A stretch of 64,000 bases of DNA from Gloeobacter morelensis MG652769 (GTDB lineage Bacteria; Cyanobacteriota; Cyanobacteriia; Gloeobacterales; Gloeobacteraceae). Every line of letters begins with the position of its first letter. The stretch's first letter is position 1. The notes beneath the pieces were generated by a model. That model was not told where the DNA came from. It ran no database searches and saw nothing but the letters and a program-made list of their open reading frames with translations. Shown here in pieces: positions 1 to 64,000 of the stretch. The stretch spans positions 2,232,001-2,296,000 of the forward strand of contig NZ_CP063845.1 in the NCBI RefSeq assembly GCF_021018745.1, read 5' to 3'. Both the position numbers and the translations under genes were made by a program.

Positions 1-1994
1 TGCGCGTCTGCTCCATCATCCGCCGTGCCAGGGTGGTGTTGAGGGGCGGCAGACCGAGGGCGCGGTCTTTGAAGACTTCGACTAATTGCCCGCCGGTGCC
101 GAAGAGCAGCACCGGTCCGAATTGGGCGTCGATGCTGCTGCCTAGGATCAGTTCGTAGCCGTCGAGGCGGACCATCGGCTGCACGCTCACCCCCAGAAAA
201 TGGGGTTTCTGCGGGGAGGGTTGGAGTTTGCCCGCGCGCTCCTGCGCCTCCACCGCCCCGGCGACAGCGCGGTAGGCGGCGCGCACGGCCGCTGCGTCCC
301 CGAGGTTCAGGTGCACCCCCTGCACGTCGCTCTTGTGGGTAATCGTTTCGGAGTGCAGCTTCACGACCACCGGGTAACCGATCGCCCCCGCGGCGGCGAC
401 GGCCGCCTCTTCGTCCGCTGCCACGCGCGTCTCGACCGTCGGGATGCCGTAGGCAGCCAGCAGCGCTTTGGCCTCAAATTCGGTGAGCAGCGTCCTGCCC
501 GCCTGCCGGGCGGCGGTGAGCACCCCTGCGGCGGCGGCCCGCTCGATGCCCGTGTCCGCTTCTGTGGCGCAGGGCGTCTCGTAGATGCCGCGCAGGTTGT
601 AGCTGTAGAGCCCCATGTAGTTGAAGACGCGCGCGGCGGTATCCGGATAGGTGTAAGTGGGAACGCCCGCGCGGTTGAGCAACGCTTCTCCCGCCGCCAC
701 TTCCGCTCCTCCCATCCAACTGGCCAAAATCGGCTTGTGGTGCAGGTCGCGGCTACATTCGACCAGTTGACGGGCGGTCTCGGTCGGCTGGCTCATCGCC
801 TGGGGGGTGAGGATCACCAGAAGCCCGTCGCTACCCGGATCGTGGGCGGCGGCGGCGAGCGCCCGGGTGTAGCGCTCGGGTTCAGCGTCGCCCAAAATGT
901 CGATCGGATTGCCGTGGCTCCAGTGGTCGGGCAGCAGTTGGTCCAGTTTGGCGACCGTCTCGGGCGACAGCGCGGCAAGCTCTCCGCCCGCGCCGACGAG
1001 CGCGTCGGTGGCGAGCACCCCCGGCCCGCCCGCGTTGGTGAGGATGGTGAGCCTGCGTCCCTGCGGACGCGGCTGTTTGGCGAGCACTTCGGCCATATTG
1101 AACAGCTCCGAGACGCTCGCCACCCGCAGAACGCCCGTGCGCCGGAAGGCGGCATCCAGCACCTCGTCGCTGCCGGTGAGGGCGCCTGTGTGGCTGGTGG
1201 CAGCCTGGGCCGCCGCCGCTGTCCGGCCCGCCTTGATGACGATGATCGGTTTGGTATAGGCCACCTCCCGCGCCGCCGACAAAAACGAGCGCGCGTCGCC
1301 GATCGATTCCATGTAGATGACGATGCTCTCGGTGCGGGGGTCATCCCCGAGATAGTAAATCCAGTCGCCCCAGCCCACATCGAGCATCGAGCCCATCGAG
1401 ACGAAGGCGCTGAAACCGACGTGCTCGCGAAAGCTCCAGTCGAGAATCGACGTGCAAAGAGCACCGCTCTGGCTGAGAAACGCGAGGCTGCCGGGATTGG
1501 CCATCGCACCGGCAAACGTGCCGTTGAAGCCCAGGTGCGGGTTCATCACCCCCAGGCAGTTGGGACCGACAATCCGCATCCCGCCCCTGCGCGCCTCGGC
1601 GAGCACCTGGCGCTCCAGTTCGGCCCCCGCCTCCCCCGTCTCCCGAAATCCGGCGGAGATTACAATGGCCCCCGGCACCCCCGCCTCGGCGCATGCGCGG
1701 ATCACCCCGGGCACCGTGGCGGCCGGGGTGACGACGATGGCCAGTTCCACCCGCTCACCGACCGCGGCAATGGTCGGGTAGGCTTTGACACCCAGCACGG
1801 CGGGCCGCTTGGGGTTGACCGGAAAGACCGTGCCGCCGAAGGGATTGCCCAGCAAATTGGCGAGGATCGTGCGGCCGACGCTGCCCGGCCGGTCGGTGGC
1901 GCCGATTACCGCCACACTTTTGGGAGCAAAGATGAGATCCAACGGTCGGCGCATCGAGCGCAAAACGTCCTGGGCCGGATCGGCGGTGAGCATC
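1..1994 (-). CDS. NDP-forming acyl-CoA synthetase (acetate-CoA ligase family), C-terminus off the window
   Basis: This is the first 664 codons of an ADP/NDP-forming acyl-CoA synthetase, which makes acyl-CoA from a carboxylic acid, CoA and ATP. It starts at ATG 1994 and has no stop before base 1. The N-terminus carries a Rossmann CoA-binding domain ([15 protein letters not shown], about residues 28-42), followed by the succinyl-CoA-ligase-like domain with [12 protein letters not shown] and a SQSGAL segment. The start of the ATP-grasp domain ([15 protein letters not shown], then [10 protein letters not shown]) falls near the window edge. The region downstream of ATP-grasp cannot be seen, so a C-terminal GNAT domain, known in some relatives, can be neither confirmed nor excluded. 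It lies 78 bases downstream of folC on the same strand. An alternative ATG at 2023 is in another frame. Confidence 0.85.
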
Positions 1995-2072
1995 CTGGAG
2001 CACCTGAGAAAATCTTTCCCATGCTACCGGCCGGCCCCGGAGGTCTTCCAGTCGCCGCGGCCACCAACCGCT

Positions 2073-3314
2073 TCATCGCTTTTGGAGGCGCGGCCACTCC
2101 CGCAGCACGGCTCCCGCCAGGTACAAAGAGCCGGCGATCACCGTCAGGCGCTCTGTATCACCGAGCCGCAGCGCTTCAGAAAAACCGGAGGCGCTTGCGA
2201 TGGAGCTCAGGCCCATAGTCTGCGCCATAAAGGCCAGCGTCTCGGGCGGATGGGAGCGGGCGTCGGGAATGGGGACGGCCACAAAAGTGTCCCCCGGACG
2301 GAGCAGGGCTCTCAAGACAGCTTGCGCGTCCTTGCTTTCAAGAATGCCCACGATCCAGCGGATAGATGCTTTGGGGTGAAGGCAGTCCAGGTAAGCGCGC
2401 AGAGCAACAGCACCGTCCTCGTTGTGGGCACCGTCGAGCAGCAGCCGCTCGCCCAGCCGCTGGTAGCGCCCCGGCCAGACGGTGTTTTCGAATCCGGCGC
2501 GGATCGATGTTTCATCAATAGGCAGTCCCCGCCCCCGGAGCACTTGGCAGGTGGCGAGGGCGGTGGCGCTATTTTGCAGCTGCACCCCGCCTGCGAGGGG
2601 AAGCCGGTAACGAATTCCCTGCCACTGCGCCTCACCCGGGGCGACCGCCCGGGCAGGCTCAGCCAAGGTGATCCCAACGTCCAACGCCAGTGCCTTTTTG
2701 GTAACTACCTGCATCGCTTCCGGGGACAGCGGCGCGCAGACCAGGGGGCAGCCGGACCGCAAAATCCCGGCTTTTTCGGCGGCGATGGCCGCCAGCGTGG
2801 AGCCGAGTTGCTCGCAGTGATCCAGACCGACACTGGTGATTACGCTCGCCAGCGGCGGCTCGAAGACGTTGGTGGCGTCGAGTCGTCCGCCCAGTCCGAC
2901 CTCGACCACCGCCACTTCGACGGCGGATTGGGCAAAGTACAAGAATGCGGCGGCCGTGACAATCTCGAACTGGGTGGGCTCCCCCAAACTTTTCGGCAAA
3001 TGCTCGGCGGCAGTTTTTACTGTTGCCAGGCACGCCTGCAAAGCCCCGTCCGAGATAAAAGCACCGCCTATCCAGATGCGCTCGTTCCAGTCGAGCAAGT
3101 GGGGTGAAGTGTAACGGCCCGTCCGATACCCGGCCGCCTGCAAGATATGGCTCAGATAAGCGCAGACCGAGCCTTTGCCATTGGTCCCCGCCACATGCAC
3201 GGCTTGGAAGGTAACCTGCGGCTCCCCCAGGCGCTTCAGCAGCGCACGGATGCGCTCCAAGCCCAGGTGAACGCCAAATTTTTGCAAGTGATCGAGATAG
3301 CCTCCAGCCGTCAT
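2073..3314 (-). CDS. folC: Folylpolyglutamate synthase / dihydrofolate synthase
   Basis: This cytosolic 413-residue enzyme adds glutamate to dihydropteroate or folate, forming dihydrofolate and folylpolyglutamates. The P-loop GTNGKGS is at residues 43-49. TSPHL (69-73) is the substrate-binding segment, VEVGLGGRLDATN (137-149) is the family signature, and LDHCEQLG with EKAG (164-183) is the metal and Mur-ligase-like region. WPGRYQ (280-285) and DGAHNEDG (294-301) mark the C-terminal domain. Length and motif order match bacterial FolC. Whether it has both activities or only one cannot be decided by eye. The acyl-CoA synthetase follows on the same strand after 78 bases. Confidence 0.93.
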   Translation of the reverse strand: MTAGGYLDHLQKFGVHLGLERIRALLKRLGEPQVTFQAVHVAGTNGKGSVCAYLSHILQAAGYRTGRYTSPHLLDWNERIWIGGAFISDGALQACLATVKTAAEHLPKSLGEPTQFEIVTAAAFLYFAQSAVEVAVVEVGLGGRLDATNVFEPPLASVITSVGLDHCEQLGSTLAAIAAEKAGILRSGCPLVCAPLSPEAMQVVTKKALALDVGITLAEPARAVAPGEAQWQGIRYRLPLAGGVQLQNSATALATCQVLRGRGLPIDETSIRAGFENTVWPGRYQRLGERLLLDGAHNEDGAVALRAYLDCLHPKASIRWIVGILESKDAQAVLRALLRPGDTFVAVPIPDARSHPPETLAFMAQTMGLSSIASASGFSEALRLGDTERLTVIAGSLYLAGAVLREWPRLQKR

Positions 3315-3371
3315 TGGTTTGGGTAGTGGATGTCTGCATTTGGACTATTGTGACGCACTGGACGCTCCTGC

Positions 3372-3572
3372 GGCGAAGCGGCTGGCTCGCCCCATCGCCG
3401 CAGTCGACACGCGTCGTGCAGGCCCTGTAGGAGTAGGCCGATCCCACCCGCCAATGCTCGTTCCCGACCGTGCCTTTAAGTCCGGGGGGTGTCGGGGGGC
3501 TGGCAGCCCCTGACGCGGGGAGGGGGAGAGCGCGAGAGGGGAACCCGAAGGGGGTTCCGCCTCTCGCTCACC
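3372..3572 (-). repeat. Structured 3'-end repeat, copy A (subfamily 1)
   Basis: This is one of four copies of a dispersed repeat in the window. It is listed in the orientation in which it follows mscL. The strongest element is a hairpin at 3532-3567, with arms GCGAGAGG and CCTCTCGC enclosing a second stem of GGAACCC with GGGTTCC and a CCTTC loop. It begins 72 bases after the mscL stop. A second hairpin built on GGGGCT and AGCCCC follows. The rest of the unit (3372-3480) is shared with copy B but not with copies C and D. Together with flanks it fills the 324-base gap between folC and mscL. Open frames through it encode Gly/Arg/Pro-rich peptides and are probably spurious. Confidence 0.85.
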
Positions 3573-3638
3573 CGCTGTCGAGCCAAACCAAAGAACCAAA
3601 GAACCCAAAAACGGCAAAAAATCCGGGAATGCCGCGGC

Positions 3639-4055
3639 TCACTTCGTCGGCGAACCCACCAGCACCGAAGTACAAAAAGGGCAGCGGCGCGCAGTGATCG
3701 GAATTTCGCTGGCGCACTCGGGACACTTCTTGGTGGTCGGGTCGGGGGACGGTTCCTTGCGCGCCTGCGAAATCAGGGCGTTCACCGGCAGCACGACCAA
3801 AAAGTAGACCACCGCCGCAATGATCAAAAACGAGACGACCGCGTTGATGAATTGGCCGTACATGAACTTGCTGTTGTTGATCGTAAAGTAGAGGCCGGAG
3901 AAGTCCGGCTGGCCGCCGATGGCGGCAATTAGCGGTGTGATGAAGCTTGAAACCAGGGTTTCGACGATTTTTCCGAAGGCGGCACCGATGACCACGCCCA
4001 CGGCTAGGTCGACGACATTCCCCCGCAGCAAAAATTGTTTGAATCCGTCCAGCAT
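3639..4055 (-). CDS. mscL: Large-conductance mechanosensitive channel with C-terminal zinc ribbon
   Basis: This inner-membrane channel opens under membrane tension to release solutes during hypo-osmotic shock. The 138-residue protein has the amphipathic N-terminus MLDGFKQFLLRGNVVDLAVG, TM1 at about 15-42 with the AVGVVIGAAFGKIV pore-lining core, and TM2 at about 71-92. The start at 4055 is chosen over an upstream ATG at 4091 because MscL proteins begin at this point. The unusual part is the tail: Cys111, 114, 125 and 128 form a CPEC-x10-CPFC zinc ribbon instead of the usual charged helical bundle. This is seen in some MscL relatives. The 3' end is followed by structured repeat copy A. Confidence 0.95.
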   Translation of the reverse strand: MLDGFKQFLLRGNVVDLAVGVVIGAAFGKIVETLVSSFITPLIAAIGGQPDFSGLYFTINNSKFMYGQFINAVVSFLIIAAVVYFLVVLPVNALISQARKEPSPDPTTKKCPECASEIPITARRCPFCTSVLVGSPTK

Positions 4056-4091
4056 CTTGAAACCTCCAATTGTCGAGATAAACATACACAA

Positions 4092-4435
4092 ATAATCTCA
4101 GAAAGTTGGCTGCTTTTCTTGTGCGCAAGCGTTGCTTTACCGAGCTATATCAATCGTGGAGGATCATACGTCATTCGTCCGGGCGGGCCAATCCGTGTGT
4201 GACTATCGGCAGGCTTCCAGAAGATCCCAGTTCAGGTGCAGACTGCCGGTGCGCGAGCGCTAAGCATGCCACTGTCTGCTGTTTTTGCCGCCGGAGCACC
4301 CATTTGCGGGCACCCGCCGCGAAATCGCCCCAGATAAGATCACCAAACTGCTCGAATAAGCGCGGTGGCTGTTTCCCAGGTTTTTCACCTTTTTTGCTTA
4401 CTTTGAAGTTGGCTACAGACAGGGAGGCTCGGCGT
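4092..4435. other. Intergenic region between mscL and the 4436 gene
   Basis: This is about 340 bases with no convincing gene on either strand. It separates the divergent mscL and the plus-strand gene at 4436, so it should hold both promoters. The last bases before the ATG contain a purine-rich GGGAGG, a good ribosome binding site for the downstream gene. I see no clear repeats or RNA fold. Confidence 0.5.
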
Positions 4436-4744
4436 ATGACAGGCAAAATTGACACCGAAGCATTTCTGGCGTCCGTGGGGCGCATTGCCCGCGCGGTCGA
4501 TCCGATTTTGAGGGTGATCCCCCACGATGAGAGCCGCTGCACGGTGCTCTACCCCGGTCTGGGCGATCAAGTCTGGGTGAAGGTCGGCCCGCACGAGGGG
4601 CTGTTCCATGTTTTCAAGTCGCGCCTCAGCGAGCCGAAACCTGCCCACCTCGGTCTGATTACCCCGGCGGGCGCCGACTTTCTCAGGCAAGTATTGAGCG
4701 AGTACGTCGAGGAAGTGGGCCATCCGAATATCCGCATGCTGTAA
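4436..4744 (+). CDS. Hypothetical protein, 102 residues
   Basis: This small soluble protein of unrecognised family is translated from ATG 4436 behind a GGGAGG ribosome binding site. It is of mixed alpha/beta character with no signal peptide or membrane segment, and its sequence (for example FLASVGRIARAVDPIL and DQVWVKVGPHEGLFHVFKSR) has normal protein composition and good GC3 bias. The stop TAA lies 4 bases before the ATG of the host-attachment-type gene, so the two are very probably co-translated. An in-frame upstream extension to 4106 crosses an apparently non-coding region and is not preferred. Function unknown. Confidence 0.75.
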   Translation: MTGKIDTEAFLASVGRIARAVDPILRVIPHDESRCTVLYPGLGDQVWVKVGPHEGLFHVFKSRLSEPKPAHLGLITPAGADFLRQVLSEYVEEVGHPNIRML

Positions 4745-4748
4745 TGAC

Positions 4749-5240
4749 ATGAACGATATTCTGGTATTGGCGATCGACGCGGCGCGCGCCCGTTTTTTGG
4801 CCCTGGAGCGGCCGGAATTTCCCGAATGGGAGCCCGGGCCGACGCTTGTCGAAGGGGAGGCGCTCATCAACGCCGAGCGCGAGGCGGCCGGGCGGCAGCT
4901 GTGGTCTGAGATTAAGACGGGGCGCAACCGTGGACCGGGAGCCGGTCCTGCCCACGCCTACGACGATCACCGCGAAAATCACGCGGAGGAGTTCGAGCGG
5001 CGCTTTGCCAGGTTGGTCGCCCAGGAGGCCGCCCGCCGCGCTGACCGGTTTCAGGTGCGTCAGGTAGTGCTGGTGGCGGAGCGGCGGATGCTCGGGTTTG
5101 TCCGCGAGGCGCTCGCTCCGCTATTGGGTGCTCAGGTGCGCCTGGAGGAGTTGGCTAAGGATCTCTGCAAACTGAGGGCGGCTGAGTTGCAGGCGCATCT
5201 GGCGGGGGAAAACTTGCTGCCGGCGCACCGGCGGCCATAG
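4749..5240 (+). CDS. Host attachment protein family (PF10116-like)
   Basis: This 163-residue cytosolic protein resembles the family annotated as required for attachment to host cells. Supporting features are the N-terminal ILVLAIDAARARFLALE strand-helix, the central HAYDDHRENHAEEFERRFAR segment, and the C-terminal VRQVVLVAERRMLGFVREAL and LAKDLCKL motifs. The family fold resembles release-factor eRF1 domains and its biochemical role is poorly understood, so the name should not be read as function in a free-living cyanobacterium. It begins 4 bases after the 4436 gene, suggesting a two-gene operon, and its 3' end is followed by structured repeat copy B. Confidence 0.8.
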   Translation: MNDILVLAIDAARARFLALERPEFPEWEPGPTLVEGEALINAEREAAGRQLWSEIKTGRNRGPGAGPAHAYDDHRENHAEEFERRFARLVAQEAARRADRFQVRQVVLVAERRMLGFVREALAPLLGAQVRLEELAKDLCKLRAAELQAHLAGENLLPAHRRP

Positions 5241-5289
5241 AGCAGTTTGAAGTTGCCTAGATAATCGTTTTCAGCCTGGCGGTTGGTTT

Positions 5290-5505
5290 TGCACGAGGGT
5301 CTGTGGGTGCGAGAGGCGGAACCCCCTTCGGGTTCCCCTCTCGCGCTCTCCCCTCCCCGCGTCAGGGGCTGCCAGCCCCCGACACCCCCGGACTTAGGGG
5401 CACGGTCGAGAACGAGCATTGGCGGGTGGGATCGGCTTACTCCTACAGGGCCTGCACGACGCGTGTCGACTGCAGCGATGGGGCTGGCTCGCCGCTGAGC
5501 TGCGA
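5290..5505 (+). repeat. Structured 3'-end repeat, copy B (subfamily 1)
   Basis: This copy lies downstream of, and in the same orientation as, the host-attachment-type gene. The main hairpin is at 5309-5344: arms GCGAGAGG (5309-5316) and CCTCTCGC (5337-5344), an unpaired C, then GGAACCC/GGGTTCC closed by a CCTTC loop. A second hairpin is at 5361-5383 around GGGGCTGCCAGCCCC. The tail from about 5395 to 5505, including TTACTCCTACAGGGCC, matches copy A closely but is absent from copies C and D. The unit and its flanks fill the 343-base gap before the porin. There is no T-run directly after the main hairpin, so it is not a textbook terminator. Confidence 0.85.
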
Positions 5506-5583
5506 AGGCATTGGGGTGTGGGGTGGCTCAGGCAAACGCCGTGCAAAACTTGGACAGGAAACGGTTTTTCCCTGGCACCTACT

Positions 5584-7101
5584 CTAAAAATCGAACGTTG
5601 CGCGCAGGGTGCCGACTTGTACGGTTGGGTTTTCGCGGTTGTTTTCGGGATTGAAGATCGTGAGCAACCCGGGGGTGATCGAGATGCGGTCGGTGAGGCG
5701 GATGCGATAGAAAATTTCGAGATGCACTGCCCCGTCCGGATCCTGAAACTTGTTGCCTAGATCGCTACGCACCACGCGGGGCGGTTGGCCGACGACGAGG
5801 CCGCCCAGGTTGCCCTTGCCTCCCAGGTCCGCGAAGGCAAAGGAGAGCGCGTAGTTGACGATGCTGGATCCTGGGCGGGAGGGTAGATCGTCGGCGCGCG
5901 CCTCGGTGAGGCCGAACCAGCCGCCGATTTGCAAGCCTGGGGAAATTTTCCAGAACCCCTGCAGGCCGTAGGAATCGGCGAAGACGCGCTTGCTGTCGCC
6001 GTCGAAGGGGTCGTTGGCCCGTTCGCTGCCGGTGCCGGTGTCGAGAGCGTTGAAGGTGCGGATATAGCTCAAGCCAATCCCGGTGGTCTTGCTCGGCTGG
6101 AAGTTCAATTGGGCGAGTATCCCGGTGGGCAGGAAGCGGTCGGTCTGCCTGGCATCGTCGAGATCGTCGTCCTCGGCCAGGGAGCCGAAGTCGGCCACGA
6201 AACCCGCCGAGAGGGTGAGGGTCTTGGTGGCCTCCCAGCGCACGCCCGCGCCGGTGCCGCTGATGAGCCGGTAAATGGCGTTGCGCTGGCCGAAGCGCGA
6301 GATGGCACCGCTGCCGGTGCTGCCCACCAGCGGATGGAGTGCGTCGGTAAAGTCGTCGAGGCGGCCCCCCAGAGCTCCGATGTAGACGCGCAGATTTTTG
6401 GCGAGGTCGAAGCGGTACTCCAGCCGGGCGACGTTGAAGACCCGGTTGGTGTTGCCCCCTACCCCGAGACGGGCCATGTCGCTGCCGGCAAGCGAACCGT
6501 AGTTGGGAAAATCGCCCGCCTGCAGCCGCACCCGCAGGCGGTCGTTGCGGCCGAAGGTCGTGTCGAAGGTGAGGCGTGCCCGGCCGCTGAAGCGCACGGC
6601 GGTGCTGTCGTCCTCGTCCTCGTCGTCGATCGGGTTGCTGAGGGTGCTCAGGCCGAAGATCACCTGGCCGCTCATGGTGGTTTTGCTGTCAAATGGGGCG
6701 TACTTGGCCCGATCCAGGCGCTTTTCGAGGTTTTCGAGGCGGGCGGTGAGCGATTCGCGCTCGGGAAGAAACTCCAGTTGCAGCCGCCGCAGGGCGTCGA
6801 ATTGTTCGGCATCCAGCGCATTTGCCTGTTGCGCCGATTTTTCGACGGCCGCGAGCACCCGGCCGAGGCGAACGGCAAATTCGGCGCGCGAGATGAGCAG
6901 CGCATGCGGATGGGCAGGGTCCGGCAGGCCCAGCCGGCGCTCCAGGCCCGCAAGCGTGCGCTCGGCCCACTCGCCTGAGCGTACATCCGCCAGCTGCGAG
7001 ACGGCAGGGTCCGGCTCAGCTGCCAGTGGCCCCGCTCCGAGCAACAGCGAGGCGAGCAGGGCGGCTAACCCGCGATTTCGGCGGGCGCTACGGCGGGCCA
7101 T
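5584..7101 (-). CDS. Outer-membrane porin of the cyanobacterial SLH/OprB-like family
   Basis: This 505-residue protein probably forms an outer-membrane beta-barrel for ion or small-solute uptake. A signal peptide spans about residues 1-28 (twin Arg, then [18 protein letters not shown]). It is followed by a short SLH-like region (about 36-90, with [19 protein letters not shown]), a helical coiled coil (about 98-132, [20 protein letters not shown]) and alternating beta strands to a C-terminal Phe (GTLRATFDF), typical of barrel proteins. This order matches cyanobacterial iron-uptake-type porins. Its ATG lies 37 bases inside the 3' end of the epimerase gene, so translation is probably coupled. 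It is the last gene of the polysaccharide operon. The transported substrate cannot be deduced. Confidence 0.85.
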
Positions 7102-8111
7102 CGCGGGCGGACGGTGGTGGTGGTGCGCACAACGGGTGTGGCGGCGCTCAGGTAATCGCGGTACCAGCAGACGAAGCGCTCGATGCCGACGGTGAGGGGG
7201 GTGCTCGGTTTGAAGCCGACTTCGCGCATCAGGTCGTCCACATCGGCGCAGGTGGCGGGCACGTCGCCGGGTTGCATCGGCAGCAGGTTTTTCACGGCCC
7301 GCTTGCCCAGGGCCTGCTCGATGACTTCGATAAATTCAATCAGACTCACCGGCTGGTGGTTGCCGATGTTGTAGATGCGGTAGGGGGCAGCTCCTGTATT
7401 GGTGGGAACGCGGGGGAGGAGGCGGACAATCCCTTCGACGATGTCGTCGATATAGGTGAAGTCGCGCTGCATGTGGCCGTGGTTGTAGACGTCGATGGGC
7501 TTGCCTGCTTCGATGGCCTGGACGAACTTGAAGTAGGCCATGTCCGGCCGTCCCCAGGGGCCGTAGACGGTAAAAAAGCGCAATCCCGTGGTCGGCAGGG
7601 CGTACAGGTGGCTGTAGGCGTGGGCCATCAACTCGTTCGCTTTTTTGGTGGCGGCGTAGAGCGAGACCGGGTGATCGACGTTGTCGGCCACCGAGAAGGG
7701 CGCTTTGGTGTTGGCGCCGTAGACCGAACTGGAGGAGGCGTAGACCAGATGCTCGATGCCGCTGGTGCGGCAGCACTCCAGCAGGTTGACGAAGCCGCTC
7801 AAGTTGCTGTCGACGTAGGCGAAGGGGTTTTTGAGCGAGTAGCGCACCCCTGCCTGGGCCGCCAGGTGGACGACACAGTCGAACGATTCGCTTTCGAATA
7901 GTTCGAACATGGCCGGGCGGCGGGCGATGTCGAGGTGCCGGAAAGCGAAGTGCCCATGCGGCACCAGCCGTGCGAGGCGCGCTTCTTTGAGGCGCACGTC
8001 GTAGTAGCTGTTGAGGTTGTCGATGCCGTAGACTTTGCTGCCTTCCTGGAGCAGACGCGCCGCCAGGTGGTAGCCGATGAAGCCGGCTACCCCGGTGATT
8101 AGGACTTTCAT
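7065..8111 (-). CDS. NAD-dependent epimerase, UDP-glucuronate 4-epimerase-like
   Basis: This is a 348-residue extended short-chain dehydrogenase that probably interconverts UDP-glucuronate and UDP-galacturonate. The NAD motif GVAGFIG is at 7-13, the active-site pair is Tyr152 and Lys156 (YAATKKANE), and Ser is supplied by YASSSSVYG (124-132). The RYSLKNP and NPFAYVDSN segments and [13 protein letters not shown] are characteristic of the UDP-glucuronate 4-epimerase subgroup. The same operon encodes a UDP-glucose 6-dehydrogenase that would supply the substrate, which supports the assignment. The last 37 bases overlap the porin start. Specificity remains an inference. Confidence 0.88.
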
Positions 8112-8144
8112 GGCTTGACTCGCTGGATGTAGGTGTGGATGGCG

Positions 8145-9962
<1,818 letters not shown>

Positions 9963-9965
9963 GGC

Positions 9966-11024
9966 TTACTCCTGGGCCGCAGCGGCAGTCGGCACCGGCG
10001 CGGGTGGTACCGTAGCGGACGCACCCAGGCGCTCGGTGAGGTAGCGGTTGAGCTGCTTCTCCATCCCAGCCAGCATCGCCTCCAGTTCGGCGTCGTACTC
10101 GCCGCCGAGGCTCAGGGCGCGCACCAGCGGGCGCAAGAACGCCTGGTGGCGCCGGTGGCCGAGGCGGTCGAGGCGCTTTTGAAAGTACTTGTCCTTGGCC
10201 AGGCCCCACTTTTTGCGAAAATGCTTGAGGCTCGCCAGTTCCCAGGCGTCGCTCCAGCGCAGCAGGAAGTAGGACAGATCCGACCAGTCGAAGGGCGGTC
10301 CCGGCACGTAGGTCACCACCGAGTCGGGTTCGACCCAGATGCTGCCCCCCGCCTGCTGCACCGTCAGACAAAAATCGATGTGCTCGCGGGTGCTCAGCAA
10401 CTGTTCGTCGAGGGGACCGAGGCGGCCCATCAGCGAGGCGCGCACCAGCACGCAGTGAAATTCGGCAAATTCGCAGGGGCGGCGGGCGGTCTTGCCCAGC
10501 ACCTCGGCGAGGGGGCGGTTGACGAAGTAGTGCTTTTCGTGGATGCGGCGCTCGTCGCGGCCATCTTCATCGGTTTGCTGGAGGATGCGCGCTTCGCCGC
10601 CCGCCAGGTGCACGCGCTCCTCGCCGGGAGTGCCGATGCAGACGAGCGGACCGACCACGGCGGCACCGGTGGTCTCGGCGCAGTCGACCAGCCGCTCCAG
10701 CCAGCCCGCGGTGACCTGGATGTCGTTATCGACAAATACGACGTAATCGCTGTCGCCGCAGTGGGCCAGGCCCAGGTTGCGCGCCTGGTTGGGGGCCAGG
10801 TAGTGTGCGGTGCGGATCAGTTCGAACCCACGAAGGGCGGCTTGCTGTTGCAAGTAGCGCTGCACCGGCTCGGGGGAGCCGCCGTCGACGTAGACGAGCT
10901 TGAAGGGATAGCCCGTGTGGGTATAGAGGCTTTCGAGCGACTCGCGCGTGTAGCTGAAGCGCTCGCGCGGCGAGACGATAAGGCAGACGGTTGGCTTGCG
11001 CATGGTAAATATCCCAGAGTGCAT
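9966..11024 (-). CDS. Glycosyltransferase family 2
   Basis: This 352-residue GT-A fold transferase presumably adds a sugar to the operon's polysaccharide. The nucleotide-binding strand LVYVDGGSPEPVQRYL (43-58) and the metal-binding DND (residues 99-101 in VVFVDNDIQV) are visible, as is the APNQARNLGLAH segment typical of GT2. The C-terminal 100 residues are basic and end in an Ala/Pro-rich tail. The start could be ATG 11024 or the second ATG at 11003 (MRKPTVCLIVS). The longer form is given because it starts only 2 bases after the preceding gene's stop. Donor and acceptor are unknown. Confidence 0.87.
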   Translation of the reverse strand: MHSGIFTMRKPTVCLIVSPRERFSYTRESLESLYTHTGYPFKLVYVDGGSPEPVQRYLQQQAALRGFELIRTAHYLAPNQARNLGLAHCGDSDYVVFVDNDIQVTAGWLERLVDCAETTGAAVVGPLVCIGTPGEERVHLAGGEARILQQTDEDGRDERRIHEKHYFVNRPLAEVLGKTARRPCEFAEFHCVLVRASLMGRLGPLDEQLLSTREHIDFCLTVQQAGGSIWVEPDSVVTYVPGPPFDWSDLSYFLLRWSDAWELASLKHFRKKWGLAKDKYFQKRLDRLGHRRHQAFLRPLVRALSLGGEYDAELEAMLAGMEKQLNRYLTERLGASATVPPAPVPTAAAAQE

Positions 11025-11026
11025 TG

Positions 11027-12265
11027 CTAGTGGTCAGCCGCCAGGGGCAGTTCGACGGCGGTGGCAGGCAGGCTATGGGCGGCGGCATCGGTCTGCGGGA
11101 GGACGTGCCGGTAGATTTCGCTCCAGTGCTGCTGTTCGATCCAGGGGGCGAGCCATTCGCTGACTTTGTAGCGGGCGGCTTCCCCCAGTTGGCGGCGCAG
11201 ATCCGGCGAAGCGACGAGGCGGCCCAGGGCGGCTGCGAGGGCTTCGCTGTCGCAGGGGGGAACCAAAAGCGCGTCGCGCTCGTGATCGAGAATTTCGCCG
11301 ATGGCGTCCGCGCGGGTGCCCACGATCGCCCGGCCCGCCGTCATCGCCTCCAGGAGGGCGTTCGGGCAACCGTCGTGCAGCGAAGGGATCACAAAAATGT
11401 CGAGGAGGGCGTAGCAGGCGAGCGCCTGCTCGCGGGACAATAGCCCCGTTACCAACAGCCGGTCGCCCAGGCCGGCATTCTCCACCTCCAACTGCCAGTA
11501 GGCGGCTTCTTTGGGTACGAAGTCTCCCACCAGCAGCAGGGTAACGTCGAGCGATTCGGCCAGCAGGCGTCCACAGGCGTCCAGCAGAAATTCGATCCCT
11601 TTTTTGTCGCGGAAGCGGCCGACCGAGCCAATCACCGTGCCGCGCAAGGGGTAGGGCAGGGGTGCTTCGGGCAGGTTGTCGAAGCGCACCGGGTCGATCG
11701 AATTCCAGAATGCCGAGGACTTCTCGCGGATGGCCGGGGCAAAGAGCGCCGCCCGGCTTTGCAGGTCGCGGCTCACAAAGGTCACCCAGACGGAATTTTC
11801 GAGGGTCCAGACCATCTGGGCGTGCAGTAGCGGGCTGAACATGTGCTTGTGGATGTCCGAGCCGCGGATGCTGTTGATCACCGGCACGCCGTGTTCGCGG
11901 CCCAATAGCGTGAACAGATAACCTGTTTCGCTCAAGAAAAAGGCGTGCAACACATCGAAGCCGTAGCGCCGGTGCAGGGCGCACAGTTGAAAGTACAGAT
12001 CGCTCAGCATCTCCTGTTTGGAGGCATCGGCGGAGCGGATGGGCGGTTTGAGGCGGTGGACCGTCAGGCCGTCCTGCTCGGTGGTGAGGCACTGGGCGCG
12101 GCGCGGACCCTGGCTCAAGACGGCCTTCGGTTCCGAGCGAAAGACGGCGATGTGCACTGCGTAGCCCAGATCCCGCAGGAAGTGGGCGATGCGGTGGACC
12201 GATTCGCCGACCCCCCCGACATCGGGGGGAAATTCAAGGGTTGCGATGCAGACTTTCAGGCTCAT
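11027..12265 (-). CDS. Glycosyltransferase family 4/1 (GT-B)
   Basis: This 412-residue GT-B transferase has the N-terminal LEFPPDVGGVGESVHR glycine-rich loop and the C-terminal donor-site motif SLHDGCPNALLEAMTAG, with the conserved E-x7-E-type pair (here in ALLEAM and IGEIL). IGSVGRFRDKKGIEFLL is the usual linker strand before the donor domain. MSLKVCIATLEFPPD at 12265 is preferred over the ATG at 12277 because homologous GT-B proteins start directly on the first beta strand. It is followed 2 bases later by the GT2 gene. Donor and acceptor sugars cannot be inferred. Confidence 0.87.
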   Translation of the reverse strand: MSLKVCIATLEFPPDVGGVGESVHRIAHFLRDLGYAVHIAVFRSEPKAVLSQGPRRAQCLTTEQDGLTVHRLKPPIRSADASKQEMLSDLYFQLCALHRRYGFDVLHAFFLSETGYLFTLLGREHGVPVINSIRGSDIHKHMFSPLLHAQMVWTLENSVWVTFVSRDLQSRAALFAPAIREKSSAFWNSIDPVRFDNLPEAPLPYPLRGTVIGSVGRFRDKKGIEFLLDACGRLLAESLDVTLLLVGDFVPKEAAYWQLEVENAGLGDRLLVTGLLSREQALACYALLDIFVIPSLHDGCPNALLEAMTAGRAIVGTRADAIGEILDHERDALLVPPCDSEALAAALGRLVASPDLRRQLGEAARYKVSEWLAPWIEQQHWSEIYRHVLPQTDAAAHSLPATAVELPLAADH

Positions 12266-12334
12266 GGCGGCTCTCACACCTCGGTAGCGGTTGGCGATGA
12301 TGGTAGTGGGGTGCGGTGCAACCCTGCCCCGGGA

Positions 12335-13519
12335 TCAACGGAAAGGGCCGACGGCGGTGGTGGGCAGGGCGGGGGCAAGCAGGGCGCGGAGGTGCCCTGC
12401 CGTGCGCGCCACGCCGTCGAGGTCAAAATGAAAAGTCGTGGGCTCGCGCTCCAGGCAGGCGAGGATCTTGCGGGCGAAGCGCTCCGGCAGCAGCTCCTCG
12501 GGGTGGATACGCGCGACGACGCCCAGGTCTTCGAGTTTTTGGGAGCGGATCGTTTGCTCCAGGTCGTCGTTGCCGGTAAAAGCGAGCAGCATCGCCCGCA
12601 CGCCGGTGGTCAGCACGTTCATCGTCGTGTTGTAGCCGGACATGCTGATCGACAGGTCGGCTTTTTGCAGGTAACTGAGCAAATGGGGGGTGTAGCGCTC
12701 GACGGTGGTGCGCGGCAGGGAAGTGGCCAGCAACTGGAAGCGCTCGAAGGTGTCCTCGGGCATGAACGGACCGCAGAAGATGGCGAAGCGGTGCGGTAGC
12801 CGCTCCTGGAGGATCCCGGAAGCGCCGATGGTCGATGCGATCAGCTCGTGGCCGAAGCGGCCGCCGCCGATGCTCGTGACGATGAGCGGCCCGGCGGGCA
12901 GGGCTGCGGGCGGGGCCGGGGGAGGCTGCTGGACGACGTAGCCGGTGTAGTGCACCGGGCAAGTCAGATCCGCCACCCGCGAAAAAGTCTGCTCTAGCGG
13001 CTGGAAGCGCGGGTCGCCGTGCACCAGCAGCAAGTCGAAGTAGCGGTTCATCAGTTGGCAGACTTTTTGTTCGTGCTTGGCCTGGTCCTGCTTGGTGACC
13101 ACGATGTCGCGCAGGCTGCAGATCACTTTGGTCCGACCCCCGGCGCGGGCGGCTTCCAATAGCGGCACCAGTTCAAAGGAAAACCGGCGCCGGCCGAAGG
13201 GAAACAACTCGATCACAAGCGCGTCGGGAGCAAACCGGTGCAAGATCGCGAGCAATCGGTCGCGGCGGGCCGCCTGGACGGCTTCGAGATCGTCCGCCTG
13301 ACCGACGACGGTCAGGGTGCGAAAGGCGGCGTCGGTCTTGATGGCGGGCAGGTTGATCACTTCGATGCCTGGGGGCACCGCGAAGCCTGGCACCTGCTCC
13401 CCGCCGTTGATAAAGCACACCTCAAATTCTCCTGCCAGGCCGCGGACGATCTCCATGCTGCGGACCAGGTGGCCCATGCCCAGAATGTGCTGGCAGTAAA
13501 AGAGAATCTTCTTTTTCAT
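12335..13519 (-). CDS. MurG-like predicted glycosyltransferase (COG4671-type), copy 2
   Basis: This 394-residue GT-B protein resembles the predicted glycosyltransferase family related to MurG. The N-terminus ILFYCQHILGMGHLVRSMEI has the typical GHxxR loop. The C-terminal domain has IVTSIGGGRFGHELI and the MSGYNTTMNVLTTGVRAML segment, equivalent to the MurG donor site. It is a clear paralogue of the upstream gene (GMGHLVRSMEIV versus GLGNVRRMIAIC, SGYNTTMNVL versus GGYNTICEIL). Its ATG overlaps the upstream stop by one base (TGATG), implying translational coupling. The pair could act sequentially or as a complex. That is inference. Confidence 0.8.
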   Translation of the reverse strand: MKKKILFYCQHILGMGHLVRSMEIVRGLAGEFEVCFINGGEQVPGFAVPPGIEVINLPAIKTDAAFRTLTVVGQADDLEAVQAARRDRLLAILHRFAPDALVIELFPFGRRRFSFELVPLLEAARAGGRTKVICSLRDIVVTKQDQAKHEQKVCQLMNRYFDLLLVHGDPRFQPLEQTFSRVADLTCPVHYTGYVVQQPPPAPPAALPAGPLIVTSIGGGRFGHELIASTIGASGILQERLPHRFAIFCGPFMPEDTFERFQLLATSLPRTTVERYTPHLLSYLQKADLSISMSGYNTTMNVLTTGVRAMLLAFTGNDDLEQTIRSQKLEDLGVVARIHPEELLPERFARKILACLEREPTTFHFDLDGVARTAGHLRALLAPALPTTAVGPFR

Positions 13520-14742
13520 CAGCTGGCGACCTCCAGAGGCGGCAGGGCCGGAACGTAAGTCGGTGGGGCGAGTGTCTGGCCGCCGCAGAGCAGGTGGTGG
13601 GTGATGCGGCCCAGGGCGTTGAGATCAAAGCGCGCGCAGGGAGGACGGACAGGCTGAGCGAGGGCGCTCTGCACGGCTGTGTACAATTCGCCCGCCTGGA
13701 TGCGGTCGGGGTGAAGGGCGGTGAGCAGCCCCATTTGTTCGAGCCGCGCGGAGCGGATCCACTGTTCTTCGACCGGCCGCACGCGCGGGACCACCACCGC
13801 CCGCTTGCCGAGGGTAAGGATTTCGCAGATGGTGTTGTAGCCGCCCATGGAGACCACCGCGTCCGCGGCGGCTATACAACCGGTCAGATCGTCGGTAAAT
13901 TCGAGCATGTGCAGGTGCGGCAGGCGGGTCGCGGCGGCAAAGCAGTCCCGGCGGCGCTCGGCGGGCATCTCCGGCCCAAGGATCACCAGGCTGTGAAAAG
14001 CGGCGTCCGCGAAGGGTTCGAGGTCCACCAGATACCGCTCGACCAGCTGAAAGCCGTCCTCACCTCCACCCGGGGTGACCAGCACCAGCGGCCGGTCCGC
14101 TGCGATACCGAGACCTGTGCGGATTTGGGCGATCGACTGCACCCCGGCGGGCTTGGCGATGTAGCCGCAGTAGTGCACTTTGTGGGCAGTCGCCTGGGGA
14201 AGTTGATACTCGCGCACCAGATCGAACACCTGGGGCATGCCCGCCACCAGAATCGATGTGTAGAACTTCTCGATCGTCCTATGGAAGCCCTGCTTCTGCC
14301 ACAGGGCGATCGTCGCTTCCGGGCGGTCGAGGATGTCGCGCAAGAGCAACACGCAGCGCGTCGGCGGCAGCATCTGCTCGACGTAGTAGAGCGTATCCTC
14401 CAGTTCGCCCTCCAGGCCGCGGGGGTTCTTATCGACCAGCAGCACGTCCGGGTGAAAGTGGGCCACCGCCTGCAAGATCAGCTCCGAGCGCAGGCGCACG
14501 GTTTCGGCGAGGCCGGTCTTGAGGTACTTGGCGGTGGGCCGTCCGGTCTGGCCGCGGTTGAGGCAGGGCAGCTTGATGTAGTCGAGGCCCTCAGGGAGCC
14601 GGAAGCTGTGCAGCATCGGCGAGCCGGAGATAAGCAGAATCGACAGATCTTCGGTCGTGGCGAGCAGATGTTCGCAGATGGCGATCATCCTGCGCACATT
14701 GCCGAGGCCGTAGGAATCGTGAGAATACACCGTAATTCTCAT
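13519..14742 (-). CDS. MurG-like predicted glycosyltransferase (COG4671-type), copy 1
   Basis: This is the 407-residue first member of an adjacent paralogous pair. The start ITVYSHDSYGLGNVRRMIAI is very characteristic of COG4671. VLVTPGGGEDGF and VSMGGYNTICEILTLGKRAVV mark the MurG-like C-terminal donor domain. The middle segment FHPDVLLVDKNPRGLEGEL is also family-typical. It follows ugd by 36 bases and overlaps the next gene by one base. The family is predicted, not biochemically well defined, so the role in polysaccharide assembly rests on context. Confidence 0.82.
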   Translation of the reverse strand: MRITVYSHDSYGLGNVRRMIAICEHLLATTEDLSILLISGSPMLHSFRLPEGLDYIKLPCLNRGQTGRPTAKYLKTGLAETVRLRSELILQAVAHFHPDVLLVDKNPRGLEGELEDTLYYVEQMLPPTRCVLLLRDILDRPEATIALWQKQGFHRTIEKFYTSILVAGMPQVFDLVREYQLPQATAHKVHYCGYIAKPAGVQSIAQIRTGLGIAADRPLVLVTPGGGEDGFQLVERYLVDLEPFADAAFHSLVILGPEMPAERRRDCFAAATRLPHLHMLEFTDDLTGCIAAADAVVSMGGYNTICEILTLGKRAVVVPRVRPVEEQWIRSARLEQMGLLTALHPDRIQAGELYTAVQSALAQPVRPPCARFDLNALGRITHHLLCGGQTLAPPTYVPALPPLEVAS

Positions 14743-14778
14743 CGCCGCAGGTCCTTGTGTGAGTGTGGATGCGAAAGG

Positions 14779-16170
14779 TCAGCTGGCGATGGCGAGCACC
14801 GGCGCCGCTTTTTCGGGGGCGGCCGGCGCCGCTTTGGCCCCGGGTTTGCCGATGCCCACGTAGGTAAAGCCCGCCGCTGCGAGAATCTGGGGATCAAGAA
14901 AGTTGCGCCCGTCCACGATCAGCGCTCTTGCCATCGACCGGGCCAGGCCGGCGTAGTCGAGGGTACGAAATTCGGCCCACTCGGTCACCAGCACCAGGGC
15001 GTCGCAACCGGCCGCGAGGCTCTCAGGGCAGTCGGCCACACCCGCTTCGAGGCCCGCGGGCGGACGCTCCGGGCGGACGGTCGGATCGTAAGCTTTCACC
15101 CGAGCCCCCAATCTCCGGCACTCGGCGGCCAGAGCCAAGGCCGGGGCGTCGCGCAGATCGTCGGTGTCGGGCTTGAAAGTAAGACCCAACAGGCCGATCG
15201 TCTTGCCTTTGAGGATGCCCAGCGCTTGGCGCAATTTTTCGATAGCCAGATAGCGCTGGGAGCGGTTGACCGCCACCGCCGCCGCCAGCAGTTTCGCCTC
15301 GTAACCGTAGTCGCAGGCAGTGTGCACCAGAGCTGCGACATCCTTGGGAAAGCAAGATCCTCCCCAACCAAGACCCGCCTGCAAAAATTTGCCGCCGATG
15401 CGCGAATCGAGGCCCATGCCCAGGGCCACCTGCTGCACATCGGCGCCGACCCGGTCGCAGATATTGGCCACTTCGTTGATGAAGCTGATTTTGGTGGCCA
15501 AAAAGGCGTTCGCCGCATACTTGATCATCTCGGCAGACGCCAGGTCCGTCACCACCACCGGCACCGGCGGCAAAGCGGCCTCGGCGGCCACTTGCCGTTG
15601 GGTAATCGGTTCGTAGAGCTTTTTCATCAGAGCGACGGCCCGCCTGCCGCTGCCCCCGAGCACGATGCGATCGGGGTTAAAGGTATCGAATACTGCCGAG
15701 CCTTCGCGCAGAAATTCGGGGTTGCTCACGACATCAAAATCGACATTCGGCGCAGCGTTTTCGCTCACCAGCATCCGTACCCAGTCTCCCGAGCCGATGG
15801 GCACGGTCGATTTGTTGACGATTACCTTGTAGCTGCCGTCCAGGTGAATACCGATGGCTCTAGCCACCGCTTCGACCGCCCGCGTATCGCTCTCGCCGCT
15901 GGGCAAAGCCGGGGTGCCGACGGCAATAAAGATCACTTCGCCGTGGCGAACCCCAGCCCCGATATCGGTCGTAAACGCCAACCGCTGCGCCTGCATCGCC
16001 CCGGCCATGATCGCTTCGAGGCCCGGTTCAACAATCGGGGAGATTCCCGCTTGCATCTGGGCGACCTTGGCGGCGTTGTTGTCCACGCCCACAACGTCGT
16101 GGCCGATATGGGCCAGACAGGCTCCCGTAACCAAACCAACATAGCCAGTACCGATAACGCAGACGCGCAT
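14779..16170 (-). CDS. ugd: UDP-glucose 6-dehydrogenase (UDP-glucose/GDP-mannose dehydrogenase family)
   Basis: This 463-residue cytosolic enzyme oxidises UDP-glucose to UDP-glucuronate with two NAD+. The NAD motif GTGYVGLVTG is at 7-16. NKSTVPIGSGD (119-129) and FLREGSAVFD (153-162) line the substrate pocket. The catalytic Cys273 lies in GWGGSCFPKD, with Lys217 and Asn221 in EMIKYAANAF. GLTFKPDTDDLRDAPA is the C-terminal family motif. The start at 16170 (MRVCVIGTGYVG) is preferred to the ATG at 16185. It heads the minus-strand operon whose epimerase could convert the product to UDP-galacturonate. GDP-mannose or UDP-ManNAc specificity cannot be excluded by eye. Confidence 0.9.
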   Translation of the reverse strand: MRVCVIGTGYVGLVTGACLAHIGHDVVGVDNNAAKVAQMQAGISPIVEPGLEAIMAGAMQAQRLAFTTDIGAGVRHGEVIFIAVGTPALPSGESDTRAVEAVARAIGIHLDGSYKVIVNKSTVPIGSGDWVRMLVSENAAPNVDFDVVSNPEFLREGSAVFDTFNPDRIVLGGSGRRAVALMKKLYEPITQRQVAAEAALPPVPVVVTDLASAEMIKYAANAFLATKISFINEVANICDRVGADVQQVALGMGLDSRIGGKFLQAGLGWGGSCFPKDVAALVHTACDYGYEAKLLAAAVAVNRSQRYLAIEKLRQALGILKGKTIGLLGLTFKPDTDDLRDAPALALAAECRRLGARVKAYDPTVRPERPPAGLEAGVADCPESLAAGCDALVLVTEWAEFRTLDYAGLARSMARALIVDGRNFLDPQILAAAGFTYVGIGKPGAKAAPAAPEKAAPVLAIAS

Positions 16171-16449
16171 AAAATAACCCCTCATCAGTTGTTGGCAATT
16201 AATCTGATAATCCGGCCGCTCCTAACTCAAGGCGATCTGACCGGATTGTCGGCCCGTCGCACTTGCGAGCCTCTAGATTGCTCTGGGCAGATTGTGAAGC
16301 GAAGGTAACACCGGCGTGCAATTTTTATTCATTCCCCCCCGGCAGCCCACGGAGAAAGCCCGGCTCGAACGCCCTAAAAAGCTCTTGCGGCAAGGTTTTC
16401 CGCAATTCCACGGAGTATGATTTTATCGTCAGGGCAAGAAGGTTTCTGG

Positions 16450-16746
16450 ATGGAAGAGCGCTTCGATCGTGTTGAGCAGCGGATGGACCAGCACGGCGAG
16501 TTGATAGCGGAGCTGCGGGCTGCCACCCTTGCCAACAGTCAAAACCTCGATCGGCTAGCGGGCATCAGCGAGCGATTCATTTCCGTAGCGGTCGATGCCA
16601 TCACCGAATTGCGGATAACCACGAACCGGCTAGAACAAAACGTCGTCCGCCTTGACCGGGCTATAGAGGAACTGCGGGCCTCCAACCGGCGCCAGGAATC
16701 GATCAACGACTACCTGATTCGTCGAGACCGGGAGCGGGGCAGTTAG
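16450..16746 (+). CDS. Hypothetical coiled-coil protein, 98 residues
   Basis: This short, charged, heptad-rich protein (for example FDRVEQRMDQHGELIAELRA and LEQNVVRLDRAIEEL) is predicted to be almost wholly helical and to form a coiled coil. There is no signal peptide. The start ATG 16450 gives MEERFDRVEQ. An in-frame extension to 16417 is possible but lacks a better ribosome site. No family is recognised beyond similarity in style to cyanobacterial small coiled-coil proteins. It stands alone between the divergent polysaccharide operon and repeat copy C. Confidence 0.72.
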   Translation: MEERFDRVEQRMDQHGELIAELRAATLANSQNLDRLAGISERFISVAVDAITELRITTNRLEQNVVRLDRAIEELRASNRRQESINDYLIRRDRERGS

Positions 16747-16814
16747 GTACCAGGTATCAGGGGGCTTATAGAACCGATGTAGACAGTCCGGGATGGCCCG
16801 GCGACGTTGCCAGC

Positions 16815-17000
16815 CATTTTGCCGCAGTCGCCACGCAAAGCGTGCACGCACTGGAAACATTCGCCAAGCCCACCAACCCACTCTCCCGCCAGCCGCGCCG
16901 ATAAGTCCGGGGGGTGTCGGGGGGTGGCACGCCCCCGACGCGGGGAGGGGGAGAGCGCGAGAGGGGAACCCGAAGGGGGTTCCGCCTCTCGCTCACCCGC
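16815..17000 (-). repeat. Structured 3'-end repeat, copy C (subfamily 2)
   Basis: This copy is downstream of, and in the same orientation as, the CHAT gene. The main hairpin is at 16957-16992 with the same arms GCGAGAGG and CCTCTCGC as the other copies, starting 137 bases after the CHAT stop. The distal part, including CACGCAAAGCGTGCACGCAC and GGAAACATTCGCCAAGCCC, matches copy D rather than A and B. Within it CACGCAAAGCGTG is a small hairpin of its own. The unit fills most of the 382-base space between the 16450 gene and CHAT. The remaining 17000-17128 shows nothing recognisable apart from A-rich runs. Confidence 0.83.
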
Positions 17001-17128
17001 TGTCGTGCGCAGCCAAAAAAATCAAAAGCGCGCAGACAAACCCAGCCATCTCACCCAGATTCGACCTGAAAAAAAAAGGCACAAAGAAAGTTGCCTCCTG
17101 GCACCCCATCGCCCGCACCGAGCGAACC

Positions 17129-20056
17129 CTATCGCCCGGCTGCGCTCTGAAAGAGCCCCTGTACCGGCCGCCAGTCCCCCGAGAGAATAAAGGACGACCA
17201 GTAGTACGGATGGCTGTACTGTTTGCTTTTGAGCAAATTGAGCTGAGCTTTGCGCAGCCCCTCGCCGCGGCCTGCCCCCTGCTGCAACTGCCGGTAGTAC
17301 TGCACCATCAGATCGCGCGTACCCTCGTCTTCGACCTGCCAGAGGCTCACCAACTGGCTTTCCGCACCCGCCAGCGTCAGCGCCCGCTTGAGGCCGTAGA
17401 CCCCTTCGCCGCTCGCGATTTCCCCCAGTCCCGTCTCACAGGCCGAAAGCACCACCAGCCGGGTGCCCTGCAAATTCAGCCCCGACAGTTCCAACGCCGT
17501 GAGCGCCCCATCGTCCCCGCCGCTGTCGCGCTGGTTGAACCCGGCCAGAACCAGCCCCGAGCGCAGCAGCGGATTTTTGGCTTGCTCCTCGACCTCCTCC
17601 AGAAAAAACCCGTGGGTGGCGATGTGCAAAATCCCCGGCCCCCGCACTTGCTTGAGGGCGTTCTCGGTGGCATTTTTGCCGGTAAGCACCCGCGCCTCGG
17701 GCAGCAACTCAGCAATTGCCTCCGCCTCCTCAGCCGTAGCCGGCAGCGGATCGTAGCGAAGTTTGCCCAGATCTGCCGCGACCGGTTCGGTGCTGCGCCT
17801 GCGTCCCTCCCCCGCCGAGCGCGTCCGGGCGGTCTCGGCATTATCAAAGTTTGGATTGGCGACAATCAGCGCGGATTGGACAGCAGGTTGCGAGCGGCCC
17901 AATCTAAGCAAATCCCGGCCGGAACTTAAATAGCTGATCGTGTAGTTCTCGACCAGATAGCGGTTGCGCTCATCGATCAGGGTGGCAAAGGGCAACAAAT
18001 TGAGCATTCCGTCCGGGGAAATCAAGATGCGGCGAGGGTTGCCCAGCTTGCGCCGAATGGGAGCCATCAACTTCTGTTCGAGGCGGCGGGCCAGGGGTTT
18101 GAGCTTTGCTGCGGAACGCTCGCTATTTTGCAACTGTTGGCGTAAGGCTGTCGCGGCAGCATTGAGAGACGTCGCTTCTCCCAGATCCAGCCACTGCAAC
18201 TTCCCCTGACTATCCAGCAGATAGGCAGCGTAGCGCGCCGCCCCAAATTGTTTGTCCCGCTCAACTGCCTGCAAATTTAGCGGCCGGTACTGAACGATTT
18301 CGACCAAGGCCGTGTCCGCCGGCAACTGCTGCCGTACCGAGTCGAGCGTCACTGCGGTGCTCTGCCGGACAAACTCGGCACTGCGGCGGCTGAGGCTAGT
18401 CTCTAACTGCTCTGCCTGGGTCTCTAGAGCGGCAACCTTCGCCCGATACTGCTCGGGAGTATCGTCTTCCAATCCTCGGAAAACAAGGGCCGCCAGATTA
18501 GAGCGGGTTGCCGTCAATTCATCCAGCAGCTTCTGCTCGTCGGGTTCGAGGCGTTGGCGCAAAGCGCTATTGGTGTCGCTGAGGGCGTCGAGCAGTCTGC
18601 CTTTGCGTCGCAAGACAGTGGTCATGGCCAAGCGGGCTGCCTCCGTGTCCTGCGACGCCACTTGCTGGTGAAGCCAGAGAGCAGTGTCGGTGGTTTTGGC
18701 AAGGGTAGCCAGGTAATCGCGCTTGCGCTTCTCTGAACCGGTGCTGAGAGCCAGTGTCAGGTTGCGCTCTTGGATACCAAGGCTGCTCTCAAGCAGTTGC
18801 ACAGCAGATTGAAGTTTCTTTTGCCGCGTGCGTAATACGGCCAACGTTTCAAGGGATTCACTAATAAATGGGTGATCTGGAGGAAGAGCCTTCTTGCGAA
18901 TGGATAAAGCTCTTAGATGGATAGAATCGGATTCATCGAATTTGCCTTGGTAGTTGTACAGCTCAGCCAAGCTGAACAACGTTCTTGCCACATCCGGATG
19001 CTCGTTGCCTAAACTCTTTTGCCGAATTGTGAGAGACTGCTGGAGCAGAGATTCGACCTGCGAATACTTACCAGCATATAAGTACAGGGTTGCTAAGTTA
19101 TTGAGGCTTCTTGCCGTGTTGGGGTTTTCGGGGCCAAGAGTCTTTTCCGCAATCGCAAGAGCTCGCCTGTACAACGGCTCAGCTTGACTATATTTACCCC
19201 AATCTCTATATACATCAGCCAAGCCATTGAGACTAAATGCTAAGTTGGGGTGATCAGGACCAAGAGCACCCTCTGTGATTTTGAGAGCTTGTAGATATAG
19301 ATTCTCTGCCTTTGCATATTGTGCCCCTTGATTTCTATAAACTTCAGCCAAATTGTTTGTAGCTGTAGCAACACTGGGGTGTGTGGATCCGAGAGTTTTT
19401 TCTAAGATAGTTAGGGCACGGCTCAGCAAGGGCTCAGCTTCAATGTATTTGCCCTGGTAACTATAAAGCGTTGCCAAGTTGCTAAGGTTTTTGGCCACTT
19501 CAGGATGTTCCAGACCCAGACCTTTCTCTCGGATAGCTAGAGCACGTAGGAGTAAGGGTTCGCCTTCAGTATATTTACCCTGGTTAATGTGTAGAGCCGC
19601 TAAGTTATTAAGGCTTCTTGCGACATCTGAATGTTCTGCACCAAGTGCTTTTTCCCGCGTTGCTAAAGCACGACGTAAAAGGGGCTCAGCTTGTTCATAC
19701 CTTCCTTGACGTATGTAGAGAACTGCCAGAGCGTTCAGACTCGTAGCTACTTCCGGGTGTTCTAGGCCAAGCACACTTTCTCGAATTATAATTACTTGCT
19801 GAGCGAGCGGGACTGCTTCTGCGTACTTGCCACTTTCCCTTAGCTTTTCTACCTGTGAACTAAGGCCGTGTGCTTTTTGCAACTGTGCTGCAGGCGAACT
19901 TCCTACACCAGGTTGATCCTGGCTGATGGCTGGCTGAGAATAAGTTAAAAGCAACCATACGGACAAGCAAAGACCCGCCCAATAGCCATGCATTGCTTTG
20001 GTGTCGTAAGTATATGTTTTAGCTTTTACCTCTAACCCTCTCTCCTGCGGTTTCAT
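17129..20056 (-). CDS. TPR-CHAT protein (caspase-like peptidase domain with tetratricopeptide repeats)
   Basis: This 975-residue protein has a hydrophobic segment near the N-terminus (about 26-46, a signal peptide or anchor), about eight TPR units of 42 residues (about 85-430, consensus YxEAEPLLRRALAIREKxLG), a helical linker, and a C-terminal CHAT domain. The CHAT catalytic pair is His815 (HIATHGFF) and Cys873 (LSACETGLGE), both intact, so it should be an active cysteine peptidase of the caspase clan. The start at 20056 has AAGGGG just upstream. An internal ATG at 19993 would begin at the hydrophobic segment. The TPR half is AT-richer than the CHAT half. CHAT-TPR proteins occur in bacterial conflict and cell-death systems, but no partner gene is adjacent here. 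Confidence 0.9.
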   Translation of the reverse strand: MKPQERGLEVKAKTYTYDTKAMHGYWAGLCLSVWLLLTYSQPAISQDQPGVGSSPAAQLQKAHGLSSQVEKLRESGKYAEAVPLAQQVIIIRESVLGLEHPEVATSLNALAVLYIRQGRYEQAEPLLRRALATREKALGAEHSDVARSLNNLAALHINQGKYTEGEPLLLRALAIREKGLGLEHPEVAKNLSNLATLYSYQGKYIEAEPLLSRALTILEKTLGSTHPSVATATNNLAEVYRNQGAQYAKAENLYLQALKITEGALGPDHPNLAFSLNGLADVYRDWGKYSQAEPLYRRALAIAEKTLGPENPNTARSLNNLATLYLYAGKYSQVESLLQQSLTIRQKSLGNEHPDVARTLFSLAELYNYQGKFDESDSIHLRALSIRKKALPPDHPFISESLETLAVLRTRQKKLQSAVQLLESSLGIQERNLTLALSTGSEKRKRDYLATLAKTTDTALWLHQQVASQDTEAARLAMTTVLRRKGRLLDALSDTNSALRQRLEPDEQKLLDELTATRSNLAALVFRGLEDDTPEQYRAKVAALETQAEQLETSLSRRSAEFVRQSTAVTLDSVRQQLPADTALVEIVQYRPLNLQAVERDKQFGAARYAAYLLDSQGKLQWLDLGEATSLNAAATALRQQLQNSERSAAKLKPLARRLEQKLMAPIRRKLGNPRRILISPDGMLNLLPFATLIDERNRYLVENYTISYLSSGRDLLRLGRSQPAVQSALIVANPNFDNAETARTRSAGEGRRRSTEPVAADLGKLRYDPLPATAEEAEAIAELLPEARVLTGKNATENALKQVRGPGILHIATHGFFLEEVEEQAKNPLLRSGLVLAGFNQRDSGGDDGALTALELSGLNLQGTRLVVLSACETGLGEIASGEGVYGLKRALTLAGAESQLVSLWQVEDEGTRDLMVQYYRQLQQGAGRGEGLRKAQLNLLKSKQYSHPYYWSSFILSGDWRPVQGLFQSAAGR

Positions 20057-20193
20057 GAACCCCTTCGAATAAGAGGACAGAGAGCAATGTTAGTTTACCT
20101 CTGCGAACTTCGCATCATTATTTGTGAGGTACTGCAAAAAGAAGGGAGGTCTCTATAGTACCTCCCTGTATATGCAAAAGAAGCTAGTATTAT

Positions 20194-21333
20194 TCAGTTT
20201 GAGTCTTGAGATACAGCTTGCGAGTCGAGGAACAAGATCATGTTCTTCGTCTGCGTTTGCGCTTCGTCTGCCCGCGAATTCACAGGCAAAATTGAGTCGA
20301 TGAACAAGATCATGTTCCTCCCTTCTGTTTGAGCCTTATCTGCCAGTGTAGTTGCAGGAGAGTTGGAGTCGATGAACCAGATCATGTTCTTCCCTTCTGT
20401 TTGAGCCTCATCCCTAAGTGGTTCAGCAAAGAAATCAGTATTTGCCGGCTCTATTTCGGATCCAACTTCAGTCAGTGATAGCTTCCAGATGACGTTTTCA
20501 CCGCTAGACCGATTGCGCCAAAGGATTTCCGCTTTACCATCTTGATCGAAGTCTTTAGCGCTGCCAATCTGCCAGTTCAAATCTGGTTGTGATGGCAAAG
20601 CCGCAATTGAGACAAGTTTCGCACCGTTCATAAACCAGATAAGATTCTCGCCACTAGATTTGTTTCTCCAGACGATGTCTGGCTTGGCGTCCCCATTGAA
20701 ATCTGCAAAACTTGCTAACTGAAAGTCGATATCACTCAAAGTCGGCAAAGTAGTGTTTGAGAGACGGGTCATACCGTTCATAAGCCATACGGAATTCTGG
20801 CCAGAGGCTTGATTGCGCCAAACCAGGTCGGGTTTGTTGTCTGCATTAACGTCCGCTACACTTACCATCTGCCAGTTGGGCTGAGATGGAAGCGGCAACA
20901 AAGTGCTTGAAATTAGGGACGTACCATTCATGAGCTACAGAGAGTGCTGGCCACTGGTCTTGTTACGCCAGACAATATCTGGTTTGGTGTCGCCGTTGAA
21001 ATCTCCTGTGCCCACGATCTGCCAATTGCGATCAGTCTGCGAAGGTAAAGAAGCGGTAGACACATATGATGCACCGTCCATAAACCAAACAGCATTCTCG
21101 CCAGCTTCCGGGCCAGCACCGTAATTTCGCCAAAGAATATCCGGATGACCATCACAGTTGAAGTCACTGTTACCGCAACTTATCGATTGAGCAGAGGCCG
21201 GAGGAATCGACGCCATTAATGCGGAGCTCAAAAGAAGCGGAATAAGACTAAGACTACTTGCCAAACTTGCCGGTGCTGTCGAATGCCACACATTTGCAAG
21301 GATCGTTACCTGTTTGCGTTCGAGCATGCCCAT
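20194..21333 (-). pseudogene. FG-GAP/VCBS repeat secreted protein, interrupted by an in-frame TAG
   Basis: The reading frame from ATG 21333 to 20194 encodes a secreted VCBS/FG-GAP repeat protein of 379 codon positions, paralogous to the next two genes. A single TAG at 20935-20937 splits it into 132 and 245 residues. The frame continues without shift: SGQHSL-stop-LMNGT aligns with SGQNSVWLMNGT in the other repeats, so the stop replaces a Trp codon (TGG to TAG). A signal peptide lies near residues 18-47. Repeats of about 45 residues (DFNGDxKPDIVWRNKxSGxNxxWFMNGxxxxS) follow. The C-terminus has three near-identical 24-residue units. It may be a recent pseudogene, a readthrough case or a sequencing error. 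Confidence 0.85.
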
Positions 21334-21402
21334 CTCCTAATGCAAATAATGCAAAATACCAGCGCATTGTACAGCTACTTTGGCAAAACCTCAACACGCA
21401 GA

Positions 21403-21458
21403 CTGCAATAGCAAATACAAATAAGCTCACTATGGCTTATTTGTATTTGCTATTGCAG
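21403..21458. repeat. Perfect 24-bp inverted repeat between two VCBS genes
   Basis: Positions 21403-21426 and 21435-21458 are exact reverse complements over 24 bases, separated by the 8-base loop TCACTATG. The arms are AT-rich (key segment GCAAATACAAATAAGC). It starts 26 bases after the stop of the upstream VCBS gene on the minus strand and would form a long hairpin in RNA from either strand. It lacks the GC-rich stem and trailing T-run of an ordinary terminator. It could be a terminator of unusual type, a processing site, or a tiny mobile-element relic. Confidence 0.9.
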
Positions 21459-21483
21459 ACCATTGAACCTGGCTGTCAATCCT

Positions 21484-22467
21484 TCAGTTCTGTCCGTAGG
21501 CAATAGCCTGCGAGTCGAGAAACAAAATCATGTTCTCAGCATCTGTCCGAGGATTGCTCGTCAAACCGTTACTGGCTGTGCGATCGACCGGTGCGTACAC
21601 GTTCACAGGCGGCAAGAAGGGGGTCGAGGAGACTTTAGTGCCGTTCAGGTTCCAGACGGCGTTCTCACCGCTAGTCTGGTTGCGCCAGAGGACTTCGGCC
21701 TTGCCGTCGTTGTTGAGGTCTTTCGCCCCACCGATTTCCCAGTTGAGATCGGCCTGGGTGGGCAGGTTGGCGGTCGAGGTGCGGGTGGTGCCGTTCATGT
21801 ACCAGATGGTGTTCTGGCCGGTGGTGCTGTTGCGCCAGAGCAAATCGGGCTTTTTGTCGGCGTTGAAGTCGCCCACACCCACGGCCTGCCAGGCGGTGCC
21901 AGTCCAGGTGGGCAACTCAGCAGTTGAAGTCCGGGTGGTGCCATTCATCAGCCAGACGGAATTTTCGCCCGTAACTTTGTTGCGCCAGACCAGGTCGGAC
22001 TTGGCGTCGGCGTTGAAGTCCGCCACACCCACCATCTGCCAGTTCGGATCGCTCTGGGCAGGTAGGGTGGCCGTCGAGAGGCGCTGGGTGCCGTTCATCA
22101 GCCACACGGAATTCGCACCGGTGGCCTTGTTGCGCCAGATGATATCGGGTTTGCCGTCGGTGTTGAAATTGCCCGTCCCCACGATCTGCCAGTCGGGATT
22201 GGTCTCCACCGGCAGATCGGCGTAAGAAAGATAGGTGGTGCCGTTCATGAACCACACGCCCGTCTTGCCGGCGTTAAAAGTGCCGTAGTTGCGCCAGAGG
22301 ATGTCCGGCTTGCCGTCGCAATTGAAATCGCTCTGGGCGCAGGCAGTCTGGGCGGGCGCGGAGCTGCTTGCGAGCACCAGCGCCACACCGGCCATCGACG
22401 CGATCAGCAGGCCCCCCCGGACGCCAATCGCCTGACCCATGACACCTGGAATGTCGAAAATCTTCAT
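21484..22467 (-). CDS. FG-GAP/VCBS repeat secreted protein, intact paralogue 1
   Basis: This 327-residue exported protein has an N-terminal hydrophobic segment (about 16-40, GGLLIASMAGVALVLASSSAPAQ broken at its cleavage region), then six or so VCBS units of about 45 residues with the Ca-binding-like core DFNADxKPDLLWRN and the spacer WFMNGTTxxSxAxLPxQ. Such repeats form beta-propellers like integrin alpha-chains. The C-terminus ends NMILFLDSQAIAYGQN, matching the tag that is triplicated in the neighbouring interrupted gene. It belongs to a tandem set of three paralogues. The ligand and location (periplasm or outside) are not known. Confidence 0.88.
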   Translation of the reverse strand: MKIFDIPGVMGQAIGVRGGLLIASMAGVALVLASSSAPAQTACAQSDFNCDGKPDILWRNYGTFNAGKTGVWFMNGTTYLSYADLPVETNPDWQIVGTGNFNTDGKPDIIWRNKATGANSVWLMNGTQRLSTATLPAQSDPNWQMVGVADFNADAKSDLVWRNKVTGENSVWLMNGTTRTSTAELPTWTGTAWQAVGVGDFNADKKPDLLWRNSTTGQNTIWYMNGTTRTSTANLPTQADLNWEIGGAKDLNNDGKAEVLWRNQTSGENAVWNLNGTKVSSTPFLPPVNVYAPVDRTASNGLTSNPRTDAENMILFLDSQAIAYGQN

Positions 22468-22504
22468 GAAAAAATGCTCCTTCGCTACAACCTGGGCGGA
22501 AGTC

Positions 22505-23617
22505 TCACTTGGTAATTGCCGACCAGGGGCTGGGGGTGCCCTGGATTTGCGTTGTGCTCGGAAGACCGTTGGCGGCGTTCAACGACGCGACGTTGACCAC
22601 CTGGGGCAGGTAGCCGGTGAGATTGAAGGTGATGCCGTTCATCAGCCAGAGGGCGCTCTCGCCGGTGACCTTGTTGCGCCAGACAATGTCGGTCTGGCCG
22701 TCCTGGCCTGCTATCACTTGCGGAATCGAGCCGCTCTGAAGCTTGCCGTAGTCGCCCACGCCGACGATCTCCCAGTCGAGATTGCTCACCGGCGAAAAGG
22801 TCGCCGATTCGGTGAAGGTGGTGCCGTCGAGGTACCAGACGCGGTGGGTGCCGGCCTCGCTGCCGCTGCCGTAGTTGCGCCAGAGAATGTCGGGCTTGGC
22901 GTCGCCATTGAAATCGCCCGCCCCCACAATCCGCCAGTTAAGGTCGCTCTCCGCCCCAAGGATGGTCGAAGAGACCCGCACGGCCCCGTTCATGTACCAG
23001 ACGCGCACCTCGCCGGTGGCTGTGTTCTGCCAGAGGATGTCCGGCCGGGCACTGTCGCCGAAATTGTCCACAGCGACGATTTGCCAGTCGAGGTCCGACT
23101 CCACAGGCAGCGGGATCTGCTCGAAGTCATCATCGTCGTCATCGTCGTCGGTAAAGCCACGGCCGTATCGATTGTCGTCATCATCGTCGTCATCTTCCAG
23201 CGACCAGACGTAGTTCAGGCCGCTACCAAAGTCGCGCCAGACGATATCCGTCTTGCCGTCAGCCGTGAAGTCGCCGGTGCCCCCGATTTGCCAGTTGAGA
23301 TCGGTTTGGGCGGGCAGGCTGACCGCCGAAAGGTAGGTCAGGCCGTCCATGTACCAGACCAGATTTTTGCCCGCGTCGGCACCGGTGCCGAAGTTGCGCC
23401 AGACGACGTCGGGTTTGCCGTCGCAGTTGAAGTCGGTGCGCGCGCAGGCGGGTGCTTGGGCGGGTGCTGAAGTGCTGAAGACCACCAACGCCGCGCATAG
23501 GCCCGAGGCGGCCAGCAACCCCAGCCCCAGGCGGTGAAGCGCCGATCGCCCGCGGGGGCGAGAAGCAGCGAATGCCCTTTGGAATATCAAGATACCTTGC
23601 TCCTTTTCGTGCTTCAT
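22505..23617 (-). CDS. FG-GAP/VCBS repeat secreted protein, paralogue 2 with acidic insert
   Basis: This 370-residue protein has a basic N-region and a hydrophobic signal segment (about 30-53, ending SAPAQA), followed by five VCBS/FG-GAP units (for example DFNGDAKPDILWRNYGSG). The third unit is interrupted by a strongly acidic loop consisting of two Asp runs around NRYGRGFT (about residues 140-165), encoded by GTC/ATC-rich repeats at 23125-23200. This loop is absent from the other paralogues and may bind calcium or be a slippage product. It starts 231 bases from the divergent sigma-factor gene, so the two share one intergenic control region. Confidence 0.87.
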   Translation of the reverse strand: MKHEKEQGILIFQRAFAASRPRGRSALHRLGLGLLAASGLCAALVVFSTSAPAQAPACARTDFNCDGKPDVVWRNFGTGADAGKNLVWYMDGLTYLSAVSLPAQTDLNWQIGGTGDFTADGKTDIVWRDFGSGLNYVWSLEDDDDDDDNRYGRGFTDDDDDDDDFEQIPLPVESDLDWQIVAVDNFGDSARPDILWQNTATGEVRVWYMNGAVRVSSTILGAESDLNWRIVGAGDFNGDAKPDILWRNYGSGSEAGTHRVWYLDGTTFTESATFSPVSNLDWEIVGVGDYGKLQSGSIPQVIAGQDGQTDIVWRNKVTGESALWLMNGITFNLTGYLPQVVNVASLNAANGLPSTTQIQGTPSPWSAITK

Positions 23618-23848
23618 TCTCGTTCTATAAAGGCAAATGGGTCGTTTTGAGGGGTTCGGTTACCCGCGGGTATGCGCGAAGGCGAACAACTTTGCCCGGG
23701 AATCGACCTGTTGCGCTTTGAGGTAACCGCCGGTCGGTCTTTTGCCCATGGGTAGGTAGGGTACCACGCTGTCCGACCCGCGACTTGGCAAGGCCGGACA
23801 TTCGGGTACAGGTTGCCGCTCCGGGAGTGTTTCGATGGATAGCGAACC

Positions 23849-24706
23849 ATGGAAAGTGCTGTTGCACCGTTGTTCGAAAATGTGAAGCAGATGGCCGTAA
23901 CCGACCTCGATCGCCTGGCAGGCAAGCTGAAGCCGCTGTTGCGGCAACGGGAGGCAAGCTGCTGCAATCGGGATTATGCTCTGTCCGCCCGGTTGCAGGC
24001 CGTCGAGGCCGCCGACGGGGCGTTGCGCGAAGCGGGATTGAACCTCTTTGTCGAGGAAGTGGCGCGATTTAGCCGGGCGTTTCTCAGGCGCAAAGATTTC
24101 TGGCAGTTGGGCAGCCGTCCTCTCGATGCGGAGGATTTTGTCATGGAGGTGCTCATCCGGCTGACGACCGGGGAACTGGACAACTTTGACCCGGCGCGGG
24201 CCGGGTTTGGCACCTGGCTGAAGGCCACGGTACTGCGCACGACTTTTGCCGAACTGAAGCGCCGCGACAACCCTTATTGGGGGCGCAGCCGGAACCTGGG
24301 GCTGCGCGCCGAGCGCTCGCGCACCCAGGCCCAGGCGCTCGCCAATCCCGCTTCGCTGAATACGCCGCTCGGCCAGGGCGGCGATGCCGTTCTGCAGGAT
24401 GTGCTGGTGTCAAGGGGAAATTCACCGGATTTTGAGTTGTTGGAAGAGCAGTGCGCCTGCCGTTTCCGCCAGGCCATCGAGGCACTCACGCCGGAGGAGC
24501 AGGTGCTCATCGAGCGCGCCTACGCCTTCGACGAAAGCCACGAGCGGATCGCCCGCTCGCTGGGGGTGACCCGGGCGGCCGTCACCCGGCGGCTCGGGCG
24601 CATCCGCAACCGACTGGTGGCGCTGTTGGGAGAATCATTTTGTCACGACTGCGATGGAACCCGATTTGCCAAGGAGATCTTTGGAGACCCCCATGATGAA
24701 CCCTGA
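23849..24706 (+). CDS. Sigma-70-family RNA polymerase sigma factor (ECF-like)
   Basis: This 285-residue protein contains sigma region 2 at about 70-140 (PLDAEDFVMEVLIRL, then FGTWLKATVLRTTFAELKRR) and sigma region 4 at about 205-265 (LTPEEQVLIERAYAFDESH and the helix-turn-helix IARSLGVTRAAVTRRLGRIR). There is no region 3, as in extracytoplasmic-function sigma factors. An unusual N-terminal helix of about 65 residues and a long linker lengthen it beyond the usual 170-200. Its stop overlaps the start of the next gene by 14 bases, implying coupling. It is divergent from the VCBS gene cluster, which makes those secreted proteins candidate targets. Confidence 0.85.
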   Translation: MESAVAPLFENVKQMAVTDLDRLAGKLKPLLRQREASCCNRDYALSARLQAVEAADGALREAGLNLFVEEVARFSRAFLRRKDFWQLGSRPLDAEDFVMEVLIRLTTGELDNFDPARAGFGTWLKATVLRTTFAELKRRDNPYWGRSRNLGLRAERSRTQAQALANPASLNTPLGQGGDAVLQDVLVSRGNSPDFELLEEQCACRFRQAIEALTPEEQVLIERAYAFDESHERIARSLGVTRAAVTRRLGRIRNRLVALLGESFCHDCDGTRFAKEIFGDPHDEP

Positions 24707-25337
24707 TCGCTTCGAAAAAGCGCTGCCGATCCTGATCAAAAATTCCGGCTGGGTGCGCACTCCAGGGCGGCGGCGCCCGGCCGGTGCGCCACCGCAGCCC
24801 CATCCGTCCCGGCGCACTCCCTCGCCGTGGCTGTGGGCGGCCCCGGCCTCCCTGGCGGCGGCCGGTCTGGTGGTCTTGCTGACAGCCCGCCTGCCGGGAC
24901 TGCTGGTGGCTCCGGCACCCTACACCGAGGAATTCTCAGAGCCCCAGAGCCTCACCGATGTGCCCGAGCCGGTGCGCTTTCCGCTCTGGCTGGAGCGCGG
25001 CGCCCGCGGCCAAGTGGTCTACCGGGCATCGGCCGAGACGCTGGTGGCCAATAAAGCAGTGCGCCTGCCGGTCGAAGGGCGGGTGGGGGCGGTGGCCTTT
25101 CCGGCGGGTACCGCCCTGGTCGGTTCGTTGGTTCCCGTCGATGCCGCCCACGCGGTGCTGAAGTTCGAATCGCTGATTTTGAACGGCCGCACCTACCGCA
25201 TCCAGGCCACCAGTGCCCCACTGGCCAGCAAAATGCAGACCCGCCAGGGCAGCGGTATGGTCGCGGTCGTCGAACTGCGTCCGGCGCAGGTTCTGCCCGT
25301 GCGCTTCGACGAAGCGGTTCAATTGGAAAGTCTCTAG
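24693..25337 (+). CDS. Single-pass membrane protein downstream of the sigma factor (possible anti-sigma role)
   Basis: This 214-residue protein has a short cytoplasmic N-terminus (MMNPDRFEKALPILIKNSGW), a Pro/Arg-rich stretch, one membrane segment (about 50-75, APASLAAAGLVVLLTARLPG), and an extracytoplasmic domain of about 130 residues rich in beta strands (FPAGTALVGSLVPVDAAHAV, ILNGRTYRIQATS). It starts at ATG 24693 inside the sigma gene's 3' end, behind AAGGAGAT. The topology and coupling resemble anti-sigma partners, but no ZAS-type zinc motif or known anti-sigma domain is visible. The outer domain is loosely reminiscent of VirB10/TrbI-type beta folds. The role is inferred from context only. 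Confidence 0.7.
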   Translation: MMNPDRFEKALPILIKNSGWVRTPGRRRPAGAPPQPHPSRRTPSPWLWAAPASLAAAGLVVLLTARLPGLLVAPAPYTEEFSEPQSLTDVPEPVRFPLWLERGARGQVVYRASAETLVANKAVRLPVEGRVGAVAFPAGTALVGSLVPVDAAHAVLKFESLILNGRTYRIQATSAPLASKMQTRQGSGMVAVVELRPAQVLPVRFDEAVQLESL

Positions 25338-25351
25338 GTGGAGCATCGCTC

Positions 25352-27319
25352 ATGTCGTCGTCGGGTTTCCCTCTACACAATCTGCGCGCCGGCGCCCTGG
25401 AGCTGGGCGGGCGGGTTGTCGCAATCCAGTTCCTGCTTGCCGCCCTTTTCGGCCTGTGGCCGGGGGTACCGGTGAACGCCCAACCGGCGGGGGCCGGAGC
25501 GGAGGAGACCATAGGCCGCCTCGGGCCGCGGGTGCTCGAATTTAGCCGGCGCAAAACCGTGCGCGGCAAACCGGAAGCCAAAATCGACGTGGTCGTCTTC
25601 GCCTTGCCCGCGCTGAGCGAAACCCAGCGCAGCAAACTCGAAGATCTGGGCATCGATGCGGCGCGGGCCGTCCGGGGCGGCTCGCCGCTGGCGGCGACGC
25701 CGGGGGTGCTCCGGGCGCTGTCTCGTCTCGATTTTGTGGTGCACATCGACGACCGGCACCTCACCAAGATGGATTCGACCATCGCCAGCTACCTGGCTGC
25801 CCTGGACGGCGGCCGTCCCGGAGATAACCCGGCAGCACTCGAAGTCGAAGTCACCCTGCATCCCGACCTTAGCGCAGCCCAAAGGCAAACCCTCGCAAGC
25901 TTCGGCCTCAACCCGCAGGCAATCGCCTACGACCGGGTAGTGGGAGAAGTCCAAGCCCAACGGCTCGAACAACTCGCCGCCCAGGAGTGCGTACTGGGAA
26001 TTTCGCTTCCCAGCGAAGAAGAACAACAGCAGGCTCCTCGACTGCCGACCCGGATCGACAGCCCCGCCGAGCTGGCCAAGTTGCACCAGCGCGGCTGGAC
26101 CGGCAAGGGCGTCAAAGTGGCTGTGATCGACGGCGACTTTGATCCCAAAGACCCACGGCTCGCCGGCGGCGGGGTGCTGTACGCCGAGACCATTGGTGCA
26201 GCACGCAACGAGAGTGCCGCCAGTAAGGCCCATGGCACCGCCGTCGCCGCCATCTTGCGGGTGGTCGCTCCCGAGGCGCAGTTGATTTTGCTCTCGGTAG
26301 GCAGTGCTCCCGGCGGCAATGTCTACCGGGCGATTGACCGGGCATTGGCGCTGGAGGCCGATGTGATCAACGTCTCGCTGGGTAAGGCGATTCCTGAAGA
26401 GAGCTTTTTGCGCGGCGACGGCCCGCTCGCCCAGGCTTTAGGCTACAAGCTCGCCAAGCGCGGCACTTCGCTGGTGGTGGCTGCGGGCAACTACAACCGT
26501 TCGCTTGCCTACCTTGCCGACGGCGGCCGCTTCGACGGCCGCAGGCTGCTGCTGGGGCCGCAGCAGCAGACCCAGATCCGCTTTTTCTGGCCGCGCCGGT
26601 TACCGGACAATCAGGTCTTCGTCGCCTGGGACGACGAGTACGCTCCGGTGGCCCGGCGCGCGAGCGATCTGACCCTCGAAGTGCGCGAGGCGCGCTCCGG
26701 CAAAGTCGTAGGCTTCTCCAACGACAACCAGTTAGGCAGCAAGCCGCCCAAGGAGGTGCTGCGGCTGGCCCGGCCCGGCTCCGCCAACTTCGGCAAGCCC
26801 GGCTTCATCCCGGTCACCGGCGGCGGTGAATATTTTGCGATCGCGGTCGGTAGCGCCATGCCCCCCCAGACCATGCGCGGCCGGGCGCTGCGGGTCGGTG
26901 TGAGCCAGGGAGCCGTGCTCGAATCGCCCAGCAACGCCGCGAGCATCAGTGCCGCCCCCTACGCCCTCGCCGCCCAGAGTCTGATGGTCGGCGCCCTGGA
27001 GGCCAAGGGGGGCAAGTTCGCCATCGCCCCCCACAGCGGCCGCGGTCCCCAACTGGATGGCCTACCCCGCCCCGACGTGCTCGCCCGCGACGCCGGAGCG
27101 CTGCTGCGCGGCACCTCCGCTGCCGCGCCCTTTGTGAGTGGAGTGGTCGCTATGCTCAAAAGCCTCCAGCCGGATCTCAAGCCACCTGAGATCCGTGAGC
27201 TGCTCAAGCGCACCGCCGGCCGCGGTGAAGCCGGCGGCATCGACCCGGTAGCGGCGATCGGCGCGGTGGTCTCCGCCAACGGCAACACCCAATTTCTGAC
27301 GGCCGTCGAGCGTCACTGA
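25352..27319 (+). CDS. Subtilisin-like serine protease (S8 family), exported
   Basis: This 655-residue secreted or membrane-anchored protease has an N-terminal hydrophobic segment (about 20-44, ending VNAQ), a pro-region of about 200 residues, and a peptidase S8 domain with Asp260 (VKVAVIDGDFDP), His294 (SKAHGTAVAAIL), oxyanion Asn380 (VVAAGN) and Ser589 (GTSAAAPFVSGVVAML). All triad residues are present. A 200-residue insert between Asn380 and Ser589 (QTQIRFFWPRRLPDNQVF onward) has a beta-sandwich character seen in other S8 enzymes. It follows the membrane protein by 14 bases, so sigma factor, membrane protein and protease look like one operon. Regulated processing of surface proteins is a possible role, unproven. 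Confidence 0.88.
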   Translation: MSSSGFPLHNLRAGALELGGRVVAIQFLLAALFGLWPGVPVNAQPAGAGAEETIGRLGPRVLEFSRRKTVRGKPEAKIDVVVFALPALSETQRSKLEDLGIDAARAVRGGSPLAATPGVLRALSRLDFVVHIDDRHLTKMDSTIASYLAALDGGRPGDNPAALEVEVTLHPDLSAAQRQTLASFGLNPQAIAYDRVVGEVQAQRLEQLAAQECVLGISLPSEEEQQQAPRLPTRIDSPAELAKLHQRGWTGKGVKVAVIDGDFDPKDPRLAGGGVLYAETIGAARNESAASKAHGTAVAAILRVVAPEAQLILLSVGSAPGGNVYRAIDRALALEADVINVSLGKAIPEESFLRGDGPLAQALGYKLAKRGTSLVVAAGNYNRSLAYLADGGRFDGRRLLLGPQQQTQIRFFWPRRLPDNQVFVAWDDEYAPVARRASDLTLEVREARSGKVVGFSNDNQLGSKPPKEVLRLARPGSANFGKPGFIPVTGGGEYFAIAVGSAMPPQTMRGRALRVGVSQGAVLESPSNAASISAAPYALAAQSLMVGALEAKGGKFAIAPHSGRGPQLDGLPRPDVLARDAGALLRGTSAAAPFVSGVVAMLKSLQPDLKPPEIRELLKRTAGRGEAGGIDPVAAIGAVVSANGNTQFLTAVERH

Positions 27320-27368
27320 CGCGCCGAACGCCACCGGTGCGCTGCAACGGATCCAGGGAGTGCATTCT

Positions 27369-28034
27369 ATGCACAGCATACTGATCGCCCAGAACGAGCC
27401 GCGCGTTGCCGCTCTGCTGGCAAGCAGCCTGCATACCCACGGCTTCGAGGCGGTGATTGCCCGCAGTAGGGAGCAGACACTCACGCTCGCCTGCGGCGAC
27501 CACTTCGACCTGCTGGTCATCGATTTTCAATCGCCCGACAAAGGCGGCCTGAGCGTGCTCGAAACCTTACAAAGCAGTAGTGCACCGCTGCCGACCATCG
27601 CCCTGGTCGCCCGCGAGGCAGTAGACGCCATCGCCACCGGCCACAATAGCCATCTGAGCGACTTTGTGATCAAGCCGTTTCGGTTTACCGAACTGCTGGC
27701 GCGCATCCGCCTGCGCCTGCGCAAGCGGTGCGCGGCGGGCGAAGGGGCGCTGACTGTCCTGCGCTCGGGGGATATCGTTCTGGATCTGTGCGCCCGCGAA
27801 GCGCGGGTGGGCGGTCGGGCAGTCGAGCTGACCCCGCGCGAGTTCGTGCTGGCCGAGGCGTTTTTGCGCAACGCCGGGCGGGTGCTGGGCCGCGACTATC
27901 TGTTGAGCAACATCTGGGGCTACGACTACGACCCCGGCTCCAACATCGTCGATGTCTACGTCCGCCACCTGCGCATCAAGCTGTGCGGCCGCCGCCTGGA
28001 GACGATTCGCGGTCTGGGCTACCGGCTTAGCTGA
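27369..28034 (+). CDS. OmpR-family response regulator with degenerate receiver
   Basis: This 221-residue protein has an N-terminal receiver domain (1-115) and a C-terminal winged helix (about 125-221, TPREFVLAEAFLRNAGRVLG and VDVYVRHLRIKL). The phosphoacceptor is Asp52 (LLVIDFQSP) and Lys102 is present (DFVIKPF). The acidic metal-binding pair that normally precedes it is replaced by Gln8-Asn9 (ILIAQNEPR), and the switch Thr/Ser position is Val80 (IALVARE). Phosphorylation is therefore doubtful. The start at 27369 is preferred over an in-frame ATG at 27360. No histidine kinase is adjacent. It lies 49 bases after the protease gene and ends overlapping the convergent next gene by 8 bases. Confidence 0.88.
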   Translation: MHSILIAQNEPRVAALLASSLHTHGFEAVIARSREQTLTLACGDHFDLLVIDFQSPDKGGLSVLETLQSSSAPLPTIALVAREAVDAIATGHNSHLSDFVIKPFRFTELLARIRLRLRKRCAAGEGALTVLRSGDIVLDLCAREARVGGRAVELTPREFVLAEAFLRNAGRVLGRDYLLSNIWGYDYDPGSNIVDVYVRHLRIKLCGRRLETIRGLGYRLS

Positions 28035-28623
28035 CGGTCCGGCCCATCGCCTGCAGCAGCGCGTTGAGGGCGCTATCTTCTGAAGGGTTGATGCGGCGAT
28101 CGAGCATGGCGATACCGACGGCCCTGGCCAGGGCGAGGGCGGCGACATCCGGATCGAGATCCGCGAGCACCGCTTCGAGCGGCTGCGGGTTGGATAGCTG
28201 GGAACGGATCCCAGCCAGGGTCGCCTCGTCGAAACCGAGGGCCATCAGTTGGGGTCTCAGATTCTCCCAGGGAATCGGCCCCTCGCCCTGGCCCGCCTGG
28301 ATCATGTGGGCAAGCAGGCGGTGCAGTTGGCTCTGCTGGGCAGGGGTGGGCTCGAACGGGGCGGCGAGGGGCATGCCGGGGGTACACCGCAGTTTGCCCA
28401 GAATATGTTGCCAGTCGCGGGGGTCGCAGGCTTCGGGCTTCTCGACGCAAAAAGAGACGTAGATGCGGTTGGTGTCCGGCTCCAGGTGGGTGACCCGGGC
28501 GCGCACCCCGAGGAACCCGAGCCACTGCGAAAGCAAATTGACCAGCGTCGAGCGCGGCGCTGCGGAACCGGCCAGAAGCCGGATCTGGGTATGCACCATC
28601 GGGCGAACGATCTGCGAGAGCAT
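28027..28623 (-). CDS. Hypothetical protein with a possible TerB-like C-terminus
   Basis: This 198-residue soluble protein is translated from ATG 28623 (MLSQIVRPMVHTQIRLLAGS). The N-terminal half (LVNLLSQWLGFLGVRARVTH, DTNRIYVSFCVEKPEAC) looks like a small alpha/beta unit. The C-terminal half is helical, with ALALARAVGIAMLDRRINPSE resembling TerB-type helical bundles, though the match is weak. An upstream in-frame ATG at 28716 would start against the tRNA gene and is not used. It is convergent with the response regulator, with an 8-base overlap of the stops. Function unknown. Confidence 0.75.
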   Translation of the reverse strand: MLSQIVRPMVHTQIRLLAGSAAPRSTLVNLLSQWLGFLGVRARVTHLEPDTNRIYVSFCVEKPEACDPRDWQHILGKLRCTPGMPLAAPFEPTPAQQSQLHRLLAHMIQAGQGEGPIPWENLRPQLMALGFDEATLAGIRSQLSNPQPLEAVLADLDPDVAALALARAVGIAMLDRRINPSEDSALNALLQAMGRTVS

Positions 28624-28716
28624 GCGTGCACCTGTAGAGCGGTCGATTTCCACAGCATACAGAGAGGGCCGCGGCTTGACACTGCCCGAAGCGGTGTGCG
28701 AGCTTGGATAAGCCAT

Positions 28717-28789
28717 TGGGGAATGGTGTAATTGGCAACACGTCAGGTTCTGGCCCTGAAGTCTCTAGGTTCGAGTCCTAGTTCCCCAG
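28717..28789 (+). tRNA. tRNA-Gln (anticodon CTG)
   Basis: The 73-base cloverleaf is complete. The acceptor stem is TGGGGAA with TTCCCCA (28717-28723 and 28782-28788), D arm GTGT...ACAC, anticodon stem TCAGG with CCTGA around loop TTCTGGC giving anticodon CTG, and T arm CTAGG-TTCGAGT-CCTAG. G28789 is the discriminator. The U1-A72 pair is typical of bacterial tRNA-Gln. The 3' CCA is not encoded. It sits 11 bases upstream of the tadA start on the same strand. Confidence 0.96.
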
Positions 28790-28799
28790 CTAAGCCCGA

Positions 28800-29270
28800 G
28801 TGAAAAGTCACAGCGAGTGGATGGCCCTTGCCTTAGATCTGGCGCGCGAGGCGGGCCGGGTAGGGGAGGTGCCCGTGGGTGCGCTGGTGGTGGATGCGGC
28901 CGGAGCGCTCATTGCCACCGGCGCCAACCGCCGCGAGCGCGACTATGACCCGACCGCCCACGCCGAGATCGTGGCGATGCGCGCCGCCTGCACGAAGCTG
29001 CGCGACTGGCGGCTGGTCGGCTGCACGCTCTACGTCACCCTGGAGCCCTGTGCAATGTGCGCCAGTGCGATATTGCAATCGCGCCTGGGTCTACTGGTCT
29101 ACGGCGCTGACGATCCAAAGGCCGGGGCCGTAGGTTCAGTACTGAACTTACCGGCAAGCGCCGTAAGCTTTCACCGTCTGCCCATTGTTGCCGGCATTGA
29201 AGAGCGGGCCTGCCGACGGCTGTTAAGCGATTGGTTCGAGCAGCACCGTAGTAGGGATAAACTCCTATAG
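28800..29270 (+). CDS. tadA: tRNA-specific adenosine deaminase
   Basis: This 156-residue zinc enzyme converts adenosine to inosine at the wobble position of tRNA-Arg(ACG). The zinc site is His54 and Glu56 (TAHAEIVAM) with Cys84 and Cys87 (EPCAMCASA). VGEVPVGALVV and ANRRERDYDPTAH are characteristic. The GTG at 28800 is chosen because the conserved N-terminal helix (SEWMALALDLAREAG) begins there. The next in-frame ATG at residue 8 would cut into it. Only 10 bases separate the GTG from the end of tRNA-Gln, so there is no room for a Shine-Dalgarno outside the tRNA. If the tRNA is processed out, the mRNA is nearly leaderless. Confidence 0.93.
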   Translation: MKSHSEWMALALDLAREAGRVGEVPVGALVVDAAGALIATGANRRERDYDPTAHAEIVAMRAACTKLRDWRLVGCTLYVTLEPCAMCASAILQSRLGLLVYGADDPKAGAVGSVLNLPASAVSFHRLPIVAGIEERACRRLLSDWFEQHRSRDKLL

Positions 29271-29302
29271 TCGTCGGAGCACTCATGGCGGTAAGGCAGT
29301 TT

Positions 29303-29551
29303 CTAACTGGCTTGTAGGAGCGAACGGACCGTCAGGATTTCGTCAGAGTGCAGCGCTTTGACCTGAGAACAAGGAACTACTACAACAGCAATCGATTCTC
29401 CAACGGCATTGAATACTTCCAGGACACAGCCTTCCTCGCCTCCTTTCGGATGAGGGACGCGATCAACGAGAGTGGCGACATCCCCTTTGCGGAGGCCATG
29501 CTCCGGCAGATCGCGCAAAAGTGCAACGTACTGATACAAATCAAGGCTCAT
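29303..29551 (-). CDS. DUF4926-family small protein
   Basis: This 82-residue protein matches the DUF4926 pattern: an N-terminal YQYVALLRDLPEHGLRKGDV, then a small beta-barrel-like segment (VATLVDRV, EEGCVLEVFNAVGESIAVVV) ending in a charged C-terminus. Such proteins are common in cyanobacteria next to DUF6883 genes. Its ATG overlaps the stop of the upstream DUF6883 gene (ATGA, 29548-29551), so the two are translationally coupled. Function is unknown. The gene-pair layout is compatible with a toxin-antitoxin-like module but nothing in the sequence proves it. Confidence 0.8.
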   Translation of the reverse strand: MSLDLYQYVALLRDLPEHGLRKGDVATLVDRVPHPKGGEEGCVLEVFNAVGESIAVVVVPCSQVKALHSDEILTVRSLLQAS

Positions 29552-29883
29552 TTGCTGTTCTCCTTCAAAGGTTTGAGAGTGACAAACTGGAAATTCTCAT
29601 CCAGGGATCTTTGAAGCCAAATCGTAACTACACCCAGCCTGAAACCATTTGGACCTTGTATTTCTCCCGACACTTCATAGAATGTTCCATACTCATTTTC
29701 TCTATCTCTTCTAGCGTCGTTACGAGCAATCAAATCGTTTATTGCAGACAGTAGAAACTCTGGATTGCTCAGCAGAAAACCTGCCTGTGCCAAATATTTG
29801 GATTTGTCGTCACGGACTCTGGGTACCAACAGGTACCGCGTGAGCTTTTGTTCCGGAATTAGCGCACTCTGGGGGATCTTCAT
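29548..29883 (-). CDS. DUF6883-family protein
   Basis: This 111-residue protein starts at ATG 29883 with MKIPQSALIPEQKLTRYLL, the usual DUF6883 beginning. The frame is open upstream to 29943, but that would start next to the glnA terminator hairpin and adds an atypical 20-residue leader. The middle KSKYLAQAGFLLSNPEFLL and the C-terminal strands (EVSGEIQGPNGFRLGVVTIW) fit the family. DUF6883 and DUF4926 genes often occur together in cyanobacteria. The region is AT-richer than its neighbours, consistent with an acquired cassette. Confidence 0.8.
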   Translation of the reverse strand: MKIPQSALIPEQKLTRYLLVPRVRDDKSKYLAQAGFLLSNPEFLLSAINDLIARNDARRDRENEYGTFYEVSGEIQGPNGFRLGVVTIWLQRSLDENFQFVTLKPLKENSK

Positions 29884-29946
29884 CCCGCTATCCGCGGTCC
29901 CGTATTCAGCATAGGCCAAGGGAAACTCCCGCGCACAAACCAAGAG

Positions 29947-29970
29947 CCCCGGCAGCGCTTGCTGCCGGGG
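29947..29970 (-). terminator. Hairpin terminator after glnA
   Basis: CCCCGGCAGC and GCTGCCGGGG form a perfect 10-bp stem with a 4-base loop, starting 25 bases after the glnA stop. The following bases on the minus strand (CTCTTGGTTTG) are only moderately T-rich. It separates glnA from the downstream DUF6883/DUF4926 pair and supports the shorter DUF6883 start at 29883. Confidence 0.8.
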
Positions 29971-29994
29971 TTCAAAATGCCACTCAGAGGTCCG

Positions 29995-31413
29995 TTAGAC
30001 GTCGAAGTAGAGCGAGAACTCGTAGGGGTGGGGTCTGAGGGACATCGGGATCACTTCTTTTTCGAGCTTGTACTCGATCCAGACGTTGATTAGCTCCTCG
30101 CTGAAGACACCGCCTTCGGTCAGAAAAGCGTGGTCCTCTTCGAGCGCCTTGAGCGCTTCGGAGAGCGAACCGGGGGTGGAGGGCACCTTGGCCAACTCCT
30201 CGGCGGACAGCTCGTAAATGTCGACATCGAGGGGCTCGCCCGGGTCTATTTTGTTCTTGATGCCGTCGAGACCCGCCATCAGCATCGCCGCAAAGGCGAT
30301 GTAGGCGTTGGAGCTGGCGTCGGGGCAGCGGAATTCCAGGCGCTTGGCCTTGGGGCTCTTGCCGCTCAGCGGAATGCGGATCGAAGCGGAGCGGTTGCCC
30401 TGGGAGTACGCCAGGTTCACCGGCGCCTCGAAACCGGGCACCAGGCGCTTGTAGGAGTTGGTGGTCGGGTTGGAAAACGCCAGAATCGCCGGGGCGTGCT
30501 TGAGGAGACCGCCGATATAGTAGAGCGCCATTTCGCTCAAGTCGGCGTACTTGTCGCCTGCGAACAGCGGCTGGCCGTCCTTCCAGAGCGACTGGTGGGT
30601 GTGCATGCCGGTGCCGTTGTCATTAAAGATTGGCTTGGGCATGAAGGTCGCCACCTTGCCGTGCTTGCGGGCGACGTTTTTGATCACGTACTTGTAGATT
30701 TGCAGCGCGTCCGCCGCCTCTACCATCGACAAAAAGCGCACCCCGAGTTCGGCCTGACCGCCGGAGGCCACCTCGTGGTGGTGCTTCTCGATGGGCACTC
30801 CCAGGCTGCCCATGGTCAGCAGCATCTCCGTGCGGATGTCCTGCATCGAGTCGGTGGGTGCAACCGGGAAGTACCCTTCTTTGTTGCGCGGCTTGTAGCC
30901 CAGGTTCGGGCCTTCGCTGCGGCCGGTGTTCCAGTTGCCTTCGACCGAGTCGAGATAGTAGTAGCCCGCATTCTGGGTCTGATCGAAGCGCACATCGTCG
31001 AAGATGAAAAATTCCGCCTCGGGACCGAAGTAGGCGGTGTCGGCGATGCCGGTGCCTTTGAGATATTCAAGTGCCTTCGCGGCAATCGTGCGCGGGTCGC
31101 GGCCGTAGGGTTCGCCCGTGCGCGGCTCGCGGATCGAGCAGGTAAGGCTCAAAGTCGTTTCTTTGAAGAACGGATCGATGAACGCCGTGCTCGGATCCGG
31201 CACCATCAACATGTCCGACTCGTTGATGGCCTTCCAGCCACGGATGCTCGAACCGTCAAAAGGGATGCCCTCGGCAAAAGCATCCGCATCGATCTGGTTG
31301 GTGGCAAACGAACAATGCTGCCAGGTGCCCGGCAAATCGATGAACTTTAAGTCAACTATTTTGACGTCCTCATCCTGAATCATCTTGAGAACGTCGTCGG
31401 GAGTCTTCGCCAT
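29995..31413 (-). CDS. glnA: Glutamine synthetase type I
   Basis: This 472-residue cytosolic enzyme forms dodecamers and makes glutamine from glutamate, ammonia and ATP. The family signatures are present: FDGSSIRGW near the N-terminus, [12 protein letters not shown] (metal ligands), [32 protein letters not shown], and the NRSASIRIP flap. Length is that of GSI. The [16 protein letters not shown] helix is also typical. The gene is preceded by a GGAGAG ribosome site and an NtcA-type promoter. In cyanobacteria GS is usually controlled through NtcA and inactivating factors rather than adenylylation. No gif gene is visible nearby. Confidence 0.97.
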
Positions 31414-31486
31414 GTCGAGGCTCTCCTAGAGCTGTAGTGGGCCAAGTGAAAGAGTGGAGCCAAGCCGGCCAGGGCAGGGCCAACCC

Positions 31487-31528
31487 ATACTAAGGAGGCT
31501 CAGGGAGGTGTTTTGTAGTCTGAGATAC
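31487..31528 (-). promoter_or_regulatory. NtcA-activated promoter of glnA
   Basis: Read on the minus strand, the palindrome GTA-TCTCAGAC-TAC (31528-31515) matches the NtcA consensus GTA-N8-TAC exactly. It is followed after 22 bases by TAGTAT (31492-31487), matching the -10 form TA-N3-T. The 20-24 base spacing is that of canonical NtcA-activated promoters. Transcription would begin near 31480, giving a leader of roughly 65 bases before the glnA ATG at 31413. The site lies in the glnA-argH divergent region, so it could also affect argH. Confidence 0.88.
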
Positions 31529-31605
31529 GCTCTTGCGGTGTGCTGCGCGGGGCTTCGGCGGCGGTGTGGGGATATGCTGATGAAGTTGTCTGTCTGCTGT
31601 TCACT

Positions 31606-33012
31606 ATGACCGCCACCCCCTGGAGCGCCCGCTTTGAAGCGGGCCTGCACCCGACCGTCGCCGCCTTTAATGCGAGCATCGGCTTCGACATCGAGCTTAT
31701 CGAGTACGACCTGAGCGGCTCGGCGGCCCACGCCCGGATGCTGGCCCATAGCGGCATCCTCAGCGAAGCGGAGGCTGAGGCGCTAGTCGGTGGTCTTGAG
31801 CAGATCCGCTCGGAGTGGCGCACCGGTCGGTTCTGTCCGGGTCTTGAACAAGAGGATGTGCACTATGCCGTCGAGCGGCGGCTGGTGGAACTGGTGGGCG
31901 AGGTGGGCAAGAAACTGCACACGGCCCGCTCGCGCAACGACCAGGTGGGTACCGACCTCAGGCTGTGGCTGCGCGATCGGATCGACCGGATTGTCGGGCG
32001 ACTTGGCGCATTTCAGCGCACCCTGCTGGATCTGGCCGCTTGCCACGTCGAGACGCTCATTCCCGGTTATACCCACCTGCAGCGGGCACAACCGGTGAGC
32101 CTCGCCCACCACCTGCTTGCCTACATCGAGATGGGCGAGCGCGACATCGAGCGGCTGACGCAGATCCGCGCGCGCGTCAACGTCTGTCCGCTGGGCTCCG
32201 GGGCGCTCGCCGGAACGGTCCTACCCATCGACCGGCACTACACCGCTCAGCTTCTCGGTTTTGTCACCCTCAGCGAAAATTCGCTCGATGCGGTGAGCGA
32301 CCGCGACTATGTGGTCGAATTTCTGGCGGCAGCGAGCCTGATTGCCGTGCACCTGAGCCGGCTTTCAGAAGAAATCATCCTCTGGGCTTCGCAAGAATTT
32401 CGCTTTGTTGCCCTCACCGACCGCTGTGCCACCGGCTCCAGCCTGATGCCCCAAAAGAAAAATCCGGACGTGCCGGAACTGGTGCGCGGCAAGACGGGCC
32501 GCATCTTTGGTCACCTGATGGGGATGCTCACCGTACTTAAGGGGCTGCCGCTCGCCTACAACAAAGACCTGCAGGAGGACAAAGAGGGTATCTTCGATGC
32601 GGCGCGCTCGGTCGAAAGTTCTCTAGAGGCGATGACAATTCTGCTGGCCGAGGGCATCGTCTTTCAGCCCGACCGGCTTGCCGGGGCTGTCGAAGAAGAT
32701 TTCTCCAACGCTACCGACGCCGCCGACTACCTGGTGCGCAAGGGGGTGCCCTTCCGGGAGGCCTACGGCGTGATCGGAGCGGTGGTCAAGCATTGCTTAA
32801 AATCGCAGGCGCTGCTGCGGGAGCTGCCCATTGCCCAGTGGCGGCACTTTCATCCAGCCTTCGACGAGGATCTCTACGCGGCTATCACCCCCAGAACGGT
32901 GGTGGCCGCCCGCAACAGCTACGGCGGCACCGGCTTCGAGCAGGTGCGCGCCGCCCTCGGGCGCGCCGAGGCCCGCTGGCAAGGACATTTCCCCTCCGCT
33001 GCGGCCCATTAA
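31606..33012 (+). CDS. argH: Argininosuccinate lyase
   Basis: This 468-residue enzyme cleaves argininosuccinate to arginine and fumarate, the last step of arginine synthesis. The fumarase/aspartase-superfamily signature [16 protein letters not shown] is intact, as are [19 protein letters not shown] and [18 protein letters not shown]. The start at ATG 31606 ([19 protein letters not shown]) is chosen because the conserved N-terminus begins here. Upstream in-frame codons from 31540 run through the promoter region. It is divergent from glnA across a short control region containing the NtcA site, bringing two nitrogen-assimilation genes together. Confidence 0.95.
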
Positions 33013-33078
33013 GTGGACAAATTGTCTACTAGATGTCCAGCGGTATAAGCCGGTAAGACATGGCGAAAACCCGCGCCA

Positions 33079-33321
33079 CTAGAGGTTGTGGGCGAGGCGC
33101 AACACCTCGATAAGAAAGCTTGCCGCCTTGCGCGCGCTGTCGTGAGCGTGCTCTTCGACAAGGGCACAGGCCTCCTCCAGGTCGGTCTCAGCCGCCATTG
33201 CGCTTTGCAGGTCGTTGGTGATCTCCCCGAGCCTGCGGCAGGCGTCGAGCACACGCGGATCACCGAGCGGAAGGCACTGGAGCACCTCGAGCGCATTGGC
33301 AAATGTATCGTCCGCTGACAT
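33079..33321 (-). CDS. Hypothetical helical protein, 80 residues
   Basis: This small acidic, all-helical protein (MSADDTFANALEVLQCLPLG start; ETDLEEACALVEEHAHDSAR) has no signal peptide and no recognised family. It has normal codon bias and amino-acid composition. It is convergent with argH (gap 66 bases) and divergent from the 33522 gene. It resembles short cyanobacterial conserved proteins in size and charge, but I cannot assign it. Confidence 0.65.
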   Translation of the reverse strand: MSADDTFANALEVLQCLPLGDPRVLDACRRLGEITNDLQSAMAAETDLEEACALVEEHAHDSARKAASFLIEVLRLAHNL

Positions 33322-33521
33322 AGATTATTTTAAGAGAAGGACTGCGAGAAATACTACACGCTCTCCGAGCGTATTTCCAGTAAAATCTCACGAAAGTGTG
33401 AAAAATCCCACAGATTGCGTCGGGCGGCGCCGGGGATCGCCTTCCCATGCCCGGGGGTGCCTGCACCGGTAAGTTACCGCCGATGGGATAACATAGTATC
33501 ACCGTATACACGTAAACGGCA

Positions 33522-34193
33522 ATGAATGGTGCACTTCCAAAACGTCAGTTCCCTCTTGGGCAATTGCTGGAGAATTTCCTCAACGAAGCCCGCATGACCC
33601 AGACGGATTTTTGTTTGCTTTCGGTCGATCAGTACACCGGCGAACGCAACATTACGCAAAACACCCTGCGGCGGATCATGCTGGGCTACAACCCGCACGG
33701 GCCAAACCGCCAGGCGGTTCCGTACAACCCGACACCCAAGATCGTCCGCAGTATCCACACGGTTTTCAGCCGCATTCGCGATTGGGAGCAGAGTGTCACT
33801 GCCGCCCTGTTTGAAAATTACAATCGTCTGCTCAAAGAGCGCATGGAGCGCGAGGAAGGCGAAGAGGAACGCCACTGGCACGGGCGGCTTGCTAAGCTCG
33901 AAAAGCTGATCGTGGACCGGCCCGAAATCGAACAGTTGCGCCTGGTGTGCAAGCAGTCCGTGGGTCTGGTGCCCGAGCGCAGCGAGGCGGAATTGTTCAA
34001 TCTGGCGGGGATTGCCGGCGAATTTGCGGCCTCCGACTTTCGCAACGGCCACAAAGGCTTCGTCGGTCTTCCCAAGCGCAAGGGCGAGCTGATTTTGGAG
34101 CTGCGCAACACCGGGCTCAATCCCCAGGAGCAGCAGGAGATTATGAGCAAGCTGGAGACGATCGTGCAAACTTATCTGCAGACCTTGCTGTGA
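33522..34193 (+). CDS. Hypothetical protein with an N-terminal HTH-like region
   Basis: This 223-residue soluble protein has an N-terminal segment ([20 protein letters not shown], then [15 protein letters not shown]) with the spacing of an XRE-type helix-turn-helix, though it is not a clear match. The middle is charged and helical ([20 protein letters not shown]). The C-terminal part ([20 protein letters not shown], ending in a [13 protein letters not shown] helix) is unrecognised. The next gene starts 17 bases downstream, so an operon is likely. A DNA-binding role is a weak inference. Confidence 0.75.
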
Positions 34194-34210
34194 ATCGGGA
34201 GCATCCTGTT

Positions 34211-34537
34211 GTGATTATCAGCACCACCACCGTCGTCGAAGGCCGCCCGGTCCGGAGCTATCTGGGCGTCGTGACCGGCGAGGCCATCCTGGGCGCCAAC
34301 GTCTTCGCCGACTTTTTTGCCAAGATCCGCGACATCGTGGGCGGTCGCTCCGCCGCCTACGAGCGAGAATTGCGCAAAGCCCGCCAGATTGCCATGGACG
34401 AGATGACCCGCGAGGCGCGCGAACTGGGCGCCGATGGGGTGATTGGCGTCGACATCGACTACGAGACCATCTCCGTCCCCGAAGGCGGCAGCATGCTGAT
34501 GGTCTCGGTCTCCGGCACCGCCGTCCAACTCAGCTGA
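34211..34537 (+). CDS. YbjQ/UPF0145 family protein
   Basis: This 108-residue protein has the YbjQ/DUF74 heavy-metal-binding-like fold: the N-terminal strand [20 protein letters not shown], the central [24 protein letters not shown] segment split by the family's conserved glycines, and [16 protein letters not shown] with [14 protein letters not shown]. These proteins form pentameric rings in solved members but have no firm function. The start is the GTG at 34211 behind a weak GGGAG. The frame is open upstream but that part is antisense-like within the 33522 gene. It precedes dus by 10 bases. Confidence 0.88.
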
Positions 34538-34547
34538 GACACGTTCT

Positions 34548-35576
34548 ATGGAAATGTCCGCCGCCCGCCGGGCGCGCCTCGCCTCACCCCTCACCCTCGG
34601 TTCGCGCCGCTTCGCCAGCCGCGTACTCCAATCGCCGCTGGCCGGGGTGACCGACAAGGCGTTTCGGCAGCTGGTGCGCCGCTTTGCACCCCGCTCGCTG
34701 TTGTACACCGAGATGGTGAGCGCCTCGGGGCTGCACTACAGCCGCTCGCTGCCGCAGATCATGGACATTGCAGAAGGCGAGACGCCCATCGGCATTCAGC
34801 TGTTCGATTGCCGCCCCGACTTTCTGGCGGAGGCGGCGCGCGTCGCCGAGGCCCAGGGTGCCGATGTGATCGACATCAACATGGGTTGCCCGGTCAACAA
34901 GATCACCAAAAACGGCGGCGGCTCCTCGCTCCTGCGCGATCCGGCCACCGCGGCCAGCATCGTCGCTGCAGTCGCAGGGGCGGTGGGGGTGCCTGTCACC
35001 GTCAAGACGCGCCTGGGTTGGAGCGACGGGGAGATCAACATCCTCGAATTTGCGCGCCTGATGCAAGAAAGCGGTGCTCAGATGCTGACGGTCCACGCCC
35101 GCACCCGCGCCCAGAGTTTCGAGGGCACCGCCCGCTGGGAGTGGATAGCCCGGGTCAAAGCGCAACTGGCCATCCCGGTTATCGCCAACGGCGACATCTT
35201 TTCGATCGACGCGGCGATTCGCTGTCTGGAGTTGACCGGTGCCGACGGCGTCATGTGCGCGCGCGGCACGATGGGGGCTCCGCACCTGGTAGGCCAGATC
35301 GACCACTACCTGCGCACCGGCGAGCGGCTACCCGACCCGACGCCCCGCGAGCGCCTCGAACTGGCCTGTGTCCATCTCCACTTGCTGTTCGACTATCTGG
35401 GCGTGCCGGGGGTGCGCCGGGCGCGCAAGCACATGGGCTGGTACGTGCGCGACTTTCCCGGTGCGGCGGCTTTGCGCGCCCAACTGATGTGCGTTGAGAC
35501 GGTCGAGCAGGGAGAAGTGTTGTTGAGGGAAACCATCGACCGCTTAGAAGCGGCTCCGGCACTGGTCAAAACCTGA
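34548..35576 (+). CDS. tRNA-dihydrouridine synthase
   Basis: This 342-residue flavoenzyme reduces specific uridines in the tRNA D-loop. The FMN-binding TIM barrel is recognised from VLQSPLAGVTDKAFRQLVRR (26-45), the catalytic Cys114 in DINMGCPVNKITKNGGGSSL, VTVKTRLGW, MLTVHARTRAQSFEG and IPVIANGDIFS. The C-terminal helical domain holds RKHMGWYVRDFPGA. The motif set is most like DusB. It ends 11 bases into the convergent Uma2-family gene. It is probably co-transcribed with the YbjQ-like gene. Confidence 0.92.
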   Translation: MEMSAARRARLASPLTLGSRRFASRVLQSPLAGVTDKAFRQLVRRFAPRSLLYTEMVSASGLHYSRSLPQIMDIAEGETPIGIQLFDCRPDFLAEAARVAEAQGADVIDINMGCPVNKITKNGGGSSLLRDPATAASIVAAVAGAVGVPVTVKTRLGWSDGEINILEFARLMQESGAQMLTVHARTRAQSFEGTARWEWIARVKAQLAIPVIANGDIFSIDAAIRCLELTGADGVMCARGTMGAPHLVGQIDHYLRTGERLPDPTPRERLELACVHLHLLFDYLGVPGVRRARKHMGWYVRDFPGAAALRAQLMCVETVEQGEVLLRETIDRLEAAPALVKT

Positions 35577-36153
35577 TGTTTTCATAAATCGCAGCCATCG
35601 GGATCTGCATTCCAAGGCTGTCGAAGGACACCACCGACGGCTCATTGTAGAAGTGTAGTAGCCAGATATTCTCAGCGGTAACACTGCGGCGAAAGCACTC
35701 GACGCTGGCTTTTTGGCTGTCGATCAAAATGTATTCGCGCAGAGTAGCGATACGGCGGTACTGTTCGAACTTGCGACCTCGATCGTAGGCTTCAGTCGAT
35801 GGAGAAAGTATCTCAATAATGGTACAAGGATACTGAATAATATAGACAGCGTCGTCATCTCGTTTGTCGCAAGTGACCATGACATCCGGGTAAAAAAACG
35901 GGCCTTCGTGATCGACTTGAACTTTCAGATCACTGACGAAATACCGACAAGAACCACCTTGTAAGTGATTTCTAAGCGCCGCAGCCAGGTTGAGAGCAAT
36001 GGAATTGTGGGCAACTGTACCGCCGGTCATGGCAGAAATCTTGCCGTCGGCAAACTCGTGGCGAATGCATTGTTGCCGCTCCCACTCCAAATATTCAGTT
36101 GGCGACCATAATCCAGATTCCTTGTCCGCGATCACAAAAAATTGGTCCTCCAA
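35566..36153 (-). CDS. Uma2-family putative endonuclease (DUF820)
   Basis: This 195-residue protein belongs to the very large cyanobacterial Uma2/DUF820 family, which has a PD-(D/E)XK nuclease-like core. The N-terminal WSPTEYLEWERQQCIRHEFADG, YFVSDLKVQVDHEGPFFYPD (nuclease-core Asp and the PDVMV strand), and CTIIEILSPSTEAYDRGRK with EYILIDSQKASVECF are the hallmark segments. Activity has not been shown for most members. The gene is AT-richer than its neighbours. A second, IS-disrupted Uma2 gene lies at 47744. Confidence 0.85.
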   Translation of the reverse strand: MEDQFFVIADKESGLWSPTEYLEWERQQCIRHEFADGKISAMTGGTVAHNSIALNLAAALRNHLQGGSCRYFVSDLKVQVDHEGPFFYPDVMVTCDKRDDDAVYIIQYPCTIIEILSPSTEAYDRGRKFEQYRRIATLREYILIDSQKASVECFRRSVTAENIWLLHFYNEPSVVSFDSLGMQIPMAAIYENIRF

Positions 36154-36195
36154 AATCGGTCTTTATTCAAGGGCAGGCTTCTTTGTGGCAGGATG

Positions 36196-37356
36196 CTAAC
36201 GACCGGCGGCCTGCGAGGAGATGTGCTCAGGTATCGGTCCGCCCGCTTCGGGTTCGCTTTCACCTGCGGCCTGGGCCGCCTCGTACTCGGCTTTGAGTTT
36301 GGCGATCAATTCGCCCCGGCGGTCGTAGAGGCGTTTGAGCGGGCGCGGCTCGGCGTTCTCCAGGGCGTAGGCGGTCAGTAGCGGCAGGGCAATCGTCGAA
36401 TCGACGTAGCAGACCACCGTGTCCGGCAGGCGGTCGGGGTCCACTTTGCCCCAGGAGACCGCCTCGGAGGGGGTAGCCCCCGACAGGCCGCCGGTATCCG
36501 GCCGCGCGTCGGTCACCTGCAAAAAGTAGTCGTGGCCCTTCTCTTGAATGCCCAGGACTTCTTGGATTTGCGGTTCGGTCTGGAGCATGAAGTTCTTGGG
36601 TGAACCGCCCCCGAGAATCCAGACCCCGCTCTCGCCCCCGGAGCGCTTGGCGTCCAGCACAATGGCCGCGGTCTCGTTGACGTCGAGCGAGACATCGAGG
36701 CGCGGACCTTTGCCGTCGAGGGCCATCGCCGCGATGTTCATGCCGATCGAAGAATCGCCCGGACTGGAGGTGTAGATTGGCACTCCCAGACGATAGGCCG
36801 CGGCAAGCAGCGATTTATTCTCCAGTCCCAACTGCCGCTCGCGCTCGGCGACGTACTTGCCCGCCAGGTAGTGAAATTCGGCGGTGCCCATGGCGGCTTG
36901 AAACTCGGGAGCTTTGAAAATTTCGCGAAAGAAGCGGTCGGTCGAGAGCAAGACGTCGTAGTCGAAGAAGATGTCGTAGATGCGCACCACGCCTTCTTCG
37001 CGCAGGACCACGTCGGAAATATCGGCCCGGCCGCGGCGCAAATCGAGGCCGATGCCGTGGTGGGTGTCGTGATAAAGATTGGCGCCCGTGGAGATGATCC
37101 AGTCGATAAATCCGGCTTCCATCAGCGGAATAATCGCCGCCATACCCAATCCCGTCGGCGTGAGCGCGCCGCTCAGAGTGACACCCACAGTCACCCCCGG
37201 GCGCAGCATGCGCTCGACTAGAAGCCGGGCCGCCTCGCGCAGCCGGCCGGCGTTGTAGGCCAAAAACGTGTTGTCGATGAGGGCGCTCACCGAGATGCCC
37301 GCCCCGATCGGCTGGGGGTCGATCTTTTTGCCCGCCAGAAAGCGATGTTTGGCCAT
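36196..37356 (-). CDS. Deoxyhypusine synthase family protein (possible homospermidine-type synthase)
   Basis: This 386-residue NAD-dependent enzyme homologue has the deoxyhypusine synthase signatures: [15 protein letters not shown] (NAD site), [26 protein letters not shown] and [14 protein letters not shown], which carries the family's active-site lysine region. Eukaryotic and archaeal relatives modify eIF5A, which bacteria lack. Bacterial members are thought to act in polyamine synthesis or on other targets. The start at ATG 37356 ([11 protein letters not shown]) avoids an upstream open frame that overlaps the 37361 gene. The C-terminal 40 residues are charged and low complexity. It lies 4 bases after the 37361 gene. 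Confidence 0.88.
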
Positions 37357-37360
37357 AAAT

Positions 37361-37573
37361 TTACGATTCGTCCTCTTCGAGTTCGAGCAGGTGCACGTAA
37401 GCGTCGACCAGTTGGGGGCGACGATACTGCAGGGCCTTGAGCACTTGCCAGTCGGCCAGGGCATCGAAGGCGTGCTCGTAATCGTCGTTTTCGAGGCGGC
37501 GGGCCAGCTCTGCCACTTCTTGGGGCGTCCAGTCCGCGAGGGTCTTGGTTGTGCTGGGGGTGACCACGGCCAT
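37361..37573 (-). CDS. Small helical protein, 70 residues
   Basis: This acidic small protein ([20 protein letters not shown] and LALQYRRP-like helix, ending LLELEEDES) is encoded 4 bases upstream of the deoxyhypusine synthase homologue, so they are presumably translated together. It has no signal peptide and no recognised domain. The tight spacing suggests a functional partner or regulator of the enzyme. That is an inference from position only. Confidence 0.72.
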
Positions 37574-37611
37574 ATCCTCAAAATTGCGCTTTTTTATCGT
37601 ACCAACTTCTT

Positions 37612-38859
37612 CTACGAAGGAGCGTCGCGGCGCCGGTAGAGTACCGGGTTGGCGGTCGGGGCGCAGGTCGGACGGCCTTCGCCGTTGCAGCGGGCGGGGG
37701 CGAGGGCAAAAAAATCTGCCCCGCGCAGATCCACCAGCCAGGGCGGTCCCCCCGTCGAGACCAGCACCAGATCGTAAGGGGCGCTCACCGCCGCCGTCAG
37801 ATCGACGCTGTAGTGGGTTCCGGGGCGCAAGGAGAGCACCACTCCGCTCGGGCTGCTGCCCGCCTGGATGCGCAGACTGTCGCGCAGCACCAGCCCGACG
37901 TTACCCAGCGGATTCCAGAGGCCGACGAGCACCCCCTGGGCCAGATAGGCTTCGAGGGTGGGCCACTGGGGATCGTAGGGCGCGGGCCGGTAGATGCCGT
38001 CGAGGTCGCGGCCGAGGCCGACCACCACCAGGGGTGGATTGGCAAAATCGGCGGCGGAGTCGTAGATGAGGCGGCCGGTACGGCTACCCACAGCGACACT
38101 CAAAGTGAGCACCTGCTCGCCGCGCGCCAGATCCACCGAGCGCTGGGCGCCGGTGACGGCCACCCCGGCCGCCGCCGCCGGGGTGCGCAAAGCGATCTGA
38201 TACGGACCGCCGCCCACCGGCAAAGCAACCTGCAAGGCCGGGCTGGTGCGCAGTCCCTGCAAGTCCTGCAAATTTTCGAGGACGGCACCCGCCTCGGCGC
38301 GGTAGTAGGAACCGACCATCTGGGGCAAAATCGGCACCCCATCCACCGAGAGTCCGGACAGCAGCGGCGCGGCGTTCCAGCTGCCCTCGGCGTGGCGGTA
38401 GACGCGGCGGCGCAAGGCGCGCTTGGGCTGGCTGAGGCGCTCTTCGACAATCAGTTCCGAGGTGCCGTCGGCATTCAAATCGGTCCAACGCACCTGCACC
38501 TGGGCCGTGGTACAGATGCGCCGATCGGCAAAATCGTCCTCGCCAACCTCCACCGGCACCGCCGCAAGCTGGCCGGTGTCGTAGCGAAAAAACGCATAGC
38601 AGCGACTGCCGACCCCTTCGAAGATCACCCCAAGCAGCACCAGTCGGCTTGAGAGGGGCACTGTCTCGACGGCCCGGGGGGCAGGGGCGAGCTGCATGCG
38701 GACCTCGCCCCTACCCTGGGTGCGCACGCGCAGTTCGCTACCCGCCAGGGCGATGGTCTCAGCCTGACCATCGCCGTCTAGGTCAAATTTCAACGAAGTC
38801 TGGGCCGCCGCCGGCCAGGGCCACAGCAACACCAGCAGCGCGGTCAGCCAGCGGCGCAT
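37612..38859 (-). CDS. Exported hypothetical protein with VCBS-like Asp-rich motifs
   Basis: This 415-residue exported protein has a signal peptide (MRRWLTALLVLLWPWPAAAQ). The N-terminal part has KFDLDGDGQAETIALAG and RWTDLNADGTSELIVEE, which look like single EF-loop/FG-GAP calcium-binding motifs. The remainder is beta-rich with no recognised family. The start at 38859 is preferred over an upstream frame that overlaps ribH. It begins 7 bases after the ribH stop. The C-terminus (CNGEGRPTCAPTANPVLYRR) contains two cysteines that may form a disulphide. Confidence 0.78.
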   Translation of the reverse strand: MRRWLTALLVLLWPWPAAAQTSLKFDLDGDGQAETIALAGSELRVRTQGRGEVRMQLAPAPRAVETVPLSSRLVLLGVIFEGVGSRCYAFFRYDTGQLAAVPVEVGEDDFADRRICTTAQVQVRWTDLNADGTSELIVEERLSQPKRALRRRVYRHAEGSWNAAPLLSGLSVDGVPILPQMVGSYYRAEAGAVLENLQDLQGLRTSPALQVALPVGGGPYQIALRTPAAAAGVAVTGAQRSVDLARGEQVLTLSVAVGSRTGRLIYDSAADFANPPLVVVGLGRDLDGIYRPAPYDPQWPTLEAYLAQGVLVGLWNPLGNVGLVLRDSLRIQAGSSPSGVVLSLRPGTHYSVDLTAAVSAPYDLVLVSTGGPPWLVDLRGADFFALAPARCNGEGRPTCAPTANPVLYRRRDAPS

Positions 38860-38866
38860 CGGCAGG

Positions 38867-39409
38867 TCACTGCAACAGATTTGGCGGGGTTTGCTCGGGC
38901 AGCTCGGGCTGAACGGTGCGCACGGCGACGAGGTGGCGGATTTTGCGGGTGAGGGTGGCCATTTCGATGGCATTCTCGCCGTACTCCCAGCCGAGGTTGC
39001 TCTTGATGCCGGCCCGCTCGATCGCCTGCTGCATCGTGTCGGTGGTGAGCACGCCGAAGGTAACCGGCACCCCGGTCTGAAAGGCGAGGGCCTGGATACC
39101 CTTGGCCACTTCTGAGGCGACGTGGTCGTAGTGGCTGGTCTGGCCGCGGATCACCGCCCCCAGGCAGACAATCGCGTCGTAGCGGCCGGAGAGGGCAAGC
39201 TGGCGGGCCACCATCGGGATCTCGAAGGAGCCCGGCACCCAGGCATAATCGACCTGGTGCGAATCGGGACCGACGGCGACGCCGTGGCGCCTGAGGGAAT
39301 CCTCGCAGGCGGACAGCAATTTGCCGACCACCAGGTCGTTGAAGCGGGCGATCACAATCGCAAATTTGAGATCCCGGGTGTCCTGGAGGTTGCCTTCGAA
39401 GACGGTCAT
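38867..39409 (-). CDS. ribH: 6,7-dimethyl-8-ribityllumazine synthase
   Basis: This 180-residue enzyme forms the penultimate riboflavin intermediate from 5-amino-6-ribitylaminouracil and a butanone phosphate. Conserved segments are [54 protein letters not shown] (with the catalytic His) and [17 protein letters not shown]. The C-terminus is about 20 residues longer than usual. The order psb28-ribH-37612 gene on the minus strand suggests an operon (gaps 22 and 7 bases). Confidence 0.95.
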
Positions 39410-39431
39410 AGTGGTAGGAGAGACGGTGTTA

Positions 39432-39806
39432 CTACTGTTTCATTTTGTCCTGCGGACCGCGGTCCTGGTACTCCATGCCGTTGCTGGCGGCGTAGCGGTC
39501 CATGAACCGGCGCAACCGCTCCCACTGCAAATCGTTGATCAGCTCGAAGGTGCACACGAGCTTGGCGAGGTTGTCGTCGCTCTTATAGAAAAATTCGAGA
39601 TTGCGCGGGGTGACCTGGATGTCGCCTTCTTCGTCGTTGAGCAACATGTACTGGGCTCCCCCCGAGGAGAAGCTGCTGAGCTTGTCCATCGCCTTCACCT
39701 TCTCGAAGATGAACACGACGATGCGGTTGCCGCTGGTCTGGCCGCGGCGCAGTTTGATTTCGGTCAGTTCCTCGCGGATGCCGCTGATAAATTCGATCGT
39801 CGCCAA
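39432..39806 (-). CDS. psb28: Photosystem II assembly factor Psb28
   Basis: This 124-residue cytoplasmic-side assembly factor associates transiently with CP47 and PSII intermediates. The family pattern is clear: [52 protein letters not shown] and the C-terminal [20 protein letters not shown]. No ATG lies at the expected start. The TTG at 39806 is chosen because an excellent GGGAGG Shine-Dalgarno lies 7 bases upstream and the product then begins like other Psb28 proteins (LATIEF). An ATG at 39887 would add 27 atypical residues and run into the tpiA promoter. It is strong evidence for a cyanobacterial source. Confidence 0.9.
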
Positions 39807-39922
39807 GGGCCGCCCTCCCGAATGCCGTTCCAACCAATGTACCGCGCCACGGTGGCGGGTGCTTTCCGGGTAGGTGGGCTGGTACACTGCTGAGGGAAAT
39901 CGGCTATCGGGGTGTCACTGCC

Positions 39923-40660
39923 TTGCGACGAAAGGTTCTGGCGGGCAACTGGAAGATGTATAAGACCCGCGGCGAAGCGCACGCCTTCCTGGAGGCTTTT
40001 GTGCCGCTCATCTCCCCCGGTGCTGAGAACCGGGAGGTCATTCTCTGTGGGCCGTTTACCTGCCTGGATGTCTTGAACGCCCAGGCCGGACCCTATGCCG
40101 TCGGCGCCCAGAACGTGCATTGGGCTGACCACGGCGCCTACACCGGCGAAATCGCCCCCCAGATGCTCGTCGAACTGGGTGTGCGCTACGTGATTGTCGG
40201 GCATTCTGAGCGGCGCGAGTACTTCAACGAGACCGACAGCACCGTCAACCGCCGCCTCAACAACGCCCAGGACCACGATTTGCTCCCGATTCTCTGCGTG
40301 GGCGAGACCGAGAGCGTGCGCAAGGACGGCATGACCGAAGCCCACATCCGCTCCCAACTCGATCGCGACCTCGAACTGGTGGACCTGCGCCGCCTGATCA
40401 TTGCCTACGAACCCATCTGGGCCATCGGCACCGGCAAAACCTGCGAGGCGAACGAAGCGAACCGGGTGTGCGCCATGATCCGCAAACACGTCAACTTCGA
40501 AGGGGTGCCCATCCTCTACGGCGGCTCGGTCAAACCCGAAAATATCGACGAGTTGATGGCCCAGAGCGACATCGACGGCGTGCTGGTGGGCGGCGCCAGC
40601 CTCGAGGCGAAGAGTTTTGCGCGGATCGTCAACTTCGAAAGTGTGCCCCCTACGAGTTGA
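39923..40660 (+). CDS. tpiA: Triosephosphate isomerase
   Basis: This 245-residue TIM-barrel enzyme interconverts dihydroxyacetone phosphate and glyceraldehyde 3-phosphate. The active-site residues are Lys11 (AGNWKM), His94 ([10 protein letters not shown]) and Glu163 ([13 protein letters not shown]). GGSVKPEN near the C-terminus binds phosphate. The start is a TTG at 39923, since no ATG or GTG precedes the conserved [13 protein letters not shown] in frame. It is divergent from psb28 across a 116-base region that must hold both promoters. Confidence 0.95.
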
Positions 40661-40820
40661 GCACGTGAAAGAGCGCAAACCAAAAAACAGTCAGGCTGCT
40701 CAGCGCCGCCAGATCCAGGCAGGCGCGCGAGAAAGTTTTGCCTGAGCGGACTGTGGCATTGCCGACGGAGATAACCGCCAGACCGGCAAGGGCGACAACC
40801 GAAAACGTGGCTAGGTGCAT
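40650..40820 (-). CDS. Small two-helix membrane protein, 56 residues
   Basis: A reading frame from ATG 40820 to TAG 40650 encodes [20 protein letters not shown] followed by a polar turn ([12 protein letters not shown]) and a second hydrophobic helix ([20 protein letters not shown]). Two membrane spans with a basic loop and normal composition make it a credible small membrane protein. It fills the gap between tpiA and the CPP1-like gene and overlaps the tpiA 3' end by 11 bases. No family is recognised. Cyanobacteria have many such photosynthesis-associated miniproteins. Confidence 0.5.
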
Positions 40821-40876
40821 GTACCTAGTGTAGGTCTGCGCTCAGGCCGTTGCAATCAAACTTTGTACAAAGCCAA

Positions 40877-41482
40877 TTAGCGGGCGAGCAGTGTGACCAC
40901 CCAGAGGATGGCGATGAGCACAAAGCCGGTGAGCCCGGGAGGAACCGGCTGGTTCTGCCAGACCGAGGCGAGCGACGAGGAGGCGAGAATGGCGACCACG
41001 ACGCCGCCCAAAGCGTAGAGTCCCGCCTTCCAGAACACCCGGATCTTGCGGTAGAGAAAGTAAATCGTCGCAAACAATCCCAGGGCGATGGCGTAGCTGC
41101 CATCGTTGGCTGGGGCGGATGAAGAGAGCGCCAGGTACAGCAGCCAGACAGCCGAGAAGACCAGGGCCGAAACCCCTGCCTCCGGAGCGCTCAAGGCGAG
41201 CGAGCGCCACCACTGCTGGGTCGGGCGGGCAGGCACCGCCTGAGCCGGGCGGGCGACCACGGTGCGATCGGCGTAGCGGATGCGCTCGTGAACCTTGATT
41301 TTGCCATCCTGGCGCTGCTTGAGCCGCCGCATCAGAATCGCGTCGTAAGCGACTTCGATGGTCTGCTGGCGCTTCTCGTCGAGGGCAAACTCCGACAGAA
41401 GCCGCACGCGCGCCTCCTGCACCTCCTCGAAGAGGGCATCCTCAGCGATACCGAGGACGTGGTAGGGATTCGGTTCACTCAT
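40877..41482 (-). CDS. CPP1-like J-like-domain membrane protein (DUF3353)
   Basis: This 201-residue protein has an N-terminal J-like helix pair (NPYHVLGIAEDALFEEVQEA, then RQQTIEVAYDAILMRRLKQR) lacking the HPD motif of true DnaJ, a basic linker, and three to four C-terminal membrane helices (LVFSAVWLLYLALS, YAIALGLFATIYFLYRK, LYALGGVVVAILASS, LTGFVLIAILWVVTLL). This is the layout of cyanobacterial and plastid CPP1-like proteins, where the plant member chaperones protochlorophyllide oxidoreductase. A similar pigment-enzyme role here is inferred from the family. Confidence 0.85.
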   Translation of the reverse strand: MSEPNPYHVLGIAEDALFEEVQEARVRLLSEFALDEKRQQTIEVAYDAILMRRLKQRQDGKIKVHERIRYADRTVVARPAQAVPARPTQQWWRSLALSAPEAGVSALVFSAVWLLYLALSSSAPANDGSYAIALGLFATIYFLYRKIRVFWKAGLYALGGVVVAILASSSLASVWQNQPVPPGLTGFVLIAILWVVTLLAR

Positions 41483-41601
41483 GGCTCGCGCTCTGCGGGA
41501 CTAGGGCTTTGCTCTATCAGGCTATCCCAGAGATAGGCCGTTGGACAAGAACCCGGCCGTCTGGCGTACAATCGTCTGCGACTTGAGAGCAAAGGTGCGC
41601 T

Positions 41602-42900
41602 GTGGGACAAGCGTTTTCGATCACCCCGGCCCGGCGGCTGAGCGGGGAGATCGCCGTGGCGGGCGACAAGTCTATCTCCCATCGCGCCTTGATGCTCGCA
41701 GCCCTAGCCGAAGGGGAATCGGTGATCGAGGGGCTGCTGCCGGGGGACGATCCGCGCAGTACTGCCGCGTGTTTGCGGGCTCTGGGCGCCGAGATTTCGG
41801 GGATCGACGGCCCGTCGGTGCGGGTGCGCGGCGTTGGCCCGGGTCGGCTGCACGAGCCTGCCGATGTGCTGGATATGGGCAATTCCGGTACGACGATGCG
41901 GCTGATGCTGGGGGTGCTTGCCGGCCAGCCGGGGCTTTTTTGTACCCTCACGGGCGACCGATCGCTGCGCTCGCGGCCGATGCTCAGGGTGGTCTCACCG
42001 CTTCGGCAGATGGGAGCGCGCATCTGGGGGCGCGAGGAGGGCGGCCGGGCGCCGCTTGCGGTTTGGGGGGAGCAGCTCAAGGCGATCGACTTTGTTTCTC
42101 CTGTTGCCTCCGCCCAGGTCAAGTCGGCTGTGCTGCTGGCCGGGCTGCTCGCCGAGGGGCTCACCAGCGTCAGTGAACCGGTCCGCTCGCGCGATCATAG
42201 CGAACGGATGCTCAGAGCCTTTGGAGCCGAGGTTCTGGTAGACGGCACCACCGCCGCGGTGCGCGGGCCTGCCAGGTTGCGCGCTCAAAGTTTGCGGGTG
42301 CCCGGGGACATCAGCTCGGCCGCCTTCTGGCTGGTGGCAGGCTCGATTGTGCCCGATTCGGAGTTGCTCCTGAGCGGGGTCGGCGTCAACCCGACCCGCA
42401 CGGGGATACTCGACGCCCTCACCGCCATGGGAGCGGATATTGCCGTGGAAAACCGGCGCGAAGTGTGCGGCGAGCCGGTGGCCGACCTGCGGGTGCGCTC
42501 AGCCCCCCTCAAAGCCTGCACGATCGGGGGCGAGTGGATTCCCCGGCTGGTGGACGAGATCCCGGTGCTGGCGGTGGCCGCCTGCTGTGCCGCGGGCAAA
42601 ACCGTGATCTGCGACGCCGCCGAATTGCGCGTCAAAGAGAGCGACCGGCTTGCCACCATGGCCCGCGAACTGGGCCGCCTTGGAGCGCACATCGAGGAGC
42701 GGCCGGACGGCCTGGTGATCGAAGGCGGCCATCCCCTGGTGGGAGCCGGTGTCGAGAGTCACGCCGATCACCGGGTGGCGATGAGTCTGGCGGTGGCCGG
42801 GTTGGTGGCCGCCGGCACCACCAAAATCGCCGACTCCGACTGTGCGACGGTCTCCTACCCGCAGTTCTACGAGCAACTGGCCCGGGTGCGGCAGCCGTAA
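41602..42900 (+). CDS. aroA: 3-phosphoshikimate 1-carboxyvinyltransferase (EPSP synthase)
   Basis: This 432-residue shikimate-pathway enzyme transfers enolpyruvate from PEP to shikimate 3-phosphate. The conserved blocks are [49 protein letters not shown] and [20 protein letters not shown]. The start is the GTG at 41602 directly before [15 protein letters not shown]. The DKSISHRA / GNSGTTMRL combination with an Ala-rich loop is that of typical bacterial enzymes, and I make no claim on inhibitor class. It is divergent from the CPP1-like gene. Confidence 0.95.
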
Positions 42901-42987
42901 CCTGTTCTCGCAACAATCTGGCTGCAGGAAGGATTCGTTTGCCAGGGCAGCCTGTATCGTAGAAAAAATCCAATCAAAATCTTACCC

Positions 42988-43455
42988 ATGCAGGCTACCG
43001 GCGTCGCTGCAGTGTTGCTGTTGCTCATCGGGATTCAAGGGTGGGCGCCGCCGTGGGCAGTGGCTATCCCTGCTGCGTCGGCCGAATTCGCCGAGAGCAA
43101 AACGGCGCTCAAAAAACAACTGGAAGCCGTCATCCAATCACAACTGTCGGCTTTTCGCAAGGGCGACTACGCAAAAGCATATACTTTTGCCTCGCGGGGT
43201 ATTCGTCAGCGCATCCCGGCGGCTGTTTTCGCCGAGATGGTGCGCTCCGCTTACCCGGCTATCGCCCGTTCGCGCTCGGCCCGCTTTGGTCCGATTCTCG
43301 ATGACGGCGATCAGGCGGTGGTGCACGTCGTCGTCGAAGGGGCCGAACAACGGGCGACTTATGCCTATCTGATGATTCGCGAGGGCAGCGCCTGGAAGGT
43401 CAATAGCGTCATGGAGGCGGAGCCGCGGCGTCCCGACGGCCTGGTCTCGACCTGA
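42988..43455 (+). CDS. Exported DUF4864-like protein
   Basis: This 155-residue protein has an N-terminal hydrophobic segment (about 5-30, VAAVLLLLIGIQGW...AVAIPAASA) and a compact alpha/beta domain of about 115 residues. AVIQSQLSAFRKGDYAKAYTFASRGIRQ is split by the family's conserved turn, and PAAVFAEMVRSAYPAI and YLMIREGSAWKVNSV match DUF4864/NTF2-like proteins. No catalytic residues can be assigned. It is followed by two small secreted paralogues. Confidence 0.75.
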   Translation: MQATGVAAVLLLLIGIQGWAPPWAVAIPAASAEFAESKTALKKQLEAVIQSQLSAFRKGDYAKAYTFASRGIRQRIPAAVFAEMVRSAYPAIARSRSARFGPILDDGDQAVVHVVVEGAEQRATYAYLMIREGSAWKVNSVMEAEPRRPDGLVST

Positions 43456-43527
43456 AGCGCTTGCAGCGATTGGATTTTAGCCGGGGGCAGATTATGCTGG
43501 GTGGGTTGTGAGACCATCTTGACTACC

Positions 43528-43869
43528 ATGCGCATTGCTTTAGCGTTGTTCTCGATCTTGGCTTTTGGTGCGCTGATGGCGCCGGTTGCCGCCCAGTCTG
43601 AAAAAGTCAGAGATTTGTCCACCCAGCCTGCCACCGCCAAAAAGGCCCGCTCCAAATTTCAATCGGCAGCCGACCAGCAAAGGCAAGCCGAGAAGCGCCA
43701 GCTCACCCAGCAGCTCAACGCCGATGAGCGTCAGCTCGAAGCGGGAGCGCGGCCAGGCTGGACCCTCCAGGGTGCCCCGTCTCCCGCCCAGAAAGTCCCG
43801 CGCGGCAACAACGAAACGGCCGTGCAGGGCAACCAGCCCGACTCGGCGGTCATCAAGGGTCCACGCTGA
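43528..43869 (+). CDS. Small secreted protein with C-terminal PRGN motif, copy 1
   Basis: This 113-residue exported protein has a signal peptide (MRIALALFSILAFGALMAP, cleavage after VAAQ). The mature part is charged (FQSAADQQRQAEKRQLTQQ, LNADERQLEAG) and ends with KVPRGNNETAVQGNQPDSA. The LNxxERxL, VPRGNxExAxxGxQPDxxx pattern recurs in the gene at 44008, so the two are tandem paralogues. An upstream in-frame start at 43501 would place extra residues before the signal peptide. Function unknown. Confidence 0.75.
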   Translation: MRIALALFSILAFGALMAPVAAQSEKVRDLSTQPATAKKARSKFQSAADQQRQAEKRQLTQQLNADERQLEAGARPGWTLQGAPSPAQKVPRGNNETAVQGNQPDSAVIKGPR

Positions 43870-44007
43870 GGGTGATGTCCATGCGGGTCCATCTCAGACA
43901 ATCGCGTGGACTCGATGGTGGTCGTTCGAAAGAGTTATGCAACCGTTGGGATTTTCACCGGCGACAAGTGCGCTAGGCTGGTAGATATAGAATTGCCTCT
44001 CACCACC

Positions 44008-44334
44008 ATGCTCAAAAGAAATGTGTTAATCGCCGTCGCTGCGCTTGCCGCTTTCGGTGCCGTACCAGCCGGTGCCCAGACGAGTACCAGCGTCGATGAG
44101 CTTTCTACCGTCCCGGCCCGTACCCTCAACCCGCCGCCCGCTTTTGTAATCAATTCCCGCAACGTCACCCGCGACCTCAACACCGAGGAGCGCCGCTTCC
44201 AGAAGCCACCCCAACGCTTCGAGCTGCGCAAAGTCAAATCGCCGCTGCAGAGCTTGCCGCGCGGCAACCAGGAGTCGGCACTGCTTGGCGATCAGCCCGA
44301 CACCGTCATCCTCACCGACATCGTCGAGTGGTAG
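44008..44334 (+). CDS. Small secreted protein with C-terminal PRGN motif, copy 2
   Basis: This 108-residue exported protein has a signal peptide (MLKRNVLIAVAALAAFGAV, cleavage after AGAQ). The mature part has DLNTEERRFQKPPQRFELRK and LPRGNQESALLGDQPDTVIL, matching the LNxEER and PRGN-x-E-x4-G-x-QPD pattern of the 43528 gene. The start at 44008 places the signal peptide first. The in-frame ATG at 43906 is not used because it lies in intergenic DNA. It ends 4 bases before the convergent aat stop. No known family. Confidence 0.75.
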   Translation: MLKRNVLIAVAALAAFGAVPAGAQTSTSVDELSTVPARTLNPPPAFVINSRNVTRDLNTEERRFQKPPQRFELRKVKSPLQSLPRGNQESALLGDQPDTVILTDIVEW

Positions 44335-44338
44335 CCGG

Positions 44339-44920
44339 CTAGCGAAATTTGCACGGCAGGGCGAGCGCTCCTTTGAGCCGCTGCCGGTATTCCCGGCGCG
44401 GAATCTCGACGACATGGAACTGCACAAGATGCTCGTTGGCGAACTGGGTGTCAAGCAGCGCGAAACCCCGCCCCCGGAGCCGTTCGACCAGATAAAAGAA
44501 CGCCACTTTCGAAGCGTCGCTTACCCGGCAAAACATCGACTCGCCAAAAAAGGCACCCCCCAGGCTGACGCCGTAAAGCCCACCCACCAGTTCGCCGTCC
44601 AGCCAGCTTTCGACCGACTGGCCGTAGCCTGTGCGGTAAAGCCGAATGTAAGTGCGGATGATCTCCTCAGAGATCCAGGTGGAAGGTCGGTCCGCACAGG
44701 CGCGGATTACCCGCTCAAAGGCGGTGCTGTAGCGAATCTCGAAGCGCTCCTGGCGGATCAGCCGCAGCAGGCGTTTGGAGAAATGCACTTTATCGAGTTC
44801 AAAAATGGCCCGCGGGTCGGGTTCGTACCAATAAATGCGCTGACCCTGGCCTTCGGCCATTGGGAAAAAGCCCTGGGTATACGCCTGCAGCAAGATTTCG
44901 GGTGTGAGAGATACCAGCAT
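44339..44920 (-). CDS. aat: Leucyl/phenylalanyl-tRNA--protein transferase
   Basis: This 193-residue enzyme adds Leu or Phe to proteins with N-terminal Arg or Lys, marking them for ClpAP/ClpS degradation. Family motifs are AYTQGFFPMAEGQGQRIYWY, SWLDGELVGGLYGVSLGGAF split over 92-125, GESMFCRVSDASKVAFFYL and FALLDTQFANEHLVQFHVVE. The protein is of the shorter type usual in cyanobacteria, without the extended N-terminal domain of the E. coli enzyme. It is divergent from mutS. Confidence 0.93.
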   Translation of the reverse strand: MLVSLTPEILLQAYTQGFFPMAEGQGQRIYWYEPDPRAIFELDKVHFSKRLLRLIRQERFEIRYSTAFERVIRACADRPSTWISEEIIRTYIRLYRTGYGQSVESWLDGELVGGLYGVSLGGAFFGESMFCRVSDASKVAFFYLVERLRGRGFALLDTQFANEHLVQFHVVEIPRREYRQRLKGALALPCKFR

Positions 44921-45036
44921 TACAGATCCGCCCGGCCCAGAGCTGTGGCTGAACGGGGGCGTGTGGCGGCGGATCTATTATCGCCACGGTTGCAGCCTGT
45001 AAGTTAAATTCGTTGCGTTTACCCAGCGCAACCGCC

Positions 45037-47709
45037 ATGGCCGACCCCGCCACTCAACTTTCCCAGTGGGACTTTCGCCGCTTCGAAAGGTCGGATCTGA
45101 CCCCGATGCTCCAGCAGTACGTCGAGGTCAAGGCCCAGCATCCCCACTGCCTGCTCCTGTATCGGATGGGAGATTTTTACGAAACGTTCCTGGCGGACGC
45201 CGAAATTGTCTCCCGCGAACTAGAAATCGTACTTACCGGCCGTCAGGCAGGCGACAAAATCGGCCGCATTCCGATGGCGGGGATTCCCCACCACGCCCTC
45301 GAGCGCTACTGCGCCCAATTGATCGACAAGGGCTACGCGGTGGTGATTTGCGATCAAGTCGAATCGCCCGAGCAGGCCAAAGAGCGCGCCCGCCAGGCGA
45401 AGGCTGCCCGCCGCAGCAAAACGGACGGCGACGCGCCGTTGCTGCCGCTGCTGCTGGAGGACAGCGAGCAGCTCACCTGGGAAGATGCTGAGAGCGCCCT
45501 GGTGCGCCGGGCGGTCACCCGGGTGCTCACCCCCGGTACGGTGCTCGAAGACCAGTTGCTGGTGGGACGGCGCAACAACTATCTGGCGGCGCTGGTGCAG
45601 GCGGGGGAGTGCTGGGGATTGGCTTTTGCCGACATCTCGACCGGCGAATTTCAGGTGACGCAACTGGAGAGTGCCGAGGCTTTGGTACAGGAGCTGTTGC
45701 GCCTGCAGCCGGCCGAGGTGCTGATGTCCAGCGACGCGCCCGATCCGCTGGTGCTGCTGCGGCCCGGCGAGGCTTCGAGCGAACGGCCCGAGTGCCTGCC
45801 GTCTCAGTTTTGCTATACGCTGCGTCCCCGGCGTTATTTCGAATTGGACGAAGCGCGGCGGTTGTTGTTGGAGACGTTCGGCGTGCGCTCGCTCGAAGGC
45901 TTCGGCTGCGAAAATCTGCCGCTTGCCGTGCGGGCGGCCGGGGGGTTGGTGCAGCATTTGCTGGAGACGCAGCGGGGAGTGTCGATTCCCCTGGAGGGCA
46001 TCCGCACCTACACCCTCTCGCAGTACCTGATTCTCGATCACCAGACCCGGCGCAACCTCGAACTGACCCAGACCGTGCGCGACGGGGCGCAGTACGGCTC
46101 GCTTCTGTGGGCGCTCGATCGCACCCGCACGGTGATGGGGGGGCGTGCCCTCAGGCGCTGGTTGCTGCAGCCGTTGCTCGATATTCGGGCCATCGGCCGC
46201 CGTCAGGATTCGGTGGCCGAATTGCACAACGAGGGCCTGTTGCGCGAGCGCCTCCAGCGCATCCTCGAATCGGTCTACGACCTGGAGCGGCTCGCGGGCC
46301 GCTGCGGTTCGGGCACCGCTAACGCCCGCGATCTGGTGGCGCTGGGCGAATCGCTGCTCAAATTGCCCGCTTTGGCCGAGGCGGTGGCCGCGAGCACCAG
46401 TCCCTACCTCAAAGCCCTTCAATCCATTCCTGTCGAACTGGAGCGGCTTGGAGAGAAGCTGCGCCGCACCCTCGTGGACACCCCGCCGCTCATCCTCACC
46501 GAGGGCGGTCTGATCCGGGCGGGAGTCCACCCGGAACTGGAAGGCATGCGCCGGCAACTGGTCGAAGATCGCGACTGGCTGGTGGATCTCGAAGCGCGCG
46601 AGCGCGCCCGCACGGGCATCCAGACCCTCAAGGTGGGCTTTAACAAGGCCTTCGGCTACTACTTGTCGATCTCGCGCGGCAAGGCCGAAAAAGCACCCCC
46701 CGAGTACCTGCGCAAACAGACCCTCACCAACGAGGAGCGCTACATCACCCCCGAACTCAAAGAGCGCGAGACCCGCATCCTCAACGCCCAGCAGCAGACC
46801 AACCAGCTTGAGTACGAGATCTTTAACATCCTCAGGCAGGAGGCGGGCCGTCACGTTTCGGCTCTGCGGCAGGTGGCCCGGCGCGTGGCCGCCCTCGATG
46901 CCCTGGCCGGTCTGGCTGAGGTGGCCGTCTACCACGACTATTGCCGCCCGGTGCTCGGCGAAGGGCGCGAGGTGCACATCGAGGCGGGTCGTCACCCGGT
47001 GATCGAACAGGCGATCCCGGCGGGCTTTTTCGTGCCCAACGACGCGCGCATGGGCGGACAAGCCGAGCCGGATTTGATTATCCTCACCGGCCCGAACATG
47101 TCCGGCAAATCGAGCTTCATCCGCCAGGTGGCATTGATTCAGCTGTTGGCCCAGGTAGGGTCCTTTGTGCCCGCCAGGAAGGCGGTGCTCGGGGTGGCCG
47201 ATCGCATCTTTACGCGCGTAGGAGCGGTCGACGATCTGGCCACCGGCCAATCGACCTTCATGGTCGAGATGACCGAGACGGCGAATATTCTCAACCACGC
47301 CACCCCCCGCTCGCTGGTGTTGCTCGATGAAATCGGCCGAGGGACGGCGACTTTCGATGGGCTGGCCATCGCCTGGGCGGTGGCTGAGTACCTGGCAAGC
47401 CACATCCGCTGCCGGACCATTTTTGCCACCCATTACCACGAGCTCAACGAACTGGCTTCGGTGGTCAGTGGTGTCGCCAATTATCAGGTGACTGTGCAGG
47501 AACTGGCCGATCGGATCGTCTTTTTGCACCGGGTCACCCCCGGCGGGGCGGATCGCTCCTACGGCATCGAGGTGGGCCGCCTAGCCGGGCTGCCATCCTC
47601 GGTGGTGGCGCGGGCGCGCACGGTGCTTGCCCAGGTCGAACAGCATTCGCAAATTGCCGTGGGCCTGCGCGATTCTAACGGCAACGCCTCCGGACCGACA
47701 GCTGGCTAA
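45037..47709 (+). CDS. mutS: DNA mismatch repair protein MutS
   Basis: This 890-residue ATPase recognises mismatches. The N-terminal mismatch-binding motif is in [12 protein letters not shown] (Phe-x-Glu). The C-terminal ATPase has Walker [20 protein letters not shown], Walker [15 protein letters not shown], and [13 protein letters not shown]. The lever and clamp domains lie between. The start is ATG 45037 ([16 protein letters not shown]). A TTG at 45013 in frame would add eight residues. The set of domains is that of MutS1. A Uma2-family gene follows 34 bases downstream. Confidence 0.96.
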
Positions 47710-48158
47710 ACTGAAGACGGGTCTCCGTAGGAGAGATTTTGCAATGAAGACGACGCAGCTGCGCGCGTGGACTGTCGAGGAATACCACCGCATGATCGAG
47801 GCAGGCATCTTGACAACCGAGGACCAAGTAGAACTGCTTGAGGGACAAATTGTTCAGATGAGCCCGCAAAAGTCTCCCCATGCAGCAACAACCCATAAGG
47901 CATCGGATGTTCTGCAAAAAATTCTTGCTGAGACTGCACTGATTCGGACTCAATTTCCAATCACGCTATTGCCGGATTCGGAACCGGAGCCGGACATTGT
48001 GGTAGTTCGTCCAGACCCAAGATACTATCTAGAGCGCCATCCAGATGCTGGGGATATTCTGCTGCTGATTGAGGTCTCAGATTCCACCCTTGATTATGAC
48101 CGCAGGTGCAAAGCAGGGGTTTATGCTCGCGTTGGCATTGCCGACTACTGGATTTTGG

Positions 48159-49436
48159 TTCAAGGGGTGACAGACAAGGCTACGTGACGCTCAGCATCAA
48201 CCTTGCAGCCCGCAACCCGCGTCGATAGTCCCGGGCTTTGTTCCTACAGGTGTCTATCAAATTGTCGAGCCAGTCACCCAAACCCAGCACCGCCTGTGCC
48301 CAGTGCCAAGCGTACTGGCCAACCCGAAAAGGGCTGTGACGCCGCAAGCGTCGCTGCTTTTCTTGAACCCTGCCGGTGTACTTGTCCACCCCTATTCGCT
48401 CCAGTTGCAGACCGTTGAGCATCGCTGCACTCCAGGCAATCGATGCTAACAACAGTACCCGCATCATCCGTTCCTGACTGACGCGTACTTCTTCAAGATG
48501 GTAGCCACAGGATTTGACGTCTTTGTGCCAAACTTCGATTCCCCAACGGTCAGCATACAGCTCAAGTGCTTCGTGTAACTTTGGCCGGTCTGTCAAAATA
48601 TACCAGCCTTCACCCGGTTGCATATTCCGGATTTTTCGTTTCCAGATACAAGCAATATTGAACGGCTCGAATCCCTTGTTTTTACGATTTTTGGTGACGC
48701 GCACTCCGCCAAGAAACATCGACATTCCAGGTTGTAGTTCCAAAGACTTTAGCGAGCGAAAGTCTGCACCTTGTTGTCGAATATATTCACTGATTTTTAA
48801 TCTCAAGCAAAAGCCGGCCTTTCGACTGCGCAACCAATTGGCCAGCTTGACACTGCAAAACTCTCTGTCCCCCAACACCACGACGCGATAGGCAGAAAGT
48901 AGAGACAGAACCGGTGAGAGTAACAGTTGTTGGTCTTCGAGGTTACTGTTGCCAGGATGGTCGAGCAAGGTCCAATTGAGTGGCAAGGCATGTCTATGCC
49001 ACACCAGGGCCACTGTCAGCACGTTGTAGTGCCACCAGTCGGTGCGGTCGATCGCCAGTTTGAGTGTGGTTGTCTTGGAAAAGTGGGTCAGTACCAGGTA
49101 CAAAACCAATGGGAACCAAGCCTCGAAAATATTGAGTTTGTCGAGGGTGAGAAAGCGTTGGAGAGCGCGCTTGCGACTGTCGGCAGTGATCGGCAGCGGC
49201 AGTGCCTGGGAGAGTTTGCCCAAGGCGAGCTGTTTGTGGGTTTGCAAAGTGGCGACAAGCAAATGCAAAAACAGAGACTGTCGCGCAGTGAGCAGGTGTG
49301 CGAAGAAGGTCTGGTAGAATGCAGGCATCATTGTTTTTGGATGGACTTGGGCGACATCCCAAGTCCATTTTCCTATGTAGCGATGCCTGGAATGCTTGTC
49401 CAGTCCGGTTTGTGAGCTACTCTGTCACCCCTTGAA
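48159..49436 (-). mobile_element. IS4-like insertion sequence, 1278 bp, intact
   Basis: Both ends carry the perfect 16-base inverted repeat TTCAAGGGGTGACAGA (48159-48174, and its complement at 49421-49436). The element is flanked by a 9-base direct repeat GGATTTTGG (48150-48158 and 49437-49445), the target duplication. A single transposase gene fills it on the minus strand. The 9-base duplication is within the range known for IS4-type elements. Ends, duplication and transposase are all intact, so it should be mobile. Confidence 0.95.
48180..49331 (-). CDS. IS4-family DDE transposase
   Basis: This 383-residue transposase has the DDE catalytic triad: Asp95 (KLAIDRTDWW), Asp155 (VVLGDREF) and Glu266 within the IS4-type Y-R-E-K signature YADRWGIEVWHKDVK (Tyr259, Arg262, Glu266, Lys270). 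The length is typical. The start MMPAFYQTFF at 49331 lies about 90 bases inside the right end. The reading frame is undamaged. It runs opposite to the Uma2 gene it interrupts. Confidence 0.92.
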   Translation of the reverse strand: MMPAFYQTFFAHLLTARQSLFLHLLVATLQTHKQLALGKLSQALPLPITADSRKRALQRFLTLDKLNIFEAWFPLVLYLVLTHFSKTTTLKLAIDRTDWWHYNVLTVALVWHRHALPLNWTLLDHPGNSNLEDQQLLLSPVLSLLSAYRVVVLGDREFCSVKLANWLRSRKAGFCLRLKISEYIRQQGADFRSLKSLELQPGMSMFLGGVRVTKNRKNKGFEPFNIACIWKRKIRNMQPGEGWYILTDRPKLHEALELYADRWGIEVWHKDVKSCGYHLEEVRVSQERMMRVLLLASIAWSAAMLNGLQLERIGVDKYTGRVQEKQRRLRRHSPFRVGQYAWHWAQAVLGLGDWLDNLIDTCRNKARDYRRGLRAARLMLSVT

Positions 49437-49613
49437 GGATTTTGGATGTCAACACCCGGCAACTTCTCGTCTTCCGCGAGCCCGGCCCTGGAGGTTACTC
49501 CAAACAGTTTGCCCTTGGTGAAAGTGACAGCATTGTGCCGCTTGCCTTTTCTTCTATTCAAGTTGCGTTAAAGGATTTATTTCCTTGATGCTGAGTCGCC
49601 TATCCAAGAGATT

Positions 49614-50048
49614 GTGGCCATGGCTGGATGTACCTACCAGGAGCAATTCGAAAGCCTGATGACTGCCACCCGTTTTGTCTGGCGGTCTCTCCAACGCCGC
49701 GCGCCGGAGAGAGAGCCACGTTTGCGCTGGCAGTTGCAAACAAAATTGATTAGAAGTGCCTTGGGTGAAGCACAAAGCATTCACGAGCAGGCCAGACAAC
49801 ACCTCTTCTCGCTCATCGTCGCACCGGAAATGAGCCACTTGAGCTTCGCTGGGACCATGCAAGCGCTCAATCTGCTCCACATCCGTACTGTCGAGGTCAT
49901 TGAATCCATCGGCCGCGGCGAATCTGACGGCGAGGCTGGTGCACCAGTCCCTGCCCCCAAAATTCCACCCCCGGCGGCTTGCAGGCGGAGGCAGAGCCCC
50001 AAACGTGGTTTGTCTGGCCCCAGAACAGTTAAACAGGAGACAAACATC
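49614..50048 (+). other. Open region upstream of the 50049 gene, coding status uncertain
   Basis: Between the Uma2 remnant and the 50049 gene there are 460 bases. The plus strand is open from GTG 49614 straight into the 50049 gene in the same frame. It would encode a helical segment (YQEQFESLMTATRFVWRSL, LIVAPEMSHLSFAGTMQALN) then a Pro/Arg-rich linker. Composition is reasonable, so this may be a real N-terminal part or a degraded gene. A minus-strand frame (49554-50207) is also open but looks less protein-like. The good ribosome site at 50049 argues for an independent downstream gene. Confidence 0.35.
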
Positions 50049-50336
50049 ATGCCCGACATCTACACGCCGCGCCCCGATATCGTGATGCGCTTTCTCAAAG
50101 AAGCCGGTTTCGAAAGCCAGGTGCAGCCGACGATTTTGAAGGATCGGCCGCGGGACATTACCTATCGCTTCCGCACCGGCGATACCTACGTGGAGTTCTA
50201 CGTCCATGACATCAAAGCCCTCCCGGAGCCGCCCGGACCGTTGTTTGAGCCTGCTTCCGCCGCGGGCGGTGCGCTTGTCGGTGCCGCTTTGACCGCGGCT
50301 GTGGGCTGGTGGTTCGTCCGGCGCCGCATTGTGTAG
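50049..50336 (+). CDS. Small protein with C-terminal membrane anchor, 95 residues
   Basis: The product begins MPDIYTPRPDIVMRFLKEAG behind AGGAGA 8 bases upstream. It has a small alpha/beta domain (SQVQPTILKDRPRDITYRFR, TYVEFYVHDIKAL) and a C-terminal Gly/Ala-rich membrane helix (AAGGALVGAALTAAVGWWFV) ending RRRIV. It is probably tail-anchored with the domain in the cytoplasm. No family is recognised. The upstream frame is open for another 145 codons (see the separate entry), so a 240-residue form cannot be excluded. Structured repeat copy D follows its stop. Confidence 0.65.
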   Translation: MPDIYTPRPDIVMRFLKEAGFESQVQPTILKDRPRDITYRFRTGDTYVEFYVHDIKALPEPPGPLFEPASAAGGALVGAALTAAVGWWFVRRRIV

Positions 50337-50374
50337 TTTTCGCTTTTAAATTCTTTGGCTCCTTGGCTTTGCCC

Positions 50375-50562
50375 GACAGTCTGTGGGTGCGAGAGGTGGA
50401 ACCCCTTCGGGTTCCCCTCTCGCGCTCTCCCTCCCCGCGTCGGGGCGTGCCACCCCGACACCCCCGGACTTCAGGGCCCGGTCAGCGGGAGAGGTGATGG
50501 GTGGGCTTGGCCAATGTTTCCAGTGCGTGCACGCTTTGCGTGTTGACTACGGCGAAGAGGTC
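50375..50562 (+). repeat. Structured 3'-end repeat, copy D (subfamily 2)
   Basis: This copy is downstream of and in the same orientation as the 50049 gene. The main hairpin is at 50389-50423 with arms GCGAGAGG (50389-50396) and CCTCTCGC (50416-50423), beginning 53 bases after the stop. A second hairpin GTCGGGG/CCCCGAC is at 50439-50459 with loop CGTGCCA. The tail (GGGCTTGGCCAATGTTTCC and GTGCGTGCACGCTTTGCGTG) matches copy C. The distal edge abuts what looks like a truncated coding fragment. Confidence 0.83.
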
Positions 50563-50843
50563 GTCTGAAAACCTCAACGGACAACGGTTGCAGTCCTGAC
50601 GCCTATTCTACAAAGTACGATTTAATTGGTGAGTACGAGGGTGCACAAACTGCCTTCGAGAATGAACAGGACAGTGCACCATCTGTTCTTCTCCGGCTGA
50701 AGCAATTGCGGGATCGTGCCCTCGCCCGCATTGCCGACCTCGGCGACGGCAACGGTCTTGCCGGTAGCAAGACCAACAATCGTCCTCCTTCGCCCCTGGA
50801 ACCTGGTGATCTAGCCGCCGACCCGCAAATCGGGCCAGACTGA
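50547..50843 (+). pseudogene. Possible 3' remnant of a coding sequence next to repeat D
   Basis: After an in-frame stop at 50544-50546 the plus strand is open for 98 codons to TGA 50841-50843. The translation from about 50580 (DAYSTKYDLIGEYEGAQTAF, ENEQDSAPSVLLRLKQLRDR, ALARIADLGDGNGLAG) has a protein-like composition and ends in a Pro/Gly-rich tail. There is no ATG, GTG or TTG near its beginning, so it looks like the C-terminal part of a gene cut off at the edge of the repeat. The family is not recognised. It lies 81 bases before lipA. Confidence 0.45.
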
Positions 50844-50924
50844 GCGGCCATACTTCCAGCCCCGGCCCAATTGGGTAGCCGTTGGTCTGTGCGTTACACT
50901 CGCAGATGTCGTCCGCGAACTTTT

Positions 50925-51806
50925 ATGGTCACCAAACCGGACTGGCTCAGGGTCAAAGCGCCGCAGCGCGAGCGGGTGGGAGCAGTCAAAGATATCCTGC
51001 GCGATCTGGCGCTCAACACTGTCTGTGAAGAAGCCTCCTGCCCAAATATCGGCGAATGCTTCAAAGCCGGGACGGCGACGTTTCTGATCATGGGACCGGC
51101 CTGCACGCGGGCTTGCCCCTACTGCGACATCAATTTCGAAAAGCACCCCAAGGCTCTCGATCCCACCGAACCAGAGCGGCTTGCGGAGGCGGTGCGGCGG
51201 ATGGGTCTGCGCCATGTGGTGATTACTTCGGTCAACCGCGACGATCTGGCCGACGGGGGCGCTCTGCAGTTTGCCCGCTGCATCGAAGCGGTGCGCCGGG
51301 TCATGCCCCAAACGACTATCGAAGTGTTGATTCCCGATTTTTGCGGCTGCGAAGCAGCCCTCGATATCGTGATCGCCGCCCATCCAGAAGTGATCAACCA
51401 CAACACCGAGACTGTCCCCCGGCTCTACCGGCGGGTCAGACCCCAGGGCGACTACGAACGCACCCTCAGGTTGCTTGAGCGCGTGCGCGCCAAGGCACCC
51501 CATATCTATACAAAGTCGGGTCTGATGGCGGGGCTTGGTGAGAGCGAAGCAGAGGTCCTCGCGGTCATGGAAGATCTGCGGGGCGTCCACTGCGACATCC
51601 TGACCATCGGCCAGTACCTGCAGCCTACCCCCAAACACCTCAAAGTCGAAGCTTTCGTCGAACCGGCCGCCTTCGAGCGCTGGCGGCTTGCAGGCGAAGG
51701 GATGGGCTTCTTGCAGGTGGTCTCCTCACCCCTGACGCGCAGTTCTTACCACGCCGAGCAGGTCCAGCGACTGATGCGCTCCCACCCGCGGACTCCCAAA
51801 AATTAG
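50925..51806 (+). CDS. lipA: Lipoyl synthase
   Basis: This 293-residue radical SAM enzyme inserts sulphur at C6 and C8 of octanoyl groups on lipoyl domains. The auxiliary [4Fe-4S] cluster motif C-x4-C-x5-C is in [12 protein letters not shown] and the SAM-binding CxxxCxxC is in [18 protein letters not shown] near the C-terminus is the Ser ligand motif of LipA. The start [14 protein letters not shown] at 50925 is chosen over the in-frame 50871 codon, which would add an atypical Arg-rich stretch. No octanoyltransferase gene is adjacent. Confidence 0.95.
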
Positions 51807-51827
51807 CACTCAGTCGGAGCAAAGGGT

Positions 51828-51854
51828 TAGCACTCTCGGGCCTTCAGTGCTAAA
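51828..51854 (+). promoter_or_regulatory. CIRCE operator of groESL
   Basis: TTAGCACTC-N9-CAGTGCTAA matches the HrcA-binding CIRCE consensus TTAGCACTC-N9-GAGTGCTAA with a single mismatch at the first base of the right arm. It lies 64 bases before groES. An additional perfect left half-site TTAGCACTC occurs at 51804-51812, just upstream and overlapping the lipA stop, without its own right arm. HrcA repression of the chaperonin operon follows from established knowledge of the element. Confidence 0.92.
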
Positions 51855-51918
51855 CTCAATTCTTGGAAGGGAACGGTTCCTTCCGAAAAGACTTTAGTGA
51901 GCTGTAAGCGAGGTTTGC

Positions 51919-53878
<1,960 letters not shown>

Positions 53879-53940
53879 TCTGCGCCAGTTTCAGGTGTCA
53901 GTAAGGGCACCCCAATGCCTGAAACCTGACAATTCAGAAT

Positions 53941-53967
53941 CCCCGGCCAATCGGCCGGGGATTTTTT
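53941..53967 (+). terminator. Rho-independent terminator after groEL
   Basis: CCCCGGCC-AATC-GGCCGGGG forms a perfect 8-bp GC stem (53941-53960), followed at once by A and six T's. It lies 62 bases after the groEL stop. A weaker stem TTTCAGG/CCTGAAA precedes it within the same gap. Confidence 0.93.
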
Positions 53968-54021
53968 GTAGGACCGCGTGCTAAAACGGGAGTGACTTGC
54001 CGCCGTCTTGAGGAGACTTCA

Positions 54022-54318
54022 ATGCTGAAGCGTGCCGCTCTGTTGCTGCTGGCTGTTCCTGTGCAAGCGATGAACGTGGCGATGGCCGGACATTTTTTGA
54101 ACCTGTTCAATCTCACAGACTCTGCGGCGATCGATGTGGTACCCATGGAGCAGGTCGCCAAAGAGTACGAGTGCCCCTACGCCCAGTCGGAACCCTACAC
54201 GTCGGTGCACATCGGCTCCGACGGCAGCGTCTCGGTCTACTACGGCAGCGACGGGTACGATACTTACGGCGAAGACGAAGAAGAGATTGCCGACGAGGAG
54301 CTTGAGGCTCGGGAGTAG
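54022..54318 (+). CDS. Small exported acidic protein, 98 residues
   Basis: This product has a hydrophobic N-terminus (MLKRAALLLLAVPVQAMNVAM) and an acidic C-terminal half rich in Tyr, Gly and Asp/Glu (YYGSDGYDTYGEDEEEIADE). The start at 54022 is chosen over an in-frame ATG at 53992 because it puts the signal-like segment first. It is followed 9 bases later by the aldolase gene. No family is recognised, and the acidic tail may bind metals. Whether it is cleaved or membrane-anchored is unclear. Confidence 0.68.
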   Translation: MLKRAALLLLAVPVQAMNVAMAGHFLNLFNLTDSAAIDVVPMEQVAKEYECPYAQSEPYTSVHIGSDGSVSVYYGSDGYDTYGEDEEEIADEELEARE

Positions 54319-54327
54319 CTTTTTATC

Positions 54328-55404
54328 ATGCTTTCCATCGCCGATATCGAGGAACTGCTCGGCAAAGAAGCCGAGCAGCTGCTGACGCACGAGTGCAAAG
54401 GCATCGTCAAAGACCAACTCCACCTGCCCGGTGCCGACTGGGTGGAGCGGATCATGACCCACTCCGACCGGCCGATCCCGGTGTTGCGCAGCCTGCAGGC
54501 GCTGCTCGATCGCGGCCGCCTGGGCGGAAGCGGGTACCTTTCGATCTTGCCCGTCGACCAGGGCATCGAGCACTCGGCAGGGGCATCTTTTGCCCCCAAC
54601 CCGATGTACTTCGACCCTGAGAACATCGTGCGCCTGGCCGTCGAAGGCGGCTGCAACGCCGTGGCTTCTACCCTCGGCGTGTTGGGGATGGTGGCGCGCA
54701 AGTACGCCCACAAAATTCCATTTATCCTCAAGCTCAACCACAACGAACTACTCACCTACCCCAACAAGTCCGAGCAGATTCTTTTTGCAAGCGTCAGACA
54801 GGCCCGCGATATGGGAGCGGTGGCCGTGGGAGCGACGATCTATTTCGGCTCACAAGATAGCGGTCGCGAAATAGTCGAAATTTCCCAGGCGTTCCAGTTG
54901 GCCCACGAGCTGGGTATGGCCACGATCCTCTGGTGCTATTTGCGCAACAACGCATTTAAGATCGACGGCATCGATTACCACACCAGTGCCGATCTGACCG
55001 GCCAGGCCAACCACCTCGGGGTGACCATCGAGGCCGACATCGTCAAGCAAAAATTGCCCACCGTCAACGGCGGCTACGAAAAGCTCAACGTCCAGTCGAG
55101 CTACGGCCGCTTCGACAAGCGCATCTACACCGAACTGACCACCGCTCACCCCATCGACCTCACCCGCTACCAGGTAGCCAACGGCTATATGGGCCGCATC
55201 GGTCTGATCAACTCGGGGGGCGAATCCGGCAAGGGCGACGACCGCGCCGAGGCGGTGCACACCGCCGTCATCAACAAGCGCGCCGGCGGCATGGGCCTCA
55301 TCAGCGGCCGCAAGACTTTCCAGCAGAAGACCTTCGCCGAAGGTGTGGCCATCTTCCACGCCATCCAGGATGTCTATCTCAACCAGGACGTGACGATCGC
55401 CTAG
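54328..55404 (+). CDS. Class I fructose-bisphosphate aldolase (FbaB/DhnA type)
   Basis: This 358-residue Schiff-base aldolase works in the Calvin cycle and glycolysis. The TIM-barrel signature is visible as [40 protein letters not shown] and [14 protein letters not shown], with the later glycine-rich phosphate site ([36 protein letters not shown]). It belongs to the archaeal/DhnA-type class I family common in cyanobacteria. The start is ATG 54328. It lies 9 bases after the 54022 gene. Confidence 0.9.
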
Positions 55405-55450
55405 AGTCCTTTACCCCATCTAAAATGGGCGACAGACGGGAGGGCGGATC

Positions 55451-56008
55451 ATGACGACGATTGACGAATTTTTCGGCGCTTGCCTGGGCAAGTGGTCCAT
55501 CGAGCGCACTTATCACTACCTGGGCGATGCCGAGGGCCGGGTGGAGCGCTCCCACACCAACTACGACATCCGCCCCCTCACCGCCGAGCGCCAGCGCAAG
55601 GTGCTCGCCGACAACGAACGGCCCACCGATACCCCCGAACCGCTCTACGGCTTTTATCTGGCCTTCGACACGCTTTCAGAGCGAGGCGAAAAGGTGGCGA
55701 TGGATCTCAACATCCTTTTTGTGCCAGCCCAGATCGAGGCGGGCGGATGCCTCGAAGGCGACTATTTGCGCGACCGGGCTTACGAGGAGGCCCGGCCGAT
55801 GGTGTCCCACTTTCGCTACGACCCCGAGCGCGCCGAACTACGGATGACGACGCGCTACACCCGCGTCGTTTCGGTCGATTCGATCACCCTCGTCCAGCCG
55901 GACCTGCGCATCCGCCAGATCCAGAACTTCCGCCGCCCGCAGTTCGACAGCCTGCCGCTGCGGGAACTGGAACTGGTCGGTTTTGGTGTCGAGAAGAAAG
56001 TCAGCTAA
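55451..56008 (+). CDS. Phycobiliprotein lyase of the CpcS/CpeS family
   Basis: This 185-residue lyase attaches a bilin chromophore to cysteine on a phycobiliprotein subunit. The N-terminal TIDEFFGACLGKWSIERTYH, the beta-barrel strands (SHTNYDIRPL, VAMDLNILFVPAQ), and the C-terminal RIRQIQNFRRPQFDSLP match the S-type lipocalin-like lyase family. The subunit and bilin specificity (CpcS, CpcU, CpeS or CpeU) cannot be decided by eye. The gene stands apart from any phycobilisome gene in this window. It is strong evidence for a cyanobacterial source. Confidence 0.88.
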   Translation: MTTIDEFFGACLGKWSIERTYHYLGDAEGRVERSHTNYDIRPLTAERQRKVLADNERPTDTPEPLYGFYLAFDTLSERGEKVAMDLNILFVPAQIEAGGCLEGDYLRDRAYEEARPMVSHFRYDPERAELRMTTRYTRVVSVDSITLVQPDLRIRQIQNFRRPQFDSLPLRELELVGFGVEKKVS

Positions 56009-56098
56009 CAGCTCGGAGCACGGCACTGGCAGCTGCTGTGGCCTGTCTCTCCAGGCTGGACGCTCAAACAAGCCACCCGTTTCCGGACAGGCCGGCTG

Positions 56099-56719
56099 TT
56101 AGAGCACACCTTGGCGCGGTTGGATGAAGCGACCGTCGGGCAGCGTGCTTAGATAATCAACCATCGAGCCTTCGCTATCGAGGCGGCCACCGTGCCAGAA
56201 AAGCTCCATCACCGACACTGAGCGCACGTTGGCCGGCAGTGACGGCAGGCGATTGTCGAGGTTGCGCACCGTCTCGACGGCCAGTTGGGCGGTATCGAGG
56301 GGCGCCGAAGTGTACTCAGGCACGACGCGGGCGTTGTAGACGTGGCCGTCGGCGCCGATTTCGTAGGCGACTACGGTGTACTCCCCAGCACTCACCCGAT
56401 CAAAATACAGATCGTGGTAGCGGCGGATCTGCCAGGAGAGGCGCAGGTTGAAGGCCCCGAGCGCTTCGGCATTCACCGTCGGCTCCTCGGGTTTGAACAA
56501 ATCGCCCACCTGGGCGGGCAGGGCCAGGGCGCTCTGGCCCCAGCGCACCAGCTTACCCGGGTTAAAGGTCTCGCGCAATTCGGTGGAGACGGCTTTGGCC
56601 ACGGCGCGGGTCGCCTGGCAGGGCGTCTGGGTCGCCAGCCAATGCCCGGCGACCGGAGTAAGGGTCAAAGCAAGACCCAGGACCAAAAACGGTTTCAAAA
56701 CGGCTGGCAGATGGTTCAT
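56099..56719 (-). CDS. Exported hypothetical protein, 206 residues
   Basis: This product has a hydrophobic N-terminus (HLPAVLKPFLVLGLALTLTP) and then a soluble domain with LRLSWQIRRYHDLYFDRVSA, YTVVAYEIGADGHVYNARVV and VSVMELFWHGGRLDSEG. The central pattern is a little like TonB-C domains, with a YxIxxDGxVxNxRVVxxSxxPxLDxAAxxAV-type layout (here ADGHVYNARVVPEYTSAPLD). The match is partial. The start at 56719 puts the signal segment first and drops an in-frame Cys-rich leader from 56857. Confidence 0.72.
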   Translation of the reverse strand: MNHLPAVLKPFLVLGLALTLTPVAGHWLATQTPCQATRAVAKAVSTELRETFNPGKLVRWGQSALALPAQVGDLFKPEEPTVNAEALGAFNLRLSWQIRRYHDLYFDRVSAGEYTVVAYEIGADGHVYNARVVPEYTSAPLDTAQLAVETVRNLDNRLPSLPANVRSVSVMELFWHGGRLDSEGSMVDYLSTLPDGRFIQPRQGVL

Positions 56720-56825
56720 CGCGAGATCCCCGGCGGTAAATCTGTGGAGAGGTGAAAGTGACTCGGGCTTTTGCGCCTGTGTTGCCAGAATACTACACGC
56801 TTCTAAAGCCGTGCCCCCTATGCAG

Positions 56826-56853
56826 ACGGGACACCCCAGATGGGGTGTCCCGT
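56826..56853 (-). terminator. Strong 12-bp hairpin between two minus-strand genes
   Basis: ACGGGACACCCC and GGGGTGTCCCGT form a perfect 12-bp stem with a 4-base loop. On the minus strand it starts 22 bases after the stop of the 56875 gene. No T-run follows, so it is a terminator-like or mRNA-stabilising hairpin instead of a textbook Rho-independent site. It could act in either direction. Confidence 0.6.
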
Positions 56854-56874
56854 TCAAACCGCCTGTGTCAATCG

Positions 56875-57483
56875 CTACGGCTTCGGATTGGCTTCACCTG
56901 CCGGGCGGGTGGTGTTCTTGGGCTGCAGGTTCGGGTTGGTGTTGCTGACACCGGAGGGCGGATCGGCGATTACAGCGTCGTTGGACCGACTCTGGCTCTC
57001 AGGTAGGTCAGTGGTGCGCGTGACATCGACGCGATCGGAGCTTTTGCCCATGCCTGAGGAGGTCTTGTTCGACTTTTTCGTGGAGCTGTCGGGCTTCATC
57101 GGGTCCATCGAAGTGCTCGGGCGCTCAGCCGCAGGTGTTCCGGCGCTCGGGGTGGCGTCGGTGCGCGGCTCACTGGTCGGACCGCTCTTGTCGTTCATCG
57201 GGCTGGAACGCGGGTTGTCGCTGCTCGGGGTCATGGGCTGCATCTTATTTTTGCTGTCCATCGAGCTGCCGGGGCGCTCGGCCGCGGGGGTACCGGCGCT
57301 TGGGGTGGCGTCGGTGCGCGGCTCGGTGCTGCGCGGGCCGCTCTCGTCGGTGGTCGGGTTGGAGCGCGGGTTGCTGGGAGTGGTCGAACTGCTACCGCCG
57401 TAGGGGGTGGTCGTCTGGGCCATGCCGGGCGCAGCCGACAGCAAAAGCCCCAGAGCGAGCAGTCCGGCGATGTGCATCTTCAT
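56875..57483 (-). CDS. Exported low-complexity Ser/Thr/Pro-rich protein
   Basis: This 202-residue protein has a signal peptide (KMHIAGLLALGLLLSAAPGM, cleavage near AQ) and a Pro/Ser/Thr/Asp-rich disordered mature part. Two copies of RTDATPSAGTPAAERP (about residues 56-71 and 111-126) mark an internal duplication, each followed by SSMD or STSMD. No globular domain is visible. It may be a surface or periplasmic linker-type protein. It is followed by the 12-bp hairpin. Confidence 0.68.
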   Translation of the reverse strand: MKMHIAGLLALGLLLSAAPGMAQTTTPYGGSSSTTPSNPRSNPTTDESGPRSTEPRTDATPSAGTPAAERPGSSMDSKNKMQPMTPSSDNPRSSPMNDKSGPTSEPRTDATPSAGTPAAERPSTSMDPMKPDSSTKKSNKTSSGMGKSSDRVDVTRTTDLPESQSRSNDAVIADPPSGVSNTNPNLQPKNTTRPAGEANPKP

Positions 57484-57828
57484 AAAGATCTCCAGTGAAG
57501 AGGGAAACTACGTACTCGACCATGATCCAATTCTGGCGAAATGAATACACTCCTCCTCAAGAAGGAAGTTTGGCCAGAGCTGGTGCCCGGCCCGCCTGTC
57601 CAGGGACGGATCCTCCCGCAGACCGGGGAGGCAGCTGCCGCAATTAAGTGCTAGCTGGGCGCAAGCCGACAAGATAAGGCAGGCAATCTCTCGGTTTAGT
57701 ATGGCTTTTTCTATTATTTCGCTGGCCGGTTGCGGTGGTATTGTTTATCCATTGCCAGGGCCAGGGGCGGCTCGATTGCATAAACAAGTTCCCATCTTGC
57801 TAAGGGTTTATGAAGATCGCTTTTGCTT
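57484..57828. other. Intergenic region before the caspase-STAND gene
   Basis: This is about 345 bases between the divergent 56875 gene and the caspase-STAND gene. No convincing gene is visible. It includes AT-richer stretches near 57690-57760 that may hold the promoter of the large gene. A purine-rich AAGGG lies about 25 bases before its ATG. No repeat or RNA fold is evident. Confidence 0.45.
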
Positions 57829-60800
57829 ATGCCGCAGGGAATCCGGGTTAGCCGTACCATCCGCGCCCTCACCACCGGCGAGGGCAAACTCTGGCTTGTG
57901 CTGGTCGGAGTCAACCAGTACCAGGACCGGGCTTTGCCGCCGTTGCGCTACTGCGCCTCCGACTGCCAGGGCATCGGCGAAGCGCTGCTCGAAGCGACCC
58001 GCACTTTTCCAAACAAGCAGCTGTTGTGGCACCACGACTTTGCCGCCGACCTGCCGACGCGCAAGGCGGTCGAGGCGAGCCTGGAGCGGCTCATCGCCGA
58101 GGCCGGCCCCCAGGACACGGTGCTGTTCTATTTCTGCGGCCACGGTGCCATCGACGCTGCAAGCAGGCAGGCAGTGCTCTGCCTGGCGGACACCCGCCTG
58201 GAGGATCTCTGCGGCAGCGGACTGACGATGCGGCGGTTGCTCGAAAGTCTGGGGCGCTGCCGGGCTGCCCAGCAGCTGGTCTGGCTCGATGCTTGCCACA
58301 GCGGCGGGCTGAGTTTGCGCAACCGGGAACTGACCGCCGAGGCTCTGCCTGCCGGGACAATCTTGGGTATGGAGGAGTTGCTGCGCGAGCGCGCCGCTCA
58401 AAGCCGCGGCTTCTACGCGCTTTTAGCCTGCGAGCAATCCCAGCAGTCGTGGGAATTTCCGGGCCTGGGCCATGGGGTGTTCACGTACTTTTTGATTCGC
58501 GGCCTGCGCGGCGAGGCGGCCAACGCCCGCGGCTTCATCGAGATGGATGGGCTGTACCGCTACGTCTACCACCAGACGCTGCGCTATATCGACAACATCA
58601 ACCAGCAGTTGCGGCTTGAAAATCTCCAGAAACTGCGCCGCGGCGGCGAGTTGCACCCGGAGTACGCCCTGCAGGTACCCAAGCGCATCGTCGAGGGTGT
58701 AGGCGAGCTGATTTTGGGAGTATGCCCCACCGAGGCGCAGCCGCTCAGCCGCAGACGGGCGCTGGTCATCGATGGCCTGGCAGGCGAACAGGAAGCTCCC
58801 CTCGTCCTCAGCAAACTGCTCACCCGGCAAGGCGGCTTTGAGGTGAAGTATTGGAACCGCCGCGGCCTGGCCGATCCCGCCTCCGTGCGCGAACTGTTGC
58901 GCTCGGCTTTGAGTTTTTGCTCGACGGCGGCGGCTCCGGTCTCCGGCGTCGAAACGCTGTTGATTTATCTGCGCGGGCGCCTGCAGAGCAGTGCTGAGGG
59001 CGAAAGCCGGCTGGTGTTGGGCGACGGGGTGCGCTTGAATTTGCTGTGGTTGCGCCAGCAGCTGCAAAGCCGCAACGGCGGGCAACTGCTGCTGGTGCTG
59101 GATTGTCCGGGCAAAGTCGAGCTGCTTGAGCAGTGGGTCGAACTACTGCGCGTTTCTCCCCAGCGCACCCAATGCCTGGTAGCCGGGGCGGCATCCGACC
59201 CGCAGACTTTCAGCCGTGCCCTTTTAGATGCCCTGGAGGGCAGCGAGCCCCAGGGCGGCCTGTCGGCGGCCAAATGGGCCTCCCAACTGCAGCAAGCCCT
59301 CGCGGGCACGGGCACGGAGCTTTTGGTGGAGTTGTCCGGACCGCCCGGGGTCATCGAAGTGTTCCCGGCAAATCTGGCCTCTGCCGGCGAGGGGGCCCCG
59401 ATGGACCTGGGGGTATGCCCCTATATGGGTCTGCGCGCCTTCGGCGAGGAGGACGCCCCGTACTTCTACGGCCGCGAGCACCTGACTCAAGAGTTGCTCA
59501 AGCAGCTGGCGGGCGACTCGTTTCTGGCGGTGGTGGGCGCGAGCGGTTCGGGCAAATCCTCGGTCGTCCACGCGGGGCTTATCGCCCAGCTGCGCACGGG
59601 CAGGCAGTTGCCCGGCTCCCAAAGCTGGTGGGTCCAGAGCATGCGCCCCGGCGCGCACCCGCTCGAAGCGCTCAGTTGGCGCCTGGCGGACGCTGCGGAC
59701 CAAAACGAGCGGCACAGGCAGCAGCAGCAGATCGAAGGCTTGTTGCACCTGGGAGCGGACGGGCTGGTGCAGTGGCTGCGCAAGCGACCGGAGCCGATGG
59801 TGGTGCTGGTCGTCGACCAGTTTGAAGAACTTTTCACCCTCGCTTCGCCCACCGATCGCCAGGTGTTTCTGGATGTATTGTTGGGGGCGCTTGTCTGTGC
59901 GGCCGACCGCTTCAAACTGGTGATCGCCGTGCGGGCGGATTTTATCGCCCCGTGCCTGGAGGTGGCCGCCCTTGCCCCGCTGGTCCAGGCGGCAAGCGTT
60001 CTGGTGCCCCCTTACCTGGGCGAGGACGATTACCGCAACCTCATCGTCAAGCCTGCCCAAAAAGTCGGCCTCGTTGTGGAGCCTGAACTGGTCGAGGTGC
60101 TGCTGCAAGAACTCAATCAGTCGCCAGGTGAGTTGCCGCTTTTAGAATTTGTTCTGGAGCAACTCTGGGAGAAACGCCAGGATGGCCACCTTACCCTCAA
60201 TGCTTACCAGCAGGCCATCGGTGGACTCAAAGGGGCGCTGGAGAACAGGGCTCAAGCCACCTACGAAGCGCTTGGACCCGAAGGCAAAGATTGCGCGCGC
60301 TGGATTTTCCTTTCGCTGACCCAACTGGGAGAAGGCACAGAGGACACCCGCAGGCGCGTTCCCCGCTCGGACCTCGTCGTCGCTAGATACCCGGAGAAGC
60401 TTGTCTTTCACACTTTGCAGGCGCTGACGGCAGCCAAGCTCGTGGTCGTGGGTTTTAGCGAAAACACGCCAACCGGACGAAGCCGCAGCAGAGCCGAGGC
60501 GGCTGAGCCCGAATCGCTCGCCGCACTCAAGCAGCAGGTGACCGTCGAGGTGGCCCACGAGGTGCTCATCCGCTACTGGTCGACCTTGCGCTGGTGGCTC
60601 GAAGAAAACCGGGCGCGCCTGCGGCTGCAGCGCCAGATCGAGCAGGCGGCGACTTTATGGAACCAACGGGACCAACAACCGGATTTTTTGCTGCGCGGTG
60701 TGCGCCTTGCAGAGGCTGAGGAGATATACACCCACCGCAGCGATGAGTTGTCCCAGGAAGTGCAGGTCTTCGTCGAAGCGTGCCTGGAAGAGAAGCGCAA

Positions 60801-62934
60801 ACAGCGCGACCGTGAGAAAGGCGAGTTGCGCAAAGCTCAGATCATCGCTTTGGTCATGGTTGTGCTCACAATAGCCGCTTCGGGATTCGGCGGTTTGGCC
60901 TACTGGCAGACCCAGATCGCCCAACAAAGCGAAATCAGTGCGCACAACACTTCAGTCGATGGATATCTTGCTTCGCACAGAAGCCTTGAAGCTTTGATCG
61001 CCAGCATCAAAGCCCAAAACTTACTGCGACGTACGCTTGTCACCGACGACAATCTCAAAATTGAAACCGCCAGCCATTTTCAGCAGGTGATGCACATGAT
61101 TAGAGAGTCGAACCGCTTTGTAGGGCACGGCAACTACATCCGAAGCACCGTGTTCAGTCCAAACGGCCAGACAATCGCGTCGGCGAGCGAAGACAGTACC
61201 GTCCGACTTTGGAAGACCGACGGGACTATATTGCGTATCTTTAGCGATCACCAGGCCGACGTCAGGAGCTTAGCCTTCAGCCCAGACGGCAAGACCCTCG
61301 CCTCCGGCGATTTTCGCGGCAATCTTGTGGTTCGACGTCTAGATGGTAGCGTTTTGACTTCGATCAAAGCACACAACAAAGCAATCATGGGAATTGCTTT
61401 TACTCCTGATGGAAAATACATAGTTACGGCGAGTGCCGACAAGTCTGCACATTTATGGAAGGCGGATGACTATAAACTACTGAAGACATTCAATGGCCAT
61501 ACCGGCTGGCTGAGCGCAGTAGCAGTAAGCCCAGATGGAGAATCTTTTGCAACTGCAAGTGCAGATAAAACAGTTCGGATATGGAATAAAAATGGAGCCA
61601 CCTTAAAAACCATATCCCACCCTACAGAAGTGTACGATCTAAGCTTCGCTCCTGACGGTCAAACGCTGGCAACAGGTGGAGAAGATAAGGTGGTGCGTCT
61701 GTGGCACTTGGATGGCAATCTTGCTCGAACACTATCCCTGCATACCGGCTGGGTAATGAAGGTTGCCTTCAGCCCGGAGGGGAATGTCTTAGCTACAGCA
61801 AGCGCTGACAAAACGATTAGACTTTGGAGAGTAGTAGATGGAACGCTTCTGATCACTATTCACGGGCACACTGCATCCGTAAACAGCCTTAGCTACAGTC
61901 CTGATGGCAGATCCCTGGTCTCCGGTGGAGACGACACTACCGTCCGCCTGTGGCAGGTTGACAAAATCAAAGGTGCCTTCCAAACTTACGGCAGCGAATT
62001 GTTCAGCATTGCCATCAGTCCCGACAGCCAAATGATTGCAACAGCTGGTGCGGACGGCAATGCCAGCCTCTGGCGACTCGACGGAACATTGTTGAAAAAT
62101 TTGCAGGGCCATCGTGACAAAGTTTTCAGTGTGACAATCAGCAGCGACGGCAAAAAAATTGCGACTGCAGGTGCGGATAAAACGATCAGACTCTGGAGCA
62201 TTTCTGGTGAGCTGCTTGGAGTATATCAAGGCCATCAGTTGAGTGTTGCCAGTGTTGTATTTAGCCCCGATTGCACAACGCTGGCTTCGGTAGGCATCGA
62301 CGGTACCGTGCGTCTGTGGAGTTCAGATGGAACGGGGCGCGTCATTGGAGACCACACAGGGAGTTTGGAGGACATCCGTTTCAGTCCAGATGGACGAGTT
62401 ATTGCTTCGGTGGGAAGCAGAGGAACGTTGCAGTTATGGAGTTCGATCTCAAACAGCAAATCCGCCTTCGTTGTCAGCAGTGGTTCGGTCAGACGAGTTG
62501 CCTATAGCCCAGACGGCAAGCTTATAGCTACGGGCGACGTCGATGGCAATCTAAAACTTTGGAATTTTGATGGCTCAAGCCTCAGTGTTACTCTCTACAA
62601 GGAAATTCCTGCCCATGAAGCTGAAATCCGCAGTATGACCTTCAGTTACGACGGTCAGTATATTGCAACTGCAAGTGCAGATGGTTCTACCCGTATTTGG
62701 AAGAGCGATGGTTCTCGATACAAGATCCTTCTTGGCTCATCCGATGGAATCAACAGCGTTCGTTTTAGTTACGACGATTCAGCAATTGTGACGGCTGGTG
62801 AAAATGGAATGGTCGAAGTCTGGGAGAACTGGAATACAAGCGAAGAAAATCTCCGCCGTACTGCCCGACAGTGGATCTGCCCTTTTGTTCTCAACAACAC
62901 GGAACTTTCCGAAACGCTAGACGTAGGTTGCTAA
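57829..62934 (+). CDS. Caspase-like peptidase / nSTAND ATPase / WD40 signalling protein
   Basis: This 1701-residue protein has four parts. A caspase-like (C14) domain at about 18-270 has the catalytic dyad His105 (FYFCGHGAID) and Cys156 (VWLDACHSGG). A middle domain at about 295-520 is unassigned. An nSTAND1-type ATPase starts at about 530 (CPYMGLRAFGEEDAPYFYGR), with Walker A GASGSGKSS (570-578) and Walker B LVVDQFEELF ending at Asp663. A membrane segment at about 1005-1027 (IIALVMVVLTIAASGFGGLA) precedes 14 WD40 repeats (about 1100-1680), enough for two seven-bladed propellers. This is the layout of bacterial STAND conflict proteins: sensor, oligomerising ATPase, protease effector. The WD40 part is AT-richer. 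ATG 57829 is chosen over the TTG at 57823. Confidence 0.93.
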   Translation: MPQGIRVSRTIRALTTGEGKLWLVLVGVNQYQDRALPPLRYCASDCQGIGEALLEATRTFPNKQLLWHHDFAADLPTRKAVEASLERLIAEAGPQDTVLFYFCGHGAIDAASRQAVLCLADTRLEDLCGSGLTMRRLLESLGRCRAAQQLVWLDACHSGGLSLRNRELTAEALPAGTILGMEELLRERAAQSRGFYALLACEQSQQSWEFPGLGHGVFTYFLIRGLRGEAANARGFIEMDGLYRYVYHQTLRYIDNINQQLRLENLQKLRRGGELHPEYALQVPKRIVEGVGELILGVCPTEAQPLSRRRALVIDGLAGEQEAPLVLSKLLTRQGGFEVKYWNRRGLADPASVRELLRSALSFCSTAAAPVSGVETLLIYLRGRLQSSAEGESRLVLGDGVRLNLLWLRQQLQSRNGGQLLLVLDCPGKVELLEQWVELLRVSPQRTQCLVAGAASDPQTFSRALLDALEGSEPQGGLSAAKWASQLQQALAGTGTELLVELSGPPGVIEVFPANLASAGEGAPMDLGVCPYMGLRAFGEEDAPYFYGREHLTQELLKQLAGDSFLAVVGASGSGKSSVVHAGLIAQLRTGRQLPGSQSWWVQSMRPGAHPLEALSWRLADAADQNERHRQQQQIEGLLHLGADGLVQWLRKRPEPMVVLVVDQFEELFTLASPTDRQVFLDVLLGALVCAADRFKLVIAVRADFIAPCLEVAALAPLVQAASVLVPPYLGEDDYRNLIVKPAQKVGLVVEPELVEVLLQELNQSPGELPLLEFVLEQLWEKRQDGHLTLNAYQQAIGGLKGALENRAQATYEALGPEGKDCARWIFLSLTQLGEGTEDTRRRVPRSDLVVARYPEKLVFHTLQALTAAKLVVVGFSENTPTGRSRSRAEAAEPESLAALKQQVTVEVAHEVLIRYWSTLRWWLEENRARLRLQRQIEQAATLWNQRDQQPDFLLRGVRLAEAEEIYTHRSDELSQEVQVFVEACLEEKRKQRDREKGELRKAQIIALVMVVLTIAASGFGGLAYWQTQIAQQSEISAHNTSVDGYLASHRSLEALIASIKAQNLLRRTLVTDDNLKIETASHFQQVMHMIRESNRFVGHGNYIRSTVFSPNGQTIASASEDSTVRLWKTDGTILRIFSDHQADVRSLAFSPDGKTLASGDFRGNLVVRRLDGSVLTSIKAHNKAIMGIAFTPDGKYIVTASADKSAHLWKADDYKLLKTFNGHTGWLSAVAVSPDGESFATASADKTVRIWNKNGATLKTISHPTEVYDLSFAPDGQTLATGGEDKVVRLWHLDGNLARTLSLHTGWVMKVAFSPEGNVLATASADKTIRLWRVVDGTLLITIHGHTASVNSLSYSPDGRSLVSGGDDTTVRLWQVDKIKGAFQTYGSELFSIAISPDSQMIATAGADGNASLWRLDGTLLKNLQGHRDKVFSVTISSDGKKIATAGADKTIRLWSISGELLGVYQGHQLSVASVVFSPDCTTLASVGIDGTVRLWSSDGTGRVIGDHTGSLEDIRFSPDGRVIASVGSRGTLQLWSSISNSKSAFVVSSGSVRRVAYSPDGKLIATGDVDGNLKLWNFDGSSLSVTLYKEIPAHEAEIRSMTFSYDGQYIATASADGSTRIWKSDGSRYKILLGSSDGINSVRFSYDDSAIVTAGENGMVEVWENWNTSEENLRRTARQWICPFVLNNTELSETLDVGC

Positions 62935-63012
62935 AAATTGCCGGCGAGGGAGGCTCGAAGGCTCGATCCTTACTCAAGCGCAGAACATACACCTAGTGGT
63001 GAGGGAAGGAAA

Positions 63013-63207
63013 GTGGAAAGGGAAAAATTATCTAGGGTTGCAAACAGTTCTCAGACCGAAATTTTCGAAGCAACCCAGACGACTCAAGAAATTTATAGAA
63101 CGCTTCTTCAGTTAGAAAGCCTGGCCTTGCAGTTGGAAAAGGCGGATATTTTAGTGAAGATACCGGTAGAAGGTACAAGCTTCTGCAAATTCTACAAGCC
63201 CGACTAA
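63013..63207 (+). CDS. Small peptide between the caspase-STAND and radical SAM genes (possible RiPP-type precursor)
   Basis: This is a 64-residue product from the GTG at 63013, preceded by GGAAGGA. It has a helical N-terminal part (REKLSRVANSSQTEIFEATQ, TTQEIYRTLLQLESLALQLE) and a C-terminal segment with a single Cys (ILVKIPVEGTSFCKFYKPD). A small peptide with a leader-like helix directly upstream of a radical SAM gene is the layout of ribosomally made, modified peptides. The frame is open upstream to 62938, but the earlier codons contain only a TTG and no good ribosome site. No known precursor family is recognised. Precursor status is an inference from context. Confidence 0.6.
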   Translation: MEREKLSRVANSSQTEIFEATQTTQEIYRTLLQLESLALQLEKADILVKIPVEGTSFCKFYKPD

Positions 63208-63246
63208 TCTCCGATATTCTTGCGTAGCCCAATAACGAGTAAGTCA

Positions 63247-64000
63247 ATGCGTGAGTCTCGCTACAATGTGTGGATTGTCAATGGTGAATACCACTACGTC
63301 TTCAATGCGCTCAGTGGTTGCTTCATTCGCCTGACAGACGAGGAACAGCAATCCGTCGAAAAGCTGCTTGTGCAGGGTGTGTTGGAGTCCAACCATAATC
63401 TTGTGCAAAAACTCGTTGAGAATCGTATGCTTGTTGCAGACGCTCAAGACGAGCTGGCAACCCTCAATAGAAGATTTTTGTCCAGCCGCTACGATCGGCG
63501 CAGGTTTGCCCTGACCATTGTCACCAGTCTTGGCTGCAATTACGATTGTGCTTACTGTTATGAATTGAAGCAACCCTCGTTGATCGGCGACGATGTTGCG
63601 GAGTCCTTGCTTCAATTAGTTAACGAAAAAATATCGAACATTGAATCGTTTAAAGTCAGTTGGTTGGGTGGAGAGCCGCTCCTTGGCAAGGCCAAGTTGC
63701 TGGCCCTGTCCGAACAATTTATTGAGCGATGCGACCAACACAAAGTTACCTATAATGCCGATTTAACAACCAATGGATTTTTGTTAAACGAGCAAACCTG
63801 TATTGAACTGCATGATAAGAAAGTGCGATCGGTTCAAGTGACTCTAGATGGGCCTGCCCACATACATGATCGACGACGTCCTCAAAAGAACGGGGGCGCA
63901 ACTTTTTGGCGAATTATTCAAAACTTGCATCATGCTGTTCGCTATTTCAATGTGAATATACGCGTCAATGTGGACATGGAAAATATTGATAGCGTGGAAG
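63247..64000 (+). CDS. Radical SAM protein (SPASM-type maturase-like), C-terminus off the window
   Basis: The first 251 codons of a radical SAM enzyme run off the end of the window. The N-terminus (1-90, RYNVWIVNGEYHYVFNALSG, then a helical LLVQGVLESNHNLVQKLVEN) resembles the leading region of peptide-modifying SPASM enzymes. The [4Fe-4S] SAM-binding motif is C97-x3-C101-x2-C104 (LGCNYDCAYCYE). It is followed by VSWLGGEPLLGKAKLL (the GGEP motif) and TTNGFLLNEQ, the usual radical SAM strands. Any SPASM cluster region would lie beyond base 64000. It starts 39 bases after the small-peptide gene. AT-rich composition agrees with the peptide gene and the WD40 half of the upstream gene. Confidence 0.9.
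   Translation, partial: MRESRYNVWIVNGEYHYVFNALSGCFIRLTDEEQQSVEKLLVQGVLESNHNLVQKLVENRMLVADAQDELATLNRRFLSSRYDRRRFALTIVTSLGCNYDCAYCYELKQPSLIGDDVAESLLQLVNEKISNIESFKVSWLGGEPLLGKAKLLALSEQFIERCDQHKVTYNADLTTNGFLLNEQTCIELHDKKVRSVQVTLDGPAHIHDRRRPQKNGGATFWRIIQNLHHAVRYFNVNIRVNVDMENIDSVE

Follow-up and report, generated by a model that had tools for sequence, protein, structure and literature searches.

Palindromic, extragenic repeats lying near gene 3' ends are well represented by the REP/BIME and REPIN families, and MITEs with a structured interior by the Correia/NEMIS elements of Neisseria. The Gloeobacter repeat analysed here recalls both in its organisation; however, REP/BIME and REPIN units measure 20-40 bp and are linked to RAYT transposases, whereas the Gloeobacter unit is about 340 bp long with TAGAGC ends, and the likeness to Correia/NEMIS, for which we know of no stop-codon habit or shuffled core, is one of architecture and not of compared sequences. 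RUP of Streptococcus pneumoniae is an IS630-Spn1-related MITE of about 107 bp whose target is TA. Like the Gloeobacter repeat, it is short, non-coding, present in high copy number, bounded by inverted ends and in excess between convergent genes, a distribution also known from pneumococcal SPRITE and IS elements, where it has been read as tolerance (PMC3049150). This is a likeness of organisation that leaves the sequences of the ends aside; no separate shuffled core has been described for RUP, and we found no description of stop-codon-exact insertion. SPRITE also bears a hairpin and is enriched between convergent genes (PMC3049150), but it resembles a Rho-independent terminator, whereas the Gloeobacter hairpin has no T-run. 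MITEPsy1 of Pseudomonas syringae (100 bp, listed as 'IS5?') has the size of the solo wings of the Gloeobacter family and inserts after CTAG or YTAA (PMC3189936); it differs in its inverted repeats (GGAAGGTCTGAAAAAGCC), its reported 4-nt duplication and its lack of a core. In the literature searched, which covered few subscription papers, we found no account of a comparable Gloeobacter repeat, of insertion exactly at stop codons or of cores being shuffled within locus-specific wings, and we have thus classed the family as a MITE without an assigned transposase family and with an unusual shuffled core. We think it quite probable that these repeats constitute a mosaic family of stop-codon-inserting MITEs with gene-converted hairpin cores, whose placement at 3' ends results from tolerance combined with a preference for CTAG.

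The window, that is, the whole 64,000-nucleotide stretch analysed, covers positions 2,232,001-2,296,000 of the 4,921,229-bp contig of Gloeobacter morelensis (G000). It was compared with G001 (4,659,019 bp), which we take to be G. violaceus PCC 7421, with G002, the draft MAG 'Aphanocapsa lilacina HA4352-LM1', with G003 (4,724,791 bp), presumably G. kilaueensis, and with 16 more distant genomes. As stated in the preliminary description, the window contains four copies, each preceded by a gene stop (mscL, Host_attach, CHAT and one gene without known function) and each carrying the hairpin GCGAGAGG...CCTCTCGC around GGAACCC/GGGTTCC. They have in common a 197-bp core (referred to below as the core of about 190 bp); the coordinates first given were about right for this core, but too short for the units, the inserted unit being about 340 bp according to empty sites.

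All four cores were delimited with nhmmer. Copy A (core 3398-3591, minus strand; hairpin 1 at 3532-3567, minus) lies in a tandem gap, in the sense orientation, between mscL (3639-4055, minus) and a Mur-ligase/folC-like gene (2073-3314, minus); it is present in G001 and truncated in G002. Copy B is a complete element on the plus strand (5238-5586), found at the same place in both G001 and G002. Its left end TAGAGCAGTTTGAAG begins inside the TAG stop (5238-5240) of the Host_attach gene and its right end CCTGGCACCTACTCTA finishes in the CTA at 5584-5586, where the convergent OprB gene has its TAG stop. Its core occupies 5282-5475 (plus) and its hairpin 1 5309-5344 (plus; about -28 kcal/mol on either strand), and the interior of this element of about 340 bp contains only short ORFs without apparent meaning and no transposase gene. 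Copy C (core 16822-17015, minus; hairpin 1 at 16957-16992, minus) is also in a convergent gap, between the gene at 16450-16746 (plus) and the CHAT gene (17129-18802, minus). By direct reading, core and right wing span 16744-17015 (minus), and the wing end ..ACCTGGTACCTA coincides with the TAG stop (16744-16746) of the plus-strand gene. Copy D (core 50363-50552, plus; hairpin 1 at 50389-50423, plus) follows a 95-aa gene (50049-50336, plus) within a tandem gap; the whole element runs approximately from the TAG stop to CCTGACGCCTATTCTA (50334-50610, plus), with a putative left end, and its core is missing at the orthologous locus of G001. The window also includes tandem repeats of about 150 bp (20471-23358), which overlap coding calls on the minus strand.

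DNA and pattern searches detected at least 53 cores in G000, at least 40 in G001 and at least about 35 in G002, all lower bounds with some 40 candidates scored per genome, and none in G003 or in the 16 more distant genomes. Relatives of the repeat are thus found in two of the three other genomes of the genus, and the repeat DNA of the window matches the rest of G000 with E-values down to about 1e-76, so this likeness is not due to chance. An exact scan for the hairpin 21-mer in a collection of 85,000 species, from which records close to G000 may be missing, returned G002 records and one Pseudodesulfovibrio MAG. The family was initially considered lineage-specific, and full-length copies are indeed seen solely in genomes of the genus Gloeobacter. 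The Pseudodesulfovibrio contig (NZ_JAQUWN010000087.1) harbors at 229-331 a hairpin with the stem and tail of the Gloeobacter core, single-copy in that genome and identical to copy B over 27 nt (GGTTCCCCTCTCGCGCTCTCCCCTCCC), and another similar GGGTTTCCCTCTCC..CCCCGGACCCCC stretch is located at its start; this match seems unlikely to have arisen by chance.

The idea of a mobile element directed at 3' ends, one of those initially put forward, is supported: orthologous sites are found empty, the termini form inverted repeats, and ends fall at stop codons. For copies without an ortholog, the flanks were located and compared in the other genomes, and the orthologous empty sites show that about 340 bp, and not 200, were inserted. 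The best case is the site cgCTAGgcc of G001 and G002, which corresponds in G000:902508 to CTAG, about 340 bp and CTAA; the length of other complete inserts is 316-346 bp, and further presence/absence loci include G000:4267011, G001:1816074, G001:3259303 and G000:4920214, among others. Copies have been gained and lost between close species. The element ends are TAGAGC(G/A)GKTT...CCTGACACCTGnnCTA and the target is YTAR/CTAG; the left end reads TAGAGCGGTTTTCAGTTGCC and the right end GGTTTTTACCCTGACACCTGnnCTA, which in reverse complement (TAGnnCAGGTGTCAGG) is similar to the left. These terminal inverted repeats are clear in solo copies of 84-106 bp, which have the same ends and no hairpin core, and in some of the copies with a core: among 108 full cores they are recognisable at 34 left ends, at 44 right ends and at both ends of 15. 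Many copies have worn ends, a minority of cores lie in other wings with a second end type (TATCGAATCCG), and some copies have no visible ends. Several copies show TA or YTA at both ends (CTAG..CTAG, TTAG..TTAA, CTAG..CTAA), a pattern that fits a duplication of 2, 3 or 4 nt alike.

The terminal TA(G/A) coincides with the flanking gene's stop codon at 31 of 37 right and 21 of 29 left recognisable ends, nearly all at offset 0; with orthologs merged by hand, this corresponds to about 17 right and 13 left distinct loci. At four separate loci (G000:902508, copy B, G000:2610300 and G001:3678029) both ends lie in the stops of convergent genes, the element filling precisely the space from one stop to the other, and since the terminal TA is that of the stop codon, both genes retain their stops. 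The empty sites of G000:902508 and G000:4267011 demonstrate that the stop predates the insertion. CTAG is found at a stop codon in 54 of 411 cases (13%), about six times the proportion for all TA (303 of 13473, 2.2%), in a sample where these loci are over-represented. The stop-codon habit is shared by solo MITEs, which lack the hairpin, and placement is thus a property of the wings and not of the hairpin core.

These features suggest a simple scheme, in which the outer MITE (84-106 bp alone; inverted repeats TAGAGC(G/A)GKTTNCAG) would enter YTAR, best CTAG, and duplicate the central TA (or YTA). As the first base after TA in the inverted repeat is G, insertion within a stop codon would regenerate TAG, and at a CTAG common to two convergent genes both stops would survive, so that 3' ends, those of convergent genes in particular, would be neutral places to land. 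Tolerance and the CTAG preference, and not a targeting factor, would then account for the placement. The unit is presumably mobilised in trans by a transposase that either resides in the genome or has been lost. Neither the PF13358 matches nor the fetched part of the PF01609 matches includes a transposase gene bounded by such ends (TAGAGCGGTTT). The two multi-copy IS630-type groups examined have ends (TAAGTAGG and TATAGCTGTCGCCA) unlike those of the repeat, so that no IS630-type driver was found among them; nor did the fetched PF01609 loci, a part of all such matches, yield an IS4/IS5-type driver. PF01609 matches number 64 in G000 versus 25 in G001, which is an IS expansion in G000.

Genes around the copies were called with a custom codon-model ORF caller, for which long ORFs from the surrounding DNA served as the training set, and the resulting gap assignments are as approximate as these calls. 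The 127 copies of the three genomes are distributed among convergent (80), tandem-sense (24), tandem-antisense (14) and divergent (9) gaps; once orthologs are merged, the corresponding numbers for 89 loci are 53, 19, 12 and 5. Convergent gaps thus host 60% of the loci versus a baseline of 14% (p about 4e-23) and divergent gaps only 6% versus 24%, indicating that the copies shun promoters and prefer 3' ends. This strong placement at gene 3' ends is consistent with the preliminary description. The constant orientation relative to the upstream gene, also reported there, is true of the four window copies but not of the family: a genome-wide tabulation, as had been suggested, gives 19 sense and 12 antisense loci in tandem gaps, with no departure from half (p=0.28), and fixed orientation was thereby rejected as a sign of function. 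The initial impression came from a sample of four of which only two are in tandem gaps; in a convergent gap either orientation passes as '3' of a gene', and the copies with cores at 5282 and 16822 are thus uninformative. At the 3' end of a folD-like gene (assigned by eye), the copies G000:C1:217342 and G001:C1:2002605 are oppositely oriented, which suggests independent insertions or an inversion.

The convergent excess also bears on the possibility that the repeats are bidirectional barriers or supercoiling/gyrase sites of the BIME kind, selected between convergent genes after insertion. Although 60% of the loci are convergent, the hairpin is stable on both strands and the cores are conserved and homogenised, we judge this quite unlikely: insertion in stop codons can itself yield a convergent excess, solo MITEs without a core have the same habit, and the similar excess of pneumococcal RUP, SPRITE and IS elements was attributed to tolerance (PMC3049150).

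An alignment of 108 cores shows that the arms GCGAGAGG/CCTCTCGC and the end GTCGACTGCGGC are almost invariant, while the middle (105-178) is variable, and that the stem includes a paired change from GGAACC/GGTTCC to GGCACC/GGTGCC (A-T to C-G at 38/52). Such paired changes and conserved blocks, together with a very stable hairpin located at 3' ends, could be the signature of a conserved RNA that is read in a single sense downstream of genes, be it as a terminator, a decay barrier or an sRNA, the more so as, to our knowledge, Rho is absent from cyanobacteria and strong hairpins could matter there. Nonetheless, we regard such a function in the transcript 3' end, the other idea put forward in the preliminary description, as very unlikely. 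G.T (9) and A.C (14) mismatches in the stem are both rare and show no RNA-strand bias, which fits selection or copying at the DNA level better than in an RNA made from one strand. The hairpin is followed by GCTCTCCCC without a T-run, and no terminator-like site (hairpin and U-tract) was called within copies A and B. Orientation varies in tandem gaps, the occupied loci differ among species as copies come and go, and hairpin-less solo MITEs occupy the same kind of place. The repeat has no Rfam match at gathering score, the only such match of the window being one tRNA, and this, together with the lack of G.T bias, led us to reject the RNA-element reading. The copies may have a side effect on 3' ends, but it would be secondary.

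Whereas the wings of one locus align closely across species, its core is a patchwork. Among copies that share a right wing, orthologous cores diverge nearly as strongly as cores of different loci: the ortholog/paralog divergence ratio is 0.88 for the core spacer (bootstrap 0.76-0.98) and 0.45 for the right wing (bootstrap 0.30-0.61), and it ranges from 0.30 to 0.49 across most of the left wing. The spacer is the reciprocal best in only 8 of 43 orthologous pairs. Flanks are also swapped: G002 C42:3230 associates the mscL-side flank with the right flank of G000:323705, and G000:346588 combines the flanks of two G001 copies. Core shuffling and flank swaps likely reflect ectopic gene conversion with occasional crossing-over between copies, perhaps initiated by breaks at the extruded palindrome. 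In the proposed scheme, cored copies add about 250 bp to the MITE, including the GC-rich hairpin core of about 190 bp, and the cores of all copies swap sequence, most likely by gene conversion of the RecA type started at the palindrome, while the wings remain locus-specific.

That the hairpin arms and GTCGACTGCGGC are so extremely conserved could be a sign of a selected function. The core might be an independent mobile or homing module, entering and replacing itself within different MITE wings by its own mechanism, as shuffling ends near the core boundaries, one core is found in at least two wing types, and the primary sequence of the hairpin and right end is conserved. This also appears quite unlikely, considering that homology-limited gene conversion would give identical boundaries, that the core has no associated enzyme and that we observed no case of a core lying outside wings and having its own clean empty site. 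Unlikely too, in our opinion, is the bolder proposal that the core of about 190 bp is a self-propagating hairpin module that repeatedly overwrites its counterparts in stop-codon MITEs of different wing types through a dedicated site-specific or palindrome-break-driven process, and thus forms one pool across some 50 loci whose carriers are fixed. Targeted integration into the core was considered for the split copies G000:911914/912913 and G002 C45 but rejected, since an old copy has here been interrupted by an IS and by another insertion. In G000, a transposase gene (PF01609 match, IS982-like by eye) with ends ACGTCAGTTCGGG lies at 912008-912884 inside this old core copy, and in G002 the same orthologous copy contains a different insertion of about 5.6 kb with long inverted ends (TGACCTGCCAAATCCTCATACTTTCC).

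Returning to the mosaic MITE family, a G after the TA, restoring stops on both strands at CTAG, would provide a simple cause for a 3'-end and convergent bias that is often taken as regulatory. With some 50 marked loci per genome, the family would also constitute a natural set in which to measure palindrome gene conversion and rearrangement in an early-branching cyanobacterial lineage.

Follow-up and report, generated by a model that had tools for sequence, protein, structure and literature searches.

If the arms of a hairpin change between copies of a repeat and still pair, does this tell us that RNA or DNA structure has been selected, or can a dispersed repeat come to such pairing by other means? 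The question is raised by a repeat in Gloeobacter morelensis MG652769, of which one copy (copy D) lies at 50375..50562 on the + strand of the 64,000 nucleotide stretch of DNA that was analysed here (the window; positions without a genome name refer to it). A sequence-only reading had described four copies, A to D, with two common hairpins and two different tails, and had taken pairing kept through sequence change to indicate selection on structure.

Four copies in the window

All four copies are present at the loci described, and the order H1, pyrimidine-rich spacer, H2 is common to them, as is the H1 sequence GCGAGAGG[C/T]GGAACCCC(C)TTCGGGTTCCCCTCTCGC. Copy D, found by DNA search, has H1 at 50389..50423, H2 at 50439..50459 (GTCGGGG, loop CGTGCCA, CCCCGAC) and, in a tail of what we call the CTTT type, a hairpin CACGC-TTT-GCGTG at 50530..50542, all on the + strand and located from sequence and folds. 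Copy B (about 5290..5503, +) has an ACG-type tail and lies 3' of a Host_attach/baeRF gene (4749-5240); its H1 is at 5309..5344 and its H2, located from the sequence, at 5361..5383 (both +). Copy A (3370..3590, - strand) lies 3' of an ORF (3639-4091, -) that we take to be mscL, with H1 at 3532..3567 and H2, again from the sequence, at 3491..3514 (both -). Copy C (16767..17064, -) lies 3' of a TPR/CHAT gene (17129-20056, -), has H1 at 16957..16992 and, from the sequence, H2 at 16916..16939 (both -), and has both outer ends of an inverted-repeat frame (the TIR frame, below): TCGAATCTGGGTGAG on the left (17050..17064, -) and a degenerate copy on the right (16767..16779, -) that was recognized by eye, the end-pattern search having no match there. 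H2 reads GTCAGGGGCTGCCAGCCCC..GAC in A and B and GTCGGGGGCGTGCCACCCCCCGAC in C; D is atypical, its short H2 (7 bp, 7-nt loop) being parsed in only 2 of 114 copies. The interval 50375-50562 thus holds copy D as described, but the feature extends further, to the outer repeats of C and to a probable fragment of an 85-nt flank repeat (FR, below) just 3' of D at 50558..50610 (+; a weak match, E 0.0013, to query positions 32-84). The ordinary genes between A and B (the Host_attach/baeRF gene and the presumed mscL) led us to reject an A-B composite transposon.

Several other features of these loci were noted. A DDE_Tnp_1 transposase gene (48180-49331, -) lies close to D, 455 nt of the left flank of D matches the right flank of the copy at 2906265 of the same genome at 99.6% identity, and the minus strand of the core (e.g., 50427-50470) has three runs of at least four G's, a possible quadruplex-forming stretch.

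Family size and distribution

The genome that holds the window (G000) is 5,102,396 bases in 3 contigs, with a chromosome of 4,921,229 bases; G001 (4,659,019 bases), G002 (a draft of 100 contigs) and G003 are genomes of the same genus. Copy D as a DNA query against the 5.1-Mb G000 gave at least 41 matches, with 40 candidates scored (its own locus matched at E 1.7e-87 and the next best at 2.9e-49), and copy B gave at least 43 (40 candidates scored). Across 39 genomes B found copies in three, G000 included, all of the same genus. A covariance model of the core (R1), which was built from a first core alignment (A1) whose selection pattern omits the H1 allele GCGCTT, gave at least 53 matches in G000, 47 in G001 and 36 in G002, none in G003 and none in four of five other genomes of the order (150 candidates scored per genome); three weak matches in G008 (E 9e-4 to 3e-3) were treated as chance. 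We retained 132 matches with E up to 8e-6, excluding four weaker ones in G000-G002 (E above 1e-3), and removed two that overlapped another match on the opposite strand, which left at least 130 copies: 52 in G000, 45 in G001 and 33 in G002. Copies A to D belong to this one interspersed repeat family.

The plasmids searched with D, the phages searched with B and the viral contigs searched with one exact H1 pattern gave no match, and on these searches a phage or plasmid origin was rejected. In an Rfam scan the only match in the window was a tRNA, and those at D were all sub-threshold with none near the gathering score, so the repeat is not a described Rfam RNA at that score. We found no description of it in the titles and abstract openings of the papers listed for the terms tried, and the main text of PMC3733652, on CGTC-tagged REPs, has no mention of Gloeobacter.

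Where do the copies lie? By gene calls from our own ORF scoring rather than from annotation, 79 of the 130 are between convergent genes, 36 in tandem gaps and 11 in divergent gaps, with one side uncalled for 4. Compared with element-free gaps of at least 60 nt from the fetched stretches and the window, gaps with an element are more often convergent (55/88 versus 26/160, p 2e-13) and less often divergent (9/88 versus 62/160, p 9e-7), p values that are too small because orthologous loci were counted as independent. The gene on the 5' side is on the same strand in 105 of 130 copies, and in the tandem regions, where orientation is informative, the strand bias is weak (23 versus 13). Pneumococcal repeats favour convergent gaps too, and PMC3049150 reads them as parasites tolerated where they are least harmful.

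Tail types and outer ends

The tails of A and B have TACAGGGCC in common and those of C and D have GTGCGTGCACGCTTTGCGTG; their hairpins are CACG-ACG-CGTG in the ACG type and CACGC-TTT-GCGTG in the CTTT type. Are these unrelated sequences? Copy D is 79% identical to B across the whole 176 nt and 77% identical to A over positions 11-176, and, since it can be aligned with both along the tail, the two types are by this comparison diverged versions of one homologous tail rather than unrelated tails. Tail type could be scored in 111 of the 130 copies (79 ACG type and 32 CTTT type, the other 19 unscored), so the proposal of two tail subfamilies around one core does stand at the family scale; it needs amending in that the tails are homologous and that the form of H2, which had been taken to go with them, is partly tied to the tail (Cramer's V 0.37, 105 copies) and is not a clean subfamily marker. 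Tail type and right outer end are closely coupled (V 0.94; both could be scored in 73 of 130 copies), as are the left and right ends (V 0.80, 28 copies only), while H1 is loosely tied to the tail (V 0.21, 104 copies) and the H1 bulge to H2 (V 0.11); the core is therefore common to both outer frames. That one segmental duplication explains both tails is scarcely conceivable and was rejected: G000:3138530 and 4452316 do have 260 nt of left flank in common at 98.8%, but the repeat is found in three genomes at many places whose flanks are unrelated.

Mobile-element-like termini, for which the tails had been suggested as a place to look, do exist. The TIR frame, exemplified by copy C, has the ends TCGAATCCGGGT...ACGCGGATTCGA (also read as TCGAATCCGGGTGAA and ACGCGGATTCGA), usually beside TA, and is about 300-330 nt long. 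By eye, TA adjoins the left end in 12 of 17 cases and the right end in 6 of 8. A 14-base end pattern with at most one mismatch has 13 matches in G000 and 7 in G001, some of them not at elements, and the reversed control has none. Both ends are present in a few copies, and there are also derivatives: a 69-nt element that is little more than two inverted repeats, a copy lacking the hairpin core, and a left end that stands alone. The second frame, exemplified by copy B, is bordered by the 85-nt FR, which has CTAGAG/CTCTAG ends and is also found alone; the right-hand FR of B, AAAACTTGGACAGG...CACCTACTCTAA, is at 5545..5587 (+), and many copies have AAACC...CGGTTTTTACCCTGACACCTG in their left flank, some in their right. 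At E up to 1 the FR consensus matches G000 at 37 places, and 19 of these matches are below 0.001; 6 of these 19 adjoin a core copy and 13 do not. At G000:517802 (locus L298) FR stands alone, and after the same gene G001 and G002 have FR plus core. We also observed a core copy, G000:346608, whose flanks are divided between two G001 loci; this copy and the FR-only site are perhaps two products of one recombination.

Sites without the repeat and the search for a partner

The joined flanks of seven loci were compared with the three relatives. Continuous matches were found in G001 for three of the seven, and one of the three is clean: relative to G001:2583835-2584130, the insert at G000:4920233 runs from TIR to TIR. 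The other two continuous matches have no clean end at the repeat. One empty site is compatible with a single TA but is diverged, and a putative TA duplication rests on it. At the loci of D and G000:4135543 the flanks lie apart in G001 with other DNA between them; of the remaining two loci, one was matched mainly on its left and that of the 69-nt element was not found. At the D site G001 has ~480 nt of other sequence where G000 has ~370 nt, and the genomes realign downstream; by this alignment, either D and its FR fragment have taken the place of a stretch that G001 has or the opposite has happened.

No transposase gene lies inside the copies, which at about 200-330 nt are too short for one and are intergenic by our ORF calls. 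Of 10 proteins encoded beside five lone inverted-repeat matches, none has a transposase domain over its cut-off; one, a TetR-like protein, has a sub-cut-off HTH_Tnp match. G000 also has nine near-identical IS630-like elements of ~1.1 kb (e.g., L374) with ends TAAGTAGG. These were rejected as the partner, as their ends differ from those of the repeat, with only single near-matches (1-2 mismatches) in L374, L376 and L384.

These properties are, we think, probably those of an old, non-autonomous, MITE-like interspersed repeat that spread in trans and whose cores were later exchanged between copies by gene conversion. A unit of ~100 nt of core (H1, pyrimidine-rich spacer, H2) and ~100 nt of tail, in either outer frame, would have been spread by a putative transposase, and copies away from promoters would have survived. 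Short-tract homologous recombination between copies would then have partly homogenized H1 in each genome, mixed H1 and H2 alleles across both frames and sometimes joined the flanks of different copies. Against the mobile-element part of this reading stand the partner that was not found in the two sets above, the absence of a recognizable left end in 74 of 130 copies, the two continuous flank matches that lack a clean end, and the dependence of the TA duplication on a single imperfect empty site.

Hairpin alleles at orthologous sites

Many copies are at orthologous sites with flanks that are mostly 88-98% identical. If cores have been exchanged between copies, are orthologous cores still the most alike? 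We hand-picked 39 ortholog pairs from flank matches (some further pairs with both flanks matching are excluded) and compared agreement with that of shuffled partners. Right ends agree in 25 of 26 scorable pairs versus 13.3 with shuffled partners, and left ends in 15/16 versus 13.3; tail class agrees in 35/36, and is little informative because 31.9 is expected. Within the core, agreement is 17/39 versus 15.4 for the H1 allele, 17/37 versus 15.1 for the H2 base and 25/39 versus 20.1 for the H2 closing pair, with the H1 bulge as the exception (26/38 versus 20.3, p 0.02). The closest copy in the other genome is the ortholog in 4 of 39 pairs when cores are compared and in 11 of 39 when tails are. 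Expressed per nucleotide, the ortholog signal is 0.14 in H1, 0.16 in H2, and 0.26-0.34 in spacer and tail (0.26-0.30 in the tail alone); the left end reaches 0.37 and the sequence beyond the tail 0.57. When the null is taken from all copies the contrast is weaker, and the corresponding values are 0.34, 0.32, 0.38-0.46, 0.49 and 0.62. The weak excess in H1 and H2 together with the bulge agreement indicates that homogenization is partial, and, since the tail signal is little above that of the core, exchange extends beyond the hairpins into the tail.

The H1 alleles also differ by genome (p 1e-14, 120 of 130 copies): GCGCTT is found 8, 1 and 20 times in G000, G001 and G002, GGGTG 13, 0 and 0 times, and GGGTT 27, 44 and 7 times, respectively. 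For ten GCGCTT copies of G002, 14 of 16 listed orthologs have another allele. Alleles that are largely genome-specific at orthologous sites point to exchange between copies; spread of multi-base alleles from copy to copy is the simplest reading, and sorting of ancestral copies could contribute. H1 divergence at orthologous sites is about 3-4% versus roughly 7-15% in flank bins, which fits either selection or homogenization. At three loci (G000:346608, G002:C42:3248 and G001:3437388) the left flank of a copy corresponds to one copy in a relative and its right flank to another, a pattern to be expected where chromosomes are also rearranged by recombination between copies; the G002:C42:3248 case involves the neighbourhood of window copy A. 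As a separate observation, G001:2002625 and G000:217362 are the same locus by their flanks, with the element reversed relative to its neighbours.

Pairing in the hairpins

Alignment A1 gave 97.8% pairing, which is overstated because its selection pattern excludes the GCGCTT allele. A second alignment, A2, holds 125 of the 130 copies (103 distinct); those omitted are two whose core has decayed and three that lack H2. In A2, 95.3% of cells are paired versus 93.4% after shuffling (0 of 500 shuffles as high), and 7 pairs have two-sided changes versus 2.5 by shuffling (1 of 500 as high); both shuffles ignore relatedness, a problem that exchange between copies makes worse. Six slid registers, used as a control, have 1-3 pairs with two-sided change. 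Two pairs contribute most: the closing pair of H2 (41 C-G, 24 G-C, 13 unpaired, 25 gaps) and a pair in H1 (86 A-U, 7 C-G, 1 G-C, 1 G-U, 7 unpaired, 1 gap). When arms are swapped between copies, H1 and H2 are both weakened (for all copies, 0 of 300 shuffles were as stable). Arm counts cover the pattern-parsable copies, 116 for H1 and 114 for H2 out of 130, and so favour intact hairpins: the H2 closing pair is mismatched in 0 of 114 parsed copies versus 13 of 78 in A2.

Pairing is not kept everywhere. GCGCTT, a common allele present in 29 of 130 copies, disrupts the upper stem of H1 without compensation, and its hairpin folds at -18.6 versus -28.4 kcal/mol for the common one. In A2, columns 19-30 are unpaired in 28 of 96 scorable copies, 63-89 in 20 of 102 and 66-86 in 15 of 99. 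The RNA fold of D is little better than those of shuffled sequences (z -1.84, 11 of 200 as stable), and that of B is somewhat better (z -2.79, 1 of 200).

The statistics thus bear out that pairing has been kept through sequence change, but this is not by itself proof of RNA selection, and the step from one to the other is unsupported as it was made. The H2 change that had been cited, C-G to G-C at the loop, involves two bases 6 nt apart and is explained by one short-block exchange. At orthologous sites H1 and H2 alleles often differ, with a frequency not far from that for shuffled partners, which argues against the selection inference, as does the stem-breaking allele, and template switching can yield paired changes without any selection.

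Origin of the paired changes

If the repeat were a transcribed 3' element (an mRNA end protector, attenuator or bidirectional terminator) with compensatory paired changes, the pairing statistics on 125 copies, the effect of arm swapping, the low H1 divergence and the frequent same-strand gene on the 5' side (above) would all follow. So would two-sided changes in the outer stems, where the two positions lie far apart: A-U to C-G in H1 (1), and U-A to C-G (3) and C-G to U-A (1) in H2. However, the GCGCTT allele removes upper H1 pairs, columns 19-30 and 63-89 are often unpaired, the orientation bias in tandem regions is weak, and the fold of D is unexceptional for its composition. A scan of the D region (50300-50700) for intrinsic terminators (GC-rich stem plus T run) found 0 sites, by which a T-tract terminator was rejected there. 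On balance we regard RNA-structure selection as unlikely to be the explanation. Mutation alone might also keep pairing, if a polymerase that switches templates in a DNA hairpin copies one arm onto the other. PMC8794818 and PMC8604942 report that template switching creates and maintains hairpins, homogenizes their arms and inverts their spacers. Two copies have signs of such events at DNA hairpins: in G002:C26:49779 the complete H1 is by eye inverted, differing at one of 36 positions from the reverse complement of the usual hairpin, and G002:C4:8220 (by eye and folded) has an inverted loop GAAGG between perfected arms. Inversion was seen by eye in only these 2 of 130 copies, however, and alleles specific to a genome at many loci are unexplained without exchange between copies; as the whole explanation template switching is possible and somewhat doubtful.

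A REP/REPIN system mobilized by a tyrosine transposase (RAYT) was also considered. REPs, including the CGTC-tagged class (PMC3733652), resemble the Gloeobacter repeat in being palindromes 3' of genes and between convergent genes, and CGTC does precede H2 here. But CGTC lies inside the H2 stem and is CCTC in many copies, so that there is no unpaired conserved tag at an end like the GTAG or CGTC of REPs; the unit is about 200-330 nt and not 20-40; and Y1_Tnp matches number 0 in the carriers G001 and G002, 4 in G000 and 2 in the non-carrier G003. We rejected this origin as very improbable. Another reading makes H1-H2 itself a recombination-active DNA module, in which the hairpins promote short-tract exchange and inversion, the core homogenizes across dozens of dispersed sites more quickly than the outer frame does, and its presence in two mobile frames that are unrelated is owed to recombination, not transposition; we think this quite unlikely. 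In the preferred reading, that of a MITE-like repeat with later exchange of cores, the paired hairpin changes would come from short-block exchange and from template switching in hairpin DNA; selection for transcripts that can fold may have contributed to some extent.

Relation to known repeats

BIMEs, palindromes that lie 3' of genes or between convergent genes, are like the Gloeobacter repeat in these respects. MITEs are like it in being short and non-coding with terminal inverted repeats and deletion derivatives, and the nearest named case is Nezha of cyanobacteria, named in PMC3049150; the likeness is by description, and the Gloeobacter repeat differs in its GC-rich core and in that no partner IS was found for it. 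The same source describes the pneumococcal BOX, RUP and SPRITE repeats, which are likewise small, folded, interspersed, enriched in convergent gaps and thought to be non-autonomous and mobile, BOX being modular as well; they have another host and were likened without sequence comparison, whereas the Gloeobacter repeat has one core in two frames and genome-specific alleles. Correia/NIME repeats of Neisseria (also named there) similarly have internal sequence delimited by other repeats; here too the host is another and the likeness is of description, not of sequence, and the borders of the Gloeobacter repeat are of two kinds. A MITE-like hairpin repeat is an ordinary kind of thing, in this case in a little-studied lineage; its core is common to two frames, and its hairpins show partial concerted evolution. 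It carries the warning that paired changes in a dispersed repeat may stem from exchange between copies or from mutation at DNA hairpins and not from RNA selection. The ~130 copies in three genomes are also a countable system in which short-tract exchange between ~200-nt copies could be measured, and they provide markers of where rearrangements have broken the chromosome in a deep-branching lineage of cyanobacteria.

Two other repeated stretches of the window are of different kinds. Positions 20200-23600 contain many direct repeats of 51-155 nt, often ~150 nt apart, with long minus-strand ORFs, and are probably a repeat-rich protein region. Positions 57103-57171 and 57256-57324 form a 69-nt direct repeat of 87% identity, 153 nt apart.
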